This document shows, piece after piece, positions 1 to 64,000 of a DNA stretch of 64,000 nt. The notes beneath the pieces were generated by a model. The model was not told the origin of the DNA. It saw only the letters and a list, made by a program, of their open reading frames with translations, and ran no database searches. The stretch is from Clostridia bacterium (GTDB taxonomy: Bacteria; Bacillota; Clostridia; Oscillospirales; Acutalibacteraceae). A program made the translations under genes and the position numbers. The number at the start of each line of letters is the position of its first letter. The stretch's first letter is position 1. The DNA lies in the NCBI GenBank assembly GCA_017399405.1, contig JAFQCT010000007.1, forward strand, positions 1 through 64,000, written 5' to 3'.

Positions 1-384
1 AAATTGGTAATTAAAGGTGAAAGTACAGATTTCGTTGTAGGCGGAGATGCTGATAGTAATATTAATTTAATTGTTCCTAAAACGGACAATGGTTGGAAAA
101 TTGGGTTGGGCAAAGATATAAAAAGAGTTTTTCAAAGAAATGTTGAAGGATATTCCATTTGCGTATATCAATATAAAAATTCTGATGAATATTATCTTTC
201 TGTATTAAAAGTTGACGGTGGGAATTTTGAAATAAGTGATGAGTTTAACTCTGAATTTTATTCAATAAGTAAATATAACGATTCACTAAATGAAACACAG
301 TACACTTATTATGCTTATATTCCTAGTTTTAATGCTCAATACTCTATTTTTTTGGATGGTGCGGAAATATGCATAGGAACATAA
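1..384 (+). CDS. hypothetical protein, 5'-truncated by window edge
   Basis: The reading frame is open from the first base, so the true start lies upstream and only the C-terminal 127 or so codons are seen. The visible part is polar, rich in Asn, Asp, Tyr and Ser, with no membrane segment and no motif I recognise. It could be the end of a secreted or lipid-anchored protein, but nothing proves that. It ends in a TAA inside a REP-like sequence, and a strong terminator follows. Function unknown. Confidence 0.55.
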   Translation, partial: KLVIKGESTDFVVGGDADSNINLIVPKTDNGWKIGLGKDIKRVFQRNVEGYSICVYQYKNSDEYYLSVLKVDGGNFEISDEFNSEFYSISKYNDSLNETQYTYYAYIPSFNAQYSIFLDGAEICIGT

Positions 385-405
385 GGGGACGGTTCTTCTG
401 TGTTC
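376..405. repeat. REP-like palindromic fragment
   Basis: The segment holds GGGGACGGTTCTTCTGTG and is bounded by GAACA and TGTTC, which can pair. GGGGACGGTTCTT-type sequences resemble, from memory, dispersed REP units associated with Y1 (RAYT) transposases in Firmicutes; I could not check this. Only one unit is present, with no transposase nearby. It overlaps the stop codon of the preceding gene. Confidence 0.35.
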
Positions 406-441
406 AATGAACCCAACAACTAAAACTTGATATTGCACACT

Positions 442-477
442 AAAGTCGATGGATTTTTTGTTCCATCGACCTTTTTA
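442..477 (+). terminator. Rho-independent terminator
   Basis: GTCGATGGA (445-453) pairs perfectly with TCCATCGAC (462-470) across an 8-base T-rich loop, followed by CTTTTTA. It ends the transcript of the truncated first gene. Confidence 0.8.
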
Positions 478-500
478 ATAATAACTTGTTAATATTGTCA

Positions 501-528
501 TTGTAAAATCTTGCATTTATGTTATAAT
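501..528 (+). promoter_or_regulatory. putative sigma-A promoter for the sulfatase gene
   Basis: TTGTAA (501-506), a 16-base spacer and a perfect TATAAT (523-528) lie 28 bases ahead of the sulfatase start. Confidence 0.55.
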
Positions 529-556
529 GATTTTATAAATAATTTGGAGATATAAA

Positions 557-1855
557 ATGAAAGATAATATTATTTTCTATTTTTCTGACCAGCAAAGATT
601 TGATACCGTAAATAGCGAGATTATGCCTAATCTTATGGCATTGGCAAGTGAGGGTACATTCTTTGAAAACTGTTATACTTGTCAGCCTGTTTGCGGTCCT
701 GCAAGAGCAAGTTTACAAACGGGTGTTTATCCTACTGAATGTGGTTGCCATATAAATGGAATACCACTTTGTGATGATGCAATATCCCTTGCAGATTATT
801 TTAACGAAAATGGTTATGATACTGCGTATATCGGTAAATTGCACCTCGCTTCAGGTAAAAATGATGGGGAAAATATTAAATGTGAAAATACTGCAATTCC
901 CGAAAATAGACTTTGGGGTTATAAGTACTTCCGTGGTGCTGATGTGCTTGAATTTACCTCTCACGGTTACGATGGTTATGTGTTTGACGAAAAGGGTAAT
1001 AAAATAGAATTTGAGGGCTATCGTGCAGATAGAATAAATGATTTTGCAATTGAATATATTGAAAATCATAATAACGATAAACCATTTTTCTTGTTTATTT
1101 CTCAACTTGAGCCTCATCACCAGAATGACCACAAAAGATTTGAGGGTCCAAAAGAAAAGGTTGAAAAATATAAAGATTATCCAATCCCTGAAGATTTAGC
1201 ACACTTAAAAGGTAATTATAAAGAACAATACCCCGATTACCTTGCAGCAATAGAAAGTCTAGATGATAATCTTGGCAGACTTGTTGAAACTCTCAAGAAA
1301 AAAGGTGTTTACGATAACACTACAATTATATACACTTCTGACCACGGTTGCCATTTCAAAACAAGAAATGCAGAGTATAAGCGTAGTTGCCACGATGCAT
1401 CAATCCATATTCCACTTGTAATTAAAGGTAACGGATTTGAAAAGGGTAAAATCGAAAGTAAAATTGTAAGTTTAATTGATTTACCACCAACAATCCTTTA
1501 TTCTGGTTTAATATATCCACCTGAATATTATCAAGGCAAAGCAATTCAAGAAAAAGGTGACTATGGTTTTGCTTTTGTTCAGATTAGTGAAAGTCAGTGT
1601 GGTCGTGCAATAAGAACAAAAGATTATACATATTCAGTTTCTTGTGCAAAATTTTTATCATCATATTCAAATATTTATTTTGAAGATTATCTTTATGACA
1701 ACACAAAAGATAAAGCACAGAAACATAATTTAATCAAATCGAAAGATTATGATAAAATAAGAAAAGCGTTAAAAACACACTTGTTAAATCAAATTGAAAA
1801 AATTGAGGGTAAAAGACCAATTATTTTACCTCGAATATTCATAAAACACAAATAA
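557..1855 (+). CDS. sulfatase (formylglycine-dependent, Cys type)
   Basis: A 432-residue alkaline-phosphatase-fold hydrolase of the type I sulfatase family, expected to cleave sulfate esters. The signature C-x-P-x-R-x4-T-G is complete (CGPARASLQTG), with Cys46 as the residue to be oxidised to formylglycine. The N-terminal metal motif reads FSDQQR rather than the more usual D-D-Q, a variant seen in many Firmicutes sulfatases. A second metal-site segment, YTSDHG, is near residue 260. No signal peptide is visible, so it is probably cytoplasmic and may act on imported sulfated sugars. It stands alone between two terminator/promoter regions. No sulfatase-maturing enzyme or sugar transporter lies in the window. 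Substrate unknown. Confidence 0.88.
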   Translation: MKDNIIFYFSDQQRFDTVNSEIMPNLMALASEGTFFENCYTCQPVCGPARASLQTGVYPTECGCHINGIPLCDDAISLADYFNENGYDTAYIGKLHLASGKNDGENIKCENTAIPENRLWGYKYFRGADVLEFTSHGYDGYVFDEKGNKIEFEGYRADRINDFAIEYIENHNNDKPFFLFISQLEPHHQNDHKRFEGPKEKVEKYKDYPIPEDLAHLKGNYKEQYPDYLAAIESLDDNLGRLVETLKKKGVYDNTTIIYTSDHGCHFKTRNAEYKRSCHDASIHIPLVIKGNGFEKGKIESKIVSLIDLPPTILYSGLIYPPEYYQGKAIQEKGDYGFAFVQISESQCGRAIRTKDYTYSVSCAKFLSSYSNIYFEDYLYDNTKDKAQKHNLIKSKDYDKIRKALKTHLLNQIEKIEGKRPIILPRIFIKHK

Positions 1856-1939
1856 TTGCAAATTTTATTGTCAAATTATTCAAAATAAGCGTTATTTTTG
1901 TCGATGGTTTGATTAAAATGCAGTTTTTTGATTATTCAC

Positions 1940-1968
1940 TTGCAAAAATATAATAATTACTATATAAT
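1940..1968 (+). promoter_or_regulatory. putative sigma-A promoter for aminotransferase-ispDF unit
   Basis: TTGCAA (1940-1945), 17-base spacer, perfect TATAAT (1963-1968). The downstream gene starts 29 bases later behind TTGGAGG. Confidence 0.65.
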
Positions 1969-1997
1969 ATATCGAAATTTAATTTGGAGGTTGTCCC

Positions 1998-3266
1998 ATG
2001 CTTTATAATGAAATGAGCAGAGATGAACTTGTTTCTCTTAAAAATGAACTTGAAAAGAAATATGAAGAAGTAAAATCACTCGGACTTTCACTTGATATGT
2101 CCCGCGGTAAACCGGGTGCAGACCAGCTTGATTTATCAGTTGATATGTTAAGCGTAATGACTACTGCTGACGAATGCAAAGCAGAAAACGGATTTGATTG
2201 TCGTAACTATGGTGTGCTTGACGGTATTCCTGAATGTAAAAAACTTTTTGCAGATTTACTTCAGGTTGATACAAAAAATATCATAATTGGTGGTTCATCA
2301 TCACTTAACCTTATGTACGACTATCTAAATCAGTGTATGTATTTAGGTGTAGCAGGATGTGAGCCTTGGAGTAAACAGGGCAAAGTTAAGTTTATTTGTA
2401 ATGTTCCCGGTTATGACAGACACTTTGCAATTACAGAGTTCTTTGGTATTGAAATGATTTCAGTTGAAATGGATGAATTTGGTCCTAATGTAGAAAAAAT
2501 TCGTGAACTTGTTAAAGACCCAATGGTTAAAGGTATGTTCTGTGTACCTAAATACTCAAATCCTAATGGTGTAACATACAGCGATGAAAGAGTAAAAGCT
2601 CTTGCTTCACTTCAGCCTGCTGCAAAAGACTTCAGAGTAATCTGGGACAATGCCTATATTATTCACGAATTAACTGATACACCTGACAATCTTTTGAATA
2701 TTTTTGATGTTTGTAAAGAGTACGGTACAGAAGATTATTTTGTTGAATTTACATCAACTGCAAAAATTTCATTCCCGGGTGCAGGCGTTTCTGCAGTTGC
2801 AGCATCTGACAGTAATGTTGCAGAAATTAAGAAAAGACTTAATTTCCAGACAATCAGTTACGATAAACTTAATCAACTTCGTCATGTAAAATATTTTAAG
2901 AATGTTGACGGAATTAAAGCACATATGGAAAAACACGCAAAAATTATTGCACCAAAGTTCCAACTTGTACTCGATATGCTTGAAAAAGAAATCGCACCAC
3001 TTGGTATTGGCGAATGGGTAAAAGCAAAGGGTGGTTACTTTATAAGTTACAACACAGTTGGCTCAAGTGCAAAAAGAATTGGTGAACTTTGCAAAAATGC
3101 AGGTCTTGTACTTACAACTGTAGGTGCAACTTATCCTTATGGTGTTGACCCTGATGATAAGAACATCAGAATTGCACCAACTTTCCCATCTGTTGATAAT
3201 CTTGAAAAAGCTATGGAAGTTTTCTGCCTTTGTGCAAAACTTGCAGCTGTTGAAGCATTGATATAA
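1998..3266 (+). CDS. PLP-dependent aspartate aminotransferase (MocR-type fold I)
   Basis: A 422-residue fold-type I aminotransferase. The likely PLP-binding lysine is Lys256 in the segment FTSTAKISFPGAG. The N-terminal SRGKPG segment and overall length fit the putative aspartate aminotransferase group that resembles MocR catalytic domains but lacks an HTH domain. It probably interconverts aspartate and 2-oxoglutarate with oxaloacetate and glutamate; the exact substrate is inferred from the family. The start is supported by TTGGAGG 9 bases upstream. It is followed after 12 bases by ispD and is probably cotranscribed with it, although no metabolic link is obvious. Confidence 0.85.
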   Translation: MLYNEMSRDELVSLKNELEKKYEEVKSLGLSLDMSRGKPGADQLDLSVDMLSVMTTADECKAENGFDCRNYGVLDGIPECKKLFADLLQVDTKNIIIGGSSSLNLMYDYLNQCMYLGVAGCEPWSKQGKVKFICNVPGYDRHFAITEFFGIEMISVEMDEFGPNVEKIRELVKDPMVKGMFCVPKYSNPNGVTYSDERVKALASLQPAAKDFRVIWDNAYIIHELTDTPDNLLNIFDVCKEYGTEDYFVEFTSTAKISFPGAGVSAVAASDSNVAEIKKRLNFQTISYDKLNQLRHVKYFKNVDGIKAHMEKHAKIIAPKFQLVLDMLEKEIAPLGIGEWVKAKGGYFISYNTVGSSAKRIGELCKNAGLVLTTVGATYPYGVDPDDKNIRIAPTFPSVDNLEKAMEVFCLCAKLAAVEALI

Positions 3267-3278
3267 AGAGGTGTTATT

Positions 3279-3998
3279 ATGCTGAAAATTACGGAAAAAG
3301 AAAATATTGTTGTTTCTGCCGTAATTGTTTCGGCAGGCAACTCAACCCGAATGGGTGGAATAAACAAACAATTTCTTGAATTAGATAATATGCCTGTAAT
3401 AGCACATTCTATATCAGCATTTCAAAAGTGTGAATATGTTGATGAAATTGTAATTGTAACTCGTGAAAGTGACATTGAAGAAATCAAAAATCTTATAAAT
3501 AAGTATAGTTTTACAAAAGTTTCTTCTGTTGTTTGCGGTGGTGCAACAAGACAATTAAGTGTTTTTAACGGTATTATAAAAACATCAAATGACGCACAAA
3601 TTGTTGCCATTCACGATGGTGCAAGACCGCTCGTTTCAGTTAAAGTAATTGAAGAAACAATTAAAGCAGCTGCCGAATATGGTGCTGCTGCAACAGGTGT
3701 GAAAGTTAAAGACACTGTTAAGGTTGTTGATGATAATGATAACATTATTGATACGCCTGACAGAGCGTATATGCGATTTATTCAGACACCACAGGTGTTT
3801 GATAAAAAGTTATATCTTGATGCAGTTGCTTCAGTTGAAAACAGCAAAGATTTTACCGATGACTGCAAGCTCTTAGAGGCTTATGGCAAAACTGTAAAAT
3901 TTGTTGACGGTGATTATGAGAATATAAAAATCACCACACCTGAAGATATTGAATTAGCAGAAAATTACCTTAAACGCAGGAGGGATAATAATGCTTAG
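3279..3998 (+). CDS. ispD: 2-C-methyl-D-erythritol 4-phosphate cytidylyltransferase
   Basis: IspD joins CTP and methylerythritol phosphate to give CDP-methylerythritol, the third step of the non-mevalonate isoprenoid pathway. The 239-residue length is typical. The nucleotide-binding motif [10 protein letters not shown] with Arg24 and Lys30 opens the Rossmann-like domain. [12 protein letters not shown] and FIQTPQVF are further family blocks. The N-terminus carries about ten extra residues relative to typical IspD, but GAGGTG upstream fits this ATG. The 3' end overlaps ispF by 8 bases, which implies translational coupling. Confidence 0.96.
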
Positions 3999-4488
3999 AA
4001 TTGGTCACGGTTATGATGTCCATAAACTTGTTGAGGGACGAAAACTTATCCTTGGTGGCGTAGAAATTGAAAACAACGGTATAGGACTTTTAGGTCATTC
4101 AGATGCTGATGTTTTACTCCACGCTATTTCCGATTCGCTACTCGGTGCTTGTGCGTTGGGTGATATTGGTAAGCATTTTCCCGATACAGATGCAAACTTC
4201 AAAGATGCTGATAGTCTTGAACTCTTAAAAAAAGTTGTTGAACTTATAAAGTTAAAAGGTTTTACAGTTAATAACATTGATGCAACAGTTATTGCTCAAG
4301 CACCAAAACTTGCACCATTTATTGATGAAATGCGTGAAAATATTGCAATAGCACTTGGTGTTGGTGTTGATTGTGTAAGCGTTAAGGCAACTACTGAAGA
4401 AAAACTTGGTTTCACAGGTGCAAAAGAGGGTATATCAGCACATTGTGTTTGTTTGGTTGAATCGAAAAACAAAATTAAATTCATATAA
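3991..4488 (+). CDS. ispF: 2-C-methyl-D-erythritol 2,4-cyclodiphosphate synthase
   Basis: IspF cyclises CDP-methylerythritol 2-phosphate with release of CMP, two steps after IspD in the MEP pathway. The 165-residue protein begins with the diagnostic GHGYDVHKL, with Asp9 and His11 as zinc ligands. It continues with [13 protein letters not shown] and [11 protein letters not shown]. The C-terminal block [12 protein letters not shown] is also present. The start lies inside the end of ispD behind AGGAGGG. A terminator follows directly, so aminotransferase-ispD-ispF is likely one transcript. Confidence 0.97.
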
Positions 4489-4494
4489 TTTTTT

Positions 4495-4527
4495 ACCTGC
4501 TGTCAAGTGATAGCAGGTATTTTTTTA
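4495..4527 (+). terminator. terminator after ispF
   Basis: ACCTGCT (4495-4501) pairs with AGCAGGT (4512-4518) and is followed by a run of seven T. Confidence 0.8.
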
Positions 4528-4572
4528 TCAAAAAATATTAGTCATCATAGTATATAACGGGTGATGTTTACA

Positions 4573-4791
4573 ATGAATAAAGCAATTGTAAAGTTTTCCT
4601 CCGTAACTTATGCATTAAAGGCAAAGGGACTTGTTGAAAATTACGGAGGTAAAGCAATAATAAGAAAAAATGCAAAGGCCACAGCGGGCGAGGGTTGTGG
4701 CTATAGCCTTATAATCACGGGCAATATAACTAAAGTCTTGAATTTATTTGATTTGAACAGAGTCAAATATATAAGTTACGAGATGATATAA
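4573..4791 (+). CDS. DUF3343 small protein (putative Se/S carrier-like)
   Basis: A 72-residue protein of the DUF3343 type, with the pattern AIVKFSSVTYALKAK near the N-terminus and a single conserved-looking Cys in GEGCGYSLII. Proteins of this family are often encoded beside selenium or sulfur transfer genes and are thought to carry the chalcogen on that cysteine. In keeping with this, the stop codon abuts the start of a cysteine desulfurase with no gap. I chose the ATG at 4573 because GGGTGAT sits about 8 bases upstream; in-frame GTG and ATG codons at 4561 and 4564 overlap that ribosome-binding site. The carrier role is inferred. Confidence 0.8.
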   Translation: MNKAIVKFSSVTYALKAKGLVENYGGKAIIRKNAKATAGEGCGYSLIITGNITKVLNLFDLNRVKYISYEMI

Positions 4792-5940
4792 ATGATTTAT
4801 TTAGATAATAGTGCAACATCTTATCCAAAACCCGAATGTGTAACTCAAGCAGTCTTAAATTCATTTCATAAGTTTGGTGCTAATTCGGGCAGAGGTGCTT
4901 ATGAAATGGCAATTGATACCACGGAGCAGATTTATAAATGCCGCAAAAAAGTTGCAGATTTTTTTAACGCAGATGATATTGAAAATGTAATATTCACTTA
5001 TAACTGCACTACAGCACTTAATATGGCAATTAAAGGGTTAGCAAGTAATAATGCTCACTTTGTAATTTCTGATTTAGAGCATAACGCCGTATTGCGACCA
5101 TTAGAAACGCTGAAACAAAGAGGAATATGCGATTATAGTATTGCAAAAGTTTCAGTTGACGATTATCAAACTCTAATGAACTTCAAAAACAAAATACAAA
5201 GTAATACTGTCGCAATAATTTGTACTGGTGCATCAAATGTGTTTGGTATAATACCGCCATATAAAATGCTTTCAAACCTTGCTCATAAAAACAACTTGCT
5301 ATTTGTAATGGATTGTTCACAGATTGCAGGTGTAGTACCCATTGATATGAAAAAAGATGGTATTGATATTCTTTGTTGTGCAGGTCATAAAGGTCTTATG
5401 GGTCCAACAGGTACAGGATTGCTGATATTGAATAAAAAAGTTCAACTTAATTCAATAATTGAAGGCGGTACGGGCAGTAACTCTATGAGCGCAACTCAAC
5501 CTGATATACTTCCTGATAAATTTGAAAGTGGAACACCAAATGTTCAAGGAATTATCGGTTTATCATCAGCACTTGATTATGTAGTGAAAAACAATGTAAG
5601 AAAAATATACGAACACGAAAGTTCTTTATTGAAATATCTTCATAATAATTTAGAAAAAATAGAAAATGTTGTGCTTTATACCGATTTCTATGATAACAGA
5701 CAACACCTTGCACCAATTCTATCATTCAATATAAAGAATATGCATAGTGAAGATGTTGCAGAAAGATTAAGTAGTGTGGGAGTATGCGTAAGAGCAGGAC
5801 TTCATTGTGCTCCTTTGGCTCATAAAAAGTTTGGCACAGAAAATACGGGAACTGTCAGGATTTCACCGTCATTTTTCACTAAAAAAAGTGATATAGATTT
5901 TTTAATAAAATCTGTTATAAAAATTGCAAAATCAAATTAG
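4792..5940 (+). CDS. cysteine desulfurase family protein (class V aminotransferase)
   Basis: A 382-residue PLP enzyme of the class V aminotransferase family, close to the EF2568-like subgroup of cysteine desulfurase/selenocysteine lyase proteins. It opens with IYLDNSATSYPKP. The PLP lysine is Lys200 in CAGHKGLMGPTGTG. The presumed persulfide cysteine is Cys339 in RAGLHCAPLAH. It should abstract sulfur (or selenium) from the cysteine side chain and hand it to an acceptor; the adjoining DUF3343 protein is the obvious candidate. No selD, selA, selB or NifU/SufU gene is present here. The ATG follows the DUF3343 stop without a gap, so translation is probably coupled. Confidence 0.88.
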   Translation: MIYLDNSATSYPKPECVTQAVLNSFHKFGANSGRGAYEMAIDTTEQIYKCRKKVADFFNADDIENVIFTYNCTTALNMAIKGLASNNAHFVISDLEHNAVLRPLETLKQRGICDYSIAKVSVDDYQTLMNFKNKIQSNTVAIICTGASNVFGIIPPYKMLSNLAHKNNLLFVMDCSQIAGVVPIDMKKDGIDILCCAGHKGLMGPTGTGLLILNKKVQLNSIIEGGTGSNSMSATQPDILPDKFESGTPNVQGIIGLSSALDYVVKNNVRKIYEHESSLLKYLHNNLEKIENVVLYTDFYDNRQHLAPILSFNIKNMHSEDVAERLSSVGVCVRAGLHCAPLAHKKFGTENTGTVRISPSFFTKKSDIDFLIKSVIKIAKSN

Positions 5941-5947
5941 TTGTGAT

Positions 5948-6018
5948 ACAATATATTGTGAATATGTGTATCTGTATGTAATTTACGGATTGTTTACAGA
6001 TTTTTTACAATATATTGT
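5948..6018. promoter_or_regulatory. twin perfect 12-bp palindromes upstream of cdaA
   Basis: ACAATATATTGT occurs at 5948-5959 and again at 6007-6018, each copy exactly self-complementary, 59 bases apart centre to centre. TTTACA (5993-5998) and TATTAT (6018-6023, 19-base spacer) could form a weak promoter overlapping the second copy. The arrangement suits a dimeric repressor bridging two operators, but the regulator is unknown. The sequence is AT-rich, so chance cannot be excluded. Confidence 0.45.
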
Positions 6019-6047
6019 ATTATTTTTTTGGAAAGAGTGAGAAAATT

Positions 6048-6932
6048 ATGGTTGCAGATTTCTTTGTTGATTTATTTGAAAACATTAAACGAGCATTACT
6101 TTCTTTTGGTGGAATTATCGATTTGTTTGATGTTGTTTTAGTTGCTTTAGTTATATATAGTGCAATTAAACTTATTCGTGGTACTCGTGCTTTCCAACTT
6201 GCAAAAGGTGTTTTGGTTCTTGCGGCATTATATGCGGTGGTTACATTGTTAGAAATGCGCGCAAGTGAATTTATTTTAAGTTTTGTTTTTACAAATTTGC
6301 TGATGATTCTTGTGGTTATTTTTGCACCGGAACTCAGACACGCTCTTGAAACAATGGGCAGAAGTTCAGCAAGTATTTCAAACATTTTTAATTTTAAGAA
6401 TAAAGACGAAACTGAACTTCAGGAAAATATTAGAAATTCCATAAATGGTGTTTGTCGTGCTTGTGCTGATATGAGTGACAAACAGGTGGGTGCACTTATT
6501 GTTTTCGAAAAAGATACCTTGCTTGGTGAAATTGCAAAAACTGGTACAGTGGTTGACGCTGTTGTTACTGCCGAAATTATTGGTAATATTTTCTTTCCTA
6601 AAGCACCTATGCACGATGGAGCTATAATTATTAAAGATGGTAGAGTTATTTCAGCAGGTTGTATTCTTCCACTTACAAACAACAATCTTTTAAGTCGTGA
6701 ACTTGGTACAAGACACCGTGCAGCTGTTGGAATGAGTGAATCAAGTGACGCAATTGTTGTAGTTGTATCAGAAGAAACCGGTGCTATTTCCGTTGCTGAA
6801 AGAGGAATGCTTAAGAGAGATATTTCTGACGGTGACCTTCGTGAAATTCTTATGAAGAATTTTATTAAAGAAGACGATAAAGAAACAAGTAAAATCAAGA
6901 AAATTTTGAGAGGTAACAAAAATGAAAAATAA
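6048..6932 (+). CDS. cdaA: diadenylate cyclase CdaA
   Basis: CdaA makes the second messenger c-di-AMP from two ATP at the membrane; in Firmicutes this controls potassium/osmolyte balance and wall integrity. The 294-residue protein has N-terminal transmembrane segments (about residues 18-95) and then a DAC domain with the catalytic DGA motif (HDGAII, Asp190) and the RHR motif (GTRHRAAVG). The ATG at 6048 is chosen because GGAAAGAGTGAG lies just upstream; an in-frame TTG at 6015 would add 11 unlikely residues. Its end overlaps cdaR by 11 bases. The glmM gene that usually completes this operon is absent from the window. Confidence 0.95.
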   Translation: MVADFFVDLFENIKRALLSFGGIIDLFDVVLVALVIYSAIKLIRGTRAFQLAKGVLVLAALYAVVTLLEMRASEFILSFVFTNLLMILVVIFAPELRHALETMGRSSASISNIFNFKNKDETELQENIRNSINGVCRACADMSDKQVGALIVFEKDTLLGEIAKTGTVVDAVVTAEIIGNIFFPKAPMHDGAIIIKDGRVISAGCILPLTNNNLLSRELGTRHRAAVGMSESSDAIVVVVSEETGAISVAERGMLKRDISDGDLREILMKNFIKEDDKETSKIKKILRGNKNEK

Positions 6933-8223
6933 TAAAGACACAAATAAATCAAAATTTTCTTTTGCTGAACTTGTTCGTGATAATAGATTTATTGCGGTAT
7001 TGTCATTTGTTATAGCTTTTGTAATATGGATTTGGATTGCTATTGAAAAAAGTCCTGAAGTGCAACAGGTTATCACCGATGTTCCGGTTCAGCTTAACCT
7101 TGAAAACACTATTCCTGAACAACTTGGACTCCAAATTTTTGGTGAGTCAGAGTTTAATGTTGATGTAACTGTTAAAGGCAAAAAATACATAGTAGCATCT
7201 CTCGAAAAAGATGATATACAAGTAGTAGCAAATATAAACCGAGTAGATAGTGCAGGTTTATGGACTTTGCAATTAAAAGTTGCTCCAACAGACGGTTCCG
7301 ATGATTTTACAATTTCATCAAGTTCACAGACTTTTGTTGAAGTATATTTTGATAAATATAAGGAACTTGAAGTAGCACTTGAAGGTATTGTTGATACAAA
7401 ACTTGAAAGCTATGTCCCCGAAGATTGTCTTGCAGGTGACATTGTTCTTTCTAAAAATACAGTGCTTATAAGCGGACCTGCAAGTGAGATTAACCGTGTT
7501 ACAGGCGTATCGGCAACTGCAACTATTGAAAATGTTCTTGAAAAAACAACAACTTTTGATACTAAAATTGTTATAAATACAACTGATGGTATTCCACTTG
7601 AATATACTTCAATCAATGCAGGTGACGGTAATATAACAATGGCTGTTCCCGTACTTAAAGTTGTCACACTTCCAACTGCAGTAGAATTCAAAAACGCCCC
7701 GTCATATTTTATAAATACTCCTTTGAAGTATACGGTTTATCCATCAACAGTAAAAGTTGCAATTCCCGTTGACGCTATTGATACTACAGAACATTTTATT
7801 GTAGATACAATTGATTTTGCTGATATCAGTAACAGTTATAATACATTTTATGTGAACTCGGATTCCATAACTTCTTATAAAATTATGGATGAAAATATCA
7901 AGCGTTTCAGAATAAGCGTAAATGCATCTGATATGAGTACCAAAACAATGTCTATTCCATCATCTGCTGTGAAGATTAAAAATGATAGAGATGATTTTGA
8001 TGTGCGTCTGAATTCTACAAAAGATGTTACAGTAACTCTTGTAGGACCACAAGCGGATATTGATGCTATCACTGCTGATAACATAAGAATTGAAGTAGAT
8101 ACAGCCGATAAAACAATTGTTAATGATACAAAAGTACTTCAAGGCAAGGTAATAGTTTCAGGCGATTACAACTGCTGGGCAATTGGTAAATATGATATTA
8201 AGGTTGCTGTAGAACCACAATAA
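6922..8223 (+). CDS. cdaR: YbbR-domain regulator of CdaA
   Basis: A 433-residue membrane-anchored protein with a short cytoplasmic N-terminus, one transmembrane helix (about residues 22-42, ending FVIWIWIAIEKS) and an extracytoplasmic region of repeated YbbR domains. The repeats show as recurring V-P-V-x-L/V and V-x-V-x-G-P blocks, for example ISGPASEI and LVGPQADI. In the known CdaA-CdaR pair, the YbbR protein contacts CdaA and modulates cyclase activity. The 11-base overlap with cdaA supports co-translation. It is the last core gene of the c-di-AMP unit; the lipoprotein gene starts 24 bases later, probably on the same transcript. Confidence 0.9.
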   Translation: MKNNKDTNKSKFSFAELVRDNRFIAVLSFVIAFVIWIWIAIEKSPEVQQVITDVPVQLNLENTIPEQLGLQIFGESEFNVDVTVKGKKYIVASLEKDDIQVVANINRVDSAGLWTLQLKVAPTDGSDDFTISSSSQTFVEVYFDKYKELEVALEGIVDTKLESYVPEDCLAGDIVLSKNTVLISGPASEINRVTGVSATATIENVLEKTTTFDTKIVINTTDGIPLEYTSINAGDGNITMAVPVLKVVTLPTAVEFKNAPSYFINTPLKYTVYPSTVKVAIPVDAIDTTEHFIVDTIDFADISNSYNTFYVNSDSITSYKIMDENIKRFRISVNASDMSTKTMSIPSSAVKIKNDRDDFDVRLNSTKDVTVTLVGPQADIDAITADNIRIEVDTADKTIVNDTKVLQGKVIVSGDYNCWAIGKYDIKVAVEPQ

Positions 8224-8247
8224 TAATTAAAAGAGAGGTGACAGATA

Positions 8248-9627
8248 ATGAAAAAAATATCAATATTATTTATCGCAATCATTATCTGTTGCTTTTTTTC
8301 AGGTTGTAACATAAATATTTCTTCTGTTGACACGCTTATGCGACCACCAAAACTTAGTGGTGAAAACAGCTTGCTTCAACAGACTTTTGAATCAACCGTT
8401 GGTGATAGTGAAAGTATTGTTATGAAAACACCTGTAAGCGGTGATAATAGGTCTTCATATTTACTTTATGACCTTGATAACGATTCTGTCAAAGAAGCTC
8501 TTGTGCTTTATTCTGACCCTATTAAAGACGATTTAACTTATATTACTGTTTTTAAGTATATAAATGAAAAATGGTTATTTGTCTCAACCATAAAGGGAAG
8601 AAGTAGTGAAATCTATTCTGTTGATTTTGCTGATATAAATGGTGATGGTAATTTTGAAATCCTTATTAGTTGGTCGCAAGTAGTTTCGGGTGATACTTTT
8701 ACTCCTGCAAGTATGAATAGTAATGGTGAAAAACTTTTAACTATTTATAGTTATAACGGTGGTTCGGTAACATTACTTAAAAACGAAGCATACAGCAAAT
8801 TGTTGGTTGCAGACATAAATAACGATTCTGCTGATGAGTTGTTTATCCTTACCATAAGCCTTACTAATCAAGAAAAAGTAACCTCAGGAAGAATAGTTGC
8901 TTTTGACAAAGAATATTCCATTGAGCAGGAACTGAAATTTCAACTTACTGGTATGCTTGATGTTCACAATATTGTCTGTGATTCCTATTCAATTGATGAA
9001 GAAACTCATACAAGAGTTTATGTTGATGGTTCAATAAGTGAAAGCGGTATTATTACGGAAATTATTGACATAAAACAAAGTGATTTCAGTATCTCTTTAC
9101 CGTTTTATGAAAGTAATATTTCACCACAGCCCTTGACTTTACGCGATGTTAGAGTTTATTCGCAAGATATTGATAATGATGGTATTGTTGAAGTGCCTGT
9201 TATAGAAAAATTACCTGGCGGAATTAAACTTTCAATTACTGATGATGAAAAGTCCGTCTTGAATCTCACAGTATGGTCAAAAGTTCAGGAAAATCAGATG
9301 ACAGTAGACTCCAGATGTTTGTTAAATGGTACTTATGGATATATGTTTTTATATCCTGAAGATTGGCTTGGTAATATTACTGCTGTTTATAATGAGAAAA
9401 ATGCAACGATTACATTTTACTCTATAGATAGTAATGAAACTTTAACATCACCTTTATTTTCTATTAAGTCAACTTTTGAAATTGATTGGGATGAAAATGA
9501 TAACGGTTACACCAAATTTGACGAAAATGGCGTATATGTTTATGGCTATTCAATTGTTGATGATAACAATGAAGATTTATATATAAGCACTATTGAAGAT
9601 AATTTTATTTTGTTAAATCAGGAGTAA
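8248..9627 (+). CDS. lipoprotein with FG-GAP/VCBS-like repeats, upstream of a two-component system
   Basis: A 459-residue exported lipoprotein: basic start, hydrophobic core, and lipobox FSGC with lipid-modified Cys20. Four acidic Ca-binding-like loops are visible (DLDNDSVKEAL, DINGDGNFEIL, DINNDSADELF, DIDNDGIVEVP), as in FG-GAP/VCBS beta-propeller repeats. It is probably tethered to the outer face of the membrane. Its stop lies 4 bases before the response regulator start, and the kinase follows. I infer, without proof, that it acts as an accessory sensor or as an effector of that system. No specific family name can be given. Confidence 0.75.
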   Translation: MKKISILFIAIIICCFFSGCNINISSVDTLMRPPKLSGENSLLQQTFESTVGDSESIVMKTPVSGDNRSSYLLYDLDNDSVKEALVLYSDPIKDDLTYITVFKYINEKWLFVSTIKGRSSEIYSVDFADINGDGNFEILISWSQVVSGDTFTPASMNSNGEKLLTIYSYNGGSVTLLKNEAYSKLLVADINNDSADELFILTISLTNQEKVTSGRIVAFDKEYSIEQELKFQLTGMLDVHNIVCDSYSIDEETHTRVYVDGSISESGIITEIIDIKQSDFSISLPFYESNISPQPLTLRDVRVYSQDIDNDGIVEVPVIEKLPGGIKLSITDDEKSVLNLTVWSKVQENQMTVDSRCLLNGTYGYMFLYPEDWLGNITAVYNEKNATITFYSIDSNETLTSPLFSIKSTFEIDWDENDNGYTKFDENGVYVYGYSIVDDNNEDLYISTIEDNFILLNQE

Positions 9628-9631
9628 TTTT

Positions 9632-10336
9632 ATGAAATGTGTTTTAATTGCTGAAGATGAAGCATCTATTCGAGATTTTGTCGTAATAAACCTAAAAAGA
9701 AGCGGATATGAAGTTATTGAAGCGTCTGATGGCGAAGAAGCAATAGAAAAATTCGATAAATTCTGTAATCAGATAGATGTCGTAATTCTTGATATTATGA
9801 TGCCTGTTATTGATGGTCTTGAAGTCTGCAAATACATTCGTGAAAAGAGCAAAAGAACAGGTATTATTATGCTCACCGCACGAACTCAGGAAATGGATAA
9901 GGTTACAGGTCTTATGGTAGGTGCTGACGATTATGTTACAAAACCGTTTTCACCATCTGAACTTATGGCAAGAATTGATGCTATTTATAGAAGAGTTTCA
10001 TTGACTGTTGACAATACTATTGAGAAAAAGCCTGACAGTGCAATCTCGCTTAGTGAGTTTGTTCTTGATTTAAGAAGTCATACACTTACTAAAAATGGTG
10101 TGCCTGTTGAACTTACACAAGTTGAATTTCAAATTATGGAGTTTTTCTTTTCAAATCCTAATGTTGCACTTGAGCGTAATGAAATACTTAAATTCGTGTG
10201 GGGCGACTCATATTTTGGTGACGAAAAAGTTGTGGATGTAAACATTCATAGATTGCGTAATAAGATTGAAGATGAGCCATCGCAACCAAAGCATCTTACA
10301 ACTGTATGGGGTATGGGATATAAATGGATAATATAG
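9632..10336 (+). CDS. OmpR/PhoB-family response regulator
   Basis: A 234-residue transcription factor. The receiver domain spans residues 1 to about 120, with acidic pocket EDE (residues 8-10), phosphoacceptor Asp54 in VVILDIMMP, and Lys104 in YVTKPFSP. A winged-helix DNA-binding domain fills about 135-234, ending in the typical VWGMGYKW. It should be phosphorylated by the kinase encoded 20 bases downstream. Targets are unknown. The preceding lipoprotein is 4 bases away, so the three genes form one unit. Confidence 0.95.
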   Translation: MKCVLIAEDEASIRDFVVINLKRSGYEVIEASDGEEAIEKFDKFCNQIDVVILDIMMPVIDGLEVCKYIREKSKRTGIIMLTARTQEMDKVTGLMVGADDYVTKPFSPSELMARIDAIYRRVSLTVDNTIEKKPDSAISLSEFVLDLRSHTLTKNGVPVELTQVEFQIMEFFFSNPNVALERNEILKFVWGDSYFGDEKVVDVNIHRLRNKIEDEPSQPKHLTTVWGMGYKWII

Positions 10337-10356
10337 CACATTAAGGCGGTGATTAT

Positions 10357-11769
10357 ATGATAAAAAACAGTATAGTTAAGCGTTGGGCTTTTTCTGTTCT
10401 CGCAGGTATTATCATATTGATTATTGCCATTGGTGTTTCTATAGGCTTTATTTTGAAACAACAGTACTATAACTCTGTTGAAATGACACTTAATTCACGA
10501 GCAAATGCTATGGTGTTATCAAACTTTAACTCTGCATCTGTCATAAGTGATGAGAATTTCATTAAAATCGGTAAAAGTTTTGTAGATAACTTTTCTGATA
10601 AAAATCTTATGGAAGTCTGGGTGATTGACAAAAACGGTAATGTTGTAGTTTCTTCAACAGGATTTTCCGTAAAAGGTGAAAAATACCCCGATTATGATTA
10701 TGCAAAGGCAAGTGATAATCGTAAGGGCTTCTGGACAGGTGAAATGCAAAGTGGCGAAAAAGTTATGGCTATGACTTATGTTTTGCCACAAACCGACAAC
10801 GGTGCAAATGGTGCTGTCAGATATATAATTTCACTTGAAGATGTTGACAGACAACTAATATTTATCTGGATTATTATATCAATCCTTTTGATTGTGTTCA
10901 TTTCTTTCGTTGTTACATCAGGTGCGTTCTTTATAAATTCCATTATCAATCCCGTAAAAAAAATAAACGAAACAGCATCTAAAATTGCTAAAGGCGATTT
11001 CAATGTTTCAATTGAGAAACACAAATATGACGATGAAATCGGCCAGCTTTGCGATACTATCAATAATATGGCACAAGAAATCGGCGAAACCGAAAGAATG
11101 AAAAATGAGTTTATTTCTACTGTTTCGCATGAGCTTAGAACACCTCTTACTGCCATTAAAGGCTGGGGTGAAACAATCCGTTCAGCCAAAGAGGATGATA
11201 GTGAACTCATTGAAAAAGGTATAAATGTAATTGTAAATGAGTCCGAAAGACTTACAGATTTAGTTGAAGAACTTCTCGACTTTTCTCGTATGGAAAGCGG
11301 TAAGTTGACACTTAAAGTTTCAAAACTTGATATCGTAAAAGAACTTAACGAAGTCCTTGAAGTTTTCAGAGAGCGTTCAGAGCGAGAAAATATTGATTTA
11401 ATTGTAAATATTCCTCATAATAGTCTTTCTATTATGGGTGATAAAAACAGATTAAAACAAGTATTTGTCAATGTTATTGATAACAGTTTCAAATACAATA
11501 AAAAAGACGGATTTGTGAAGGTTAGTGTAGAGTGTACAAATACTGAAATTAAAGTAATTATATCTGATAACGGTTGTGGTATTTCTAAAAATGACTTGCC
11601 AAGAGTTCGTGAAAAATTCTATAAAGCAAATAATAGTCAGCGAGGCAGTGGTATAGGGCTTGCAGTTGCTGATGAAATTATAAAAATGCACGATGGTAAA
11701 ATGTTAATTGAAAGTAAAATAGGTAGTGGTACAACAACTACATTGATTTTGCCACGAAAAAATAAGTAG
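10357..11769 (+). CDS. membrane sensor histidine kinase
   Basis: A 470-residue PhoR/WalK-like kinase. It has a transmembrane helix at about 10-32, an extracytoplasmic sensing domain of about 135 residues, a second helix at about 169-190 and a HAMP linker. The HisKA domain carries phospho-accepting His258 (SHELRTPL). The HATPase domain has N box NVIDNSFKYN, G1 DNGCGI and G2 GSGIGLAV. It is the partner of the response regulator immediately upstream. A probable wall or membrane stress sensor by analogy only; no ligand can be deduced. Confidence 0.94.
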   Translation: MIKNSIVKRWAFSVLAGIIILIIAIGVSIGFILKQQYYNSVEMTLNSRANAMVLSNFNSASVISDENFIKIGKSFVDNFSDKNLMEVWVIDKNGNVVVSSTGFSVKGEKYPDYDYAKASDNRKGFWTGEMQSGEKVMAMTYVLPQTDNGANGAVRYIISLEDVDRQLIFIWIIISILLIVFISFVVTSGAFFINSIINPVKKINETASKIAKGDFNVSIEKHKYDDEIGQLCDTINNMAQEIGETERMKNEFISTVSHELRTPLTAIKGWGETIRSAKEDDSELIEKGINVIVNESERLTDLVEELLDFSRMESGKLTLKVSKLDIVKELNEVLEVFRERSERENIDLIVNIPHNSLSIMGDKNRLKQVFVNVIDNSFKYNKKDGFVKVSVECTNTEIKVIISDNGCGISKNDLPRVREKFYKANNSQRGSGIGLAVADEIIKMHDGKMLIESKIGSGTTTTLILPRKNK

Positions 11770-11782
11770 GGAGTAATATATT

Positions 11783-12760
11783 TTGAGTAATCAGAAACAT
11801 AAAACATCAATAGGTGGACAAGCCTTAATTGAAGGAATTATGATGCGTGGACCAAAAGGCAATGCTATGTCTGTCCGTTTACCTGACGGTACAATTGAAA
11901 CTGAAGTTGAACCTTTTGTACCGTTAAAAAACAAATATAAAATATTAGGCTGGCCAATTATCAGAGGTGTGGCAGGTTTCATTGAATCAATGACAACAGG
12001 TTATAAATACCTTATGAAATCAGCTGATAAAACAATGACCGAAGAAGAAAAAGAGGAAGAAATGTCCAAACTTGACCGTTGGCTTACTGACCACATGGGT
12101 GAAAAAATGATGGCGGTTGTTGGTGTTATTTCTGCAATTCTTGGTGTAGGACTTGCATTTGTGATATTTATGTATTTGCCAACATTGGGGGTTGACTTAT
12201 TAGACGATTATATTTTAAGAAGTGTTGATATTCAAAGATTTCATCCGTTACTTGAAGGCGTATTAAGAATGATAATTTTTGTTCTCTATATGTATGTAGT
12301 TTCAAGAATGTCAATGATTAAACGAGTATTTATGTATCACGGTGCAGAGCATAAAACTATTTTCTGTTATGAAAATGCTTTAGATTTAACAGTTGAAAAT
12401 GTTCGTAAAATGTCACGCTTTCACCCTCGTTGCGGTACAAGTTTTATGTTTGTTATGATTATTATAAGTGTTCTTGTATCCTCTGCACTTGTGCTTATTT
12501 TCCCTGAACTTGCTGAAATCAACAGATTACTCTGGATTGCAATTAAAGTTGCAATTTTGCCAATTGTTATGGGATTAGGCTATGAGTTTATAAAATATGC
12601 AGGTAAGCACGAAAATATAGTTGTAAAAGTATTATCTGCACCGGGTTTGATTATGCAACGAATTACTACTGTTGAGCCTACTGACGATATTATCGAGGTT
12701 GCAATTGAATCAATCAAAGCTGTTATTACTGATAACCCTGAGGATGATAAAATAAGATGA
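11783..12760 (+). CDS. DUF1385 membrane protein
   Basis: A 325-residue protein of the DUF1385 family, identified by the N-terminal block GGQALIEGIMMRGP and by HGAEHKTI and FHPRCGTSF further on. At least four transmembrane segments are visible (about residues 110-135, 158-172, 215-237, 248-270). The family is widespread in Firmicutes and frequently sits beside prmC and prfA, but its biochemical role is not established. The start is a TTG at 11783 behind AGGGAGTAA. The last 4 bases overlap prmC (ATGA), indicating translational coupling. Confidence 0.87.
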   Translation: MSNQKHKTSIGGQALIEGIMMRGPKGNAMSVRLPDGTIETEVEPFVPLKNKYKILGWPIIRGVAGFIESMTTGYKYLMKSADKTMTEEEKEEEMSKLDRWLTDHMGEKMMAVVGVISAILGVGLAFVIFMYLPTLGVDLLDDYILRSVDIQRFHPLLEGVLRMIIFVLYMYVVSRMSMIKRVFMYHGAEHKTIFCYENALDLTVENVRKMSRFHPRCGTSFMFVMIIISVLVSSALVLIFPELAEINRLLWIAIKVAILPIVMGLGYEFIKYAGKHENIVVKVLSAPGLIMQRITTVEPTDDIIEVAIESIKAVITDNPEDDKIR

Positions 12761-13587
12761 CAGTTTTAGAGTTGTTTCGCTATTGTAAAGAAAAATTAAG
12801 TTTTTCTGATTCACCTGAATTTGATGCAATTTGTATTTTTGAAGATTTATTAGGCATTGCAAAGTCAAAAATATATTTTAACGATATTTCCGTTACTGAT
12901 GAACAAGTAAAAAAAGTTGAAGATGTTATAAACCGTCGCAAAAATGGTGAGCCATTACAATACATACTTGGTAAATGGGACTTTTACGATTTAACATTTA
13001 ATGTGGGTAAAGGTGTTTTAATTCCAAGACCTGAAACAGAAGTGCTTGTCGATTTTGCACTGGAAAAGATTAAAGATATAAAATCACCAATTATATATGA
13101 CTTGTGTGCAGGTAGTGGTTGTATAGGTCTTACTGTAGCATACCACAGAAAAGATGCAACTGTTTATCTTCTTGAAAAAGAAGAGGGAGCATTGAAATAT
13201 CTTAAATCTAATAAAGAAAAATATAACCTTGATAATGCTTATGTAATACAAGGTGATTTGTTTGATATAGATTTTTCACAAATTCCTCAAGCAGATGTTA
13301 TTCTTTCAAATCCACCATATATTCCTGCAAGTGAAATTGAAAGCTTGCAGAAAGAAGTTCAGTTTGAACCTATAACCGCACTTGATGGGGGGACGGACGG
13401 ACTTGATTTTTACCGTTGTATTGCAGAAAAATGGGCTTCAAAAGTCAAAAACAATGGTTTTATTGCTCTTGAGTGTGGTGAAGAGCAAAGTGATGATATA
13501 ATTAACTTGTTTAGTGGCAAATATTCCGAAAAACAAGTAATTTATGATTTTAATAATATTGACAGAATTGTAACTTTTGGAATATAA
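12757..13587 (+). CDS. prmC: peptide chain release factor glutamine N5-methyltransferase
   Basis: PrmC methylates the glutamine of the GGQ loop in release factors 1 and 2, which raises termination efficiency. At 276 residues the length is standard. An N-terminal helical domain is followed by a Rossmann SAM-binding domain with DLCAGSGCIGL (motif I) and the diagnostic catalytic NPPYIP. LIPRPETE is also typical of PrmC rather than other N-methyltransferases. No prfA gene is adjacent, unlike many genomes. The start overlaps the stop of the DUF1385 gene by four bases. Confidence 0.95.
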   Translation: MTVLELFRYCKEKLSFSDSPEFDAICIFEDLLGIAKSKIYFNDISVTDEQVKKVEDVINRRKNGEPLQYILGKWDFYDLTFNVGKGVLIPRPETEVLVDFALEKIKDIKSPIIYDLCAGSGCIGLTVAYHRKDATVYLLEKEEGALKYLKSNKEKYNLDNAYVIQGDLFDIDFSQIPQADVILSNPPYIPASEIESLQKEVQFEPITALDGGTDGLDFYRCIAEKWASKVKNNGFIALECGEEQSDDIINLFSGKYSEKQVIYDFNNIDRIVTFGI

Positions 13588-13616
13588 TATTTATTTAGAA
13601 ATGAAAGGGGATTTTT

Positions 13617-14282
13617 ATGCTTTTTGATTTATTCAGCGAAGATTTTGATATGCTTGATTTAATCATTAAACTCTTTTCACGATTATTTGTTGTGTTCTGC
13701 ACAATGCCTATACATGAATATGCTCACGCTTTAATTGCAACAAAGTTAGGGGACCAGACTCCTCGTCTTGCAGGTCGTTTAACACTTAACCCTATGGCAC
13801 ATATTTCACCTATGGGTGCAATTATGATTTTCCTTTTTGGCTTTGGTTATGCCAAACCAGTAAGCGTAAATCCTCGCAATTTCAAGGATTCTAAAAAGGG
13901 AATGGCGTTAACTGCAATTGCAGGTCCAATATCCAACTTGATTATGGGCTTCATTTTTATTGTTCTCGCAGTAGTGTTTGCAAATCTGTCTCATGCTGAA
14001 ACAATTTTGTATAATGCTATTTTTTCTTTCTTGTTGTTTGCAGGTACAATAAATGTTAACCTTGCAGTATTCAATTTGTTGCCAATCCCGCCATTAGATG
14101 GTTCAAGAATTTTACAACTTTTAATTCCCGCAAAGTATTATTACAAATTTTTAGAATATGAAAGATATATTGTAATTTTAGTATTTATATTGATTGCAAC
14201 AGGTGTTCTTTCAGGTCCGCTTTCGGCAATATCTTATTTTATAATTGATTTATTCGTTGATATAGCAAGTTTACCATTCTAA
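13617..14282 (+). CDS. site-2-protease-family membrane metallopeptidase (M50)
   Basis: A 221-residue multi-span membrane protein with zinc motif HEYAH (His33, Glu34, His37) in the first long helix. The third ligand motif NLLPIPPLDG is near residue 155. These identify a compact M50 peptidase of the kind found beside scpA-scpB in many Firmicutes, without PDZ or CBS domains. It should cleave within or near membrane helices; no substrate is known. GAAAGGGG lies upstream of the ATG. It is 19 bases from scpA and clearly part of the same run of genes. Confidence 0.9.
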   Translation: MLFDLFSEDFDMLDLIIKLFSRLFVVFCTMPIHEYAHALIATKLGDQTPRLAGRLTLNPMAHISPMGAIMIFLFGFGYAKPVSVNPRNFKDSKKGMALTAIAGPISNLIMGFIFIVLAVVFANLSHAETILYNAIFSFLLFAGTINVNLAVFNLLPIPPLDGSRILQLLIPAKYYYKFLEYERYIVILVFILIATGVLSGPLSAISYFIIDLFVDIASLPF

Positions 14283-14301
14283 TTAAAATTAAGGATAGTT
14301 T

Positions 14302-15039
14302 ATGGAAAAGATTTCTTACAAATTAGATGTATTTGAAGGTCCAATGGACTTGCTTTTACATTTAATCTCAAAGCATAAACTGAATATTTATGATATTCCT
14401 ATTGTAACGCTTGTCGAACAATATGTTGACTATGTTCGTCAAATGCAAGAGGAAGATATGTATGTTGCTGCCGAGTTTCTTGAAATGGCGGCTCGTTTGG
14501 TATATCTAAAATCAGTTTCGTTATTACCTGTATATACAGAAGCCGAAGAATTAAAGCAAGAATTACAAGGCGAACTGATTGAATACAGAGATATGAAATT
14601 GCTTGCAGGTAAACTTTCAGAAAATACTGAAGGTTTTGGCACATTTATAAGACAACCTGAAAAAATTGACCCTGACCAAACATATAAACGACTTCACGAC
14701 CCACAAGAACTTTTCAGTGCTTATGTTTCGGCGGCAGGCAGAAAACTTCGTCAGTTACCACCACCAATTGAGGCCTTCCGCGAAATAGTTGTTAAAAAAG
14801 TTGTTTCAGTTGGCTCAAAGATTTCAAATATTTTTAAGAAATTGACTAAAAAGGGGCAAAAAGCAAAACTTAACACATTGTTTGCTGATGCCGAGTCTCG
14901 TTCAGATATTGTTGCTACATTTTTAGCAGTACTTGAACTTACAAAATCAAAAAAAGTAAAAGTTATCGGTGATGGTGAAGAAACACAGGTAGAACTTTTA
15001 GATTCTGATTATTCAGAAGTTAGTGAGGAATGGAATTGA
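14302..15039 (+). CDS. scpA: segregation and condensation protein A
   Basis: ScpA is the kleisin subunit of the bacterial SMC condensin; it bridges the SMC heads and binds ScpB to organise and segregate chromosomes. The 245-residue protein starts with the family block YKLDVFEGPMDLLLHLI and contains the helical region AAEFLEMAARLVYLKS. The C-terminal winged-helix part is shorter and less conserved, as expected. scpB follows with a TGATG stop/start overlap, consistent with the fixed stoichiometry of the complex. Confidence 0.96.
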   Translation: MEKISYKLDVFEGPMDLLLHLISKHKLNIYDIPIVTLVEQYVDYVRQMQEEDMYVAAEFLEMAARLVYLKSVSLLPVYTEAEELKQELQGELIEYRDMKLLAGKLSENTEGFGTFIRQPEKIDPDQTYKRLHDPQELFSAYVSAAGRKLRQLPPPIEAFREIVVKKVVSVGSKISNIFKKLTKKGQKAKLNTLFADAESRSDIVATFLAVLELTKSKKVKVIGDGEETQVELLDSDYSEVSEEWN

Positions 15040-15605
15040 TGAAAGCAAGTAAATTACAAGCGGCTGTTGAGGCAATTTTGTTTGCGTCAGGTGAGCCGAT
15101 TGAACTTGAAAGAATAGCAGAAGCACTTGAAATCGAACCTGAATTATGCGAACAGGTTTTATATAATCTTTCTGCTCAACTTGATGAGCGTAATAGTGGT
15201 ATAACAGTGCTTAAACTTGGCAATAAATATCAGTTGTCGTCAAGAATAGAGTATGCAGAAGTTATCCGTGATGTATTGGAACTTCGAAAAAATACACCGT
15301 TATCACAGGCAGCCTTTGAAGTTTTAGCAGTTATTGCATATAATCAACCCGTCACAAAATCTTTTGTTGAACAGGTACGAGGTGTAGATTGTAGTGGTGT
15401 AATTTCTACACTTTGTCAGAAAAAACTAATTGAAGAAAAAGGCAGACTTGATTTACCGGGTAGACCACTCATATATGGCACAACCCCTGATTTTCTTCGC
15501 TGTTTCTCAATTTCATCACTTGATGAACTTCCTGCAATACCTGAAAGTGATAAAGATGAGGCAGAGGCCACTGAAGAAACAGAAGTTGTTACAGAAAACG
15601 AATAA
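15039..15605 (+). CDS. scpB: segregation and condensation protein B
   Basis: ScpB is the dimeric winged-helix partner of ScpA in the SMC complex. The 188-residue protein shows two winged-helix domains, with the family blocks AAVEAILFASGEPI near the start and QAAFEVLAVIAYNQPVT in the second domain. The ATG at 15039 is preferred over the in-frame ATG at 15030 because GTGAGGA sits 9 bases before it and would be touching the earlier codon. The last 25 residues are acidic and low in complexity (E/T/D rich), as is common. Confidence 0.96.
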   Translation: MKASKLQAAVEAILFASGEPIELERIAEALEIEPELCEQVLYNLSAQLDERNSGITVLKLGNKYQLSSRIEYAEVIRDVLELRKNTPLSQAAFEVLAVIAYNQPVTKSFVEQVRGVDCSGVISTLCQKKLIEEKGRLDLPGRPLIYGTTPDFLRCFSISSLDELPAIPESDKDEAEATEETEVVTENE

Positions 15606-15635
15606 TACATATTATTTTTTTAGGAGGTGTTTTTC

Positions 15636-16337
15636 TTGACAGGTTTATACATATTTCTTGGCATAATCGGATTTATTATACTTGTGCTCAGTATTCGTAT
15701 TACCGTAAATGGTGAATTTTTTGATGAGTTTAGGTTAAATGTTAAATGGTTGTTCTTGAAAATAGACATTTTACCTGCTAAAAAGAAAGATAAACCTAAA
15801 AAAGAAAAAGCCCCTAAAGAGAAAAAAGAAGACCCCGCAACTGAAGAAGCAACAGAAGAAACACCAACTGAGAAGAAAGAAAACATCTTTGTAAAATTCT
15901 ATAATAACCAGGGTTTTGATGGTGTAATTCAGTTAATCAATAATGTGGGTAAAGCATTAGGTAAGCTTATGCACTCATTCAAGAAACATATTGTTTTGAG
16001 AGAGTTGTATTTGTGGATGACTGTTACAGGCGGTTGCGATGCGGCAGAAACAGCACTTGCTTATGGTCGTATTTGTCAGAAAGTTTTCCCGGCATTATCT
16101 TTTATATGCACAAATCTTACTGTTAAAAAATATGATGTTGAAATTGAACCTGATTTTTTAGGCAACAAAAATAAGGCAGAGTTTGCATTTTCAGTTTCAG
16201 TAAGACCAATTTTTATTTTGAATGCACTTATAGTGCTTGTGTTCAGATTACTTGTTAAAGTTGTTCTCAAATTCCTTATGGGGATTAAAGATAAATCAAA
16301 AAATAATGAAAATATAAATGAAGGTGGTGCTTTATGA
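15636..16337 (+). CDS. DUF2953 membrane protein
   Basis: A 233-residue protein with a hydrophobic N-terminal helix (about residues 3-22) and a second at the C-terminus (about 196-220). A Lys/Glu-rich low-complexity stretch (about 45-80) lies between. The central part fits DUF2953, a family usually encoded directly before ytfJ/gerW in sporulating Firmicutes; its function is unknown. The TTG at 15636 is taken as start because AGGAGGTG lies 7 bases before it; a GTG at 15627 falls inside that sequence. It overlaps gerW by 4 bases (ATGATGA), which indicates joint translation. Confidence 0.82.
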   Translation: MTGLYIFLGIIGFIILVLSIRITVNGEFFDEFRLNVKWLFLKIDILPAKKKDKPKKEKAPKEKKEDPATEEATEETPTEKKENIFVKFYNNQGFDGVIQLINNVGKALGKLMHSFKKHIVLRELYLWMTVTGGCDAAETALAYGRICQKVFPALSFICTNLTVKKYDVEIEPDFLGNKNKAEFAFSVSVRPIFILNALIVLVFRLLVKVVLKFLMGIKDKSKNNENINEGGAL

Positions 16338-16783
16338 TGAAAGAAAAGTCATCAGCAGCAGGAATTCTTGAAACTACAATTGAAAAGGTTAAGGACCTTG
16401 TTAATGTCAGCACAATCATTGGTGAGCCAATGAAAGTTGAAGGTGGCGTTACAATTATTCCTGTTTCAAAAGTAACTTATGGTTTTGCATCAGGTGGTTC
16501 AGACTTCCCATCAAAGTCAAATCAAGATATTTTTGGCGGTGGCGGTGGAGCAGGCGTTACAATTATGCCAATTGCTTTCCTTGTAATTGATGCTTACGGT
16601 AATGTTGATATTAAACATATTACTGCATTTGATAATGCTGCAGAGCGTATTGTAGGCCTTGTACCTGAAATGTTTGATAAAGTTTCAAACGCTGTAAATA
16701 AAGCAAAGATGGATAAAGTTTTCAACACAGCAGTAGCAGGTGTTGAAACTGAAAAGGTTGAAGAAACAACAGTTACTGAATAA
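16334..16783 (+). CDS. gerW: spore protein GerW/YtfJ
   Basis: A 149-residue protein of the GerW (YtfJ) family, which in Bacillus is made in the forespore and needed for normal germination. The conserved core is clear: KVEGGVTIIPVSKVTYGFASGG, split here as EGGVTIIPVS and YGFASGGSD, followed by a glycine run (FGGGGGAG) and VTIMPIAFLVI. It overlaps the DUF2953 gene by four bases. Downstream lies a hairpin and then a spore-type DD-carboxypeptidase, so this cluster is sporulation-related. Confidence 0.92.
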   Translation: MMKEKSSAAGILETTIEKVKDLVNVSTIIGEPMKVEGGVTIIPVSKVTYGFASGGSDFPSKSNQDIFGGGGGAGVTIMPIAFLVIDAYGNVDIKHITAFDNAAERIVGLVPEMFDKVSNAVNKAKMDKVFNTAVAGVETEKVEETTVTE

Positions 16784-16792
16784 ATAATTCTT

Positions 16793-16831
16793 ATCAGTCG
16801 CCAAAAGGCATATTATATTTTGGTGATTGAT
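16793..16831 (+). promoter_or_regulatory. hairpin masking the dac ribosome-binding site
   Basis: Bases 16793-16806 pair with 16818-16831 in a 14-bp stem with two G-T pairs and an 11-base loop. The 3' arm holds TGGTGAT, the ribosome-binding site of the following gene, whose ATG is at 16833. There is no T-run, so it is not a typical terminator. Read-through RNA from gerW would fold the site shut. Confidence 0.5.
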
Positions 16832-16832
16832 T

Positions 16833-17909
16833 ATGAAAAAATTAATATCTGTATTTCTTACTTTTGTTTTATTGTTTACATTAAATACTTTCGCATCTGC
16901 TGAAAACTCGTTAAAACTTTCGGCTAAATCTGCTGTTGTAATTTCTGCTGATACTTGTGAGGTTGTTTATTCAAAAAATATGAATGAGCAACTCTCAATG
17001 GCAAGTACAACAAAAATAATGACATCTGTGTTGGCACTTGAATATGGTGCTGTTGACGATATGCAGAAAGTTACAACTGATATGATTGCTGTTGAGGGCA
17101 GTTCAATCGGTCTTCTTGATGGTGACGAGATTTCACTAAAGACTCTTGTTAAAGGTATGCTTTTAGAGTCAGGCAATGACGCAGCAAATGCTGTTGCACA
17201 TATTGTTGGTGGTAGCATACCTGCGTTTGTCAAAATGATGAATGATAAAGCACAAGAAATGGGAATGTACTCAACTTCTTTTGAAACTCCGTCAGGTCTT
17301 GATGGCGAAAATCACTATTCAACTGCTTTTGATATGGCGGTACTTGGTGCTTACGCAATTAAAAATCCTGAGTTTAAGAGTATTTGTGAAGACGAAAGTG
17401 ATGTGGTGTATTATGGCAATCCGCCTTACAGACGCGTGTTTACAAATCACAATAAACTTTTAGACCTTTATGATGGTGCATTTGGAATTAAAACAGGTTT
17501 TACTAAAAAAAGTGGCAGATGTTTGGTGTCTGCTGTATGTAAAGACGGTAAAACTCTTGTTGCAGTTACTCTTAATGCACCTGATGATTGGAATGACCAT
17601 ATCAAAATGTATGATTATGCTTTTGCAAAAGTGAATTCGTATGATTTAGTTGAAGATTTAAGTGATATTAAATTAAAAGTTGTTGGTGGTACAAAGAGTT
17701 ATACAGATATTGAAATGTTGACTATTCCCAAATTTACAACAGTTGATAATTTAGAATATTTTGACAAAATATATATTAAACAGTTTGAGTATGCACCCGT
17801 GTATAAGGGTGATATTGTAGGTAAAATAGAGTTTTATCATAATAATATTAAAATTTGCGAAGTACCAATTTGTGCGTCTGAAACTGTTGATATAATGAGT
17901 ATAAATTAA
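16833..17909 (+). CDS. D-alanyl-D-alanine carboxypeptidase (serine type, S11)
   Basis: A 358-residue penicillin-binding protein that trims the terminal D-Ala from peptidoglycan pentapeptides outside the membrane. A cleavable signal peptide covers residues 1 to about 23 (FASA). All three active-site motifs are present: S58-T-T-K61, S113-G-N, and K220-T-G. A PBP5-type C-terminal beta domain follows, and no clear C-terminal amphipathic anchor is seen. The position between gerW and rluB mirrors dacB in the B. subtilis scpAB-dacB-spmAB-rluB region and suggests a spore-cortex role (DacB/DacF type), but the exact orthology is unsettled. The ATG at 16833 is chosen over an in-frame TTG at 16827. Confidence 0.93.
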   Translation: MKKLISVFLTFVLLFTLNTFASAENSLKLSAKSAVVISADTCEVVYSKNMNEQLSMASTTKIMTSVLALEYGAVDDMQKVTTDMIAVEGSSIGLLDGDEISLKTLVKGMLLESGNDAANAVAHIVGGSIPAFVKMMNDKAQEMGMYSTSFETPSGLDGENHYSTAFDMAVLGAYAIKNPEFKSICEDESDVVYYGNPPYRRVFTNHNKLLDLYDGAFGIKTGFTKKSGRCLVSAVCKDGKTLVAVTLNAPDDWNDHIKMYDYAFAKVNSYDLVEDLSDIKLKVVGGTKSYTDIEMLTIPKFTTVDNLEYFDKIYIKQFEYAPVYKGDIVGKIEFYHNNIKICEVPICASETVDIMSIN

Positions 17910-17924
17910 GGTTTTAGGTGAATT

Positions 17925-18668
17925 ATGGCAGATAATAAAATCCGTCTTCAGAAATATATTTCTGAATGTGGTATTGCTTCACGAAGAAAAGCAGAAGAAT
18001 TGATAGCGGCAGGTAAAGTTAAGGTAAATGGTAAACCTGCGTCTATTGGTGATAAAGTTGACCCAAAGCGTGATACGGTTGTTGTTGCAGGTAAAAAACT
18101 TGTTAAAAGCAAAAAGAACACATATATTATGCTTCATAAACCTCGTGGCTTTATTACAACATTAAGTGATGAAATGGGCAGAAAATGTGTGGCACAACTT
18201 GTTGAAGATGTAGGCACTCGTGTTTATCCCGTTGGCAGACTTGACCGTGATTCTGAAGGCTTGTTACTTTTAACTGATGATGGCGAGTTTGCAAATGCTC
18301 TTACTCATCCTACACATCATGTTCCAAAAACATATAGAGTTACTGTTCGTCCATCTATCAATGAAGAACAGATTACTAAACTTACAACAGGTATTGAAAT
18401 TGACGGTAGAATGACAATGCCTTCTGAAGTTCGTGTTATTGAGAAAAAAGAGGGTAGAGTAGTCCTTGAAATTATTATTTACGAGGGCAGAAATCGTCAA
18501 ATAAGAAAAATGTGTGATGCTTTAGGGCTTGAGGTTGCTCGTCTTAAGCGTACTCAGATTGGTTCTGTTAAACTTGGTATGCTGAAACAAGGTGACTGGA
18601 GAAATCTTACTGAAGAAGAAGTGCATAAACTTACAGTTGCCGCATCACTTGATAGAAAGAGTAAGTAA
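17925..18668 (+). CDS. rluB: rRNA pseudouridine synthase, RluB/RsuA family
   Basis: A 247-residue enzyme that isomerises a uridine in ribosomal RNA, probably in 23S rRNA by analogy with RluB. An S4 RNA-binding domain (about residues 5-50, IRLQKYISECGIASRRKAEE) precedes the catalytic domain, whose GRLDRDSEGLLLLT block contains the catalytic Asp107. YEGRNRQIRKMCDALG is the other diagnostic block. It follows dac after 15 bases, the order found in Bacillus. The next gene starts 2 bases after its stop. Confidence 0.93.
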   Translation: MADNKIRLQKYISECGIASRRKAEELIAAGKVKVNGKPASIGDKVDPKRDTVVVAGKKLVKSKKNTYIMLHKPRGFITTLSDEMGRKCVAQLVEDVGTRVYPVGRLDRDSEGLLLLTDDGEFANALTHPTHHVPKTYRVTVRPSINEEQITKLTTGIEIDGRMTMPSEVRVIEKKEGRVVLEIIIYEGRNRQIRKMCDALGLEVARLKRTQIGSVKLGMLKQGDWRNLTEEEVHKLTVAASLDRKSK

Positions 18669-18670
18669 TA

Positions 18671-19042
18671 ATGATTTTTTATAAACCAATTACAGATATT
18701 GAGATATTAAAAACTGAATTTCCTGAATTTCAATTTGAAGATAGTATTTTTGGTGCATATATAGGACTTGATGAAGACAAAAATCCTGTGGGGAAATGCC
18801 TTATGAGTGTGAAAGAATATAATTGTTACATTCATAAACTTGAATGCAATTATTCGGACAAGCTTCTTGTTGAGGGTTTTCTTCGTGCATCCCTTAATTT
18901 TTGTGCTAACAGAAATGCATATATGGCACATTGTGAGATAAGTGAAATCAGCGATGTTCTCAAATATCTTGGATTTGAAAATAATAAAGGAGTTTACAGT
19001 GGTGATATTCCAACTTTACTAAAGGGAAGTTGCTGTAAATAA
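18671..19042 (+). CDS. hypothetical protein with C-terminal Cys-Cys
   Basis: A 123-residue cytoplasmic protein of unknown function. It is mixed alpha/beta, moderately acidic, with no membrane segment. The order of a beta-rich N-terminus, a helix around KLLVEGFLRASLNFCANRN and a final block KYLGFENNKGVYSGDIP is reminiscent of a stripped-down acetyltransferase fold, but no acetyl-CoA loop is visible, so this is only a guess. The last residues are GSCCK, an exposed vicinal cysteine pair. It sits 2 bases after rluB and 17 before yicC, within the operon, which argues that it is a real gene. Confidence 0.75.
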   Translation: MIFYKPITDIEILKTEFPEFQFEDSIFGAYIGLDEDKNPVGKCLMSVKEYNCYIHKLECNYSDKLLVEGFLRASLNFCANRNAYMAHCEISEISDVLKYLGFENNKGVYSGDIPTLLKGSCCK

Positions 19043-19059
19043 TTTGGAGTGATATATAA

Positions 19060-19944
19060 ATGATTAGAAGTATGACTGGTTATGGTCGTGCACAGATGAC
19101 GATTGATACAATGAGCATTACTGTTGAACTCAGAAGTGTTAATCATCGTTATTTTGAGTTTAATTCTCGTGTACCAAGAAACTATGGTTTTCTTGATGAA
19201 AAATTAAAGAGTTTTATAGGCTCACTTGTTGCTCGTGGTAAAGTTGAGTGTTATGTTTCAGTTGAAAACCTTGAAGATGGCGAAGTTGAAATCCTTGTTA
19301 ATCATTCACTTGCTAATTCATATATCAATGCATTAAATGAACTTGCAAAGAGAAATGATTTAGTTCTTCGTGATGATTTGGTTCTTTCAACACTTGCACG
19401 AAATAACGATATTTTCGCAGTACATAAGCAAGAGGCAGATGAAGAAAAAATCTGGAATGCTGTTAAAACTGTTACGGAAGAAGCAGTTGCAAAATTCGTT
19501 TCAATGCGTGAGGCTGAGGGCGAAAAACTTAAAGCAGATGTATTGTATCGTGCTGATGAAATTCTTAAAAAAGTTGCAGTAATTGAAGAACGCTCACCTG
19601 AAACTGTAAAAGAGTATAACGATAAACTTCTTGCAAGAATCAACGAGTTTTTATCAGATGTTCAGGTTGATGAACAACGACTTCTTACTGAATGTGCTAT
19701 TTTTGCCGATAAAGTTGCAGTTGCAGAAGAGACTGTAAGACTTCGCAGTCATATTGACCAGTTAAGACTCTTTATGGATAGCAATGAAGCAATTGGTAGA
19801 AAAATCGATTTTCTTGTTCAGGAAATGAACAGAGAAGCAAATACAATCGGCTCAAAGGCTCAGGATGTTACAATTGCCCGTAATGTAATTGACATTAAAG
19901 CTGAAATCGAAAAAATTCGTGAACAGATTCAAAATATTGAATGA
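19060..19944 (+). CDS. YicC/YloC family endoribonuclease
   Basis: A 294-residue protein of the YicC family, recently associated with endoribonuclease activity. It begins with the near-invariant MIRSMTGYGRA and ends with the equally conserved region around GRKIDFLVQEMNREANTIGSK. The coiled central region is rich in Glu and Lys. In Bacillus the ortholog YloC stands at the head of the remA-gmk-rpoZ-priA series, exactly as here. Its start follows TTTGGAGTGA. Confidence 0.95.
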   Translation: MIRSMTGYGRAQMTIDTMSITVELRSVNHRYFEFNSRVPRNYGFLDEKLKSFIGSLVARGKVECYVSVENLEDGEVEILVNHSLANSYINALNELAKRNDLVLRDDLVLSTLARNNDIFAVHKQEADEEKIWNAVKTVTEEAVAKFVSMREAEGEKLKADVLYRADEILKKVAVIEERSPETVKEYNDKLLARINEFLSDVQVDEQRLLTECAIFADKVAVAEETVRLRSHIDQLRLFMDSNEAIGRKIDFLVQEMNREANTIGSKAQDVTIARNVIDIKAEIEKIREQIQNIE

Positions 19945-19952
19945 GGTAGCAT

Positions 19953-20213
19953 ATGAAACTTATAAATATAGGATTTGGCAATGCAGTAAATGCTGACAGA
20001 GTTATTGCGGTTGTATCAACTGACTCTGCACCTGTAAAAAGAATAATTGCACAGGCTAAAGAAGATCATATGCTTATTGATGCTACTCAAGGTAGAAAAA
20101 CACATGCAGTGCTTATAATGGATAGTGACCATATTGTAGCCACATATCTTAAGGCTGAAACAATTCTCAGCCGTACAGAAACAGTTGAGGAGGGGACAAC
20201 TTATGGCGAATAA
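19953..20213 (+). CDS. remA: RemA-type DNA-binding regulator
   Basis: An 86-residue protein of the DUF370/RemA family. In B. subtilis RemA is a ring-forming DNA-binding activator of matrix and osmoprotection genes; in non-biofilm Clostridia the target set is unknown. Family blocks are visible: LINIGFGNAVNADRVIAVVS at the start, then KRIIAQAKEDHMLIDATQGRK. The C-terminal segment, used here by the overlapping gmk start, is the less conserved part. It lies between yicC and gmk, the same as in Bacillus, which supports the name. Confidence 0.93.
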   Translation: MKLINIGFGNAVNADRVIAVVSTDSAPVKRIIAQAKEDHMLIDATQGRKTHAVLIMDSDHIVATYLKAETILSRTETVEEGTTYGE

Positions 20214-20769
20214 CAAAGGTGTTCTCGTGTTGTTTTCAGGACCATCAGGTGTTGGTAAAGATGCTGTGTTAGAGATTGTACTTGCAAAAGATACATCACT
20301 TCAAAAATCAGTTTCGTGTACTACTCGTGGTATTCGTGAAAATGAAATCGAGGGTAAAGATTATTACTTTATCACTGTACCTGAATTTGAAAAAATGATT
20401 GAAAACCACGAAGTTCTCGAATATACTCGTTATGGTCAGAACCTTTATGGTACACCAAAAGCACCTATAGATAAGTGGATTAGCGAAGGCAAAACTGTAA
20501 TTTTGAAAATTGAGGTTGAGGGTGCGGGTAATATTAAAAGACTTTATCCTGACTCTGTTGGTATTTTTATTATGCCACCATCAATGGAAGTTCTTGAACA
20601 AAGACTTCGTTCAAGAGGTACTGAAGACGAAGATGACATCAAGAAGCGTCTTGAAATCGCTCAGGGCGAAATCGGGAACAGTAATGTTTATGACTATTTA
20701 GTAGTCAACGATGATTTGGAAAAAACATCTGAAAATGTTTTAGATATTTTACATAAATTATATAAGTGA
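20203..20769 (+). CDS. gmk: guanylate kinase
   Basis: Gmk converts GMP to GDP with ATP, essential for guanine nucleotide supply and (p)ppGpp balance. The 188-residue protein has the Walker A loop GPSGVGKDAV near residue 15 and the GMP-binding region SCTTRGIRENEIEGKDYYF. YTRYGQNLYGTP is also conserved. I place the start at ATG 20203, behind GAGGAGGGG; the in-frame TTG at 20185 lies inside that site region. The gene overlaps the end of remA by 11 bases. Confidence 0.97.
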   Translation: MANNKGVLVLFSGPSGVGKDAVLEIVLAKDTSLQKSVSCTTRGIRENEIEGKDYYFITVPEFEKMIENHEVLEYTRYGQNLYGTPKAPIDKWISEGKTVILKIEVEGAGNIKRLYPDSVGIFIMPPSMEVLEQRLRSRGTEDEDDIKKRLEIAQGEIGNSNVYDYLVVNDDLEKTSENVLDILHKLYK

Positions 20770-20780
20770 GGTAATAAATA

Positions 20781-20990
20781 ATGTTTAATCCGGATTTAAG
20801 AAATGTACTCAAAAACAAAACAAGTCGTTATTCTCTTGTAACTGCTGTTGCAAAGCGTGCAAGAGAAATCGCAGGGGACGCACAAGAAAATGGTGATATT
20901 CTTGAAGAAAAGCCAGTCAGCCTTGCTCTTGATGAAATTATCAATGGTAAATATGAGGTTGTTGAGCCTGAAGAAATAAGAAATATATAA
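20781..20990 (+). CDS. rpoZ: RNA polymerase omega subunit
   Basis: Omega assists assembly of RNA polymerase by clamping the beta' subunit. The 69-residue length is normal for Firmicutes. The helix YSLVTAVAKRAREIAG matches the conserved core of RpoZ. It is 11 bases after gmk, its usual neighbour. In Bacillus coaBC follows; here it is missing and priA comes next after 36 bases. Confidence 0.93.
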   Translation: MFNPDLRNVLKNKTSRYSLVTAVAKRAREIAGDAQENGDILEEKPVSLALDEIINGKYEVVEPEEIRNI

Positions 20991-21026
20991 TTATAATTTA
21001 ATATTTTTTAGCAGAGGGGGCAGATT

Positions 21027-23477
21027 ATGAAAGATTTAACAATCGCAAAGGTTGCTGTTGAAAATACAGCATATTCCTTTGATATGTTATTCGACTATTC
21101 TGTTCCCGATTATTTATGTTCTGAAATATGTGCTGGTAAGCGCGTTTTAGTTCCTTTTGGCACTTCGTCAAAAAAGCGTGTTGGTATTGTTTTTTCGGTA
21201 AATAGAGTTGAAAATACAGAAAAAAGATTGAAAAAAATTGATAGTATTCTCGATGATGAACCACTACTCACATACGAAATGCTCAAAACTGCAAATTTTG
21301 TTCGTGAAAGATGCTTTTGCACATATTTTGAAGCGTGCAAAATGTTTTTGCCATTGGGTTTCTCAATGTCTGTAAGCGTTTTGTATGCTATAAATAGCGA
21401 GTTTTCAGGTGAAATTGTAGATGACAAAGAAAAAACTGTTTTTGACTACTTAAAAGAGAAAAACAGTTATGTTAAAAGTGAAACTATATCAAAAGTATGT
21501 TCATTGACAAAAGTTGATGAGATACTTGATTTGATGGTGTCAAAAGGCATATTGTTGCGTAATGTTGATGCACAAAGAAGAACGGGTGACGCCACCGTAA
21601 AAATGGTGCGTCTTAAAGTTGATGTAAATGACGATTTAAGTGATTATGGTAAGATTACCGCAAAGCAGAAAGAAGTCATAAAAGTTTTAACTGATGTAGG
21701 AATGGCATCTGTTAAAGAAATTTGTTATTTTACAGGCTTTACTTCTGCAGTTGTTTCAGCACTTGAAAGTAAAGGTATTGTTGAAATTTTTGATAATGAA
21801 GTTTATCGTTCACCATATAGTGATATTGACGAGCCCGAATGTGACGAAATCGTTTTATCTGATGAACAAAATAGTGCATATAATGGTTTATTATCACTTT
21901 ATAATGATAATAATGCAAAAGGTGCATTGCTTTTTGGTGTTACAGGTAGCGGTAAAACTCAAGTTTATCTTAAACTGATTGATGAGGCTTTGAAAGGTGA
22001 TAAGGGAATTATTGTTATGATTCCTGAAATTTCTCTTACACCACAACTATTATCTATTTTCTATGAAAGATATGGTAGCAAGGTTGCAGTACTTCATAGT
22101 GCTTTGTCATTAGGTCAAAGACTTGACGAGTGGAAACGCATTAAGCGTGGTGAAGCACAAATTGTTGTTGGCACTCGTTCTGCTGTATTTGCACCTTTTA
22201 ATAAAATCGGATTGATTATTATTGACGAAGAGCAAGAACATACATATAAATCAGAAATGACACCACGATATCACGCTCGTGAAGTAGCTTCATATCGTGT
22301 CGGTTGTCATAACGGATTATTATTGTTGTCATCAGCAACACCATCAATTGATACTTACACGAAAGCACAGAATGGTTCATATTCATTATTCAAACTTGAA
22401 AAACGATATGGTAATGCAATTTTACCTGTTGTTGAAACCATTGATACTACTTATCAGAGTGATATGGTGCTCGAAAATGTAAGTAAAAAACTTGCAGATG
22501 AAATTAAAACAACAATAGATAATGGTAAACAATGTATCTTATTACTTAATCGTCGCGGATATAATACTTATGTGTCTTGCACAGAATGTGGTACAGTTGC
22601 AACTTGTCCTAATTGTAGTATTTCAATGACTTATCACATTAAAAACGGAAGACTTATGTGTCATTATTGCGGTTATTCAGTTCCATATACCAAGAAATGT
22701 AGTAATTGTAATAATGATACTTTGAAGTTTGTAGGTGCAGGTACGCAAAAACTTGAAGAAGAGTTAAAACTCATTGTTCCGAATGCAAGAATTTTACGAA
22801 TGGATACTGACACAACCAATTCCCGATATTCTTATGAAGAAAACTTCAACAGTTTCGGAAAAGGTGAATACGACATTCTCGTTGGTACTCAAATGGTTGC
22901 AAAAGGACTAAATTTTGAGAATGTAACTCTTGTAGGTGTATTAAGCGTTGACCAGATGCTTTTTAATGATGATTATAAAAGCGGAGAAAGAGCATTTGAC
23001 TTGATTACTCAAGTTGTTGGCAGAAGTGGTCGCGGAAAATCACCGGGCAAAGCATATATTCAAACCGCTTTTTCGGACAGTGAAATTATTTGTCTTGCAA
23101 AAGAACAGGATTATGAGTCTTTTTATGATATTGAAATCAATATGCGTAAACAAATGGTTTATCCGCCATTTTGTGATATATGCGTAATAGGATTTTCAAG
23201 TGAAAAGGATTATTCAGTAAACGCTTCTGCTAATGAGTTCTTGAATGCACTTAAAAAGTTACATACTGAACAGTATTCTGATCTTAAAATAATTGTTTTA
23301 GGACCTGTTGCACCAAGAGTCTCAAAGATTGGCGGTAAGTTCAGAAACAGAATAATTATTAAGTGTAGAAATGATAAACGATTCCGCGAAATGATTAGTA
23401 AGTTATTAAAAGATTTTGATAAAAATAAAAATAATATAAGTGTTTATGTTGATATAAATCCCGAAAGTTTAATTTAG
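21027..23477 (+). CDS. priA: primosomal replication restart helicase PriA
   Basis: PriA recognises stalled forks and loads the replicative helicase; it is a 3'-5' superfamily 2 helicase. The 816-residue protein has the N-terminal DNA-binding domain, Walker [12 protein letters not shown] and Walker B IIIDEEQEHTYKS, with DEEQ in place of DEAH as expected for PriA. The zinc-binding insertion has CTECGTVATCPNC and later MCHYCGY and CSNC. The helicase motif GTQMVAKGLNFENV and VVGRSGRG are further on. AGAGGGGG lies upstream of the ATG. Confidence 0.97.
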   Translation: MKDLTIAKVAVENTAYSFDMLFDYSVPDYLCSEICAGKRVLVPFGTSSKKRVGIVFSVNRVENTEKRLKKIDSILDDEPLLTYEMLKTANFVRERCFCTYFEACKMFLPLGFSMSVSVLYAINSEFSGEIVDDKEKTVFDYLKEKNSYVKSETISKVCSLTKVDEILDLMVSKGILLRNVDAQRRTGDATVKMVRLKVDVNDDLSDYGKITAKQKEVIKVLTDVGMASVKEICYFTGFTSAVVSALESKGIVEIFDNEVYRSPYSDIDEPECDEIVLSDEQNSAYNGLLSLYNDNNAKGALLFGVTGSGKTQVYLKLIDEALKGDKGIIVMIPEISLTPQLLSIFYERYGSKVAVLHSALSLGQRLDEWKRIKRGEAQIVVGTRSAVFAPFNKIGLIIIDEEQEHTYKSEMTPRYHAREVASYRVGCHNGLLLLSSATPSIDTYTKAQNGSYSLFKLEKRYGNAILPVVETIDTTYQSDMVLENVSKKLADEIKTTIDNGKQCILLLNRRGYNTYVSCTECGTVATCPNCSISMTYHIKNGRLMCHYCGYSVPYTKKCSNCNNDTLKFVGAGTQKLEEELKLIVPNARILRMDTDTTNSRYSYEENFNSFGKGEYDILVGTQMVAKGLNFENVTLVGVLSVDQMLFNDDYKSGERAFDLITQVVGRSGRGKSPGKAYIQTAFSDSEIICLAKEQDYESFYDIEINMRKQMVYPPFCDICVIGFSSEKDYSVNASANEFLNALKKLHTEQYSDLKIIVLGPVAPRVSKIGGKFRNRIIIKCRNDKRFREMISKLLKDFDKNKNNISVYVDINPESLI

Positions 23478-23489
23478 GAGAAGGTAAAA

Positions 23490-23966
23490 ATGGCTATTAG
23501 AAATATTAGAACAGAAGAAGACCCGATTTTAAGAAAAAAGAGCCGAGTAGTTGAAAATTTTGATGACAGACTTTTCCTGCTTCTTGACGATATGGCTGAA
23601 ACTATGTATTCGGCTGATGGCGTTGGTCTTGCAGCAGTGCAAGTTGGCGTTTTAAGACGAGTTGTAGTAATTGATATCGGTGAAGGTTTAATGGAACTTA
23701 TTAACCCTGAAATCGTTGAAGTTGATGGAATACAGTGTGATGTTGAGGGTTGTCTTTCATTACCTGGTAAACAGGCTTATACAATGCGTCCTATGACAGT
23801 TAAAGTTAAAGCACAGAATCGTGACGGTAATTGGTGTATGTATAAAGGCAGTGGCTTAAAAGCAAAAGCATTTTGCCACGAAATTGACCATCTTGATGGT
23901 ATTTTATATGTTGATAAAATTGCAAAGCAAGAAGAAATCGACAAATATGCAGAAAAAAGTGAGTGA
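23490..23966 (+). CDS. def: peptide deformylase
   Basis: Def removes the formyl group from the N-terminal methionine of new proteins. The 158-residue metalloenzyme has all three signatures: [18 protein letters not shown] (Cys metal ligand), and HEIDHLDG (two His ligands and the catalytic Glu). It is followed after 6 bases by fmt, whose product adds the formyl group that Def removes, a standard pairing. Confidence 0.97.
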
Positions 23967-23972
23967 TAATCA

Positions 23973-24899
23973 ATGCGTATAATTTTTATGGGAACACCCG
24001 AATTTTCTGTTCCTTGTTTAGAAGCACTTATAAACAGTAATAATGAAGTTGTTGGCGTGTTCACTCAACCTGATAAACCGAAAGGCAGAGGTTATGAAAT
24101 GACACCGCCACCTGTAAAAGTATGTGCAATCGAGAATAATATTCCCGTATTCCAACCGATTTCAATGAGAAATGGCGAAGCACTCGAAATAATCAACTCA
24201 TTAAATGCAGATTTAATTATTGTTGTTGCATTCGGTAAAATTTTGCCTAAAGAAATTCTTGAAAGTGTAAAATATGGTTGCATCAATATTCACGCATCAC
24301 TTTTGCCAAAACTCCGTGGTGCAGCACCAATTCAATGGAGTATTATTAACGGTGAAGTTGAAACAGGTGTAACATCAATGCAAATGGATGTAGGACTTGA
24401 TACAGGTGATATGCTTATTAAAAAAAGTATTCCTATTACTGAAAATATGAATGCAGGTGAACTTCACGATGCATTGTCTGTATTAGGTGCAGAAGTGTTA
24501 ATTGAAACAATTAACAATATTGATAATCTTAACCCTGAAAAGCAAATTGATGAACTTTCAAATTACGCTCCAATGCTTTCAAAAGAACTTTGTCCTATTG
24601 ATTTTTCAAAATCTGCACAAGAAGTTCATAATAAAATTCGTGGGTTGTCACCTTGGCCTGTTGCTACAACAAAAATTGACGGAAAAAACTATAAAATCCA
24701 TAAATCCCAAATTTTAACTGACTATTTTAAGGGTGATTTTGGCGAAGTTGTAGATAATAATAACAGACTTATTGTTATGTGTGGCGATGGAAAATGTATC
24801 GAAATTCTTGAAATTCAGGCGGAAGGTAAGCGTAAAACAGATACAGCAAGTTTCTTAAGAGGTCGAAAAATTGAAAAAGGAACTATAATCGGAGGCTAA
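23973..24899 (+). CDS. fmt: methionyl-tRNA formyltransferase
   Basis: Fmt formylates initiator Met-tRNA using 10-formyltetrahydrofolate. The 308-residue protein starts with RIIFMGTPEFSVPCLEAL and has the catalytic block HASLLPKLRGAAPIQW with the preceding Asn-Ile-His (INIHASLLP). It shows the C-terminal OB-like tRNA-binding domain (LSPWPVA and onward). It is coupled to def and ends one base before the next gene start. Confidence 0.97.
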   Translation: MRIIFMGTPEFSVPCLEALINSNNEVVGVFTQPDKPKGRGYEMTPPPVKVCAIENNIPVFQPISMRNGEALEIINSLNADLIIVVAFGKILPKEILESVKYGCINIHASLLPKLRGAAPIQWSIINGEVETGVTSMQMDVGLDTGDMLIKKSIPITENMNAGELHDALSVLGAEVLIETINNIDNLNPEKQIDELSNYAPMLSKELCPIDFSKSAQEVHNKIRGLSPWPVATTKIDGKNYKIHKSQILTDYFKGDFGEVVDNNNRLIVMCGDGKCIEILEIQAEGKRKTDTASFLRGRKIEKGTIIGG

Positions 24900-24900
24900 T

Positions 24901-25605
24901 ATGAATTATTTCTCATATTATTATCTATCAAACTATTATTATTTAATTTTGGTAGTACCTGTTGTAATTTTATCAATGATTGCATCTGCAAGAGTAAACT
25001 CATCATTCAAAAAATATTCTCAGGTATTTTCATCACGCAATCTTACAGGTGCACAAGCTGCATTTGAAGTATTAAGACATTATGGTATAACAAATGTGCA
25101 GGTTGAAAGGGTAAATGGTAATCTTACTGACCATTATGACCCACGCACAAATGTAATCAGATTGTCTGATAGTGTGTATAATTCAACATCAGTTGCGGCA
25201 ATAGGTGTTGCTTGTCACGAAGCAGGTCATGCAGCACAGTATGCACAGAGTTATGCTCCAATTAAAATTAGAAATTTAGTTTTACCGGCTGCAAATCTTG
25301 GCTCAAGAGCAGGAATTCCACTTGCAATTATTGGATTTTTCCTTAATTTTGAAGTTCTTGCAATAGCAGGTATTGTTTTTTTCTCATTTGCAGTACTTTT
25401 TCAGCTAATAACCTTACCCGTTGAATTCAACGCAAGTAAAAGAGCACTTGATGTTATCAGTGATGCTGATATTTTAAGCGAAAATGAAAAAGTTGGTGCA
25501 AAAAAAGTTCTTACAGCAGCCGCTATGACCTATGTTGCAGCATTAGCAGTAAGTATTGCAAACTTGTTGAGAATACTATTGATGTTTAACCGAAGAAGAA
25601 AGTAA
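24901..25605 (+). CDS. YugP-type membrane zinc metallopeptidase
   Basis: A 234-residue integral membrane protein of the YugP/neutral zinc metallopeptidase family. A Tyr-rich N-terminus leads into one transmembrane helix. The soluble part carries the zinc motif HEAGH (in ACHEAGHAAQYAQ), and three more hydrophobic segments follow, ending LLRILLMFNRRRK. It presumably cleaves membrane or periplasm-facing proteins; no substrate is known. Bacillus lacks this gene at this position, where fmt is followed directly by rsmB. The tight spacing (1 base after fmt, 3 before rsmB) shows it belongs to the operon. Confidence 0.9.
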   Translation: MNYFSYYYLSNYYYLILVVPVVILSMIASARVNSSFKKYSQVFSSRNLTGAQAAFEVLRHYGITNVQVERVNGNLTDHYDPRTNVIRLSDSVYNSTSVAAIGVACHEAGHAAQYAQSYAPIKIRNLVLPAANLGSRAGIPLAIIGFFLNFEVLAIAGIVFFSFAVLFQLITLPVEFNASKRALDVISDADILSENEKVGAKKVLTAAAMTYVAALAVSIANLLRILLMFNRRRK

Positions 25606-25608
25606 ACT

Positions 25609-26874
25609 ATGGACGACAGATTTTTAGCATATAAAGTTTTAAGTAAAATTGAACGAGATAAGGCATATTCTAATATTGCAGTTGATGCTGTTCTTAACCA
25701 AAATGAAGCATCATCTGCACCATTTGTGTGTGCTTTGGTGTATGGTGTAATTGAACGCAAAATTACACTTGATTATTATTTATCACAATTACTTACCCAG
25801 CCAATTAAAAAACTTAATCCACAAGTTCTTACTATTCTGCGTATGGGTGTTTACCAAATTAAATATATGGATAAAGTACCTGTGTCCGCAGCGGTAAACG
25901 AAAGTGTTAAATTATCGAAAAAAGTTAAATGTGGGTTTGCGTCAGGACTTATAAATTCAGTTTTAAGAAAAATTGCATCAACTGAAATTGAGTTACCAAA
26001 TACTGATAATAAGATTTATGATTTGAGTATTGCTTATTCTTGCCCCGAAAATCTTGTCACACATTATGTTAATGATTATGGTTACATAAAAGCAGAAGAA
26101 ATACTTAAAGCATCAGTTGGTGCAGTGCCCGTATTTTTGAGAGTTAATACACTTAAAACTACAAGTAACGAGTTGATTGATATGCTTTCAAATGAAGGTA
26201 TAACAGCAAAATCACTTGGTAATGGCACAAGTTTAGAAGTAGTTGATGGTGGTGCAGTTTTCAAAACTGAATCATATAAAAAAGGCTATTTTCACGCACA
26301 GGATTTAGCGTCACAAGATTGTATTCTGAACTTTGCACCAAAGAAAAATGATGTTGTTTTCGATGTGTGTGCAGCCCCAGGCGGTAAATCTTTTACAATG
26401 GCACAGATGATGGAAAACCAAGGTGAAATTTATTCATTTGATTTGTATGACCATAAAATTAAACTAATAAATGATGGTGCAAAACGACTTGGCATCAATA
26501 TAATAAACGCACAAATCGGTGATGCGTCTGTTTATAATCCTGATTTGCCAAAAGCCGATAAAATACTTTGTGATGTGCCTTGTGCAGGTCTTGGTGTTAT
26601 TAGAAGAAAACCTGAAATAAAGTATAAGGATTTCACCTTTGTTGACAAATTATGTGAATTGCAATATAATATTTTAGAAAATTCTGCGTTGTACTTAAAA
26701 GAAAAAGGTGTAATTATGTATTCAACCTGTTCTTTAAGTAACAAAGAAAATATAGAGATTTGCAGAAGATTTTTAGAAGAACATAAAGACTTCAAAAACG
26801 GGGGAATGGTCACATCATTTCCTCATGAAAAAGGGTCAGATGGTTTCTTTTATGCAATACTTATCAGGGAATAG
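25609..26874 (+). CDS. rsmB: 16S rRNA (cytosine(967)-C(5))-methyltransferase
   Basis: RsmB methylates C967 of 16S rRNA. The 421-residue protein has an N-terminal NusB-like RNA-binding domain (about residues 1-140, including ILRMGVYQIKYMDKVP). The Rossmann methyltransferase domain has SAM motif DVCAAPGGKSF and the two active-site cysteines in DVPCAGLG and YSTCSLSNKEN. It starts 3 bases after the metallopeptidase gene, apparently by translational coupling since no strong ribosome-binding site is seen apart from GAAGAAGAAAG. Confidence 0.95.
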   Translation: MDDRFLAYKVLSKIERDKAYSNIAVDAVLNQNEASSAPFVCALVYGVIERKITLDYYLSQLLTQPIKKLNPQVLTILRMGVYQIKYMDKVPVSAAVNESVKLSKKVKCGFASGLINSVLRKIASTEIELPNTDNKIYDLSIAYSCPENLVTHYVNDYGYIKAEEILKASVGAVPVFLRVNTLKTTSNELIDMLSNEGITAKSLGNGTSLEVVDGGAVFKTESYKKGYFHAQDLASQDCILNFAPKKNDVVFDVCAAPGGKSFTMAQMMENQGEIYSFDLYDHKIKLINDGAKRLGINIINAQIGDASVYNPDLPKADKILCDVPCAGLGVIRRKPEIKYKDFTFVDKLCELQYNILENSALYLKEKGVIMYSTCSLSNKENIEICRRFLEEHKDFKNGGMVTSFPHEKGSDGFFYAILIRE

Positions 26875-26877
26875 TTT

Positions 26878-27909
26878 ATGTTAAAAGATATACGCTCGTT
26901 AAGTTATGATGAATTATCAAAAGAAATACTGGATTTAGGTTTTCCTAAATTTCGTATAAATCAGATTTTTTCATGGGTGCACGAAAAATGCGTTTCATCA
27001 TTTGATGAAATGACAAACATTTCAAAAGATATGAGAGCAAAACTCTCGGAACATTTTATATTCAACAATTGTCAAATAAATACAAAACTTGTATCAAAAA
27101 TTGACGATACTGTTAAGTATTTGTTTCAGTTTTCTGATGGTGAATATGTTGAAAGTGTAGTTATGAAATATAAATATGGTTATTCTATTTGTATTTCAAC
27201 TCAGGTCGGTTGTAAAATGGGGTGTACTTTTTGTGCATCTGCAATCGGTGGATTTGTGCGTCAGTTGAGTGTGGGCGAAATGCTTACAGAAGTTTATACT
27301 GCACAAAAAGATTTGAACATAAAAATTAACCATATGGTGCTTATGGGCACAGGTGAACCGCTTGATAATTATGATAATGTTATGAAAATGCTTGAACTCA
27401 TAACAGATGAAAAAGGTCAGAATATGAGTATGCGTCATATTTCATTGTCAACTTGCGGTGTTGTGCCAAAAATTTATGACCTTGCTGAAAAGAAATTAGG
27501 TCTTACATTGTCTGTTTCATTACACGCACCCAATAATACAATTCGTTCAAAATCAATGCCTATAAATCATAAGTACGATATTGATGAATTGCTTAAAGCG
27601 TGTAAGTATTATACTGATACAACAAGCAGACGAATTTCATTTGAATATGCTATGATTCAAGGATTTAATGATAGTGATGATTGTGCCCTTGAATTAGCAA
27701 AAAGATTAAAAGGTATTTTATGCCATGTTAATTTAATTCCAGTTAATAATGTCCGTGAAACTGACTATATTAAGAGTACAGTTGAAAGACAAAAGAGATT
27801 TATAGATATTTTGTCTTCAAGAGGTATTACTGCTACTGTGCGTCGAACGCTTGGTAGTGATATTAACGCTTCTTGCGGTCAACTTAGAGCATCAAAGAAA
27901 AATAAGTAG
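26878..27909 (+). CDS. rlmN: dual-specificity RNA methyltransferase RlmN
   Basis: RlmN is a radical-SAM enzyme that methylates carbon 2 of A2503 in 23S rRNA and A37 in some tRNAs. The 343-residue protein has the radical-SAM cluster motif C-x3-C-x2-C in GCKMGCTFCASAIGG and the MGTGEPL block. The resolving/methyl-carrying cysteines are in STCGVVP and near the C-terminus in NASCGQLRA. It starts 3 bases after rsmB and is followed by the stp-prkC pair, as in Bacillus. Confidence 0.96.
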   Translation: MLKDIRSLSYDELSKEILDLGFPKFRINQIFSWVHEKCVSSFDEMTNISKDMRAKLSEHFIFNNCQINTKLVSKIDDTVKYLFQFSDGEYVESVVMKYKYGYSICISTQVGCKMGCTFCASAIGGFVRQLSVGEMLTEVYTAQKDLNIKINHMVLMGTGEPLDNYDNVMKMLELITDEKGQNMSMRHISLSTCGVVPKIYDLAEKKLGLTLSVSLHAPNNTIRSKSMPINHKYDIDELLKACKYYTDTTSRRISFEYAMIQGFNDSDDCALELAKRLKGILCHVNLIPVNNVRETDYIKSTVERQKRFIDILSSRGITATVRRTLGSDINASCGQLRASKKNK

Positions 27910-27917
27910 GTGAGTCT

Positions 27918-28646
27918 TTGAAAATTGTTGCAAAAACTGATATTGGTTTACAGCGTGAATCTAATCAGGATTCCTATGCTGCAGGGGAACTTCCCGGTTC
28001 AGTTGCCTGGGCTGTCGTTTGTGACGGTATGGGCGGTGTAGCAGGAGGTAATTTTGCCAGTTCAACTGCTGTAAAAGTAATATCCGAAAGAATTACATCT
28101 TCATATCGTGAAGGAATGTCTGCAAGTTCAATCCGTAATATGTTTACATCAGCTATTGCGGCTGCGAATATCAGCGTTTATGATATGAGCAAAGCAAACC
28201 CTGAACTTACAGGTATGGGTACAACCGTAGTTGTAGCAATTGTGGTCGATAATAATGTGTATATTGCACACGCAGGTGACTCAAGGGCTTATATTTTATC
28301 TGACGGCTCACTTAATCAACTTACAAAGGACCATTCAATTGTTCAAGAAATGATTGACCACGGTACACTTACTCCGGACGAAGCTAAAATTGACCCTCGT
28401 AAAAACATAATAACTCGTGCACTCGGCGTTGATTCTGAACTTCGCATAGATTTTGATATTGCTGATATTAGCGAAAATGATGTGTTGATATTGTGTACTG
28501 ACGGATTGACAAACTTTGTTGAACCAAATGAAATTTATGAACTTACTGATGATGGTAAGTTTTATGAATATGCCGAACGACTTGTAGCCCGTGCTAACAG
28601 CAATGGTGGCGGTGATAATATTACAGTTGTTACCGTGTCCTATTAA
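27918..28646 (+). CDS. stp: PP2C-family serine/threonine protein phosphatase
   Basis: A 242-residue Mn/Mg-dependent phosphatase (Stp/PrpC) that reverses phosphorylation by the adjacent PrkC kinase. Metal-binding motifs are all present: VCDGMGGVAGG, HAGDSRAYIL, TDGLTNF and GGGDNITVV; the opening TDIGLQRESNQDSY is typical. The start is a TTG at 27918 behind TAGGTGAG. It is 23 bases from prkC, and the pair is conserved across Firmicutes. Confidence 0.95.
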   Translation: MKIVAKTDIGLQRESNQDSYAAGELPGSVAWAVVCDGMGGVAGGNFASSTAVKVISERITSSYREGMSASSIRNMFTSAIAAANISVYDMSKANPELTGMGTTVVVAIVVDNNVYIAHAGDSRAYILSDGSLNQLTKDHSIVQEMIDHGTLTPDEAKIDPRKNIITRALGVDSELRIDFDIADISENDVLILCTDGLTNFVEPNEIYELTDDGKFYEYAERLVARANSNGGGDNITVVTVSY

Positions 28647-28669
28647 ATAGGTTGAAAGGAGTTATAACA

Positions 28670-30817
28670 ATGGAAAACTTTTGTGGAAAGCGTTTAGATG
28701 GCAGATACGAAATCCGAGAGATTATCGGCGTTGGCGGTATGGCTGTTGTATATAAAGCTTATGATAATATTGACGACAGAATTGTTGCAATTAAAATATT
28801 AAAAGATGAGTACTTAACAAATGAGGACTTCAAGCGTAGATTTAAGAATGAATCAAAAGCAATTGCAGTTCTTTCTCACCCTAATATTGTAAGAGTTTAT
28901 AATGTTAGTTTTGGTGACCGTTTACAGTATATTGTTATGGAATATGTTGACGGTATTACTCTTAAAGAATATATTGAGCAACAGGGCGTAATTAACTGGA
29001 AAGAAGCAGTTCATTTTATGGGACAAATTCTTGCAGCATTACAGCACGCTCACGATAAAGGTATTGTTCATCAGGATATCAAACCACAGAACATTATGCT
29101 TTTACAGGATGGTACAATTAAAGTTACTGATTTTGGTATTGCAAGATTCAGTCGTGTTGATAATGATACAACTTCTGAAAATGCAATCGGTTCAGTTCAC
29201 TATATCAGTCCTGAACAGGCAAGGGGAGAAATGACAGACGATAAAGCTGACATTTATTCTGTTGGTGTTGTTATGTATGAAATGCTTACAGGCAAACTCC
29301 CTTTCCAGTCTGATAGTGCGGTTTCAGTGGCACTTATGCAACTTCAACAAGACCCGAAACGCCCAAGAGATATTATACCTACTCTTCCTTTGGGACTTGA
29401 ACAGATTACAATTCGTGCTATGCAAAAAAATCCTAATGACCGTTACGGTTCAGCAGCAGAAATGCTTATGGATATTAACGAATTTAAGCGTAATCCTGCA
29501 GTTAAGTTCAATTACACATATTTTGTTGACCAAGAGCCTACAAAGTTTGTAAGAACAGGCGGTACTGCAACTCGCGGTCAGGTAAATCAGCGTAATGAAA
29601 AGCCTGAAACAGAGTCAAAATCTATAAATAAAACAACTGCAATTATGTTAGGTGCAATTGCAGGTGTTGTGGTACTTATTCTTATTATTGCTGGCATTTT
29701 TATTGGCGTTGGTAATCAAAAAGTTGAAGTACCTAACTTTGTAAATCTCAATTACTATGAAGATATTGAGAATAATAAAGAATATACAGATAAGTTTGAA
29801 TTTGTTGTAGAGTTCGATGTGAATTCAACTCTTGAAGACGGAACAGTTCTTGACCAAACACCATCTGCAAGTGAAAAAGTTAAGAAACATTCTGAAATCA
29901 AACTTATTATAGTTAAGAAAAATAATGTAGTTATTGATTCTTCAATTCTTGGTATGAATGAAGAGCAAGCTCGCACTTATCTCATAAACCGTGGTGTTAT
30001 CCCAACAATTAAGTACGAATTTTCTGAAACAATTGCACCGGGAATTGTTCTTAAAACCTCACCTGAAGTTGGTTCTTCAGTAAAAATCGGTGGCGAAGTA
30101 ATCGTTTATGTGGCAACTGATAAAGAAGAAACTGTGAAAGTTCCTGAACTTATAGGTTGCAGTAAAGAGGTTGCTGAACAACTTCTTAAAGCATCTGACC
30201 TTGTACTTGGAACTGTTACAGAAGTAAATAGCGATTTAGAAGCTGGTGTGGTTGTAAAACAGAGCATTGAAAAGGATGAATCTGTGCCGGTCGGCTCAAA
30301 AATTGATATTGAAGTAAGTACGGGTATTCCTGCAGAATCTTCTGTTGATATTAAAGTTAATCTTCCTGCTGTTAATAAATCAGGAGTTTTGAAGATTTAT
30401 GTAAATAACGAACTCTTCTTTACATCAAATGAGTTGTATCTTGACGGTGCTGAAAAGACTTATACAATCAAGGGTAGCGGTGCAGATAGTTCTTATGTCG
30501 TAATGGTTGATGACAGCCCTATTCAAAAAGGTAAAGTTGACTTTACAAAATCACCTGCAGTTGTAAGTGGTGTTGAAAATATTGCCTATGAAAGCGTTGC
30601 GATTTTGCCAAATAATCTTGTAGGTAAAACAAAATCCGAAGCAATCAGCCAGTTGAATGCAGCAGGTTTTGCAAATGTAGAAATCGTTGAATCACCAAGC
30701 GATGCAATTGAAAGTGGTTGTGTAATTGCACAAGACCCTGTATCCGATGGCACAACTAAGATTCCAACAAGTACAACAATTAAACTTACAATCAGTACAG
30801 GACCAAATGCAGAATAA
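28670..30817 (+). CDS. prkC: PASTA-domain Ser/Thr protein kinase
   Basis: A 715-residue membrane kinase that senses muropeptides or lipid II and controls wall synthesis, translation and spore exit in relatives. The kinase domain (about 11-275) has G-loop GVGGMAVVYK, Lys42 in VAIKILK and DFG in VTDFGIARFS. The catalytic loop reads HQDIKPQN: the usual HRD Arg is Gln, so this is a non-RD kinase. A transmembrane helix lies at about 325-347. Several PASTA repeats follow (for example VPELIGCSKEVAEQLL and LVGKTKSEAISQL). The ATG at 28670 is chosen because GAAAGGAG precedes it; an in-frame TTG at 28652 is less likely. Confidence 0.95.
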   Translation: MENFCGKRLDGRYEIREIIGVGGMAVVYKAYDNIDDRIVAIKILKDEYLTNEDFKRRFKNESKAIAVLSHPNIVRVYNVSFGDRLQYIVMEYVDGITLKEYIEQQGVINWKEAVHFMGQILAALQHAHDKGIVHQDIKPQNIMLLQDGTIKVTDFGIARFSRVDNDTTSENAIGSVHYISPEQARGEMTDDKADIYSVGVVMYEMLTGKLPFQSDSAVSVALMQLQQDPKRPRDIIPTLPLGLEQITIRAMQKNPNDRYGSAAEMLMDINEFKRNPAVKFNYTYFVDQEPTKFVRTGGTATRGQVNQRNEKPETESKSINKTTAIMLGAIAGVVVLILIIAGIFIGVGNQKVEVPNFVNLNYYEDIENNKEYTDKFEFVVEFDVNSTLEDGTVLDQTPSASEKVKKHSEIKLIIVKKNNVVIDSSILGMNEEQARTYLINRGVIPTIKYEFSETIAPGIVLKTSPEVGSSVKIGGEVIVYVATDKEETVKVPELIGCSKEVAEQLLKASDLVLGTVTEVNSDLEAGVVVKQSIEKDESVPVGSKIDIEVSTGIPAESSVDIKVNLPAVNKSGVLKIYVNNELFFTSNELYLDGAEKTYTIKGSGADSSYVVMVDDSPIQKGKVDFTKSPAVVSGVENIAYESVAILPNNLVGKTKSEAISQLNAAGFANVEIVESPSDAIESGCVIAQDPVSDGTTKIPTSTTIKLTISTGPNAE

Positions 30818-30818
30818 T

Positions 30819-31700
30819 ATGTTAAAAGGAATAATAACAAAAGGTATTGGCGGCTTCTATTATGTTGAAGTCGCCAATGCGACTTATGAATGTAAGGCAA
30901 GGGGACTTTTCAGAAAAAACAGAATAACACCACTTGTCGGTGATACTGTTGAGATTTCAGTTAATGAAAACGCTGAAAACACAATTGATAAAATCTGTGA
31001 GCGTAAAAACTTTCTATTAAGACCGCCTGTGTCTAATATTGACAACTTAATTATTGTTGTTTCAACTTGTGAGCCAAAGCCAAATTTTCTTGTAATTGAT
31101 AAACTTATTGCAACTGCTGAATATAAAAATATTGAGCCCGTAATAGTTGTATCAAAAACAGATTTAGGTGATTATAGCAGTATTGTGGAGGCTTATAAAA
31201 ATAGTGGAATTACTTTAATTGTAATTGAAAACGATGAAGATGTAGAAAAAGTTCGTGCTTTAATGAAAAATAAAATTACGGCGTTTACAGGTAATTCGGG
31301 TGTAGGTAAAACAACATTGTTAAATAAACTTGACAGCACACTTAAACTCTCAACAGGTGCAATAAGTGAAAAACTCGGCAGAGGTCGTCATACTACCCGT
31401 GAAGCACAACTCTTTAATGTTTGTGGCGGTTATGTTATTGACACTCCGGGATTTTCGTCACTTGATTTCGCTAAAACAGAGATTATAAGAAAAGATGATT
31501 TGCCATATTGTTTCCGTGAGTTTAGAGAGCATTTAGGTAACTGTAAATTTTCAACTTGTTCTCATACTTGTGATAAAGGTTGCAAAATCTGTGAAGCAGT
31601 TGAAAACGGAGAAATAAGTAAATCAAGACACGATAATTATATTGCTATGTATAATCAGGCGAAGGAAATTAAAGAATGGGAACTGAAAGAAGATGTGTAA
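30819..31700 (+). CDS. rsgA: ribosome small subunit-dependent GTPase RsgA
   Basis: RsgA is a circularly permuted GTPase that checks late 30S subunit maturation. The 293-residue protein has an N-terminal OB fold, the G4-like SKTD, the P-loop GNSGVGKTTLLN and the G3 DTPGFSS, in permuted order. The C-terminal zinc knuckle has CKFSTCSHTCDKGC. I start at ATG 30819, one base after the prkC stop; a longer frame runs back into prkC but is not homologous. It overlaps thiN by 25 bases. In Bacillus rpe lies between them; here it is missing. Confidence 0.95.
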   Translation: MLKGIITKGIGGFYYVEVANATYECKARGLFRKNRITPLVGDTVEISVNENAENTIDKICERKNFLLRPPVSNIDNLIIVVSTCEPKPNFLVIDKLIATAEYKNIEPVIVVSKTDLGDYSSIVEAYKNSGITLIVIENDEDVEKVRALMKNKITAFTGNSGVGKTTLLNKLDSTLKLSTGAISEKLGRGRHTTREAQLFNVCGGYVIDTPGFSSLDFAKTEIIRKDDLPYCFREFREHLGNCKFSTCSHTCDKGCKICEAVENGEISKSRHDNYIAMYNQAKEIKEWELKEDV

Positions 31701-32308
31701 TCATCGGTGGGGGAGATTGCTCTGCCGAAATCCTTAAAAAGAATATTTTAACTGATGATTTTATAATCTGTGCTGATAGTGGTTTTGATATTGCAACCGA
31801 GTGCGGATTTATACCTGACCTTTTAATTGGCGATTTTGACTCAATTAAAGCTGTTCCCACTAATGTTAGTAAGATTACACTTCCCGTTGAAAAAGATGTT
31901 ACAGACACTGTAGCAGCCTTTAATGAGGGCGTAAAACTTGGATTTAATAAGTTTGTGCTTTTTGGGGGAACAGGTGGCAGATTTGAACATACACTTGCCA
32001 ATATCTCGCTCATGGCGAATGCATCAAAATCGGGGGTTACTTTTGAAATTATTGATAATAAACATATTTTCAGAAGTATTACAAATTCGTCAATTAAAAT
32101 TAAGAGAAAAGATAATCAACAAGTGTCTGTGTTCGCTTTTGGTGACCGTGCTTTTGGTGTAACGCTTAAAGGTTTTCACTATCCGTTATGGGATTATACT
32201 CTTGACCCTTTTAATGGTGCTTTAGGCACAAGTAATGATATTGTTGAAGATTTTGGTGAAATATCTGTATTAAAGGGTACTTTAATTATAATTGAAACAG
32301 AAATGTAA
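31676..32308 (+). CDS. thiN: thiamine pyrophosphokinase
   Basis: ThiN transfers pyrophosphate from ATP to thiamine to make the cofactor thiamine diphosphate. The 210-residue protein shows the family blocks CADSGFDIATECGFIPDLLIGDFDS (given here in parts: ICADSGFD and LLIGDFDS), then KDVTDT and FGGTGGRFEHTLAN. The thiamine-binding C-terminal beta domain includes SVFAFGDRA. The ATG lies inside the 3' end of rsgA. It is the last gene of the long operon before a terminator-like hairpin. Confidence 0.94.
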   Translation: MGTERRCVIIGGGDCSAEILKKNILTDDFIICADSGFDIATECGFIPDLLIGDFDSIKAVPTNVSKITLPVEKDVTDTVAAFNEGVKLGFNKFVLFGGTGGRFEHTLANISLMANASKSGVTFEIIDNKHIFRSITNSSIKIKRKDNQQVSVFAFGDRAFGVTLKGFHYPLWDYTLDPFNGALGTSNDIVEDFGEISVLKGTLIIIETEM

Positions 32309-32333
32309 CAAATAAATACCCCTTGCGTATAAT
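32305..32333 (+). promoter_or_regulatory. putative promoter inside hairpin, for the 48-residue protein and spoVM
   Basis: A perfect TATAAT (32328-32333) lies 17 bases after GTAACA (32305-32310). The predicted start near 32340 falls in the loop of the hairpin at 32314-32360, so RNA from this promoter would lack the 5' arm. The -10 region also resembles a sigma-E box (CGTATAAT), so the sigma factor is open. Confidence 0.45.
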
Positions 32334-32360
32334 GTAATAAATACATAGCAGGGGGTATTT
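32314..32360 (+). terminator. terminator-like hairpin after thiN that covers the next RBS
   Basis: Bases 32314-32326 pair with 32348-32360 in a 13-bp stem with one G-T pair and a 21-base loop, leading into a short T-run. The 3' arm contains GGGGG, the ribosome-binding site of the gene starting at 32363. It can end the thiN operon and also block translation on read-through RNA. Confidence 0.6.
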
Positions 32361-32362
32361 TT

Positions 32363-32509
32363 ATGGGAAGACGCTCAGGAGCAAAAGGAATAATTTTTGT
32401 AGCTTTGGGTCTTGGGTTAATAATTTCATTGATTCTTCCTGAAAAGTTCGTAATTGTATTACTTGCAATGGCACTTGTAATATGCGGAACTGCCCTTTGC
32501 AGAGCATAG
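32363..32509 (+). CDS. 48-residue hydrophobic protein upstream of spoVM
   Basis: A short gene starting at ATG behind GGGGGTATTTTT. It encodes a basic N-terminus (MGRRSGAKG), two hydrophobic stretches of about 16 residues separated by PEKF, and an end CGTALCRA. It is probably a membrane peptide with a helical hairpin. I do not recognise a family. Its stop lies 10 bases before the spoVM start, and together the two form a tiny transcription unit between a thiN hairpin and a terminator. A role in the spore membrane is inferred only from this position. Confidence 0.65.
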   Translation: MGRRSGAKGIIFVALGLGLIISLILPEKFVIVLLAMALVICGTALCRA

Positions 32510-32519
32510 GAGGATTTTT

Positions 32520-32600
32520 GTGAAAGTAGTATTGGTAAAAAGTCCAAAAGTCATAGGTGGTATTTTAAGAAAATTTTTTGGAATTAAAAAGACAACATAA
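32520..32600 (+). CDS. spoVM: stage V sporulation protein M
   Basis: A 26-codon gene starting with GTG behind a perfect AGGAGG (32508-32513). The peptide MKVVLVKSPKVIGGILRKFF, followed by GIKKTT, has exactly the length of B. subtilis SpoVM. It shares the pattern M-K-x5-P-K-x2-G-G-I-[VL]-R-x3-G, including the Pro that kinks the amphipathic helix. SpoVM recognises the convex forespore membrane and anchors the coat ATPase SpoIVA. Its position after thiN is the same as in Bacillus. A strong terminator follows 4 bases after the stop. Confidence 0.88.
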   Translation: MKVVLVKSPKVIGGILRKFFGIKKTT

Positions 32601-32603
32601 AAG

Positions 32604-32636
32604 AAAGTTCCCAATGAAATCATTGGGAACTTTTAA
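32604..32636. terminator. bidirectional terminator between spoVM and rubrerythrin
   Basis: AAAGTTCCCAATGA (32604-32617) pairs perfectly with TCATTGGGAACTTT (32620-32633), with T-runs on both strands. It serves the convergent spoVM (plus) and rubrerythrin (minus) genes. Confidence 0.85.
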
Positions 32637-32649
32637 CATTAAGTATAGA

Positions 32650-33195
32650 TTAACCGAAGTATCTTTGAAGAAGACCTTCAAATGCTTTACCGTGTCTTGC
32701 CTCGTCGCGAGCCATTTCGTGAACTGTATCATGAATTGCATCAAGACCAAGTTCTTTAGCGCGTTTTGCAAGGTCGAATTTGCCCATTGTTGCACCGTTT
32801 TCAGCGTCAACTCTCATTTCAAGGTTTTTCTTTGTGCTGTCTGTTACAACTTCACCAAGAAGTTCTGCAAATTTAGCAGCGTGTTCTGCTTCTTCATAAG
32901 CAGCCTTTTCCCAATAAAGACCAATTTCAGGGTAGCCTTCACGGTGTGCAACTCTTGCCATAGCAAGATACATACCAACTTCTGAACATTCACCTTCAAA
33001 ATTTGCACGAAGGTCCATAATAATATCTTCACGTACACCTTTTGCAACGCCTACAACATGTTCAGCAGCCCAAGTTCTTTCGTCTTCTTTTACCTCGTTG
33101 AACTTGTCAGCAGGAACTTTACATTGAGGGCATCTTTCAGGTGCTGAATCTCCTTCATGAACATAACCACATACTGAGCATACAAATTTTTTCAT
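32650..33195 (-). CDS. reverse rubrerythrin
   Basis: A 181-residue peroxide/oxygen-detoxifying di-iron protein of anaerobes. Unusually for rubrerythrins in general, the rubredoxin-like iron site is N-terminal (Cys6, Cys9, Cys22, Cys25 in CSVCGY and CPQCK), ahead of the ferritin-like four-helix domain. That order defines reverse rubrerythrin. Di-iron ligands are visible in [18 protein letters not shown] and DEARHGKAF. It takes electrons from NADH through rubredoxin-type carriers in studied clostridia. It lies 25 bases downstream of perR on the same strand, and GGAGGAA precedes the ATG. Confidence 0.93.
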
Positions 33196-33220
33196 AGTTT
33201 TTTTCCTCCAAAAAATAATT

Positions 33221-33601
33221 TTAATTTGATTTGTTACAGTTTTTGCATATTCCAAATGCCATTAAACTGTAATTAGTTACATAACCTACAATCTCGTCAG
33301 AGAAGGTGATACTGTCATTTTTGAATGACATTAAATCATATACTTTACCGCAGTCAGAACACTTAAAATGTGCGTGTGGGTTTACATTTCCATCAAAACG
33401 GTCATTAGCACCGTCGGGAATTCTTAAAACCATGCCACATTCCTCAAGCTGTGAAAGATTTCTGTAAAGTGTACCAAGGCTTAAATTTGGTATAACCTCA
33501 CGAACTGACAGATAAAGTTCCATAGCAGTAGGGTGGTCATAACGCGATTGTAAATTTTCAATAATTGCTTCGCGTTGCTTACTTCGTCTTTCAATTGCCA
33601 T
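33221..33601 (-). CDS. perR: PerR-type peroxide-sensing Fur-family repressor
   Basis: A 126-residue winged-helix metalloregulator. The PerR metal-site ligands are all conserved in place: His near HPTAMELY, Asp in DRFD, His-x-His in PHAHFKC, and Asp in KVYDL. The structural zinc is held by CSDC and CKNC. The aspartate pattern favours PerR over Fur or Zur. The ATG at 33601 is used because AAGGAG lies 8 bases upstream; an in-frame GTG at 33610 is closer than ideal. A 7-1-7 operator sits in its own promoter region, so autoregulation and control of the downstream rubrerythrin are likely. Confidence 0.9.
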
Positions 33602-33617
33602 TGTTCTCACTCCTTAT

Positions 33618-33632
33618 CAGTAATGATTACTG
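33618..33632 (-). promoter_or_regulatory. PerR/Fur-type operator (7-1-7 palindrome)
   Basis: CAGTAATGATTACTG is a perfect 7-1-7 inverted repeat around a central G, retaining the TAATnATTA core of Fur-family boxes. It lies just downstream of the perR -10 element, where a bound repressor would block transcription. Confidence 0.75.
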
Positions 33633-33634
33633 TT

Positions 33635-33662
33635 ATTATATCACATCTTTTGTAGTTGTCAA
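33635..33662 (-). promoter_or_regulatory. perR-rubrerythrin promoter
   Basis: On the minus strand, perfect TTGACA (33662-33657) and perfect TATAAT (33640-33635) are separated by 16 bases. The match is full consensus at both hexamers. Confidence 0.85.
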
Positions 33663-33691
33663 TACTTTTTTATAAAAAACAGGTGATTTTT

Positions 33692-34876
33692 TTGAAAAAA
33701 ATTTTTGCGTTGATTTTAATTATTATATTTATATTCTCGGGTTGCGAAAATACAACAAATGAAACAACAGAAATAACTCAAAAACCAAATGAAAATATTA
33801 TAGGTGTGTGGATTAACTATAACGAAATTCAAAATCTTATTGACGATTGTGATAATCAATCGCAACTTAATGATAAAATAATTTCAATGCTCAATGAGTT
33901 TACAAAATACAACATAAATACAATTTTTCTTCATTCAAGAGCATTTGACGATTGCTTTTATAATTCAAAACTTTATCCGCCAAGCGAATATTGTGTAAAT
34001 GATAATAATGAATTGAAATTTGATGTCTTGCAATCTTTTATTGATTTAAGTAAAGATTTTAACATTGAAATTCACGCGTGGGTAAACCCTTACAGAATTC
34101 GCAAAGATAATAAAACAGATTTAATCAATAAAAACACTTTAGCAGGTGAATGGTACGCTAAAAATCCCCAAGACCAAAGACTGATAATTACAGATAACAG
34201 CATTTTTTATAACCCTGCATATATTGAAGTTCAAAAATATGTTTTAAGTGGAATTAAAGAGATTTTAGAAAATTATAGTGTTGATGGAATACACATTGAC
34301 GACTATTTTTATCCAACTACAAGCGATACAATTGATACTGAAATATATAATAATTATGTAAAAAATGGTGGTAAGTTGTCACTTGCAGATTTTAGAAGAG
34401 AAAATGTTAATTCGCTCATAACTTCAATATATTCACTTGTTAAATCATATAATCAGGATTTGTGCTTTTCAATCAGCCCGTCAGCTGATATTGATGCCGA
34501 CTATAACTCCCATTATGCAGATGTAAAATTGTGGGCATCGCAAAAAGGATATGCAGATTATATAATTCCGCAAATCTATTTCGGTTTTGACCATGAAACA
34601 ATGCCATTTGAAACCGTACTTAAAGAGTGGCTTAAACTAAAAACCAATCATTGCAAAATCGCAATAGGACTTTCAATTTATAAGTCCGGTAAAATAGATA
34701 ATTATGCAAAGTCAGGCAGTAGCGAATGGCTTGACAATACAAATATACTTCAAAGACAAATATCAATAATTGATAATAATGAAAATCTTAACGGTTATGC
34801 TTATTATTCTTGTGATTACTTCTTAAACGATTTCAATGAAAATCTGCAACAGGAAAAGCTGAATATTATTTCATAG
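33692..34876 (+). CDS. family 10-like glycosylhydrolase lipoprotein (GHL10/DUF187)
   Basis: A 394-residue exported lipoprotein with signal sequence and lipobox FSGC (lipidated Cys near residue 18). The rest is a TIM-barrel-like domain of the GHL10 type, opening with IGVWINYNEI, with HAWVNPYRIRKD in the middle and VDGIHIDDYFYPT as the likely active-site strand. SISPSADID and IIPQIYFGF are also typical. Such proteins are thought to act on wall or exopolysaccharide glycans; the true substrate is unknown. The start is TTG 33692 behind AGGTGAT. It diverges from perR. Confidence 0.87.
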   Translation: MKKIFALILIIIFIFSGCENTTNETTEITQKPNENIIGVWINYNEIQNLIDDCDNQSQLNDKIISMLNEFTKYNINTIFLHSRAFDDCFYNSKLYPPSEYCVNDNNELKFDVLQSFIDLSKDFNIEIHAWVNPYRIRKDNKTDLINKNTLAGEWYAKNPQDQRLIITDNSIFYNPAYIEVQKYVLSGIKEILENYSVDGIHIDDYFYPTTSDTIDTEIYNNYVKNGGKLSLADFRRENVNSLITSIYSLVKSYNQDLCFSISPSADIDADYNSHYADVKLWASQKGYADYIIPQIYFGFDHETMPFETVLKEWLKLKTNHCKIAIGLSIYKSGKIDNYAKSGSSEWLDNTNILQRQISIIDNNENLNGYAYYSCDYFLNDFNENLQQEKLNIIS

Positions 34877-34893
34877 TTGGCAATATATGTATC

Positions 34894-34922
34894 TTGACGA
34901 TTATAGTGATTTTTGGTAAAAT
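34894..34922 (+). promoter_or_regulatory. promoter for the dockerin hydrolase
   Basis: TTGACG (34894-34899), 17-base spacer, TAAAAT (34917-34922), 30 bases before the start codon. Confidence 0.65.
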
Positions 34923-34952
34923 AATCATATAAATTGTCAAGGAAGTGAGAAA

Positions 34953-37010
34953 ATGAAAAACAGTATTTTCAAAAGCATTGTTTCATTAGTTTTAACTATA
35001 TCTATGCTGTTTTCATTTTCATCAATTTTCTTTGTAAATGCAGCCGAAACTAAAACAGGTGTTATTATTACAACTGCAAGGTTAAGAACAGGTCCCGGCA
35101 CTAACCACAGTCAGACTGTTGATAAATATGGTGAAAAAATTGCACTATATAAAGATGATGTTGTTACAATCTTGTCAGAACACGAATCATCAAATAATGA
35201 TATCAATAATCCTATTTGGTATAAGGTTTCAATTAAAAGAAGTGGCACAACATATACAGGCTATGTTTCAGCAAGTCTTGTTATAGTTAATACAAATTCA
35301 GGGGCACTTGAAAATGTGCCTGAAGAATATAAATCATACATTGAAAAACTTCTTGCACTTCATCCTGATTGGAATTTCGTTGTTTACGATACTGGTATTG
35401 AATGGGATAGTCTTTTCACTACCGCTGCTCAATGTGCATTTGGTACAAATGTTGTCCATTCTTCTTATTGGTTGTCATATCGTTCAACTCAATCGGGTGC
35501 GTACAACTGGCGAACTGATGAATGGTATAATCCCGAAAAAGAAACCGGTTGGTATCAGGCAAACGCACAGTTGATTGCTTACTATATGGACCCTCGTAAT
35601 TTCCTTAACGAACAACATATATTTATGTTTGAAGCATTATCTTATGACGAAAAAACACAAACTCTTGATGGCGTTAAAAAGATTTTATCAGGTTCATTTA
35701 TGGATGATACTGAAATAACTAACACAACCGGTGACAAAATCTTGTATGCAGAGGCTTATATCAATGCTGGTCAGATTGCTGATGTTAGTCCTTATCATCT
35801 CGCTTCCCGTACAGTTCAAGAAGTAGGTAAAAACGGTAGTGGCTCAACAAGTGGTACATATAAAGCAAAAGACGGTACTGATTATTCAGGCTATTATAAT
35901 TTCTATAATATAGGTGCTACTGCAAGTTCAGACCCTATAGGTAACGGTTTGAAATATGCAACAGGCTCAACATCTAATAGCACTCAAAAAGAAAGATATT
36001 TGTTACCTTGGAATTCACAATATAAAGCTATTGTTGGCGGTGCAAAGTGGATTGGCTATGGTTATATAAATAATAAACAGGACACTTTGTATTATCAAAA
36101 ATTCAATGTTGTAAATAAGGTGTGGACACATCAGTATATGGCTAATGTTATGGCACCTGCTTCTGAATCGGTAACAATTAAAAATGCATATTCAAACCTT
36201 GGTATTCTTGATAATAGCTTCACATTTTTAATTCCATATTACAGAAATATGCCTACTGAAGCCTGCTCACCACCCATAAAGAGTAATGCAAACCCTAACA
36301 ACTGGCTTTCAACACTTAAAATCGGTAATTATGATATAAATTTTGATGCGGGTAAAACAAGCGGTTATTCATTAGAGGTTGGCGGTGATGTTTCTTCAGT
36401 AAACATCTCGGCAACAACTGTTAATGCAAAAGCAAAAGTTGAGGGTGTAGGTACTGTAGCGTTAAAAGAGGGTAATAACACAATAAATGTTGTTGTTACT
36501 GCTGAAAATGGCGATAAGCGTACTTATACTGTAAATATCACTCGTAACATTGAAAACAAAATACCACTAAAGAGCATTTCATTAAGTAAAACAGAACTTT
36601 CAATGTTTGACGGTGACTCAACAACTCTTAAGGTAAGTTATAATCCATCAACAACTACTGATGATAAGACAGTAACTTGGACATCATCAAACACAAAAGT
36701 TGCTACCGTTTCAAAAGATGGTAAAATTACTGCTATTGGTGCAGGCATAACAACAATTACTGCAAAAGTTGGTAATTGTACTGCAACTTGTAAAGTAACG
36801 GTGTCAAGCAATATCATAAAAGGCGATGTTGATGCCGATAAAGAAGTTACAATTGCTGATGCACTTATGATATTTAAGTATAAATCAGATGAAGTAAGCC
36901 TTTCTTCATCACAACTTAAAGCCGCTGATACTGATGGTAATGGATATGTTGAACTTGCAGATGCTTTAAGAATTTTCAAATTTAAGAGTCAGGAAATTGA
37001 TTCCTTATAA
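34953..37010 (+). CDS. secreted glucosaminidase with SH3, cadherin-like, Big2 and dockerin domains
   Basis: A 685-residue exported multidomain protein. In order: signal peptide (1 to about 30), an SH3b wall-binding domain (about 33-115, TARLRTGPGTNHS), and a glucosaminidase domain of the LytG/LytD type (about 130-430) with a likely catalytic Glu in ASRTVQEVGKNG. Then come a cadherin-like beta domain (about 440-530), a Big2 Ig-like domain (about 540-615, PLKSISLSKTELSMFDGDS) and a C-terminal type I dockerin (about 618-685). The dockerin shows two Ca loops, DVDADKEVTIADAL and DTDGNGYVELADAL. It should cleave peptidoglycan glycan strands; the dockerin would plug it into a cohesin-bearing scaffold, not seen in this window. 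Confidence 0.9.
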   Translation: MKNSIFKSIVSLVLTISMLFSFSSIFFVNAAETKTGVIITTARLRTGPGTNHSQTVDKYGEKIALYKDDVVTILSEHESSNNDINNPIWYKVSIKRSGTTYTGYVSASLVIVNTNSGALENVPEEYKSYIEKLLALHPDWNFVVYDTGIEWDSLFTTAAQCAFGTNVVHSSYWLSYRSTQSGAYNWRTDEWYNPEKETGWYQANAQLIAYYMDPRNFLNEQHIFMFEALSYDEKTQTLDGVKKILSGSFMDDTEITNTTGDKILYAEAYINAGQIADVSPYHLASRTVQEVGKNGSGSTSGTYKAKDGTDYSGYYNFYNIGATASSDPIGNGLKYATGSTSNSTQKERYLLPWNSQYKAIVGGAKWIGYGYINNKQDTLYYQKFNVVNKVWTHQYMANVMAPASESVTIKNAYSNLGILDNSFTFLIPYYRNMPTEACSPPIKSNANPNNWLSTLKIGNYDINFDAGKTSGYSLEVGGDVSSVNISATTVNAKAKVEGVGTVALKEGNNTINVVVTAENGDKRTYTVNITRNIENKIPLKSISLSKTELSMFDGDSTTLKVSYNPSTTTDDKTVTWTSSNTKVATVSKDGKITAIGAGITTITAKVGNCTATCKVTVSSNIIKGDVDADKEVTIADALMIFKYKSDEVSLSSSQLKAADTDGNGYVELADALRIFKFKSQEIDSL

Positions 37011-37013
37011 TAT

Positions 37014-37049
37014 TTAACTACTGATTATATAATCGGCAGTTAATTTTTT
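37014..37049 (+). terminator. terminator after the dockerin hydrolase
   Basis: Bases 37014-37026 pair with 37031-37043 (one mismatch, one G-T pair, loop ATAT), followed by six T. Confidence 0.75.
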
Positions 37050-37069
37050 AACAAAAATGTCAAAATTCG

Positions 37070-37098
37070 TTGACACTTTTCAATATTAGGAGTAAACT
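37070..37098 (+). promoter_or_regulatory. promoter for the aconitase X genes
   Basis: Perfect TTGACA (37070-37075), 17-base spacer, TAAACT (37093-37098). The start codon is 46 bases further on, behind AAAGAGGTG. Confidence 0.7.
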
Positions 37099-37144
37099 TA
37101 TATTGTTAAAAATTTGTTAATCTTATAAAAGAGGTGTTATAACA

Positions 37145-38425
37145 ATGGCAATGCAGTTAACTGCTGAACAGCAGGCAATGCTCAACGGCGAACAAGGCGA
37201 AGTTATGGCTAAGGTTATGAAAACACTTGTTATGTACGGTGAAACTTTCGGTGCAGAAAGAATGGTACCAGTAACAAGTGAAAAAGGTCATCTTGTTACA
37301 AGTTTCGGTCTTAAGATGATGACTCCTGTTTTCGATTTAATGGACCAGTTACTTAATGCTGGTGTTACTTCAAAGCAGAAATTTTCAGTTGACCCTAAAC
37401 CATTTGACCCGGCAGTTCCATCAGATTTCTTAAAGAACTTTGTTTTCAAAAAGTTTATGTATTCAAAGCAAGATTCATATAACGAACAGCTTCGTAAAAT
37501 GGGTCTTCTTGATGATAATGCATATACTTGTGCTTGTTATCTTGATGAAGTAGGCAACACTCCAAAGAAAGGCGACATTCTTTCTTGGGCAGAATCAAGT
37601 GCGGTGGCATACGCAAACTCAGTTATCGGTGCTCGTTGCAACCGTAACTCAGGTCTTATTGAAATGATGGGTTCAATTGCAGGTTTCGTTCCTGATTTTG
37701 GTCTCCTTACAGATGAAGGCAGAAAAGCAACATGGATTATCGAAGTTAAATGTTCAAAGAAACCTGAAGCACAGATTTTAGGTTCTGCTATCGGTATGAA
37801 AGTTATGGAAGATGTTCCATTCGTTAAAGGTATGAACGAATGGCTTGGCAACGAACTTAATGACGATGCTAAAGCATATCTTAAAGATTTCGGTGCTGCT
37901 TGTGCATCTAACGGTGCAGTTGGTCTTTATCATATTGAAGGACTTACACCTGAAGCAGTTGAACTTGGTGACTCTCTTATCGCTGAAAATGCACAGGTTT
38001 ATGTTATTGATGATGCTGAACTTGAAAGAGTTAAGGCATCATACCCGGTTATGTGGAAAAATCCTGATGCAACACCTAAGCTTTGCTTCGTAGGTTGCCC
38101 ACATATGACTATGGCTCAGCTTAAAGAGTGGACAAACAATGTTTACGAAGGTCTTAAAAAGAACGGTAGAAGCAAGGTTTCAGTTCCTACAGTATTTACA
38201 GCTCCTCCTGCAGTTTGTGACGAATTCAAAAAGACAGATTTGTATGCAAAACTTCAATCTACAGGTGTTGTACTCAGTTACATTTGCCCACTTATGTATA
38301 TGAACAACCCACTTGCAAAGAAGATGCCTGTAATCACAAACTCAAATAAACTTCGTACATATACAACTTCTCGTTACTATACAAGCGAAGAAATTCTTGA
38401 CATTATTACAAAGGAGGCAAAATAA
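37145..38425 (+). CDS. aconitase X large (catalytic) subunit
   Basis: A 426-residue protein of the aconitase X family (formerly DUF521), an iron-sulfur or metal-dependent dehydratase. Conserved parts include TSEKGHLVTSFGLKMMTP, GARCNRNSG and the C-terminal VTNSNKLRTYTTSRYY segment (here ITNSNKLRTYT). Cys residues in CYLDE, GARCNRN and CPLMYM are candidate ligands. Characterised bacterial members dehydrate cis-3-hydroxy-L-proline, and archaeal ones mevalonate 5-phosphate; given the MEP genes in this window, the hydroxyproline or a related hydroxy-acid reaction is more likely. It works with the small swivel subunit encoded 1 base downstream. Confidence 0.88.
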   Translation: MAMQLTAEQQAMLNGEQGEVMAKVMKTLVMYGETFGAERMVPVTSEKGHLVTSFGLKMMTPVFDLMDQLLNAGVTSKQKFSVDPKPFDPAVPSDFLKNFVFKKFMYSKQDSYNEQLRKMGLLDDNAYTCACYLDEVGNTPKKGDILSWAESSAVAYANSVIGARCNRNSGLIEMMGSIAGFVPDFGLLTDEGRKATWIIEVKCSKKPEAQILGSAIGMKVMEDVPFVKGMNEWLGNELNDDAKAYLKDFGAACASNGAVGLYHIEGLTPEAVELGDSLIAENAQVYVIDDAELERVKASYPVMWKNPDATPKLCFVGCPHMTMAQLKEWTNNVYEGLKKNGRSKVSVPTVFTAPPAVCDEFKKTDLYAKLQSTGVVLSYICPLMYMNNPLAKKMPVITNSNKLRTYTTSRYYTSEEILDIITKEAK

Positions 38426-38426
38426 A

Positions 38427-38867
38427 ATGAAAACATTCAAAGGTCGTCCAGTAGTTCCGGGTACAGCAACAGCTACTGCTCTTGTTTCACACGGTGGTTT
38501 CAATACACTTGCTTCTTTTCAGGGTGCATTACAGTTTGGCGATAAACAAGCAAAATGTGGTGACCAGAATAATGCTGATATCTATGAAAAACCAATGGTA
38601 GGCACAGCACTTTGCCTTCCACAGACAATCGGTTCAACAACAGGTGGTCTTGTTCTTTATTGTGCAAAGGTTATGGAGCGTTGTCCTGCTTGTATGCTTT
38701 TCTCAGAGCATATCGACTCACTTGCAGCTGCAGGTGCAATTATCGGTTCAGTGTGGACTGATACTCCAATGCCAACAGTTGACTGTCTTGGCGAAGAGTT
38801 CTTGAACACTGTAAAAACAGGTGATAAAATCACAGTTTACGAAGACGGAACAGTAACAGTTGAATAA
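38427..38867 (+). CDS. aconitase X small (swivel) subunit
   Basis: A 146-residue protein of the DUF126 / aconitase X swivel-domain family, with KGRPVVPGTATATALVS at the start and the IGSTTGGLVLY loop in the middle. It should close over the active site of the large subunit to form a heterodimeric (type II) aconitase X. The ATG at 38427 follows AGGAGG located in the end of the large-subunit gene. A terminator lies 7 bases after the stop, so the two genes form a unit without a transporter or proline racemase. Confidence 0.9.
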   Translation: MKTFKGRPVVPGTATATALVSHGGFNTLASFQGALQFGDKQAKCGDQNNADIYEKPMVGTALCLPQTIGSTTGGLVLYCAKVMERCPACMLFSEHIDSLAAAGAIIGSVWTDTPMPTVDCLGEEFLNTVKTGDKITVYEDGTVTVE

Positions 38868-38873
38868 TTAAAA

Positions 38874-38902
38874 TAGGCACCCATTCGGGTGCCTAAATTT
38901 TT
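38874..38902. terminator. terminator after aconitase X genes
   Basis: TAGGCACCC (38874-38882) pairs perfectly with GGGTGCCTA (38887-38895) across ATTC, followed by AAATTTTTT. It may also serve the convergent zinc-ribbon gene. Confidence 0.8.
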
Positions 38903-38919
38903 TGCTTAACAATAAAGAT

Positions 38920-39297
38920 TTAAGGAAGTTTTTTACCACACTTATTGCAGAATTCAAATTCATCTTCAACGGGATTTCCACAGAAAGGACAAAAACTACT
39001 TTCCCTGTTATTAGGAAAAGAATAATCGTAATTATTTCCAAATTTTTCGTTTAATGGGTCCGGTTCTTCGTTTTCGTTAGTAATATCATATTCTGAATAT
39101 CTTTTTTTAGAAGTAGCGTTCTTAAAGTTGTATATAGTTGTAACAATGGCAATTCCTGTCCAAAGCAACCCGAAAACTGCCATAATTAGACTTGCTTGTG
39201 ATGCTAAAAATGTCCAGAGTAGTCCAAAACCAATCATAAATATGCCGATAATACCACTCATAAAAGATGGACCACGACCGCGTTTTATACTTTTCAT
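38920..39297 (-). CDS. membrane protein with C-terminal zinc ribbon
   Basis: A 125-residue protein with two hydrophobic helices near the N-terminus (about residues 13-31 and 33-56), a polar linker rich in Asn, Asp and Glu, and a C-terminal zinc ribbon with two CxxC pairs (FCPFCGN and FCNKCGKK). Such short zinc-ribbon membrane proteins are common in Clostridia, but their role is not known. AAGGAGTG precedes the start, and a good promoter lies further upstream. It is a stand-alone gene. Confidence 0.8.
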   Translation of the reverse strand: MKSIKRGRGPSFMSGIIGIFMIGFGLLWTFLASQASLIMAVFGLLWTGIAIVTTIYNFKNATSKKRYSEYDITNENEEPDPLNEKFGNNYDYSFPNNRESSFCPFCGNPVEDEFEFCNKCGKKLP

Positions 39298-39333
39298 TAA
39301 GAGACACTCCTTTGTTAATTTTATTCTGTATTG

Positions 39334-39362
39334 ATTATATCATGCTTACTTTTATATCGCAA
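39334..39362 (-). promoter_or_regulatory. promoter of the zinc-ribbon gene
   Basis: Minus-strand TTGCGA (39362-39357), 17-base spacer, perfect TATAAT (39339-39334). Confidence 0.6.
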
Positions 39363-39380
39363 TATTTAAGTAAAAAATAC

Positions 39381-39409
39381 TTGATTTTGTTTTAAGTATA
39401 ATATATAAT
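39381..39409 (+). promoter_or_regulatory. tRNA-Ser promoter
   Basis: TTGATT (39381-39386), 17-base spacer, perfect TATAAT (39404-39409), ending 16 bases before the tRNA. Confidence 0.65.
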
Positions 39410-39425
39410 ACATAACTGTTGATAC

Positions 39426-39518
39426 GGAGAGTTGTCCGAGCTGGTCGAAGGAGCACGACTGGAAATCGTGTAAACTGCTAAAACGGTTTCGAGGGTTCGA
39501 ATCCCTTGCTCTCCGCCA
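39426..39518 (+). tRNA. tRNA-Ser (GGA)
   Basis: A 93-base class II tRNA with encoded CCA. The acceptor GGAGAGT pairs with GCTCTCC and the discriminator is G. The anticodon stem CACGA/TCGTG frames the loop with GGA at 39461-39463. A long variable arm (CTGCTAAAACGG region) and T-loop TTCGAAT are present. It reads UCC and UCU serine codons. Confidence 0.97.
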
Positions 39519-39525
39519 AGAAAAT

Positions 39526-39565
39526 AAGGACACCACTAAATAAAATAGTGAGTGTCCTTTAATTT
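39526..39565 (+). terminator. terminator after tRNA-Ser
   Basis: AAGGACAC (39526-39533) pairs with GTGTCCTT (39552-39559), and CACT with AGTG inside it across a single bulge, followed by T-rich sequence. Confidence 0.75.
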
Positions 39566-39582
39566 TAGAATTGGGGTATTTT

Positions 39583-40983
39583 ATGTTCGAGCAAATTATA
39601 AATACTGTAAATGACGCGTTATATAGTTACATTCTTATTATCATTCTTTTGTTGGGTGGATTATATTTCACTTGTCGCACAAAGTTTGTTCAGTTTAGAT
39701 TATTCAAAGAACAGTTCCGTGCAGTTATGGAAAAACCTAAAGATGCAAATGGTGTTTCTTCATTCCAAGCACTTATGGTGTCAACTGCATCTCGTGTAGG
39801 TACAGGTAATATTATCGGTGTTTCAACGGCATTATGCCTTGGCGGTTTTGGTTCAGTATTTTGGATGTGGCTTATTGCAATCGTTGGTAGTGCATCTGCA
39901 TTTATTGAAAGTACACTTGCACAGATTTACAAGAAAAAAGGTCCTGACGGAAGTTATGGTGGACCTGCTTATTATATTGAAAATGCCCTTAAATGCAGAC
40001 CACTTGCCATTGTATTTTCAATTCTTTTAATTGTTACATATGGCTTTGGTTTTAATATGCTTGCTTCATATAACTTGCAGTCAACATTTTCAAGTTATGA
40101 TTTTTATAATAAAGAAACAACTCCTTGGATTATAGGTCTTATTGTTGCTGTGCTTGTTGGCTTTTGTCTTTTCGGTGGTGGCAAGCGTATATTAAAGGTT
40201 ACAAGTACACTTGTTCCATTTATGGGAGTTGCTTATATTCTTATAGCCCTTGTAATTGTATTTATGAATATAGGTCTTTTGCCCGATATTTTCAAAACTA
40301 TCTTTGCTGAAGCATTTGATTTTCAAGCAATATTTGGTGGATTTAGTGGCTCTTGTGTAATGTTTGGTATCAAGCGTGGAATTTTCAGTAATGAGGCTGG
40401 TGTTGGCTCTGCACCAAACGCCTCAGCATCAGCTCAAGTTAACCACCCAGTTAAACAAGGGCTTGTTCAAGTACTTTCAGTGTTCATTGATACCGTTCTT
40501 ATTTGTTCAGCAACCGCATTTATGTGTATGAGTTCAGGCGTTGAGCCAAGTGCAAAACTTTCAGGTGCACCTTATGTTCAGGCTGCTTTAAGTAGTACTC
40601 TTGGTACATTCGGACCAATTTTTATTACAATTGCTATGATTTTATTTGCGTTTACAACACTTGTTGGTAATCTTTTTTATGTAGATAAAGCAATTTTCTT
40701 TATCTACAAGAAAATGCCAAGCAAAACATTTATGAGAATTTATTATGTTATAGCATCTTTAGTAATTTTACTTGGTGCAGGACTTAGTGCTGACTTGCTT
40801 TGGGATATTGCAGATATAACAATGGGTGCAATGACAATTATAAATATGCCTGTAATCCTTTATTTAGGCAAATATGCATATAGAGCATTAAAAGACTATG
40901 AAAAACAGCGTAAAAACGGTGTAGAACCTGTTTTCAAAGCAAAGAACATAGATTTACCACATAAAACTGATTATTGGAACTAA
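39583..40983 (+). CDS. sodium:alanine symporter family transporter (AGCS)
   Basis: A 466-residue polytopic membrane protein with about eleven hydrophobic segments, importing alanine or glycine with sodium. Family features include FQALMVSTASRVGTGNIIGV near residue 70, where the substrate and ion are bound, GPDGSYGGPAYYIE, and RGIFSNEAGVGSAPNASA. The ATG at 39583 is preferred because GGGGT lies just upstream; an in-frame TTG at 39571 would add 4 residues. A terminator-like hairpin follows immediately. Confidence 0.93.
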   Translation: MFEQIINTVNDALYSYILIIILLLGGLYFTCRTKFVQFRLFKEQFRAVMEKPKDANGVSSFQALMVSTASRVGTGNIIGVSTALCLGGFGSVFWMWLIAIVGSASAFIESTLAQIYKKKGPDGSYGGPAYYIENALKCRPLAIVFSILLIVTYGFGFNMLASYNLQSTFSSYDFYNKETTPWIIGLIVAVLVGFCLFGGGKRILKVTSTLVPFMGVAYILIALVIVFMNIGLLPDIFKTIFAEAFDFQAIFGGFSGSCVMFGIKRGIFSNEAGVGSAPNASASAQVNHPVKQGLVQVLSVFIDTVLICSATAFMCMSSGVEPSAKLSGAPYVQAALSSTLGTFGPIFITIAMILFAFTTLVGNLFYVDKAIFFIYKKMPSKTFMRIYYVIASLVILLGAGLSADLLWDIADITMGAMTIINMPVILYLGKYAYRALKDYEKQRKNGVEPVFKAKNIDLPHKTDYWN

Positions 40984-40991
40984 ATAACATT

Positions 40992-41030
40992 AAAATCACC
41001 TTATACATAAACTGTATAGGGTGATTTTTT
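40992..41030 (+). terminator. strong terminator hairpin containing the RBS of the Amidase_6 gene
   Basis: Bases 40992-41007 pair with 41013-41028 in a 16-bp stem with one G-T pair and the loop TAAAC, followed by the rest of a T-run. The 3' arm includes GGGTGAT and the ATG of the next gene is at 41031, directly after the T-run. It can end the symporter transcript and also mask the next RBS. Confidence 0.7.
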
Positions 41031-41516
41031 ATGCGAAGTTTTGAATATAACAGAAACAATGCAGTAGATTATGCAAAAAGATGGGCATTGTCACGAAATC
41101 CAAGATATTATGATTTTCACGGAATAGGAGGGGACTGCACTAATTTCGCATCACAATGTATATATGCAGGTGCAGGAGTAATGAACTACACAAAGGATTA
41201 TGGTTGGTATTATATTTCACCTGATGACCGTGCAGCTGCTTGGTCGGGCGTGGAATATTTATATAGATTTCTTACAACAAATACGAGCGTTGGACCCGTT
41301 GGCAGAAATGCCAATTTAAGCGAGATACAACTTGGTGATGTAATCTTTTTAAGTAACGGACAAAGACTTTATCATACTCTTGTGGTAACGGGATTTGACA
41401 CTGATGGCGAAATACTAATTTGTGCCCACACAAACGATTCATATATGCGTCGACTCGATAGTTACAGATACAACTCATTAAAACCCGTGCATATTGAAAA
41501 AGTGAATACTTGGTAA
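41031..41516 (+). CDS. Amidase_6 family putative cell-wall amidase
   Basis: A 161-residue papain-like domain of the Amidase_6 family. The proposed nucleophile is Cys36 in GGDCTNFASQCIYAGAG, and the His is in LYHTLVVTGF. NPRYYDFHGIGGDCTNF is a strongly recurring family block. No signal peptide is visible, so the protein may act from the cytoplasmic side, in the mother cell or forespore, or be exported otherwise. Related domains occur in sporulation and wall-remodelling proteins of Clostridia. Translation starts directly after a terminator-like hairpin. Confidence 0.87.
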   Translation: MRSFEYNRNNAVDYAKRWALSRNPRYYDFHGIGGDCTNFASQCIYAGAGVMNYTKDYGWYYISPDDRAAAWSGVEYLYRFLTTNTSVGPVGRNANLSEIQLGDVIFLSNGQRLYHTLVVTGFDTDGEILICAHTNDSYMRRLDSYRYNSLKPVHIEKVNTW

Positions 41517-41520
41517 AAGA

Positions 41521-41553
41521 AAAAGGATTGGAGCTATTTCCAATCCTTTTGTA
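41521..41553. terminator. bidirectional terminator
   Basis: AAAAGGATTGGA (41521-41532) pairs perfectly with TCCAATCCTTTT (41539-41550) between the convergent Amidase_6 and CapA-like genes. Confidence 0.85.
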
Positions 41554-42717
41554 TTACATCTGTTCCAAAATATATTGCTTTACATCTTCCAATTTGCTTT
41601 CTTTCCATTTGCCTTCTTCAGCTTTTTCGGCTAATGGACAAATAATATAGAAATCAAGCGTTTCACCGGGAACTCGACCTGTTCGCAAAGGCTCTGCAAA
41701 ATGTTCTTTCCATTTCTCTTCACTTGCACCTTTGAATTCTTCAGGCTTTAAGTAGGTCATTTGTCGTTTTGTTGCAGCAATAAGCATCTTTGCCGATAAA
41801 GGTGCTAAAAGCTCATATTCGTCCTTTTGAACATCAACAAATATGCGTGGTAACTTATCTTTAACAATTTTTTCTTCACCACGAATAATTTTAAGTCCCA
41901 TTGGCTCAAAATTGAATTCATTTTCAGAAAAGTTAAGTTTAATAATCAACCCAATATCAGTATTAAACTGTGAGCGTTGATAATCCGTATCAAAAATAAA
42001 GTTGCCAAGTGAATAGAAAATTACTTTATCCCCAACAGTTTCATAATTCATCGGTACATGTGGATGATGTGCAACAACAATATCAGCACCCATTTCCAAA
42101 TACTTGTGATATCTCTCACGAGTGTAAGGGGAAGGGAGCGGAGTAAATTCTTCACCTGCGTGGGCAACTACAATACACCAACGACAAGTCTTTTTAATTT
42201 CGTTAATGGACTTTTGAATTTCGTCAAGGTCACTCCAACTGTAACAACCCGGCTTATCAACATCTGCTTTTCTGCAAGCTCGCTGATAACCAACGCCAAA
42301 CATACCAATTCCGCCCGCTTCATTAAGAATAACGGGTTTTCTAGCCTCGTCAATATTCATTCCTGCACCGATTGTCTGCACACCATTTTCTTTTGCAATT
42401 TTCAATGTACTTTCAATGCCATAAGGACCTGCATCCATAATATGATTATTACAGATATTCCATATATCTGATTTCATATTATTAAGTACTTTTACAGCCT
42501 TTGGGTCAATAGTATGTAATAACTGTTGAACACCACTTTGAGTAGTATTCTGTTCTGCAACAGCAACAGGACCTTCAACATTTGTGATTACATGGTCAGC
42601 ACTATGAAGAAAGTCGAGAATTTCTTGTGATATTAAGTTTTCATCATCCCATTTACCATACATATATCGGTCAAAACCAATATCACCGGTAAAAACTAAA
42701 GAAGTTTTTTCTTTCAT
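41554..42717 (-). CDS. CapA-family metallophosphoesterase-like protein
   Basis: A 387-residue protein of the CapA/PgsA family (poly-gamma-glutamate capsule type). It begins with LVFTGDIGFDRYM, then NVEGPVA and NNHIMDAGPYG, and VVAHAGEE and VAHHPHVPMN further on, the metal-ligand blocks of this fold. No signal peptide or anchor is visible, unlike capsule-associated CapA, and no capB or capC is near, so a capsule role is doubtful. It is probably a cytoplasmic phosphoesterase of unknown substrate. AAAGG precedes the ATG, and it has its own promoter. Confidence 0.88.
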   Translation of the reverse strand: MKEKTSLVFTGDIGFDRYMYGKWDDENLISQEILDFLHSADHVITNVEGPVAVAEQNTTQSGVQQLLHTIDPKAVKVLNNMKSDIWNICNNHIMDAGPYGIESTLKIAKENGVQTIGAGMNIDEARKPVILNEAGGIGMFGVGYQRACRKADVDKPGCYSWSDLDEIQKSINEIKKTCRWCIVVAHAGEEFTPLPSPYTRERYHKYLEMGADIVVAHHPHVPMNYETVGDKVIFYSLGNFIFDTDYQRSQFNTDIGLIIKLNFSENEFNFEPMGLKIIRGEEKIVKDKLPRIFVDVQKDEYELLAPLSAKMLIAATKRQMTYLKPEEFKGASEEKWKEHFAEPLRTGRVPGETLDFYIICPLAEKAEEGKWKESKLEDVKQYILEQM

Positions 42718-42746
42718 AGAAATAAGCCTTTCGAATAATTTATTTC

Positions 42747-42775
42747 ATTATAACATTATTATAGTTATATTTCAA
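42747..42775 (-). promoter_or_regulatory. promoter of the CapA-like gene
   Basis: Minus-strand TTGAAA (42775-42770), 17-base spacer, perfect TATAAT (42752-42747). It overlaps the end of the upstream transglutaminase-like gene. Confidence 0.65.
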
Positions 42776-43566
42776 TTCGGTATTTTTGATTTGAATTCTT
42801 TTTTCTTTGATAGTTTTCTTTTTGTTCGCCTATCTGTAGAGTTGTCTTGCCATGTTGTTAAATTTGAAATACAAAGTTTTAAAAAGCTATTTACATATAC
42901 ATCAAAACATTCGTTAGTTCCATTGAAGTTATATCCATTAACAGTTGGTTCTATGTTTTTGAGAAATAATTCTCTCATTTCAAAGATATCAATGGGTGTA
43001 CCGTTGCTGTTACTGAACCAACAACCGAAAGAAGGGTCAAAAACACACCATTTATCGAGTTCACTGATATATGCCTGACAAGTAAAATGACAACTTTTAA
43101 ATTTTGTTGAAATCATACAAACAGGATACGCTTTGATGCCAACTGCAACAAGACAGTCTGCAAATGCAATAGCTTTCAGCCTACAGTTAATTGCATTTTT
43201 AAAAGGTTTATCAAACGAATAATTTAAAATATCCAATGTGTTGTCGCATATGGGTATTATTTGTGCACCATTATAAAAAGTGTGTTCTTTTAACCAATTA
43301 AGTATTTGTAATACTTTTTCAAAATCACTATTATCTGTTGCGATATTGGATAATTTGTATTTATTTGTTATTTGTTTATGGAAATCACGATATGAAGTTA
43401 TATTATCAATGTTAGTGACAAATGGGTCTTCGTTATTTTGAAATTTATCTCTTTTTGTTAATGGGTCTTCTGCAAGAGCTCTCTTATAATCAAAATTTTT
43501 AACGTATTCAATATATCTTTTCTTGTTTTGGACTTTAATACATTCAAGTAAAACTTTAATTCTCAT
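42772..43566 (-). CDS. transglutaminase-like cysteine protease superfamily protein
   Basis: A 264-residue protein without signal peptide. The middle third carries a transglutaminase-core triad: Cys in INCRLKAIAFADCL, His in SCHFTCQAY, and Asp in CVFDPSFG. The N-terminal 80 residues are charged and unlike known domains, and the C-terminus is strongly basic (RRTKRKLSKKKEFKSK). It may act as a peptidase or crosslinking enzyme; no substrate can be named. The ATG follows GGAGAAAAAAT. It neighbours the CapA-like gene but has its own promoter. Confidence 0.75.
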   Translation of the reverse strand: MRIKVLLECIKVQNKKRYIEYVKNFDYKRALAEDPLTKRDKFQNNEDPFVTNIDNITSYRDFHKQITNKYKLSNIATDNSDFEKVLQILNWLKEHTFYNGAQIIPICDNTLDILNYSFDKPFKNAINCRLKAIAFADCLVAVGIKAYPVCMISTKFKSCHFTCQAYISELDKWCVFDPSFGCWFSNSNGTPIDIFEMRELFLKNIEPTVNGYNFNGTNECFDVYVNSFLKLCISNLTTWQDNSTDRRTKRKLSKKKEFKSKIPN

Positions 43567-43602
43567 ATTTTTTCTCCATTTTTGTATTATTTCTTTGATT
43601 AG

Positions 43603-43631
43603 ATTATATCATTAACTATTAGTCAAAACAA
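43603..43631 (-). promoter_or_regulatory. promoter of the transglutaminase-like gene
   Basis: Minus-strand TTGTTT (43631-43626), 17-base spacer, perfect TATAAT (43608-43603). Confidence 0.55.
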
Positions 43632-43768
43632 TTGTTTAGTGGTTGTATTTTGCTAAAAATACTAACTTAATGGTTGAATTTGAATATTTTCTTCAATTAT
43701 TTATATTATTACTAATTAGAAAATAGTAGTCCGACAAAATTCGAAACTGCAATTCTAGAGAGTATTCT

Positions 43769-43863
43769 GTTTACTTATTAACTTTTCACTATTACATCTT
43801 ACTTTCCAAAAATCGATTCTAAAATTTAGTGAAGAGTGAATAGTTAAGAAGTAATAAGTAAAA
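43769..43863. repeat. long imperfect inverted repeat (about 95 bp), MITE-like
   Basis: Arms starting TTTACTTATTA (43770-43780) and ending TAATAAGTAAA (43853-43863) are imperfect reverse complements over about 34 bases each, around a central 25 bases. There is no coding capacity. It could be a small non-autonomous element or a decayed hairpin. It lies in a gene-free stretch (43567-44105) together with tRNA debris. Confidence 0.4.
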
Positions 43864-43895
43864 TCGAGAAGTCGCGAATACAACATCTCGATTTT
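43860..43895 (-). terminator. terminator behind the tRNA-like fossil
   Basis: AAAATCGAGA (43860-43869) pairs perfectly with TCTCGATTTT (43886-43895). On the minus strand it immediately follows the CCA end of the degenerate tRNA copy, the place where a tRNA terminator would be. Confidence 0.6.
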
Positions 43896-43988
43896 TGGTG
43901 CGGGTAGCAGGGGTCGAATGTATGCTACGGCTACGCCTTGCATCCATTTCGCTCGGTGACCCAAATTCTAACGAATTTCGGTACCCAC
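43896..43988 (-). pseudogene. degenerate tRNA-Leu-like copy
   Basis: The 3' end (CCA, discriminator, acceptor strand TACCCGC and the 3' half of the T arm) is identical to the intact tRNA-Leu at 44106-44190 over 25 bases (43894-43918 against 44104-44128). At the other end GTGGGTA (43988-43982) can still pair with TACCCGC. The body between is unrelated, with no anticodon arm or D arm. This is either a tRNA pseudogene or an attachment-site scar from past integration at the tRNA 3' end. Confidence 0.6.
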
Positions 43989-44071
43989 CTCACGACCTTT
44001 TGCTAAAAATGATTCACCGAATCATTTTCTTAACGCAAAAACCTTCCCAGGTTCGACCACCTGTATAAAAT
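43989..44071. other. non-coding debris between tRNA copies
   Basis: No gene is visible. It holds a perfect 10-bp hairpin AAAATGATTC/GAATCATTTT (44006-44015, 44019-44028). It also holds CAGGTTCGACCACCTG (44048-44063), which resembles a tRNA T arm on the plus strand and may be another tRNA fragment. Confidence 0.4.
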
Positions 44072-44102
44072 AAAGGACCCCAACAAAATGTTGAAGTCCT
44101 TT
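44072..44102 (-). terminator. tRNA-Leu terminator
   Basis: Bases 44072-44085 pair with 44089-44102. On the minus strand the 14-bp stem is continuous with two G-U pairs, followed by TTTATTTTAT. Confidence 0.7.
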
Positions 44103-44105
44103 GTT

Positions 44106-44190
44106 TGGTGCGGGTAGCAGGGGTCGAACCTGTACACCTCTCGGCACAAGATCCTAAATCTTGCGTGTCTGCCAATTCCACCATACCCGC
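44106..44190 (-). tRNA. tRNA-Leu (TAG)
   Basis: An 85-base class II tRNA with encoded CCA. The acceptor GCGGGTA pairs with TACCCGC. Anticodon stem CAAGA/TCTTG frames the TAG anticodon (44156-44154). A long variable arm and T-loop TTCGACC are present. The pair at the base of the T stem is an A-C mismatch. It reads CUN leucine codons. Confidence 0.95.
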
Positions 44191-44202
44191 GAATACTTGC
44201 AT

Positions 44203-44231
44203 ATTATATCAAAGTTTTTTTCAAAATTCAA
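44203..44231 (-). promoter_or_regulatory. tRNA-Leu promoter
   Basis: Minus-strand TTGAAT (44231-44226), 17-base spacer, perfect TATAAT (44208-44203), ending 12 bases before the tRNA. Confidence 0.65.
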
Positions 44232-44311
44232 TAGACAAATCCATTATTATGTATTAAAATATATATGATATTATGCCTTAATGGGCTTTGTATAATTTGG
44301 AGGTAAAAATT

Positions 44312-46066
44312 ATGGGATTTATGAAAACTCGTTGGACTGATAAGGTTGACAGAAATAATCCGTTGCCTGAGTATCCTCGTCCACAAATGGAGCGTAGTGA
44401 TTGGATGTCTCTTAATGGCGTTTATGACTATGCAATCAAAGGTGCAAATTGCGAATGGGCGGAAGATTTTGATGGTGAAATCGTAGTGCCATTTGCAGTT
44501 GAAAGTATGCTTTCAGGTGTACAAAAACCATTACTCCCAAGTCAGCGTCTTTGGTATAAAAAGACATTTACAATTCCAGAAAATATGAAAGGCAAGAACA
44601 TTCTTCTTAACTTTGCTGCTGTTGATTGGCAGTGTAAAGTTTATGTAAACAAATCTCTTGCAGGTACACATACAGGTGGTTACGCAACATTTACACTTGA
44701 TATTACAAGTTTACTTAATGACGGTGAAAATGAACTTGTAGTCTGCGTTTATGACCCAACTGAAAAAGGTTGGCAACAGCGTGGTAAACAGGTTATTGAT
44801 ACTCACGGATTCTGGTATGTTGCAACATCAGGTATCTGGCAGAGTGTTTGGCTTGAAGCAGCGGATGCTTGCCATATCACAAAACTTCGTATGATTCCTG
44901 ACATTGACGAAAAAGCTCTTAAAATCAAAACTTTTGCTACAGAAGAAAATTGTGAAGTAAAGGTTACAGTTTTTGATGGCGAAACAGTTGTATCTGAAAA
45001 CACAATCTCAATGGATGATGAAATCAAGTTTGACGATATAAAACTTTGGTCACCTGAAAATCCATTCCTTTATGACCTTAAAATTGAACTCTTGAAAGAT
45101 GGCAAAACTGTTGATACAGTTAAGAGCTACATTGGTATGCGTAAGTTCTCAATGGAAAAAGATAATTACGGTATTCCAAGATTTTTCCTTAATAATGAGC
45201 CATATTTTCAGAAAGGTCTTCTTGACCAAGGTTATTGGTCAGATGGTGGTATGACACCTCCAACAGATGAAGCAATGATTTATGATATTGAAACAATGAA
45301 GAGATTAGGCTTCAATATGCTTCGTAAACATATCAAAGTCGAACTTGACCGTTGGTATTATCATTGTGACCGTCTTGGTATGCTTGTATGGCAAGATATG
45401 GTTAGTGGTGGCGAATACATAGGTCAGTTCCTTGCAGGTGTCACACCATTCTTTGGTATCCATGTTAAAGATGATAAATACAAGGCTTTTAAGCGTGGCG
45501 AAAAGAAATGGCGTGATGAATTTAAGCGTGAACTTAACGAAATGCTTAATCAGTTGTTTAATCACACTTGTATTTCAGTATGGGTACCATTTAATGAAGG
45601 CTGGGGTCAATTTGACTCAGTTCAGATTGCAACAAGTGTTAAAAACTTTGACCCAACAAGACTTGTTGACCATGCAAGTGGTTGGCACGACCAAGGTGCA
45701 GGCGACTTTAACAGTATGCACAGATATGTTGTGCCTGTAACTCCTCGCAGAAATGACGGTAGAATTTTTGTAATTTCTGAATACGGCGGATACAGCAGAA
45801 TCGTAAGTGACCACACTTGGGACGAAACAAAGAGTTTCGGTTATATGATGTATAAGACAAAAGAGTCACTCTCAAAAGCATATAAAAACTTACATGAAAG
45901 ACAGATTATTCCACTTATTGACAAAGGACTTTGTGCAACCGTTTATACACAGGTTAGTGATGTTGAAAACGAAGTTAATGGTATTTTAACTTATGACCGT
46001 GAGCATATTAAGATTGATGAAGATGTGCTTATCGATATCAACAGCAAACTTACAATAATGAAATAA
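44312..46066 (+). CDS. glycoside hydrolase family 2 protein (beta-galactosidase/glucuronidase type)
   Basis: A 584-residue retaining glycosidase, probably cytoplasmic (no signal peptide). It has an N-terminal jelly-roll sugar-binding domain (about 20-190, WYKKTFTIPENMKGKN), an Ig-like domain, and a TIM barrel. Catalytic residues are Glu429 (acid/base, in VPFNEGWGQ) and Glu490 (nucleophile, in VISEYGGYS). It is short for LacZ and fits the compact GH2 group without C-terminal domains. Specificity is unclear. The ATG at 44312 follows TTGGAGG. A WYL regulator gene starts 2 bases after the stop and may control it. Confidence 0.9.
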   Translation: MGFMKTRWTDKVDRNNPLPEYPRPQMERSDWMSLNGVYDYAIKGANCEWAEDFDGEIVVPFAVESMLSGVQKPLLPSQRLWYKKTFTIPENMKGKNILLNFAAVDWQCKVYVNKSLAGTHTGGYATFTLDITSLLNDGENELVVCVYDPTEKGWQQRGKQVIDTHGFWYVATSGIWQSVWLEAADACHITKLRMIPDIDEKALKIKTFATEENCEVKVTVFDGETVVSENTISMDDEIKFDDIKLWSPENPFLYDLKIELLKDGKTVDTVKSYIGMRKFSMEKDNYGIPRFFLNNEPYFQKGLLDQGYWSDGGMTPPTDEAMIYDIETMKRLGFNMLRKHIKVELDRWYYHCDRLGMLVWQDMVSGGEYIGQFLAGVTPFFGIHVKDDKYKAFKRGEKKWRDEFKRELNEMLNQLFNHTCISVWVPFNEGWGQFDSVQIATSVKNFDPTRLVDHASGWHDQGAGDFNSMHRYVVPVTPRRNDGRIFVISEYGGYSRIVSDHTWDETKSFGYMMYKTKESLSKAYKNLHERQIIPLIDKGLCATVYTQVSDVENEVNGILTYDREHIKIDEDVLIDINSKLTIMK

Positions 46067-46068
46067 TT

Positions 46069-47067
46069 ATGAAAAGTAATAAACAAAAGTTAAGAATACT
46101 TTATATTATTGACATTCTTGCAAATAAATCTGATGAAGACCATTTATTATCCGCAAACGACATTATTCGTTATCTTAAAGATGATTACGGTATAGAATGT
46201 GAGCGAAAAACTGTATATGACTGCATTGATTGTCTAAATGAATATGGTTATGAGATTATAAAATCGTCATCTCCTCGCGGTTACTTTATGGTGCCATATC
46301 ATTTTGAAACTGCCGAACTTCGTTTGCTTATTGATGCAGTTCAGTCTGCAAACTTTATTTCTGCTAAAAAGACAAAAGCGTTACTTAAAAAGTTTTCTGC
46401 ATTTGCAAGTGAGTATCAATATAAACGACTTGAAAAACAGGTTTATATTGACAACAGAAATAAAGGGTCAAATGAAAATATTTTTTATAATATTGATATT
46501 TTGAATAATGCGATTTTGCAGAAAAAACAAGTTGAAGTTGTTTACAGAAGACGAAAAGTAGTTGAAAGTAATCGTGCTCAATATGAAGAAAAGAGTATGA
46601 CTATCAACCCGTATGCACTTATTTGGGCAGATGACCATTATTATCTTGTTGGTAATTACAGTAAGTATGATAATCTTATTCATCTTCGTGTTGACCGTCT
46701 TAAAAGCGTCACTGTTACTGAAAAAAATGCTCGTCGTTTTTCAGAAGTTTCACCATATACAACATCATTTGATACTGCAGATTACAGCAACAAACACTTG
46801 TCAATGTTTGCAGGTGATATTAAACCTGTTGAACTTATTTGTAAAAATGAAATTATCGAAGAATTTATTGACAGATTCGGTGAAAAATGTCTTATGAAGG
46901 CTTTTGATGATGAACATTTTATTGCAAAATTTGATGTTGCAGTTACAAATGGTCTCGTTTCTTGGATTATGCAGTTTGGCGATAGTATTAAGGTGCGAGG
47001 TCCTAAAGAGTTAAAAAATATGATAATAGACAAAACTAATTCGATTTTGTCTATGTATAATGGGTAA
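46069..47067 (+). CDS. WYL-domain transcriptional regulator
   Basis: A 332-residue protein with an N-terminal winged-helix domain (about 5-70, LSANDIIRYLKDDYGIECERKTVYDCID). A WYL domain follows (about 140-240), with the sequence NPYALIWADDHYYLVGNYSKYDNLIHLRVDRL in place of the canonical Trp-Tyr-Leu block. A WCX-like C-terminal extension is also present. WYL domains bind ligands or nucleic acid and switch the HTH. It directly follows the GH2 gene (2 bases) and probably regulates that gene or a linked sugar system. Confidence 0.9.
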   Translation: MKSNKQKLRILYIIDILANKSDEDHLLSANDIIRYLKDDYGIECERKTVYDCIDCLNEYGYEIIKSSSPRGYFMVPYHFETAELRLLIDAVQSANFISAKKTKALLKKFSAFASEYQYKRLEKQVYIDNRNKGSNENIFYNIDILNNAILQKKQVEVVYRRRKVVESNRAQYEEKSMTINPYALIWADDHYYLVGNYSKYDNLIHLRVDRLKSVTVTEKNARRFSEVSPYTTSFDTADYSNKHLSMFAGDIKPVELICKNEIIEEFIDRFGEKCLMKAFDDEHFIAKFDVAVTNGLVSWIMQFGDSIKVRGPKELKNMIIDKTNSILSMYNG

Positions 47068-47180
47068 AATGATAATTTTTTAACAAATCTGTACTTTATA
47101 CTTGAAAAAAAACAATCATTAGTATAAAATATGCTATGGTAAAATTTAATTTATAATATCTTTGAAAGGATGTATTTTCA

Positions 47181-48374
47181 ATGAGCAGTGCATTAAACAA
47201 AAAGACAGTTGAAGATTTACAGGTAGCTGGCAAGAAAGTTCTTGTTCGTTGCGACTTCAATGTTAAAATGGAAAATGGCGTAATTACAAGTGACAAGAGA
47301 ATTGTTGCTTCATTACCAACAATCAAATATCTTATCGAAAACGGTGCAAAAGTAATTCTTTGCTCACACCTTGGTCGTCCAAAGGGTGAAGTAGTTCCTG
47401 AATTCTCACTTGCTCCTGTTGCTGCAAGACTTTCTGAACTTCTTGGTCAGGAAGTTAAAATGGCAAAAGATGTTGTAGGTGAAAGTGCAAAGTCTTTGGC
47501 AGCTGACCTTAAAGATGGCGAAGTTCTTCTTCTTGAAAATGTTCGTTATGAAAAAGGCGAAACAAAGAATGACCCAGAACTCAGCAAGAAATTTGCTGAC
47601 CTTGCAGAACTCTATGTAAATGACGCTTTCGGTTCAGCTCATAGAGCTCACTCATCAACAGCAGGTGTTGCAGAACATCTTCCTGCAGCTTGCGGTTACC
47701 TTATTCAGAAAGAAATCGAATTTATCGGCGGTGCTCTTGAAAATCCAAAGAGACCACTTGTTGCAATCCTTGGTGGTGCTAAAGTTTCTGATAAAATTGG
47801 TGTTATTACAAACCTTATTGACAAGTGTGATACACTTATCATCGGTGGTGGTATGGCTTATACATTTATGAAAGCACTTGGCCACAACATTGGTACTTCA
47901 CTTCTTGAAGCTGATAAGATTGAACTTGCTGCTGAAATGATGAAGAAAGCTGAAGAAAAAGGTGTTAAGTTCCTTATTCCGGTGGACAACAAAGTTGGTA
48001 AGGAATACGCTGCTGATACTGAAGCAATGGTTGTTAATTCTGATGATATTCCTGACGGTTGGATGGGTCTTGACATTGGTCCTAAGACACAGGCAATCTT
48101 TGCAGATGCAGTTAAAGATGCAGGCACAGTAATCTGGAATGGTCCTATGGGCGTTTCTGAATGGGCTAACTTTGCATCAGGTACAATTGCAGTTGCAACA
48201 GCTATCGCAGAAAGCAACGCAATTTCAATTATTGGTGGTGGCGATTCAGCTGCTGCTATCCAGAAACTCGGTTTTGCTGACAAGATGTCTCACATCTCAA
48301 CAGGTGGCGGTGCATCTCTTGAATACCTTGAAGGTAAAGTTCTTCCTGGTATTGCAGCACTTAACGACAAATAA
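47181..48374 (+). CDS. pgk: phosphoglycerate kinase
   Basis: Pgk makes ATP and 3-phosphoglycerate from 1,3-bisphosphoglycerate in glycolysis. The 397-residue length is standard. The N-domain signature [24 protein letters not shown], and the C-domain nucleotide-binding [10 protein letters not shown] and [13 protein letters not shown] are intact. Gap, the usual upstream partner, is not present; the WYL gene lies before it with a 113-base gap. GAAAGGATG precedes the start. Confidence 0.97.
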
Positions 48375-48385
48375 TTAAAATAATA

Positions 48386-48411
48386 TGGGAGGACTTTATA
48401 AGGTCCTCCCA
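48386..48411 (+). other. intercistronic hairpin between pgk and tpiA
   Basis: TGGGAGGAC (48386-48394) pairs perfectly with GTCCTCCCA (48403-48411) over an 8-base loop, without a T-run. It may stabilise or process the pgk-tpiA-gpmI transcript, or act as a weak barrier that sets relative expression. Confidence 0.6.
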
Positions 48412-48439
48412 CAATTTGCAATAAGGAGTAAATATAATT

Positions 48440-49207
48440 ATGAAAAAAGAACTTCGTAGAGCAGTTATCGCAGGTAACTGGAAAATGAATAACACACCTT
48501 CTCAGGCAAAAGCACTTATTGAAGAAATGAAGCCACTCGTTGCTGATGCAAACTGTGATGTTGTACTTTGTGTACCATTTATTGATATTCCTGCAGCAGT
48601 TGAAGCAGCAAAAGGCTCAAACATTAAAATTGGTGCAGAAAATGTTCACTTCAAAGCTTCAGGTGCTTATACTGGTGAAATTTCAGCAGATATGCTTAAA
48701 GAAGCAGGTGTTGAATATGTAGTAATCGGTCATAGCGAAAGAAGACAGTACTTCGGTGAAACAGACCAGACTGTAAATCTTCGTTCACTTGCAGCTCTTA
48801 ATGCAGGTCTTAAAGCAATTATTTGCGTTGGTGAGACTCTTGAACAGAGAGAACTTGGCTACACAGAAACACTTCTTAAGTTCCAGACAAAAATGGCGCT
48901 TACAAATGTTACAAAAGAACAGCTTAAAGATGTAATTATCGCTTATGAGCCAGTTTGGGCTATTGGTACAGGCGTTACTGCTACTGCTGACCAGGCTGAC
49001 GAAGGTAACGGCTATGTTCGTGAAGCTATTGCAGAAGCATACGGTGCTGATGTTGCTGAAACAGTTACAGTTCAGTACGGCGGTTCAATGAACGCAGCAA
49101 ATGCTGATGAACTTGTTGCTAAAGTAAATGTTGATGGCGGTCTTATCGGCGGCGCATCTCTTAAAGCAGTTGATTTCTCCAAAATCGTTGCTGCTGCATC
49201 TAAATAA
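48440..49207 (+). CDS. tpiA: triosephosphate isomerase
   Basis: TpiA interconverts dihydroxyacetone phosphate and glyceraldehyde 3-phosphate. The 255-residue TIM barrel has AGNWKMN (substrate Lys), GHSERRQ (catalytic His) and YEPVWAIGTG (catalytic Glu), plus the phosphate-gripping loop VQYGGSM. AAGGAG precedes the ATG. The gene sits between pgk and gpmI, a common Firmicutes order, 16 bases before gpmI. Confidence 0.98.
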   Translation: MKKELRRAVIAGNWKMNNTPSQAKALIEEMKPLVADANCDVVLCVPFIDIPAAVEAAKGSNIKIGAENVHFKASGAYTGEISADMLKEAGVEYVVIGHSERRQYFGETDQTVNLRSLAALNAGLKAIICVGETLEQRELGYTETLLKFQTKMALTNVTKEQLKDVIIAYEPVWAIGTGVTATADQADEGNGYVREAIAEAYGADVAETVTVQYGGSMNAANADELVAKVNVDGGLIGGASLKAVDFSKIVAAASK

Positions 49208-49223
49208 TTAAAAGGTGAATTAA

Positions 49224-50759
49224 ATGAAAAAACCTGTAGTTTTATGTATTATGGACGGTTTTGGTTACAACCCAAGTGATTACGGTAATGCAATCATAGC
49301 GGCAAAAACACCAAGACTTGACGAAATTTTTAAGAATAATCCAATGACTTATATCGGTGCATCAGGTATGGATGTTGGTCTTCCTGATGGTCAGATGGGT
49401 AACTCTGAGGTTGGCCACACTAATATCGGTGCAGGTCGTGTTGTTTATCAAGAACTCACAAGAATCACAAAATCAATTATGGATGGTGATTTCTTTGAGA
49501 ATGATGTGTTTATGGGTGCAATTGAGAATTGTAAGAAAAACAATTCAGCACTTCACCTTATCGGTCTTCTTTCTGATGGTGGTGTTCATAGCCATAACAC
49601 ACATTTATATGCACTTGTTGAACTTGCAAAGAAAAATGGTCTCGATAAAGTATTTGTTCACGCTTTACTTGACGGTCGTGATGTTCCACCAAGTTCAGGT
49701 GTTGATTTTATTAAAGAACTTGAAGATAAACTTGCAGAAATTGGTGTAGGTAAAATTGCTACAGTTATGGGTAGATTTTACGCTATGGACCGTGACAATA
49801 TGTGGGACAGAGTTGGTATGGCTTACAATGCAATGGTTAACCGTGAAGGTATTGCAACTGATTCTGCACTTGAAGCAGTTAAAAAGTCATACGAAACTAT
49901 TGATGAAGACGGTAAATATCTTACTGACGAATTTGTTATGCCAACAGTTGTTAATGGTGCAGATGCAATTTCTGCAAACGATTCAGTAATCTTCTTTAAC
50001 TTCCGTCCTGATAGAGCAAGAGAAATCACAAGAACTTTTGTTGACCCTGATTTTACAGGATTTGAGCGTAAAGAATTCTTCCCACTTTACTATGTATGTA
50101 TGACTCAGTATGATGCTGAAATGCCAAATGTAAATGTTGCATATAAGCCTGAGGCTCTTACAAATACAATGGGTGAGTATCTTTCAAAACTCGGTAAAAC
50201 TCAGCTTCGTATTGCTGAAACACAGAAGTATGCTCATGTAACATTTTTCTATAATGGTGGCGAAGAAAAGGTTTATCCGGGTGAAGACAGAGTTCTTATT
50301 GACTCTCCAAAGATTTCAACATTTGACTTAAAGCCTGAAATGAGTGCATACGAAGTTTGTGATGCAGCTTGTGAACAGATTTTAAGCGGTAAATATGATG
50401 TTGTTATCCTTAACTACGCTAACTGCGATATGGTTGGTCATACAGGTATTTTTGATGCTGCTGTTAAGGCTGTTGAAGCAGTTGACGAGTGTGTTGGCAA
50501 ACTTGTTGATGCAGTAGAAAAAATGGATGGCGTAATTCTTATTACAGCTGACCATGGTAATGCAGATAAAATGTATGAAGATGATGGCTCACCATTTACT
50601 GCTCATACAACTAACCCTGTTCCATTGGTTGTAGTAGGTAAAGAATGCACTCTTAAACAAGAGGGCGGTAAACTTTGCGACCTTTCTCCAACAATGCTTG
50701 ACATTATGGGACTCGATATTCCTGCTGAAATGAACGGCGTGTCACTTATCGAAAAATAA
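49224..50759 (+). CDS. gpmI: 2,3-bisphosphoglycerate-independent phosphoglycerate mutase
   Basis: GpmI is a Mn-dependent mutase converting 3- to 2-phosphoglycerate. The 511-residue protein of the alkaline phosphatase superfamily has the metal-binding CIMDGFG, the phosphoserine loop DGQMGNSEVGHTNIGAGR, LLSDGGVHSH and TADHGNAD. Mn-dependent phosphoglycerate mutases are pH sensitive and have been linked to spore metabolism in Bacillus. The gene ends the glycolytic run; enolase is not nearby. A strong terminator follows. Confidence 0.97.
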   Translation: MKKPVVLCIMDGFGYNPSDYGNAIIAAKTPRLDEIFKNNPMTYIGASGMDVGLPDGQMGNSEVGHTNIGAGRVVYQELTRITKSIMDGDFFENDVFMGAIENCKKNNSALHLIGLLSDGGVHSHNTHLYALVELAKKNGLDKVFVHALLDGRDVPPSSGVDFIKELEDKLAEIGVGKIATVMGRFYAMDRDNMWDRVGMAYNAMVNREGIATDSALEAVKKSYETIDEDGKYLTDEFVMPTVVNGADAISANDSVIFFNFRPDRAREITRTFVDPDFTGFERKEFFPLYYVCMTQYDAEMPNVNVAYKPEALTNTMGEYLSKLGKTQLRIAETQKYAHVTFFYNGGEEKVYPGEDRVLIDSPKISTFDLKPEMSAYEVCDAACEQILSGKYDVVILNYANCDMVGHTGIFDAAVKAVEAVDECVGKLVDAVEKMDGVILITADHGNADKMYEDDGSPFTAHTTNPVPLVVVGKECTLKQEGGKLCDLSPTMLDIMGLDIPAEMNGVSLIEK

Positions 50760-50774
50760 TTATTAATTGTAGTT

Positions 50775-50808
50775 ATGGACTTCACTTTTATAGTGAAGTC
50801 CATTTTTA
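50775..50808 (+). terminator. terminator after gpmI
   Basis: ATGGACTTCACT (50775-50786) pairs perfectly with AGTGAAGTCCAT (50792-50803), loop of 5, then five T. Confidence 0.88.
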
Positions 50809-50857
50809 ATTTATCAATATTGTTGATTTTTATGAAAAATAGTGTTAAACTACAAAT

Positions 50858-51030
50858 GCCAAACAAATTTAATTTTTTAGCTCACTATTAGTATGTGTAT
50901 TTTTATTGTTTTTGGTAAAAATACAGATGCTCTATTTGCATATACTTTTGGTGAGTAATGTAGATTTGTTTGGCGACAGTTGGAGCTATGTATTTTTCGT
51001 GCGTTGGCTTTGGCTGGCGCACTTTTTATT
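50858..51030 (+). ncRNA. candidate structured non-coding RNA with own terminator
   Basis: This 392-base gap between genes (50760-51151) folds into nested helices. Outer helix GCCAAACAAAT (50858-50868) with ATTTGTTTGGC (50964-50974) is a perfect 11 bp. Inside it CTCAC (50881-50885) pairs with GTGAG (50951-50955), and AGTAT (50890-50894) with ATACT (50942-50946). The apical helix is TGTATTTTTA (50896-50905) with TAAAAATACA (50916-50925), a perfect 10 bp. Then a terminator-like GTGCG/CGCAC stem (50999-51003, 51018-51022) leads into TTTTTATTTT. A weak promoter TTGATT-17-TAAACT may lie just upstream (near 50823-50851). Not matched to a known class by me; it could also be a dispersed repeat. Confidence 0.5.
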
Positions 51031-51095
51031 TTGTGGAGGAAACTATTATGAATTAATCCGCATAATTTCAAGTTAATAAACTACAATATTTTTTC

Positions 51096-51124
51096 TTGCA
51101 ACATATTATTTAATATGATATTAT
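51096..51124 (+). promoter_or_regulatory. promoter of the BspA-like gene
   Basis: TTGCAA (51096-51101), 17-base spacer, TATTAT (51119-51124), ending 27 bases before the start codon. Confidence 0.55.
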
Positions 51125-51151
51125 AAAATTAGAAAATGGGAGATGAGAGTT

Positions 51152-53515
51152 ATGCGCAAAATACATAAGTTTTTATCAATTATCCTTGCAGTTTTTATAG
51201 TAATATCCATCATTCCAATCACAGCAAGTGCAGCTACATATACAGGCACTTGCGGTGATAATTTAACTTGGACTTATAATACATCATCATACACTTTAAC
51301 TATTTCAGGCATAGGAGCCATATATGATTATGAATATAATAATCGTCCGTGGGAAAGCTATGAAGATAAAATTAAAAATGTTGTTGTTGAAGATGGTGTA
51401 ACATCTATTGGTAACTATTCTTTTTATGGTTGCGGGTATCTTGTTAACGTTACATTACCTGACGGTGTAACAAAGATTGGTCATCGTGCATTTTACAGTT
51501 GCAATTCCCTTGCAAATATAACAATTCCTGACACAGTAACCACTATTGGACAATCTGCATTTTATTATTGCTATTCACTTAAAAGTATCAACATCCCTTA
51601 TGGGATAACAACCATTAGTGCGGGAGCGTTTAATTTATGTGAAAAACTTATAGAAATAACAATTCCTGACAGCGTGACAGAGATTGGAGAATATGCATTT
51701 GCTGGATGTGATGGTCTTACGGAAATAATAATTCCCGATAGTGTAACAACAATTGGGAAACATGCATTTTCTGGATGTTATGGTTTAATAAGTGTAACAA
51801 TAGGTAATGGTGTAACAACGATTGGAAATAGTGCATTTAATAGTTGTAAGGGTCTTACAACTATAACAATCCCCAAAAATGTAGCAACAATTGAAAGTCG
51901 TGCATTTGCAAATTGTGAAAAGCTTACAGGCATAATGGTTGATAATGATAATCAATACTTTGTAAATGATGAATATGGAGTATTGTTTAATCAAGACAAA
52001 ACAACTCTTATGCAGTATCCAATAGGACATACAAGAACAAGTTATACAATTCCTGATGGAGTAACAACAATTGAAGAAATGGCATTCTATAATTGTTTGG
52101 CATTAACAAATGTCACTTTTCCAAATGGTGTTGAAACAATTAATTATTGTGCTTTTGATGGTTGTGCTAATATTACAAGCATAATTCTTCCTGATGGTGT
52201 AACAACAATCGACAGTTGGGCTTTTGGTTCTTGTAGTAGCCTAGAAAGTATAACAATTCCTGCAAGTGTAACAAGAATTAGTAGCAATGCAATTTCATAT
52301 AAGACAACCATTATTTATTATGGCGGTACCGCAAATCAATGGAAACAGTTATTGGCTAATAATCCAGCATCAGAGGGTGGTTATTTAGAAGAAAATATAG
52401 TTTTTTGTGCAGACCAAATGCTTCTTCCTTCAGGTGCTTGTGGTGATAATCTTACATGGTCTTACAATATGCTTACTGGAGTTTTGAGAATTTCAGGTGC
52501 AGGGGATATGTATAATTATGGAACTCACCATCTTTCCCTTACAAATACTCCATGGTCAACTTTCTTAAATGATATTAAGGAAGTTGTTATTGAAGATGGT
52601 GTAACAAGCATTGGTACTTATGCATTTTATGGATGTTCTAATCTTTCTGATGTAAAAATTGGTGACGGAGTAACAACGATTGGTGAGCGTGCATTTGAAT
52701 ATTGTAGAGGTCTTAATACTGTAACAATTGGCAATGGTGTAACAACAATTGAAAAGTATGCATTTAAAGAGTGTACAGGTCTTACAAGTGTTATAATACC
52801 TGTCAGTGTTACAGATATGGATAGTGGAGCCTTTTATAAGTGTTCAGGCATAACTGATGTTTATTATGAAGGCACGGAAGAACAATGGATAGATAATATT
52901 ATTCTTTTTTCTCCTGATAATGCTTTAATAGGTGTTAAAATACCTTTTAATAAGGATGTTACAATTCATTTTAATTATCACATACATAAATATAATTCAG
53001 TAGTATCCGAGCCAACCTGTACAGAGCAAGGTTATACAACATATACCTGTGAATGTGGTGAAAGTTATATTGACAATTATGTTGATGCTACAGGCCATAG
53101 CTATGATTCTGTAGTAACACCACCAACATGCACCGAAAAAGGTTATACAACATACACTTGCGAATGTGGTGATAGTTATGTTGATAATTATGTTGATGCT
53201 ACAGGGCATACTTACGGCGAATGGACTGTAACAAAAGATGCAACCGTTGACACCGAAGGTGAAATGGAAAGAGTATGTCCTTGTGGTGAAAAAGAGTATA
53301 ATGCAATCGAGAAACTCTCTGCAGTTGACGACAAGGAAGAAGTAGAAGATACTAACAAAGAAGATGCAAAAAATCCCGAAATCCCCAACACGGATTATAG
53401 TATAAAGTCATCTGCACACATATTATTTGTGGTTTTTATGTTTGTTTGTGTAGTTCTTTGTAAAATTCCATTCCGCAAGAAAATATATAATTTTACATCA
53501 GGGGTAGTAAAATAG
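51152..53515 (+). CDS. BspA-like leucine-rich-repeat surface protein
   Basis: A 787-residue exported protein. A signal peptide spans residues 1 to about 27 (ending TASAA). Two arrays of LRR_5 repeats of about 23 residues (about 60-385 and 435-590) carry the frame VTTIGxxAFxxCxxLTxITIPDG. Each array is preceded by a CGDNLTWTYN or CGDNLTWSYN module. Near the C-terminus are two copies of a Cys-rich unit around PTCTEKGYTTYTCECG, then an acidic linker, a transmembrane helix (about 757-775) and a short basic tail. It probably binds host or bacterial surface ligands. ATG 51152 is chosen over 51143, which lies against the GGGAG site. Its end overlaps the end of spmB by 18 bases on the opposite strand. 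Confidence 0.9.
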   Translation: MRKIHKFLSIILAVFIVISIIPITASAATYTGTCGDNLTWTYNTSSYTLTISGIGAIYDYEYNNRPWESYEDKIKNVVVEDGVTSIGNYSFYGCGYLVNVTLPDGVTKIGHRAFYSCNSLANITIPDTVTTIGQSAFYYCYSLKSINIPYGITTISAGAFNLCEKLIEITIPDSVTEIGEYAFAGCDGLTEIIIPDSVTTIGKHAFSGCYGLISVTIGNGVTTIGNSAFNSCKGLTTITIPKNVATIESRAFANCEKLTGIMVDNDNQYFVNDEYGVLFNQDKTTLMQYPIGHTRTSYTIPDGVTTIEEMAFYNCLALTNVTFPNGVETINYCAFDGCANITSIILPDGVTTIDSWAFGSCSSLESITIPASVTRISSNAISYKTTIIYYGGTANQWKQLLANNPASEGGYLEENIVFCADQMLLPSGACGDNLTWSYNMLTGVLRISGAGDMYNYGTHHLSLTNTPWSTFLNDIKEVVIEDGVTSIGTYAFYGCSNLSDVKIGDGVTTIGERAFEYCRGLNTVTIGNGVTTIEKYAFKECTGLTSVIIPVSVTDMDSGAFYKCSGITDVYYEGTEEQWIDNIILFSPDNALIGVKIPFNKDVTIHFNYHIHKYNSVVSEPTCTEQGYTTYTCECGESYIDNYVDATGHSYDSVVTPPTCTEKGYTTYTCECGDSYVDNYVDATGHTYGEWTVTKDATVDTEGEMERVCPCGEKEYNAIEKLSAVDDKEEVEDTNKEDAKNPEIPNTDYSIKSSAHILFVVFMFVCVVLCKIPFRKKIYNFTSGVVK

Positions 53516-54022
53516 TCTTACCATTATTCCCGCTAAAACAAAACTTGTAAAATCGGCACACAGCGAGCAAATTGCTGTGTGTCGTATTTTTTTTATACCA
53601 ACTGCACCATAATACACTGTAATCGCATAAAATGTTGTTTCCGTTGACCCCATCATAACTGATGCAACTCGTCCAATATACGAATCAGGTCCGTATTCGC
53701 TTATAATCGACTCAAAAACACTTAATGACCCTCCGCCCGAAATCGGTGAAAGTATGCACATTGGAAGTGCTTCGGGCGGGATTCTAAGCAAATCTGCTAC
53801 AGGTGTAAGTATCTTTGTAACTATTTCAATACCTTGTGATGATTTCAGCATTTGTACTGCAAGAAAAAGTGCAGTTAAAGAGGGGAGAATTGATAAAAAC
53901 ACATCAAATCCTTTTTTAGCACCATCAACAAAAGTACCAAATACATCAATTTTTTTATATACACCAAATCCAATAATTATAAGGACAAATACAGGCAAAA
54001 TATAATCAGAAAAGTTATTCAT
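53498..54022 (-). CDS. spmB: spore maturation protein B
   Basis: A 174-residue membrane protein of the SpmB/nucleoside-recognition (Gate) family, required in Bacillus for spore core dehydration and heat resistance. Recognisable features are LPVFVLIIIGFGVYKK at the start, PLSPISGGGSLSVFESII in a central block (here LSPISGGGSLSVFE) and MMGSTETTFYAITVYYG. The ATG at 54022 is used; a longer TTG start at 54040 would lie deeper in spmA. It overlaps the end of spmA by 8 bases. Its stop lies inside the 3' end of the convergent BspA-like gene. Confidence 0.93.
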   Translation of the reverse strand: MNNFSDYILPVFVLIIIGFGVYKKIDVFGTFVDGAKKGFDVFLSILPSLTALFLAVQMLKSSQGIEIVTKILTPVADLLRIPPEALPMCILSPISGGGSLSVFESIISEYGPDSYIGRVASVMMGSTETTFYAITVYYGAVGIKKIRHTAICSLCADFTSFVLAGIMVRLFYYP

Positions 54023-54599
54023 ACTTAAAAAACCTTTCAAGTATTTTTGCCATTGTTATGCCAACAGTCAACGCACAAATTGATGTAATTACTGATGGAA
54101 CAATTATTTCTAATGGATTCGCTGACCCATGATTTGCTCGTATCCCCGCAACAGTTGAGGGGATAAGCCTCAATGCAGCAGAGTTCATAACAACAAATAA
54201 AACCATATTATTGCTTGGTGTTGATTTGCCTGAATTTTCTTTTGCAAGTTTTTTCATAGCCTCAATTCCTATTGGTGTAGCCGCATTTGATAACCCTAAT
54301 AAATTCGATGTGATATTAAGACTAATTGGTAAAATAGCATCACTATTTTTATTTAATCCTTTGAAGATTTTACAAAGAATGGGTGCGGTTATTTTTGCGA
54401 ATGTTTGTGATAACCCTGATTTTTCAGCTATATTCATTAAACCATTCCATAAGCAAAATGTTCCTAAAAGAGAAAAGCACAAATCAACTGCTGTATTTCC
54501 GCTTGTGATTATTCCGTTGGAAAGTTCGTTTGCAGTGCCATTGAATACTGCGGTTATTACCGAAAAGAATATAATTGCAATCCATATATAATTCATCAT
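54015..54599 (-). CDS. spmA: spore maturation protein A
   Basis: A 194-residue partner of SpmB, with MNYIWIAIIFFSVITAVFNG at the N-terminus, the LCFSLLGTFCLWNGLM helix, NITSNLLGLSNAATPIGI and a final membrane span. In Bacillus spmA-spmB follow dacB; here the pair stands some 36 kb away from the gerW-dac-rluB cluster, transcribed in the opposite direction. AGAGGT precedes the ATG, and an alternative ATG lies one codon later. It diverges from uvrB. Confidence 0.93.
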   Translation of the reverse strand: MMNYIWIAIIFFSVITAVFNGTANELSNGIITSGNTAVDLCFSLLGTFCLWNGLMNIAEKSGLSQTFAKITAPILCKIFKGLNKNSDAILPISLNITSNLLGLSNAATPIGIEAMKKLAKENSGKSTPSNNMVLFVVMNSAALRLIPSTVAGIRANHGSANPLEIIVPSVITSICALTVGITMAKILERFFKYE

Positions 54600-54659
54600 A
54601 ACAGTAACCTCTAAAAATGATTTCTATATGATTTTTATGCAAATATTTTTGTGATAATG

Positions 54660-54688
54660 TTGATTTTATTTATAGTTTGTTGTATAAT
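54660..54688 (+). promoter_or_regulatory. uvrB-uvrA promoter
   Basis: TTGATT (54660-54665), 17-base spacer, perfect TATAAT (54683-54688). Confidence 0.7.
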
Positions 54689-54692
54689 AAGA

Positions 54693-54706
54693 CGAACAAA
54701 TGTGCG
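54693..54706 (+). promoter_or_regulatory. LexA (SOS) operator
   Basis: CGAACAAATGTGCG matches the Bacillus LexA/DinR box CGAACATATGTTCG at 12 of 14 positions and lies 4 bases after the -10 element of the uvrBA promoter. uvrBA is SOS-controlled in Bacillus, which supports the call. Confidence 0.75.
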
Positions 54707-54717
54707 AGAGGTATAAA

Positions 54718-56664
54718 ATGTTTAAGTTAGTAAGTGATTACAAGCCGACAGGTGACCAACCACAAGCAATTGAAAAACTTGTTGATGGTGTAAATAAAGG
54801 TTATAAAGAACAAACATTGCTGGGGGTTACAGGCTCCGGCAAAACATTTACTATGGCTAATATTATCGCGAAGCTTAATAGACCTACATTGGTCCTTGCA
54901 CATAATAAAACACTTGCAGGGCAACTTTGTTCAGAGTTTAAGGAGTTTTTTCCCGAAAATGCAGTTGAATATTTTGTTTCATATTATGATTACTATCAGC
55001 CTGAAGCATATATAGCAACAACTGATACTTATATTGAAAAAGACTCTGCAATTAACGATGAAATTGATAAATTGCGACATTCTGCAACATCTGCTTTGTC
55101 CGAAAGACGCGATGTAATTATAGTTGCAAGTGTGTCTTGTATTTACTCATTAGGTGACCCTATCGATTATAAGTCAATGGTTATTTCATTGCGTACAGGT
55201 ATGGAGAAAAGCCGTGATGATTTAATCGCTAAACTTGTTGAAATTCAATATGAGCGTAACGATATTAACTTTATTCGTAATAAGTTTAGAGTTAGGGGAG
55301 ATATTGTTGAGATTTTCCCTGTATATTCAAATGATACCGCAATACGCGTTGAATTTTTTGGTGACGAAATTGATAGAATTAGTGAAATTAATGCCTTAAC
55401 GGGTGCAGTTAAAAATGTTGTATCACACATTGCAATTTACCCTGCATCACACTATGTTGTTTCACCTGAAAAAATGGAAGAATCACTACAGAAAATCAAT
55501 AATGAAATGGAACTCCAAGTTGCAGAGTTTGAAAAACAAGGAAAACTTATTGAAGCACAGCGTATTCGCCAAAGAACCGAATATGATATGGAAATGTTGC
55601 GTGAAACTGGATTTTGTAAAGGTATCGAAAACTATTCTGCAATTATGTCAGGCAGAAAACCGGGCGAACCACCATTTACACTACTTGACTATTTCCCTGA
55701 TGATTATGTATTATTTATTGATGAATCCCATGTTACATTACCGCAAGTCAGGGGTATGTATGGTGGTGACCGTTCACGAAAAGAAAGCCTTATAAATTTC
55801 GGTTTTCGTTTGCCATCTGCTTATGATAATAGACCACTTACTTTCGAGGAATTCTATGGTAAAACACACCAAAAAATATTTGTAAGTGCAACTCCTGGTC
55901 CATTTGAGGCAGAAAAAAGCGTTCAAGTTGCAGAGCAAGTTATAAGACCAACAGGACTTCTTGACCCTGAAATATCAGTTCGTGGTACTGAAGGTCAAAT
56001 TGATGATTTAATATCAGAAATCAACATCCGTATCGAGAAAAAAGAGCGTGTACTTGTTACTACTCTTACAAAGAAAATGGCAGAAAATCTTACCGACTAT
56101 TTGTCTCAACACGGAATTAAAGTCCGCTATATGCACTATGATATTGACACTATTGAGCGTATGGAATTAATCCGTGATTTACGATTAGGCGAATTTGATG
56201 TTCTTGTGGGCATCAACCTTCTTCGTGAAGGTCTTGATATTCCTGAAGTATCACTTATTGCAATTCTCGACGCTGACAAGGAAGGATTTTTGCGTTCAGA
56301 AACTTCTCTTGTACAGATTATCGGCCGAGCCGCTCGTAATGCTAACGGACAAGTTATTATGTATGCTGATACTGTTACAAAATCAATGGAAAGAGCTATT
56401 GAGGAAACATATCGCAGACGCGAAAAGCAGATTGCATATAATGAAGAACACGGTATTGTTCCACAGACTATTACAAAAGATGTTCGTGAAATACTTGAAA
56501 TATCAAGTCGTGATAAATCAGGTAAAAAGCGTATGAGTCGCGAAGAAAAACAGAAACTTATTATAAGACTTACTGAAGAAATGAAAGCAGCCGCAAAAAT
56601 TCTTGAATTTGAGCACGCAGCATATTTACGCGATAAAATTGAAAAACTTAAATCGGAGAAATAA
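54718..56664 (+). CDS. uvrB: excinuclease ABC subunit B
   Basis: UvrB is the damage-verifying helicase-like subunit of nucleotide excision repair. The 648-residue protein has Walker [12 protein letters not shown], the DNA-clamping beta-hairpin around [15 protein letters not shown] (FIDESHVT), and motif VI with [13 protein letters not shown]-terminal UVR domain ([22 protein letters not shown]) contacts UvrC. The ATG at 54718 follows GAGAGGT. uvrA begins immediately after the stop, with no gap. uvrC is not in the window. Confidence 0.98.
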
Positions 56665-59484
56665 ATGACACACGATAAAATAATTATTAAAGGTGCAAAA
56701 GAAAATAATCTTAAGAATATTGATATTGAAATACCACGCGATAAACTTGTAGTTTTTACAGGACTTTCAGGCTCGGGTAAATCTTCGCTTGCTTTTGACA
56801 CTATCTATGCTGAGGGGCAAAGACGCTATATAGAGTCTTTATCATCTTATGCAAGAATGTTTTTAGGTCAGATGGAAAAACCTAATGTAGAGGCTATTGA
56901 GGGGCTTTCTCCTGCAATTTCAATTGACCAAAAAACAACATCAAAAAATCCCCGTTCAACAGTAGGTACTGTTACGGAGATATATGACTATTTGCGACTT
57001 TTATATGCAAGAATTGGTATCCCACATTGTCCCGTTTGTGGCAGAGAAATTAAACAACAAACTGTTGACCAAATTGTTGACAGTATTATGAGTTTGCCTG
57101 AAGGTACAAAGTTTCAGATATTATCACCTGTAGTTCGTGGTAAAAAAGGTGAGCACGCCAAAGAACTTGCAAATGCGTTGAAAGCAGGCTTTGTCAGAGC
57201 AAGAATTGACGGCGAAGTTACTGAACTTGTTGAAGATATGAAACTTCAAAAGACCTTTAAGCACACAATTGAAATTATTGTAGACCGTCTTGTAGTTAAA
57301 GAGGGTATAAGAACTCGTCTTGCTGATTCTATCGAAACAACTACACAACATTCGGGCGGTAATGTAATAATCGATGTTATAGGTGATAAAGAATACCTTT
57401 ATTCACTTAATTATGCTTGTCCCGAGCACGGAATCAGTATGGACGAACTCTCGCCACGAATGTTTTCGTTTAACAATCCTTACGGTGCTTGTCCTACTTG
57501 TACGGGTCTCGGTACATTTATGAAAGTCAATCCTGACCTTGTAATTCCTAATAAGAATTTATCTATTGCTGATGGTGGTATATGTGCAAGCGGTTGGAGT
57601 AAAGCAGAAAAAGGCTCAATTGCAGGAATGTACTATACTGCCCTCGGTAAACAGTTTGGGTTTACTCTTAAAACTCCAATTAAAGATATTTCAAAAGATG
57701 GTGTTAATGCCATTCTTTATGGTACAGATTCAAAACTTAAAATGACAAGACCTACACTTTACGGTGCGGGGTCGTATATGTCAGAATTTGAGGGCGTTAT
57801 AAATAATCTTGAACGCCGTTATAAAGAAACAACAAGTGATTGGGCAAGATGGGAAATTGAGCAAGTTATGACTGCTTGTAAATGCCCTGATTGTAACGGT
57901 ACTCGTCTTAAACCTGAAATCCTTTCAGTTACTGTTGGCGGTAAAAATATCAGCGAATTTTGTGATATGTCAATTGTTAAGGCAATTGATTTCATTGATA
58001 ATCTTAAATTAACCGAAAAAGAACAATTTATTGCAGAATCAATTATTAAAGAAATCAATAGCAGACTTAACTTCTTAAAGAGTGTTGGCCTTGAATATCT
58101 TACTCTTTCTCGCTCATCAGGCACACTTTCGGGCGGGGAAAGTCAGCGTATAAGACTTGCAACACAAATTGGTTCTTCACTTATGGGTGTTGTTTATATT
58201 CTTGATGAGCCAAGTATTGGCTTGCACCAAAGAGATAATGATAAATTACTTGGCACTTTAGAAAGACTTCGCGATTTGGGTAATACCCTTATTGTTGTTG
58301 AACATGATGAAGATACAATGCGTGCAGCAGATTATATTGTGGACATAGGTCCCGGTGCAGGTGTTCACGGTGGCGAAGTTGTATGTGCAGGTACTGTTGA
58401 CGATATTGTTGATTGTAAAGACTCAATAACCGGTATGTATCTTTCGGGAAAAAGGAAGATTCCTGTTCCTAATACTCGTCGAAAAGGTAATGGTAATATA
58501 CTAACTGTTAAAGGTGCTGCCGAAAACAACCTTAAAAATATTGATGTTGATTTTCCTTTGGGCTGTTTTACTTGTATTACAGGCGTTTCGGGTTCAGGCA
58601 AATCATCACTTATAAATGAAATACTTTATAAAAATCTTGCCAATGAACTTAATAATGCTAAAAAATCAGTAGGTAAGTTTGATAAGATTTTAGGTCTTGA
58701 ACATCTTGATAAAGTTATTGATATTGACCAGTCTCCAATTGGCAGAACTCCGCGTTCTAACCCTGCAACATATACGGGTGTATTCACTGATATTCGCGAA
58801 TTGTTTGCTCAAACTCAAGATGCAAAAGTTCGTGGTTATAATTCAGGTAGATTTTCATTTAATGTAAAAGGCGGTCGTTGTGAGGCTTGTCAAGGTGACG
58901 GTATTGTAAAAATCGAAATGCATTTCCTTGCTGATGTCTATGTACCTTGTGAAGTTTGTAAAGGTGCAAGATATAACCGTGAAACCCTTGAAGTTAAATA
59001 TAAGGGTAAGAGCATTTTCGATGTTCTCGAAATGACTGTTGAAGAAGCTCTTGAATTTTTCAGTAGTATTCCAAAAATCAAGAGAAAATTACAAACTCTT
59101 TATGATGTTGGGCTTGGTTATATTAAACTTGGTCAATCTGCAACAACTCTTTCAGGTGGTGAAGCACAACGCGTTAAACTCTCTACAGAGCTTTCTAAAC
59201 GCTCAACGGGTAAAACTGTTTATATTCTTGATGAGCCTACTACAGGGCTTCACAGTGCAGATGTGCATAAGCTCATAGAGGTTTTACAGAAACTTGTTGA
59301 CGGTGGTAACACGGTAATTGTTATTGAGCATAATCTTGATGTTATCAAAACTGCAGACCATATTATTGACTTAGGCCCTGAGGGAGGAGACAAGGGCGGA
59401 AAAATTGTCGCTTGCGGTACTCCTGAAGAAGTTGCAAAGTGTAAAAAGTCTTATACAGGTCAATATCTCAAGAAAATTTTATAA
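56665..59484 (+). CDS. uvrA: excinuclease ABC subunit A
   Basis: UvrA is the DNA-damage sensor, a dimeric tandem ABC ATPase. The 939-residue protein has Walker [13 protein letters not shown] and [12 protein letters not shown], signature motifs [12 protein letters not shown] and [12 protein letters not shown], and Walker [12 protein letters not shown] and [11 protein letters not shown]. Three zinc sites are visible (for example [27 protein letters not shown] and CEVCKG). It shares the LexA-controlled promoter with uvrB, to which it is directly joined. Confidence 0.98.
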
Positions 59485-59510
59485 GAATATTGTATTCTAC
59501 GATTCATAGG

Positions 59511-59539
59511 TTGATTCTTTTTGCTGTTATAGTTACAAT
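59511..59539 (+). promoter_or_regulatory. promoter of the XRE regulator gene
   Basis: TTGATT (59511-59516), 17-base spacer, TACAAT (59534-59539), 18 bases before the start codon. Confidence 0.5.
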
Positions 59540-59557
59540 TTTGTTGAGGTGATAATT

Positions 59558-60229
59558 ATGGATATTATGAAAATTGGAAATTTCATAAAAACTCAACGAA
59601 CTGAATTAAATCTGACACAGAAAGACCTTGCTGAAAAAATAGGTTGCACAGATAAAGCAATTTCTCGTTGGGAAACAGGTAAAGGTTTGCCTGATATGTC
59701 GTTTATAATTCCATTGTCTAAAGAGTTGAATGTTTCGATTAATGAACTTTTAATTGGCGAGAAAATTGTAGATGATACAGGCGACCTTGATGAAACAGAA
59801 AAAGTTACAGATATTATCAAGAAAAATGACGAAATTTTTACGGATGTGATTGAAGAAAGTCAAGAAAAGATTAAACGACAATCTAAAATTTCTTTAGGAC
59901 TTTTGATTTTACTATGTTTGCAAATGTTAGTTTTCTTTGTGTTACCAAATTTTGTGCAAAACTTTGTTTCACCTATTGAAATAATGATTGCATTTTCTAT
60001 GGTTATTTCTGTTTTTGTAGGATTTAGTAAAAATAAACTTAAATGGTCGTTCCCAATAGTGATTTCTTTAGTTTTTTTCCTGATAAATTTGTTCTTTCCA
60101 ACTGAGGAAGGATTTCTTGGATTTGTTGTTTCTATTTATTTTGCTATAGGTTCAGCAATCATTATTGCAATTATTTCTTTTGTTTCATATCTTTACAGAA
60201 AAGCAAAAAAAATAATATTTAATGAATAA
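59558..60229 (+). CDS. XRE-family regulator with C-terminal membrane segments
   Basis: A 223-residue protein. The Cro/C1-type HTH lies at about residues 7-60 (IKTQRTELNLTQKDLAEKIGCTDKAISRWE). A polar linker follows, then four hydrophobic stretches from about residue 110 to the end, so the DNA-binding domain is tethered to the membrane. Similar proteins in Clostridia sense envelope conditions, but no ligand is known. ATG 59558 follows GAGGTGAT, which excludes the in-frame GTG at 59549. It has its own promoter and a shared terminator. Confidence 0.85.
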   Translation: MDIMKIGNFIKTQRTELNLTQKDLAEKIGCTDKAISRWETGKGLPDMSFIIPLSKELNVSINELLIGEKIVDDTGDLDETEKVTDIIKKNDEIFTDVIEESQEKIKRQSKISLGLLILLCLQMLVFFVLPNFVQNFVSPIEIMIAFSMVISVFVGFSKNKLKWSFPIVISLVFFLINLFFPTEEGFLGFVVSIYFAIGSAIIIAIISFVSYLYRKAKKIIFNE

Positions 60230-60242
60230 AACTGTATTAAAA

Positions 60243-60272
60243 ACGCCTACCAAATTCGGTAGGCGTTGTCTT
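60243..60272. terminator. bidirectional terminator
   Basis: AACGCCTACC (60243-60252) pairs perfectly with GGTAGGCGTT (60259-60268) between the convergent XRE and alpha/beta hydrolase genes. Confidence 0.8.
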
Positions 60273-61244
60273 TTATATGTACTTGTTAATAAAGTTTGTA
60301 ATTGAATTCCAATAAAGTTCAGGGTCAACACAAGCATTTCGAGCGTGTGGCGAGTTTTCAATTGTTACCTTTTCTTTTTCACTTGCACATGCCTCATAAA
60401 CTTTATCAAGCATTTCGTAAGGAACAAAAGTATCTTTATCACCGTGAATAAAAATTGTAGGTGTTTTTGATTTCTTTAACTGTTCAACTGCTGATGCCTC
60501 TTTGAAATCGAATCCCGAATACATTTTATTTACAAGATTTGCAGAGTATAAAGTAGGGAACTCGTGCATTTTGAAATTGTTTGTAATCTTATTACTAAAA
60601 ATATCCCATACTGAAGTGTAACCACAGTCTGCAACGGCAGCTTTCACATTATCAGGTAAATTTTCACCGGTTGTCATCATAGTTGTTGCTGAGCCCATTG
60701 ACTCACCGTGAAGAATAATTTTGCTTTCAGGATAATTTTCTGCAATAAAGTTTACCCAATCAACAATATCAAGTCTATCTTTCCAACCCATTGTAACAAC
60801 TGATGCTTCACTATCAGCGTGACCATTAAGACTCGGTGTAAGAACATTATAGCCTAATTCGTGATATTTCTGTGCATACATTCCCATTCCGCGAGGGTCA
60901 GAAGTGTAACCGTGAATTACAATTACATACACATCACTTGGATTTTCAGCAAAAATGAAATCTGCATGAAGTATTTTATCAGAATTAGAAGATTTGATTG
61001 CAAGTTTTTCTTTATTTACATTGTCAAACCATTCTTTTCCAACTTCTTTCATAGCATCAAGTCGTTCTTTTTCTTCATCACCTTTTTTAGAACCACTTGC
61101 AATTCTTGCAACGAAAGGATTTTCAAGGCCTTTTTTGGTAAGTGTTACATAATAGAAGAAATTGCCGATTAAAAAATAGGTTGCAGCTGCTGATGCACCG
61201 ACAATTCCTGCAGTTTTCAAAACTTTTTTTGTACTTTTTTTCAT
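60273..61244 (-). CDS. membrane-anchored alpha/beta hydrolase
   Basis: A 323-residue serine hydrolase with a basic N-terminus and one transmembrane helix (about residues 10-33), placing the catalytic domain outside the cytoplasm. The nucleophile is in GESMGSATTM, the acid in FIHGDKDTFVP, and the His in NSPHARNACV. An oxyanion region VIHGYTSDPRGMG is also visible. It resembles the BAAT/acyl-CoA thioester hydrolase or Ser aminopeptidase S33 group used in lipid or peptide turnover; substrate unknown. GGGAGGAATG precedes the start. Confidence 0.88.
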   Translation of the reverse strand: MKKSTKKVLKTAGIVGASAAATYFLIGNFFYYVTLTKKGLENPFVARIASGSKKGDEEKERLDAMKEVGKEWFDNVNKEKLAIKSSNSDKILHADFIFAENPSDVYVIVIHGYTSDPRGMGMYAQKYHELGYNVLTPSLNGHADSEASVVTMGWKDRLDIVDWVNFIAENYPESKIILHGESMGSATTMMTTGENLPDNVKAAVADCGYTSVWDIFSNKITNNFKMHEFPTLYSANLVNKMYSGFDFKEASAVEQLKKSKTPTIFIHGDKDTFVPYEMLDKVYEACASEKEKVTIENSPHARNACVDPELYWNSITNFINKYI

Positions 61245-61334
61245 AAAGCATTCCTCCCATATACATTATTTTACAACTATTTTTTATAAATGTCTATTCC
61301 TTTTTATATTATTCGATAAAATTTGTAATAAGTG

Positions 61335-61363
61335 TTGTTTTATTTGAAAAAATCTGTTAAAAT
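61335..61363 (+). promoter_or_regulatory. promoter of the DivIVA-like/fumarase beta/pcrA unit
   Basis: TTGTTT (61335-61340), 17-base spacer, TAAAAT (61358-61363), 31 bases before the start codon. Confidence 0.5.
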
Positions 61364-61394
61364 AAGTTGATATATTTCATAAGAGGTAAAAACT

Positions 61395-62108
61395 ATGAGT
61401 AAAGAATTTACTGTAATGAAAACTACATTGTTCGGTGGCTTCAAAAAATCTGATGTTCTCGCTTATGTTGAACAGTTACAAACTGAAACTGCTGATATTA
61501 AATCAATGCTTGACACAAAGCGTGAAGAATCTCTTGAGCTTAAACGCAAAATTGATGAACTTGAAGTTAAACTTGAAAATCTTACACAAGTTAATGAAAA
61601 ACTCAGCGAAAAAGAAAAAGAAGTGTCAGAACTAACTGTAAAACTTGAACTTACACTTGCTGAAAACAAGAAGTTTAGTGAGAAGATTGCAGATTTTGAT
61701 GAAAAGAGTGAAAAACTCCGTCGTGCTGAAAAGCAAATTGGTGCTGCATATATTGATGCCCGTCGTTATTCTGACGACCTTGTAGATAATGCAAAAGCAA
61801 AAGCTAAAGATATTGGTGCAATTGCATCTCAAGATGTTAAGCGTGAAGCAAACGAAATTGAGCAACTTCTTAAAGATGTTGACGCTATTTCAAAGAAGTT
61901 TAATTCATCACTCGAACAGTTACATAAGGATGTTTACGCACTTGGTACTAAACTTAATACATCTGCATCTACACTTCTTAATCTTCATACTGATTTAACC
62001 GGTATTGAAGAGCAAAACTTTGATTTTGATATGGAAGATGAAACAAACTTTACGGTAATTTCATATAACGAGCATATTGATTTTGATGATAAGGTAAAAG
62101 AAGGTTAA
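61395..62108 (+). CDS. DivIVA-like coiled-coil protein
   Basis: A 237-residue cytoplasmic protein. The N-terminal block LFGGFKKSDVLAYVEQLQ resembles the membrane-binding DivIVA/GpsB motif. A long coiled coil follows (about residues 25-115, rich in Glu, Lys and Leu heptads), then a second helical part to about 210 and an acidic tail. Such proteins organise the division site or the wall-synthesis machinery at curved membranes. It is followed 2 bases later by the fumarase beta subunit gene, an unusual partner. Confidence 0.75.
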   Translation: MSKEFTVMKTTLFGGFKKSDVLAYVEQLQTETADIKSMLDTKREESLELKRKIDELEVKLENLTQVNEKLSEKEKEVSELTVKLELTLAENKKFSEKIADFDEKSEKLRRAEKQIGAAYIDARRYSDDLVDNAKAKAKDIGAIASQDVKREANEIEQLLKDVDAISKKFNSSLEQLHKDVYALGTKLNTSASTLLNLHTDLTGIEEQNFDFDMEDETNFTVISYNEHIDFDDKVKEG

Positions 62109-62110
62109 TT

Positions 62111-62638
62111 ATGGCCGAATATTCATTTGAGTCAACACAGTTAATTGAATATGCAGAAAGAATTAAAGCAGGTGACCGTATTTACTTGTCAGGTGTAGTT
62201 TATACTGCTCGTGATGCGGCTCACAAAAGACTCAAATCAATGCTTGATAATGGCGAAACTTTACCATTTGATTTGAATAACGCTTTAATCTATTATGCAG
62301 GTCCAACGCCTACACCTGAAGGTCTTGCAATTGGTAGTTGCGGTCCTACAACATCAAGTCGTATGGATAAATTTGCCCCTCAATTTCTTGATTGTGGCTT
62401 AAAAGGTATGATTGGTAAAGGTCCACGCTCAAGTAAGGTAGTTGAGGCAATTATCAGGAACAAAGCAATCTATTTTTGTGCAACAGGTGGTGCAGGGGCA
62501 CTTGCATCAAAACATATAAAATCCTGTGAAGTAATCGCTTTTGATGATTTAGGTTGCGAATCAGTAAAGAGGCTTGAGTTTGATAGATTTCCTTTAATTG
62601 TTGGTATTGACAGTTTTGGAAACAGTATTTTTAATTAG
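62111..62638 (+). CDS. class I fumarate hydratase beta subunit (C-terminal domain)
   Basis: A 175-residue protein matching the C-terminal swivel domain of iron-sulfur fumarases and L-tartrate dehydratases (FumB/TtdB type). Features are AGDRIYLSGVVYTARDAAHKR, YYAGPTPTPEGLAIGSCGPTTSSRMD (shown here in parts: YYAGPTP, GPTTSSRMD) and IGKGPRSSKV. The domain normally needs a catalytic alpha subunit carrying the 4Fe-4S cluster; none is encoded in this window. It interconverts fumarate and malate in such complexes. It sits between a DivIVA-like gene and pcrA. Confidence 0.88.
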   Translation: MAEYSFESTQLIEYAERIKAGDRIYLSGVVYTARDAAHKRLKSMLDNGETLPFDLNNALIYYAGPTPTPEGLAIGSCGPTTSSRMDKFAPQFLDCGLKGMIGKGPRSSKVVEAIIRNKAIYFCATGGAGALASKHIKSCEVIAFDDLGCESVKRLEFDRFPLIVGIDSFGNSIFN

Positions 62639-62649
62639 GAGAAATAGTA

Positions 62650-64000
62650 ATGTATTCACAAATCTGTGAGTTAAGAGATAATATTATTAAAAAAGAATTT
62701 AACAGAATGAATAATATGCAGTTAAAAGCGGTCTTATCAGTTGACGGACCGCTTTTAATTCTTGCTGGTGCGGGTAGTGGTAAAACAACTGTACTTGTAA
62801 ACAGAATTGCAAATTTAATGAAATTTGGTTCTGCTTTCGGCTCAAATGAGGTTAATGCAAGAGTTGATGAAAATACATTAAACCTTATGAATGCTTATTA
62901 TAATGGCGACAATTCAGTTTACGAAGATATAAAGCGAGTATTATCTGTTGATGCACCAATGCCTTGGGAAATTCTTGCATTTACTTTTACAAATAAAGCC
63001 GCTAACGAATTAAAAGACCGACTTGTGCTTCGTATTGGCGAAAGTGCAAATGATATATGGGCAGGCACTTTCCATTCAATATGTGTCCGTATTTTACGCA
63101 GAAATGCTGAGTTATTAGGTTTTACAAAACATTTCACAATCTATGATACTGATGATAGTAAACGCATTATGAAGGATTGTCAGCGACTTCTCAATATTGA
63201 TGATAAGTTTTTGCCACATAAATCAATTCTTGCGGAAATCAGTCGTGCAAAAGATATGCTTGTACCGCCTGAAGAATTTATGAATCTTGGTAGCGGCAAT
63301 TATCGCGAAAAGCAGATTGGCGAATGTTATGCAAAGTATCAGAAACTTCTCAAAAGTGCAGACGCTATGGATTTTGACGATATTATTTTTTATACAGTTA
63401 AGCTTTTACAAGAAAATGATGATGTAAGAGAATACTATCAAAATAAGTTTAAGTATGTGCTTGTTGACGAGTATCAGGATACTAACCACGCACAGTTTGT
63501 ACTTACAAAACTTTTGTCAGAGGGTTACAATAACATCTGCGTTGTTGGTGACGATGACCAGAGTATTTATAAGTTTCGTGGTGCTACAATTGAAAACATT
63601 TTGAGTTTTGAAAAGAATTTTAGAAACGCACAGACAATAAGACTTGAACAGAATTATCGTTCAACACAAAATATTCTTGATGGTGCAAATGCAGTTATTT
63701 CACACAATGAACAGCGTAAAGGCAAAAACCTTTGGACTTCAAATAGAGAAGGCGATAAAATAATTCTCAATACTCTTGATGATGAGTATGGTGAGGGTAA
63801 GTATATTGCTGACGAGATAATGAAAGAAATGGGCACAACAGGTAAATTTAGTGATTTTGCTGTGCTTTATCGAATGAATGCTATGTCTAACTCAATTGAA
63901 AGAGCGTTTGTTCGTAGTGGTATTCCATATAGAATTATTGGCGGTCATAAGTTCTATGACCGAATGGAAATTAAAGATGCATTGGCATATTTATCTGTTA
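62650..64000 (+). CDS. pcrA: UvrD/PcrA-type DNA helicase, 3' truncated by window edge
   Basis: The first 450 codons of a superfamily 1 3'-5' helicase that unwinds DNA in repair and removes RecA from stalled forks. The ATG follows TAGGAGAAA. Motifs seen: Q motif MNNMQLKAVL, Walker A GAGSGKTTVLVNRI, motif Ia FTFTNKAANELKDR, motif II VLVDEYQDTNHAQ, motif III GDDDQSIYKFRGA, motif IV with LEQNYRSTQNIL. About 45 extra residues lie between motif I and Ia. The frame is still open at base 64000; 270 or so residues, including motifs V and VI, lie beyond. Confidence 0.95.
   Translation, partial: MYSQICELRDNIIKKEFNRMNNMQLKAVLSVDGPLLILAGAGSGKTTVLVNRIANLMKFGSAFGSNEVNARVDENTLNLMNAYYNGDNSVYEDIKRVLSVDAPMPWEILAFTFTNKAANELKDRLVLRIGESANDIWAGTFHSICVRILRRNAELLGFTKHFTIYDTDDSKRIMKDCQRLLNIDDKFLPHKSILAEISRAKDMLVPPEEFMNLGSGNYREKQIGECYAKYQKLLKSADAMDFDDIIFYTVKLLQENDDVREYYQNKFKYVLVDEYQDTNHAQFVLTKLLSEGYNNICVVGDDDQSIYKFRGATIENILSFEKNFRNAQTIRLEQNYRSTQNILDGANAVISHNEQRKGKNLWTSNREGDKIILNTLDDEYGEGKYIADEIMKEMGTTGKFSDFAVLYRMNAMSNSIERAFVRSGIPYRIIGGHKFYDRMEIKDALAYLSV

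Follow-up and report, generated by a model that had tools for sequence, protein, structure and literature searches.

A putative riboswitch-like attenuator RNA carrying its own promoter in uncultured gut Clostridia

The element at 50858-51030 of the window (the whole 64,000-nt stretch of Clostridia DNA analysed) is probably a riboswitch-like attenuator that acts in cis on transcription and comes with a sigma-A-type promoter of its own. It belongs to what is apparently a large, undescribed family of self-contained RNA switches in uncultured gut Clostridia, for which comparative sequence data show a common promoter profile, a set of pairings, some of them mutually exclusive, and a characteristic position relative to genes.

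The element in the window

The element lies between gpmI (end 50759) and the ORF of an LRR protein (Table 1). A preliminary description, made from the letters alone, had called it a gene-free structured RNA of unknown class. The stretch is gene-free except for a single overlapping ORF (50877-51071, minus strand, 64 aa), which is without support. The predicted RNA folds at -61.3 kcal/mol against a mean of -33.9 (sd 3.4) for shuffled sequences (z -8.1; equalled by 0 of 200 shuffles), which upholds the structured RNA. At the gathering score of Rfam 15 the element is unmatched in the window, where two tRNAs are the only matches, and in 20 loci, in line with an unknown class. A permissive Rfam scan of the window gave nothing over the element; in four loci, 17 of 18 rows of a permissive scan lay outside elements, the one overlap being sub-threshold (SR6 antitoxin, L024, 1465-1566; 22.6 of 55 bits, E 4.1).

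P1 forms the outer stem of the RNA fold. The 11-bp helix of the preliminary description was recovered as P4; it is present in the centroid and absent from the minimum-energy fold, in which the antiterminator replaces the terminator. Two terminator-like sites were found in 50700-51200, where 0.2 are expected: the stem and T-run that close the element, as already described, and the terminator of gpmI (50775-50803). The SD (GGAGGA, 51035-51040) and the ATG-AAT-TAA that follows it (51048-51056) were likewise confirmed. The promoter of the window copy agrees with the consensus at 8 of 12 positions; with a threshold of 9, the promoter scan hence does not list it. That scan found three promoter-like sites, including the one before the LRR gene, against 3.4 expected, i.e. 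chance frequency. The family promoter, the pseudoknot and the antiterminator go beyond the preliminary description, and the latter two compete with helices drawn in it.

Table 1 Features of the element and its surroundings in the window.
Feature	Position	Strand	Basis
Promoter: TTGATT, 17-nt spacer, TAAACT, TG at -15/-14	50823-50851	+	Sequence; matches arrangement of 150-copy profile
P1 5' arm, pairs with 50961-50974	50858-50871	+	Fold; covariation in 104 copies
P2/P3 domain, sequence-variable	50880-50956	+	Single-copy folds by eye; outside covariance model
P4 apical hairpin 50897-50907/50914-50924, competitor of pseudoknot	50897-50924	+	Fold centroid
Pseudoknot apical strand	50915-50933	+	Duplex calculation, covariation, family alignment
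P1 3' arm	50961-50974	+	Fold, covariation
Linker; partner is the apical strand (pseudoknot) or, via 50977-50993, 50999-51016 (antiterminator)	50975-50998	+	Fold, duplexes
Intrinsic terminator, stem 50999-51022 plus T-run	50999-51027	+	Terminator scan, covariation
SD and two-codon ORF ATG-AAT-TAA, site of gene start in other copies	51035-51056	+	Sequence; similar remnant in L247
Separate promoter-like site TTGCAA-17-TATTAT before LRR gene	51096-51124	+	Consensus match only
BspA-type LRR secreted protein, closest gene downstream, SD-supported start 51152	51152-53515	+	ORF, Pfam

Promoter and competing pairings across the family

The 169 rows of A4 and A5 were reduced to 150 non-redundant copies by dropping 10 that were weak antisense matches, short or truncated and 9 that were >92% identical. 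Upstream of P1 these copies share a promoter profile, with T98 T91 G87 A66 C44 (%) at positions -35 to -31, a best spacer to the -10 box of 17 nt in 122 of the 150, and an extended -10 motif (T-15 at 96%, G-14 at 94%). The -10 box ends 6 nt upstream of P1, which would place the transcription start on the first P1 base (50858 in the window).

Covariation was examined in A7, an alignment of 104 copies from 100 loci, which were hand-chosen among the 167 searched, and fitted to a model containing P1, P4 and the terminator. P1 covaries strongly; P2 differs in sequence, yet all 16 copies whose folds were inspected by eye contain it. P4 contains a nearly invariant UUUUU/AAAAA, and its flanking pairs form an antiparallel helix (columns 110-224: UG 54, CG 23, UA 22). 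A U.A-U triple helix, raised by the near-invariance of three U/A/U runs, is not favoured, the flanks acting as ordinary antiparallel P4. There are two subtypes, short (~150-195 nt) and long (~205-230 nt); in the long subtype, as judged by eye, a different hairpin around the same A-run substitutes for P4.

The linker 3' of P1 (about GGAGYUAUGCRUUUUUY) has its complement in an apical strand (about GGUAAAAAUGCAUGCUC). In duplex calculations on the 150 copies, in which five linkers were truncated (12 letters) and for which the permutation and shuffle statistics ignore phylogeny, the pseudoknot duplex has a mean of -15.1 kcal/mol for native pairs, -13.1 for permuted pairs and -4.5 for shuffled sequence. 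It reaches -8 kcal/mol or lower in 146 of 150 copies (native versus permuted z -13.4), a pairing by which the conserved upstream domain would be coupled to the expression platform. The antiterminator duplex, linker with terminator 5' arm, reaches the same value in 134 of 150 copies (permutation z -9.0), and the control pairing of apical strand with terminator arm in 28 of 150, without excess (z +1.5). The window copy gives computed duplexes of -13.8 (pseudoknot) and -17.1 kcal/mol (antiterminator). Its pseudoknot duplex joins 50917-50925 with 50989-50997 and 50929-50933 with 50982-50986 (overall 50917-50933/50982-50997), and G50915 pairs with C50998 in the family alignment.

When all column pairs of A7 were scanned, the top covarying pair outside the model was 131-324 (GC in 60 rows, AU in 22; z 18.5), located just outside the A5-U5 block, where it extends the pseudoknot. 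Weaker covariation was found for the antiterminator (302-360, z 6.2; 308-341, z 5.3) and weak covariation for further pseudoknot pairs (229-312, z 4.0; 224-317, z 3.6), and some columns that do not form base pairs outrank these weaker pairs (293-298, z 12.1; 5-298, z 10.2). At columns 5/293 and 298/299, P1 type (GCCAAAC or GCGACAC) correlates with the dinucleotide that follows P1 (GA or AG), either as a lineage effect or through a tertiary contact.

For P1, pseudoknot and terminator together, 97.1% of cells are paired, both sides have changed in 25 of 37 pairs, and double-change cells number 392 against a shuffle mean of 114 (shuffles ignore phylogeny here too). Among the 14 pseudoknot pairs besides 131-324, three are invariant and only four have double changes. 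The antiterminator has 94.7% of cells paired and 27 double-change cells (shuffle mean 11); taken alone, five of its pairs have double changes against 4.1 in shuffles, 156 of 500 of which reach five. Terminator and antiterminator, which share the terminator 5' arm, are mutually exclusive, with only modest covariation at the level of single pairs. The end that the preliminary description ascribed to the element is read here as a regulated terminator.

Antiterminator minus terminator energy has a median of -1.25 kcal/mol, the antiterminator being better in 71 of 104 copies, and with energies this close the 3' part would be poised between the two. The pseudoknot/terminator state as a whole is ~6 kcal/mol better if no loop penalty is charged for the pseudoknot. 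One A-run is common to P4 and the pseudoknot, which defines two exclusive sets, P4 with antiterminator and pseudoknot with terminator. A leader peptide in the linker, suggested by an AUG after GGAG, was rejected by eye, as the spacing is too short and the AUG is not invariant.

Distribution, downstream genes and spread

In the window's own genome the element is single-copy (blastn self match E 1e-155, next 0.02; one match of R1, a covariance model built from an alignment of 16 short-type copies). Within the genus, blastn found matches in 18 of 40 genomes. The linker-terminator motif is present, with differing flanks, in 44 of 46 loci (L011-L056, among them that of the window and one record from a phage collection). 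The weak blastn loci L027 and L028 are not members. At an E-value limit of 0.01, R1 matched 20 of 40 genomes in the genus (at most 8 matches per genome), 111 of 300 in the family draw and 87 of 245 in the order draw; at 0.001, it matched 80 of 291 in the class draw and, in the phylum draw, which includes some genomes of the class, a single genome out of 299, that of the window. The draws overlap in genomes, and those of more than 40 genomes were searched with stricter filters, by which weak matches are lost. A genome often holds several copies, some of them in tandem, with at least 11 R1 matches in one genome of the order draw; per-genome counts in the family, order, class and phylum draws come from 9 to 11 scored candidates and are lower bounds. 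The consensus pattern was found in at least 119 stretches of GTDB contigs. Among the 80 matches listed, 69 carry an R1 match, and 68 of those 69 are titled Clostridia, Oscillospiraceae, Ruminococcaceae, Eubacterium or similar, with ruminants in many titles. One copy (L163, JAMPEQ010000001.1, 3564-3739) is in a MAG titled Bacteroides sp., through a mis-binned contig or transfer. Multi-copy occurrence scattered in relatives, together with covariation, bears out the earlier suggestion of a dispersed family.

Gene position was counted for the 131 of 150 copies with 500 nt on both sides. A same-strand SD and ORF of at least 40 aa lies within 60 nt downstream of 78 of these; the controls gave 2 of 131 (antisense, going away from the 5' end) and 49 of 655 (random points). 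ORF starts peak 15-24 nt past the end of the match. Family-wide this points to a 5'-leader position, which is loose in the window's copy. It is improbable that these are stand-alone small RNA genes acting in trans, with incidental gene nearness and a constitutive terminator. Promoter and terminator do belong to the unit, such an ORF start is missing from the 60 nt after 53 of 131 copies (and from the 300 nt after 27 of 131), tandem copies without an intact intervening gene occur in L246 and L247, and the window's gene, which starts 124 nt past the T-run, has a promoter-like site of its own; against this, the antiterminator pairing of 134 of 150 copies and the sharp peak of SD and start just past the terminator argue for a leader. 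The stand-alone small RNA envisaged in the preliminary description is therefore the less likely reading for the family, and could still apply to the window copy taken alone.

The window copy is atypical among these leaders: its mini-ORF, ATG-AAT-TAA, is probably a vestigial start, and its coupling to the LRR gene is loose. Comparable mini-ORFs occur at L013 (MR and stop) and L046 (MNKFI and stop), each before a protein related to the window LRR protein (50% and 52% identity, respectively). Duplication of the cassette together with a gene start could be the source of such mini-ORFs. In L103, two copies (965-1133, minus strand; 1501-1655, plus strand) form a back-to-back pair in which each precedes an ORF of its own, resembling a divergent regulatory region.

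Pfam and PADLOC were run on 102 of 111 downstream proteins. The most frequent Pfam assignments are BspA LRR (23 of 102) and double zinc ribbon (7); HTH, SLH, dockerin, ABC and AMP-binding domains occur in 2 or 3 proteins each among the first 25 of 80 Pfam families, SLH in 2. A simple N-terminal test of all 111 proteins classed 51 as signal/membrane-like, 12 as lipobox-like, 10 as zinc-ribbon-like and 38 as other. No defence theme emerged from PADLOC, the 21 families matched having 1-3 of the 102 proteins each and nothing in common, with some strong matches (type II methyltransferase, PDC-S29).

Seven loci selected for tandem copies (L246 to L252) hold 17 matches. Three tandem copies ~200 nt apart are present in L246 (G464:C48, 653-1211), the second and third reading differently in linker, apical strand and terminator. 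Pairing was computed for copies 1 and 2 of this locus; although linker, apical strand and terminator arm all differ between the two, those of copy 2 still pair. In L247 (G160:C246, copies at 494-649 and 744-898), MAYSNFD and stop after the first copy is a seven-codon remnant of the MARSNFA... start after the second. Tandem copies, and a copy 86% identical in another genome with different flanks, suggest that the unit duplicates and gets recruited by unrelated genes.

Dispersal in many copies, the changed flanks of the 86% identical copy and tandem duplication with a remnant of a gene start would also suit a dispersed palindromic repeat or MITE-like mobile element without a regulatory role, the P1 arms serving as terminal inverted repeats. 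This is very improbable, as conservation passes P1 both ways, to the promoter and to the terminator/SD, instead of being bounded by inverted repeats, changes are compensatory at the RNA level, and orientation to the downstream gene is fixed. The same extent of conservation, from promoter through terminator to SD, makes a transposon end, which the preliminary description had named as grounds for refutation, unlikely.

A phage origin was rejected, since the lone phage-collection match (L041; MT835845.1, titled Bacteriophage sp.) has chromosome-like genes by eye (ClpB end, YicC-like, aminotransferase-like and others) and appears chromosomal. Two IMG/VR contigs (L234 and L235) hold a copy cut at the 3' end; in L234 (IMGVR_UViG_3300024269_003064) several recombinase-like ORFs were noted by eye. 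The element is unmatched in plasmids.

Proposed switch and comparison with known systems

From the conserved arrangement we infer transcription of the RNA, the direction of switching and a signal acting on the P1-P4 domain. Transcription would begin at P1 and the leader would fold as P1-P2-P3-P4. The emerging linker may then open P4 by invasion and take the apical strand as its partner; the resulting pseudoknot would keep the linker off the terminator 5' arm, allowing the terminator to form (OFF). Were P4 held, the linker would instead pair with the terminator 5' arm as antiterminator, and polymerase would read into the gene (ON). In the window, the switch would govern read-through towards the LRR gene, which itself has a promoter-like site.

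Since pairing accounts for most conserved bases, a ligand pocket is not conspicuous. As to the signal, our guess falls on a small molecule or ion as readily as on everything else together, next on an RNA-binding protein, and last on another cue (temperature, polymerase speed or a trans-acting RNA). If the leader were bound not by a small molecule but by an RNA-binding protein acting in trans, with P4 or the pseudoknot stabilised as a result, this would be a form of the attenuator proposed here and does not exclude it; diverse targets without a common pathway resemble a global regulon and an aptamer pocket is not evident, but the protein search, which covered GGDEF only, provides no candidate protein, and we consider this form somewhat unlikely. 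c-di-GMP is an unlikely signal: a match to GGDEF, the domain of c-di-GMP-producing proteins, is present in 12 of 20 element-bearing genomes of the genus (two in the window's genome) and absent from the other 8, of which 5 are at least 94% complete.

More tentatively, and with the balance of opinion tipping slightly against it, the family may constitute a new, class-restricted and abundant riboswitch class that travels as a cassette of promoter, sensor, terminator and ribosome site, so that in gut Clostridia a single signal would control many unrelated genes for envelope and accessory functions. If so, this would be an orphan RNA switch family that reaches at least 11 matches in one genome without an Rfam 15 match; its signal would be a common cue setting surface LRR proteins, lipoproteins and other accessory genes in uncultured gut bacteria, and a switch with its own fixed-position promoter would suggest how regulatory RNAs spread among unrelated genes.

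The available text of PMC6429828 describes the SLH motif, a riboswitch candidate with 80 examples in Synergistaceae, Clostridia and Negativicutes, upstream of genes for surface-layer or unknown proteins; the downstream genes are similar (SLH in 2 of 102 here), and the likeness is one of description. Clostridiales-1 RNA, reported from Clostridiales of the human gut in the available text of PMC2864571, has the same host group and habitat, but differs in having an Rfam accession (RF01699), which is unmatched in the element scans. The available text of PMC8040213, PMC11109978, PMC8632094, PMC2864571 and PMC6429828, supplements aside, contains no fitting description, and the 3161 candidates of PMC8040213 may include the element without naming it. 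6S RNA (RF00013) resembles the element as a long hairpin RNA of ~170-190 nt. It was rejected, as it had been in the preliminary description, the element having no RF00013 match and both matches in the genome lying elsewhere (the genome's own 6S RNA at G000:C14:183341-183532, 61.1 bits).

Transcription-terminating riboswitches with pseudoknotted aptamers include ZTP/pfl, fluoride/crcB and preQ1, in which a 5'-leader pseudoknot is coupled to an intrinsic terminator lying ahead of the SD. The element resembles these in being a 5' leader with a pseudoknot coupled to a pre-SD intrinsic terminator. It differs from them in that the very strand used in the antiterminator is the partner of its apical strand, in having no Rfam match, in the fixed position of a promoter within the unit, and in its targets, which are unrelated accessory genes.
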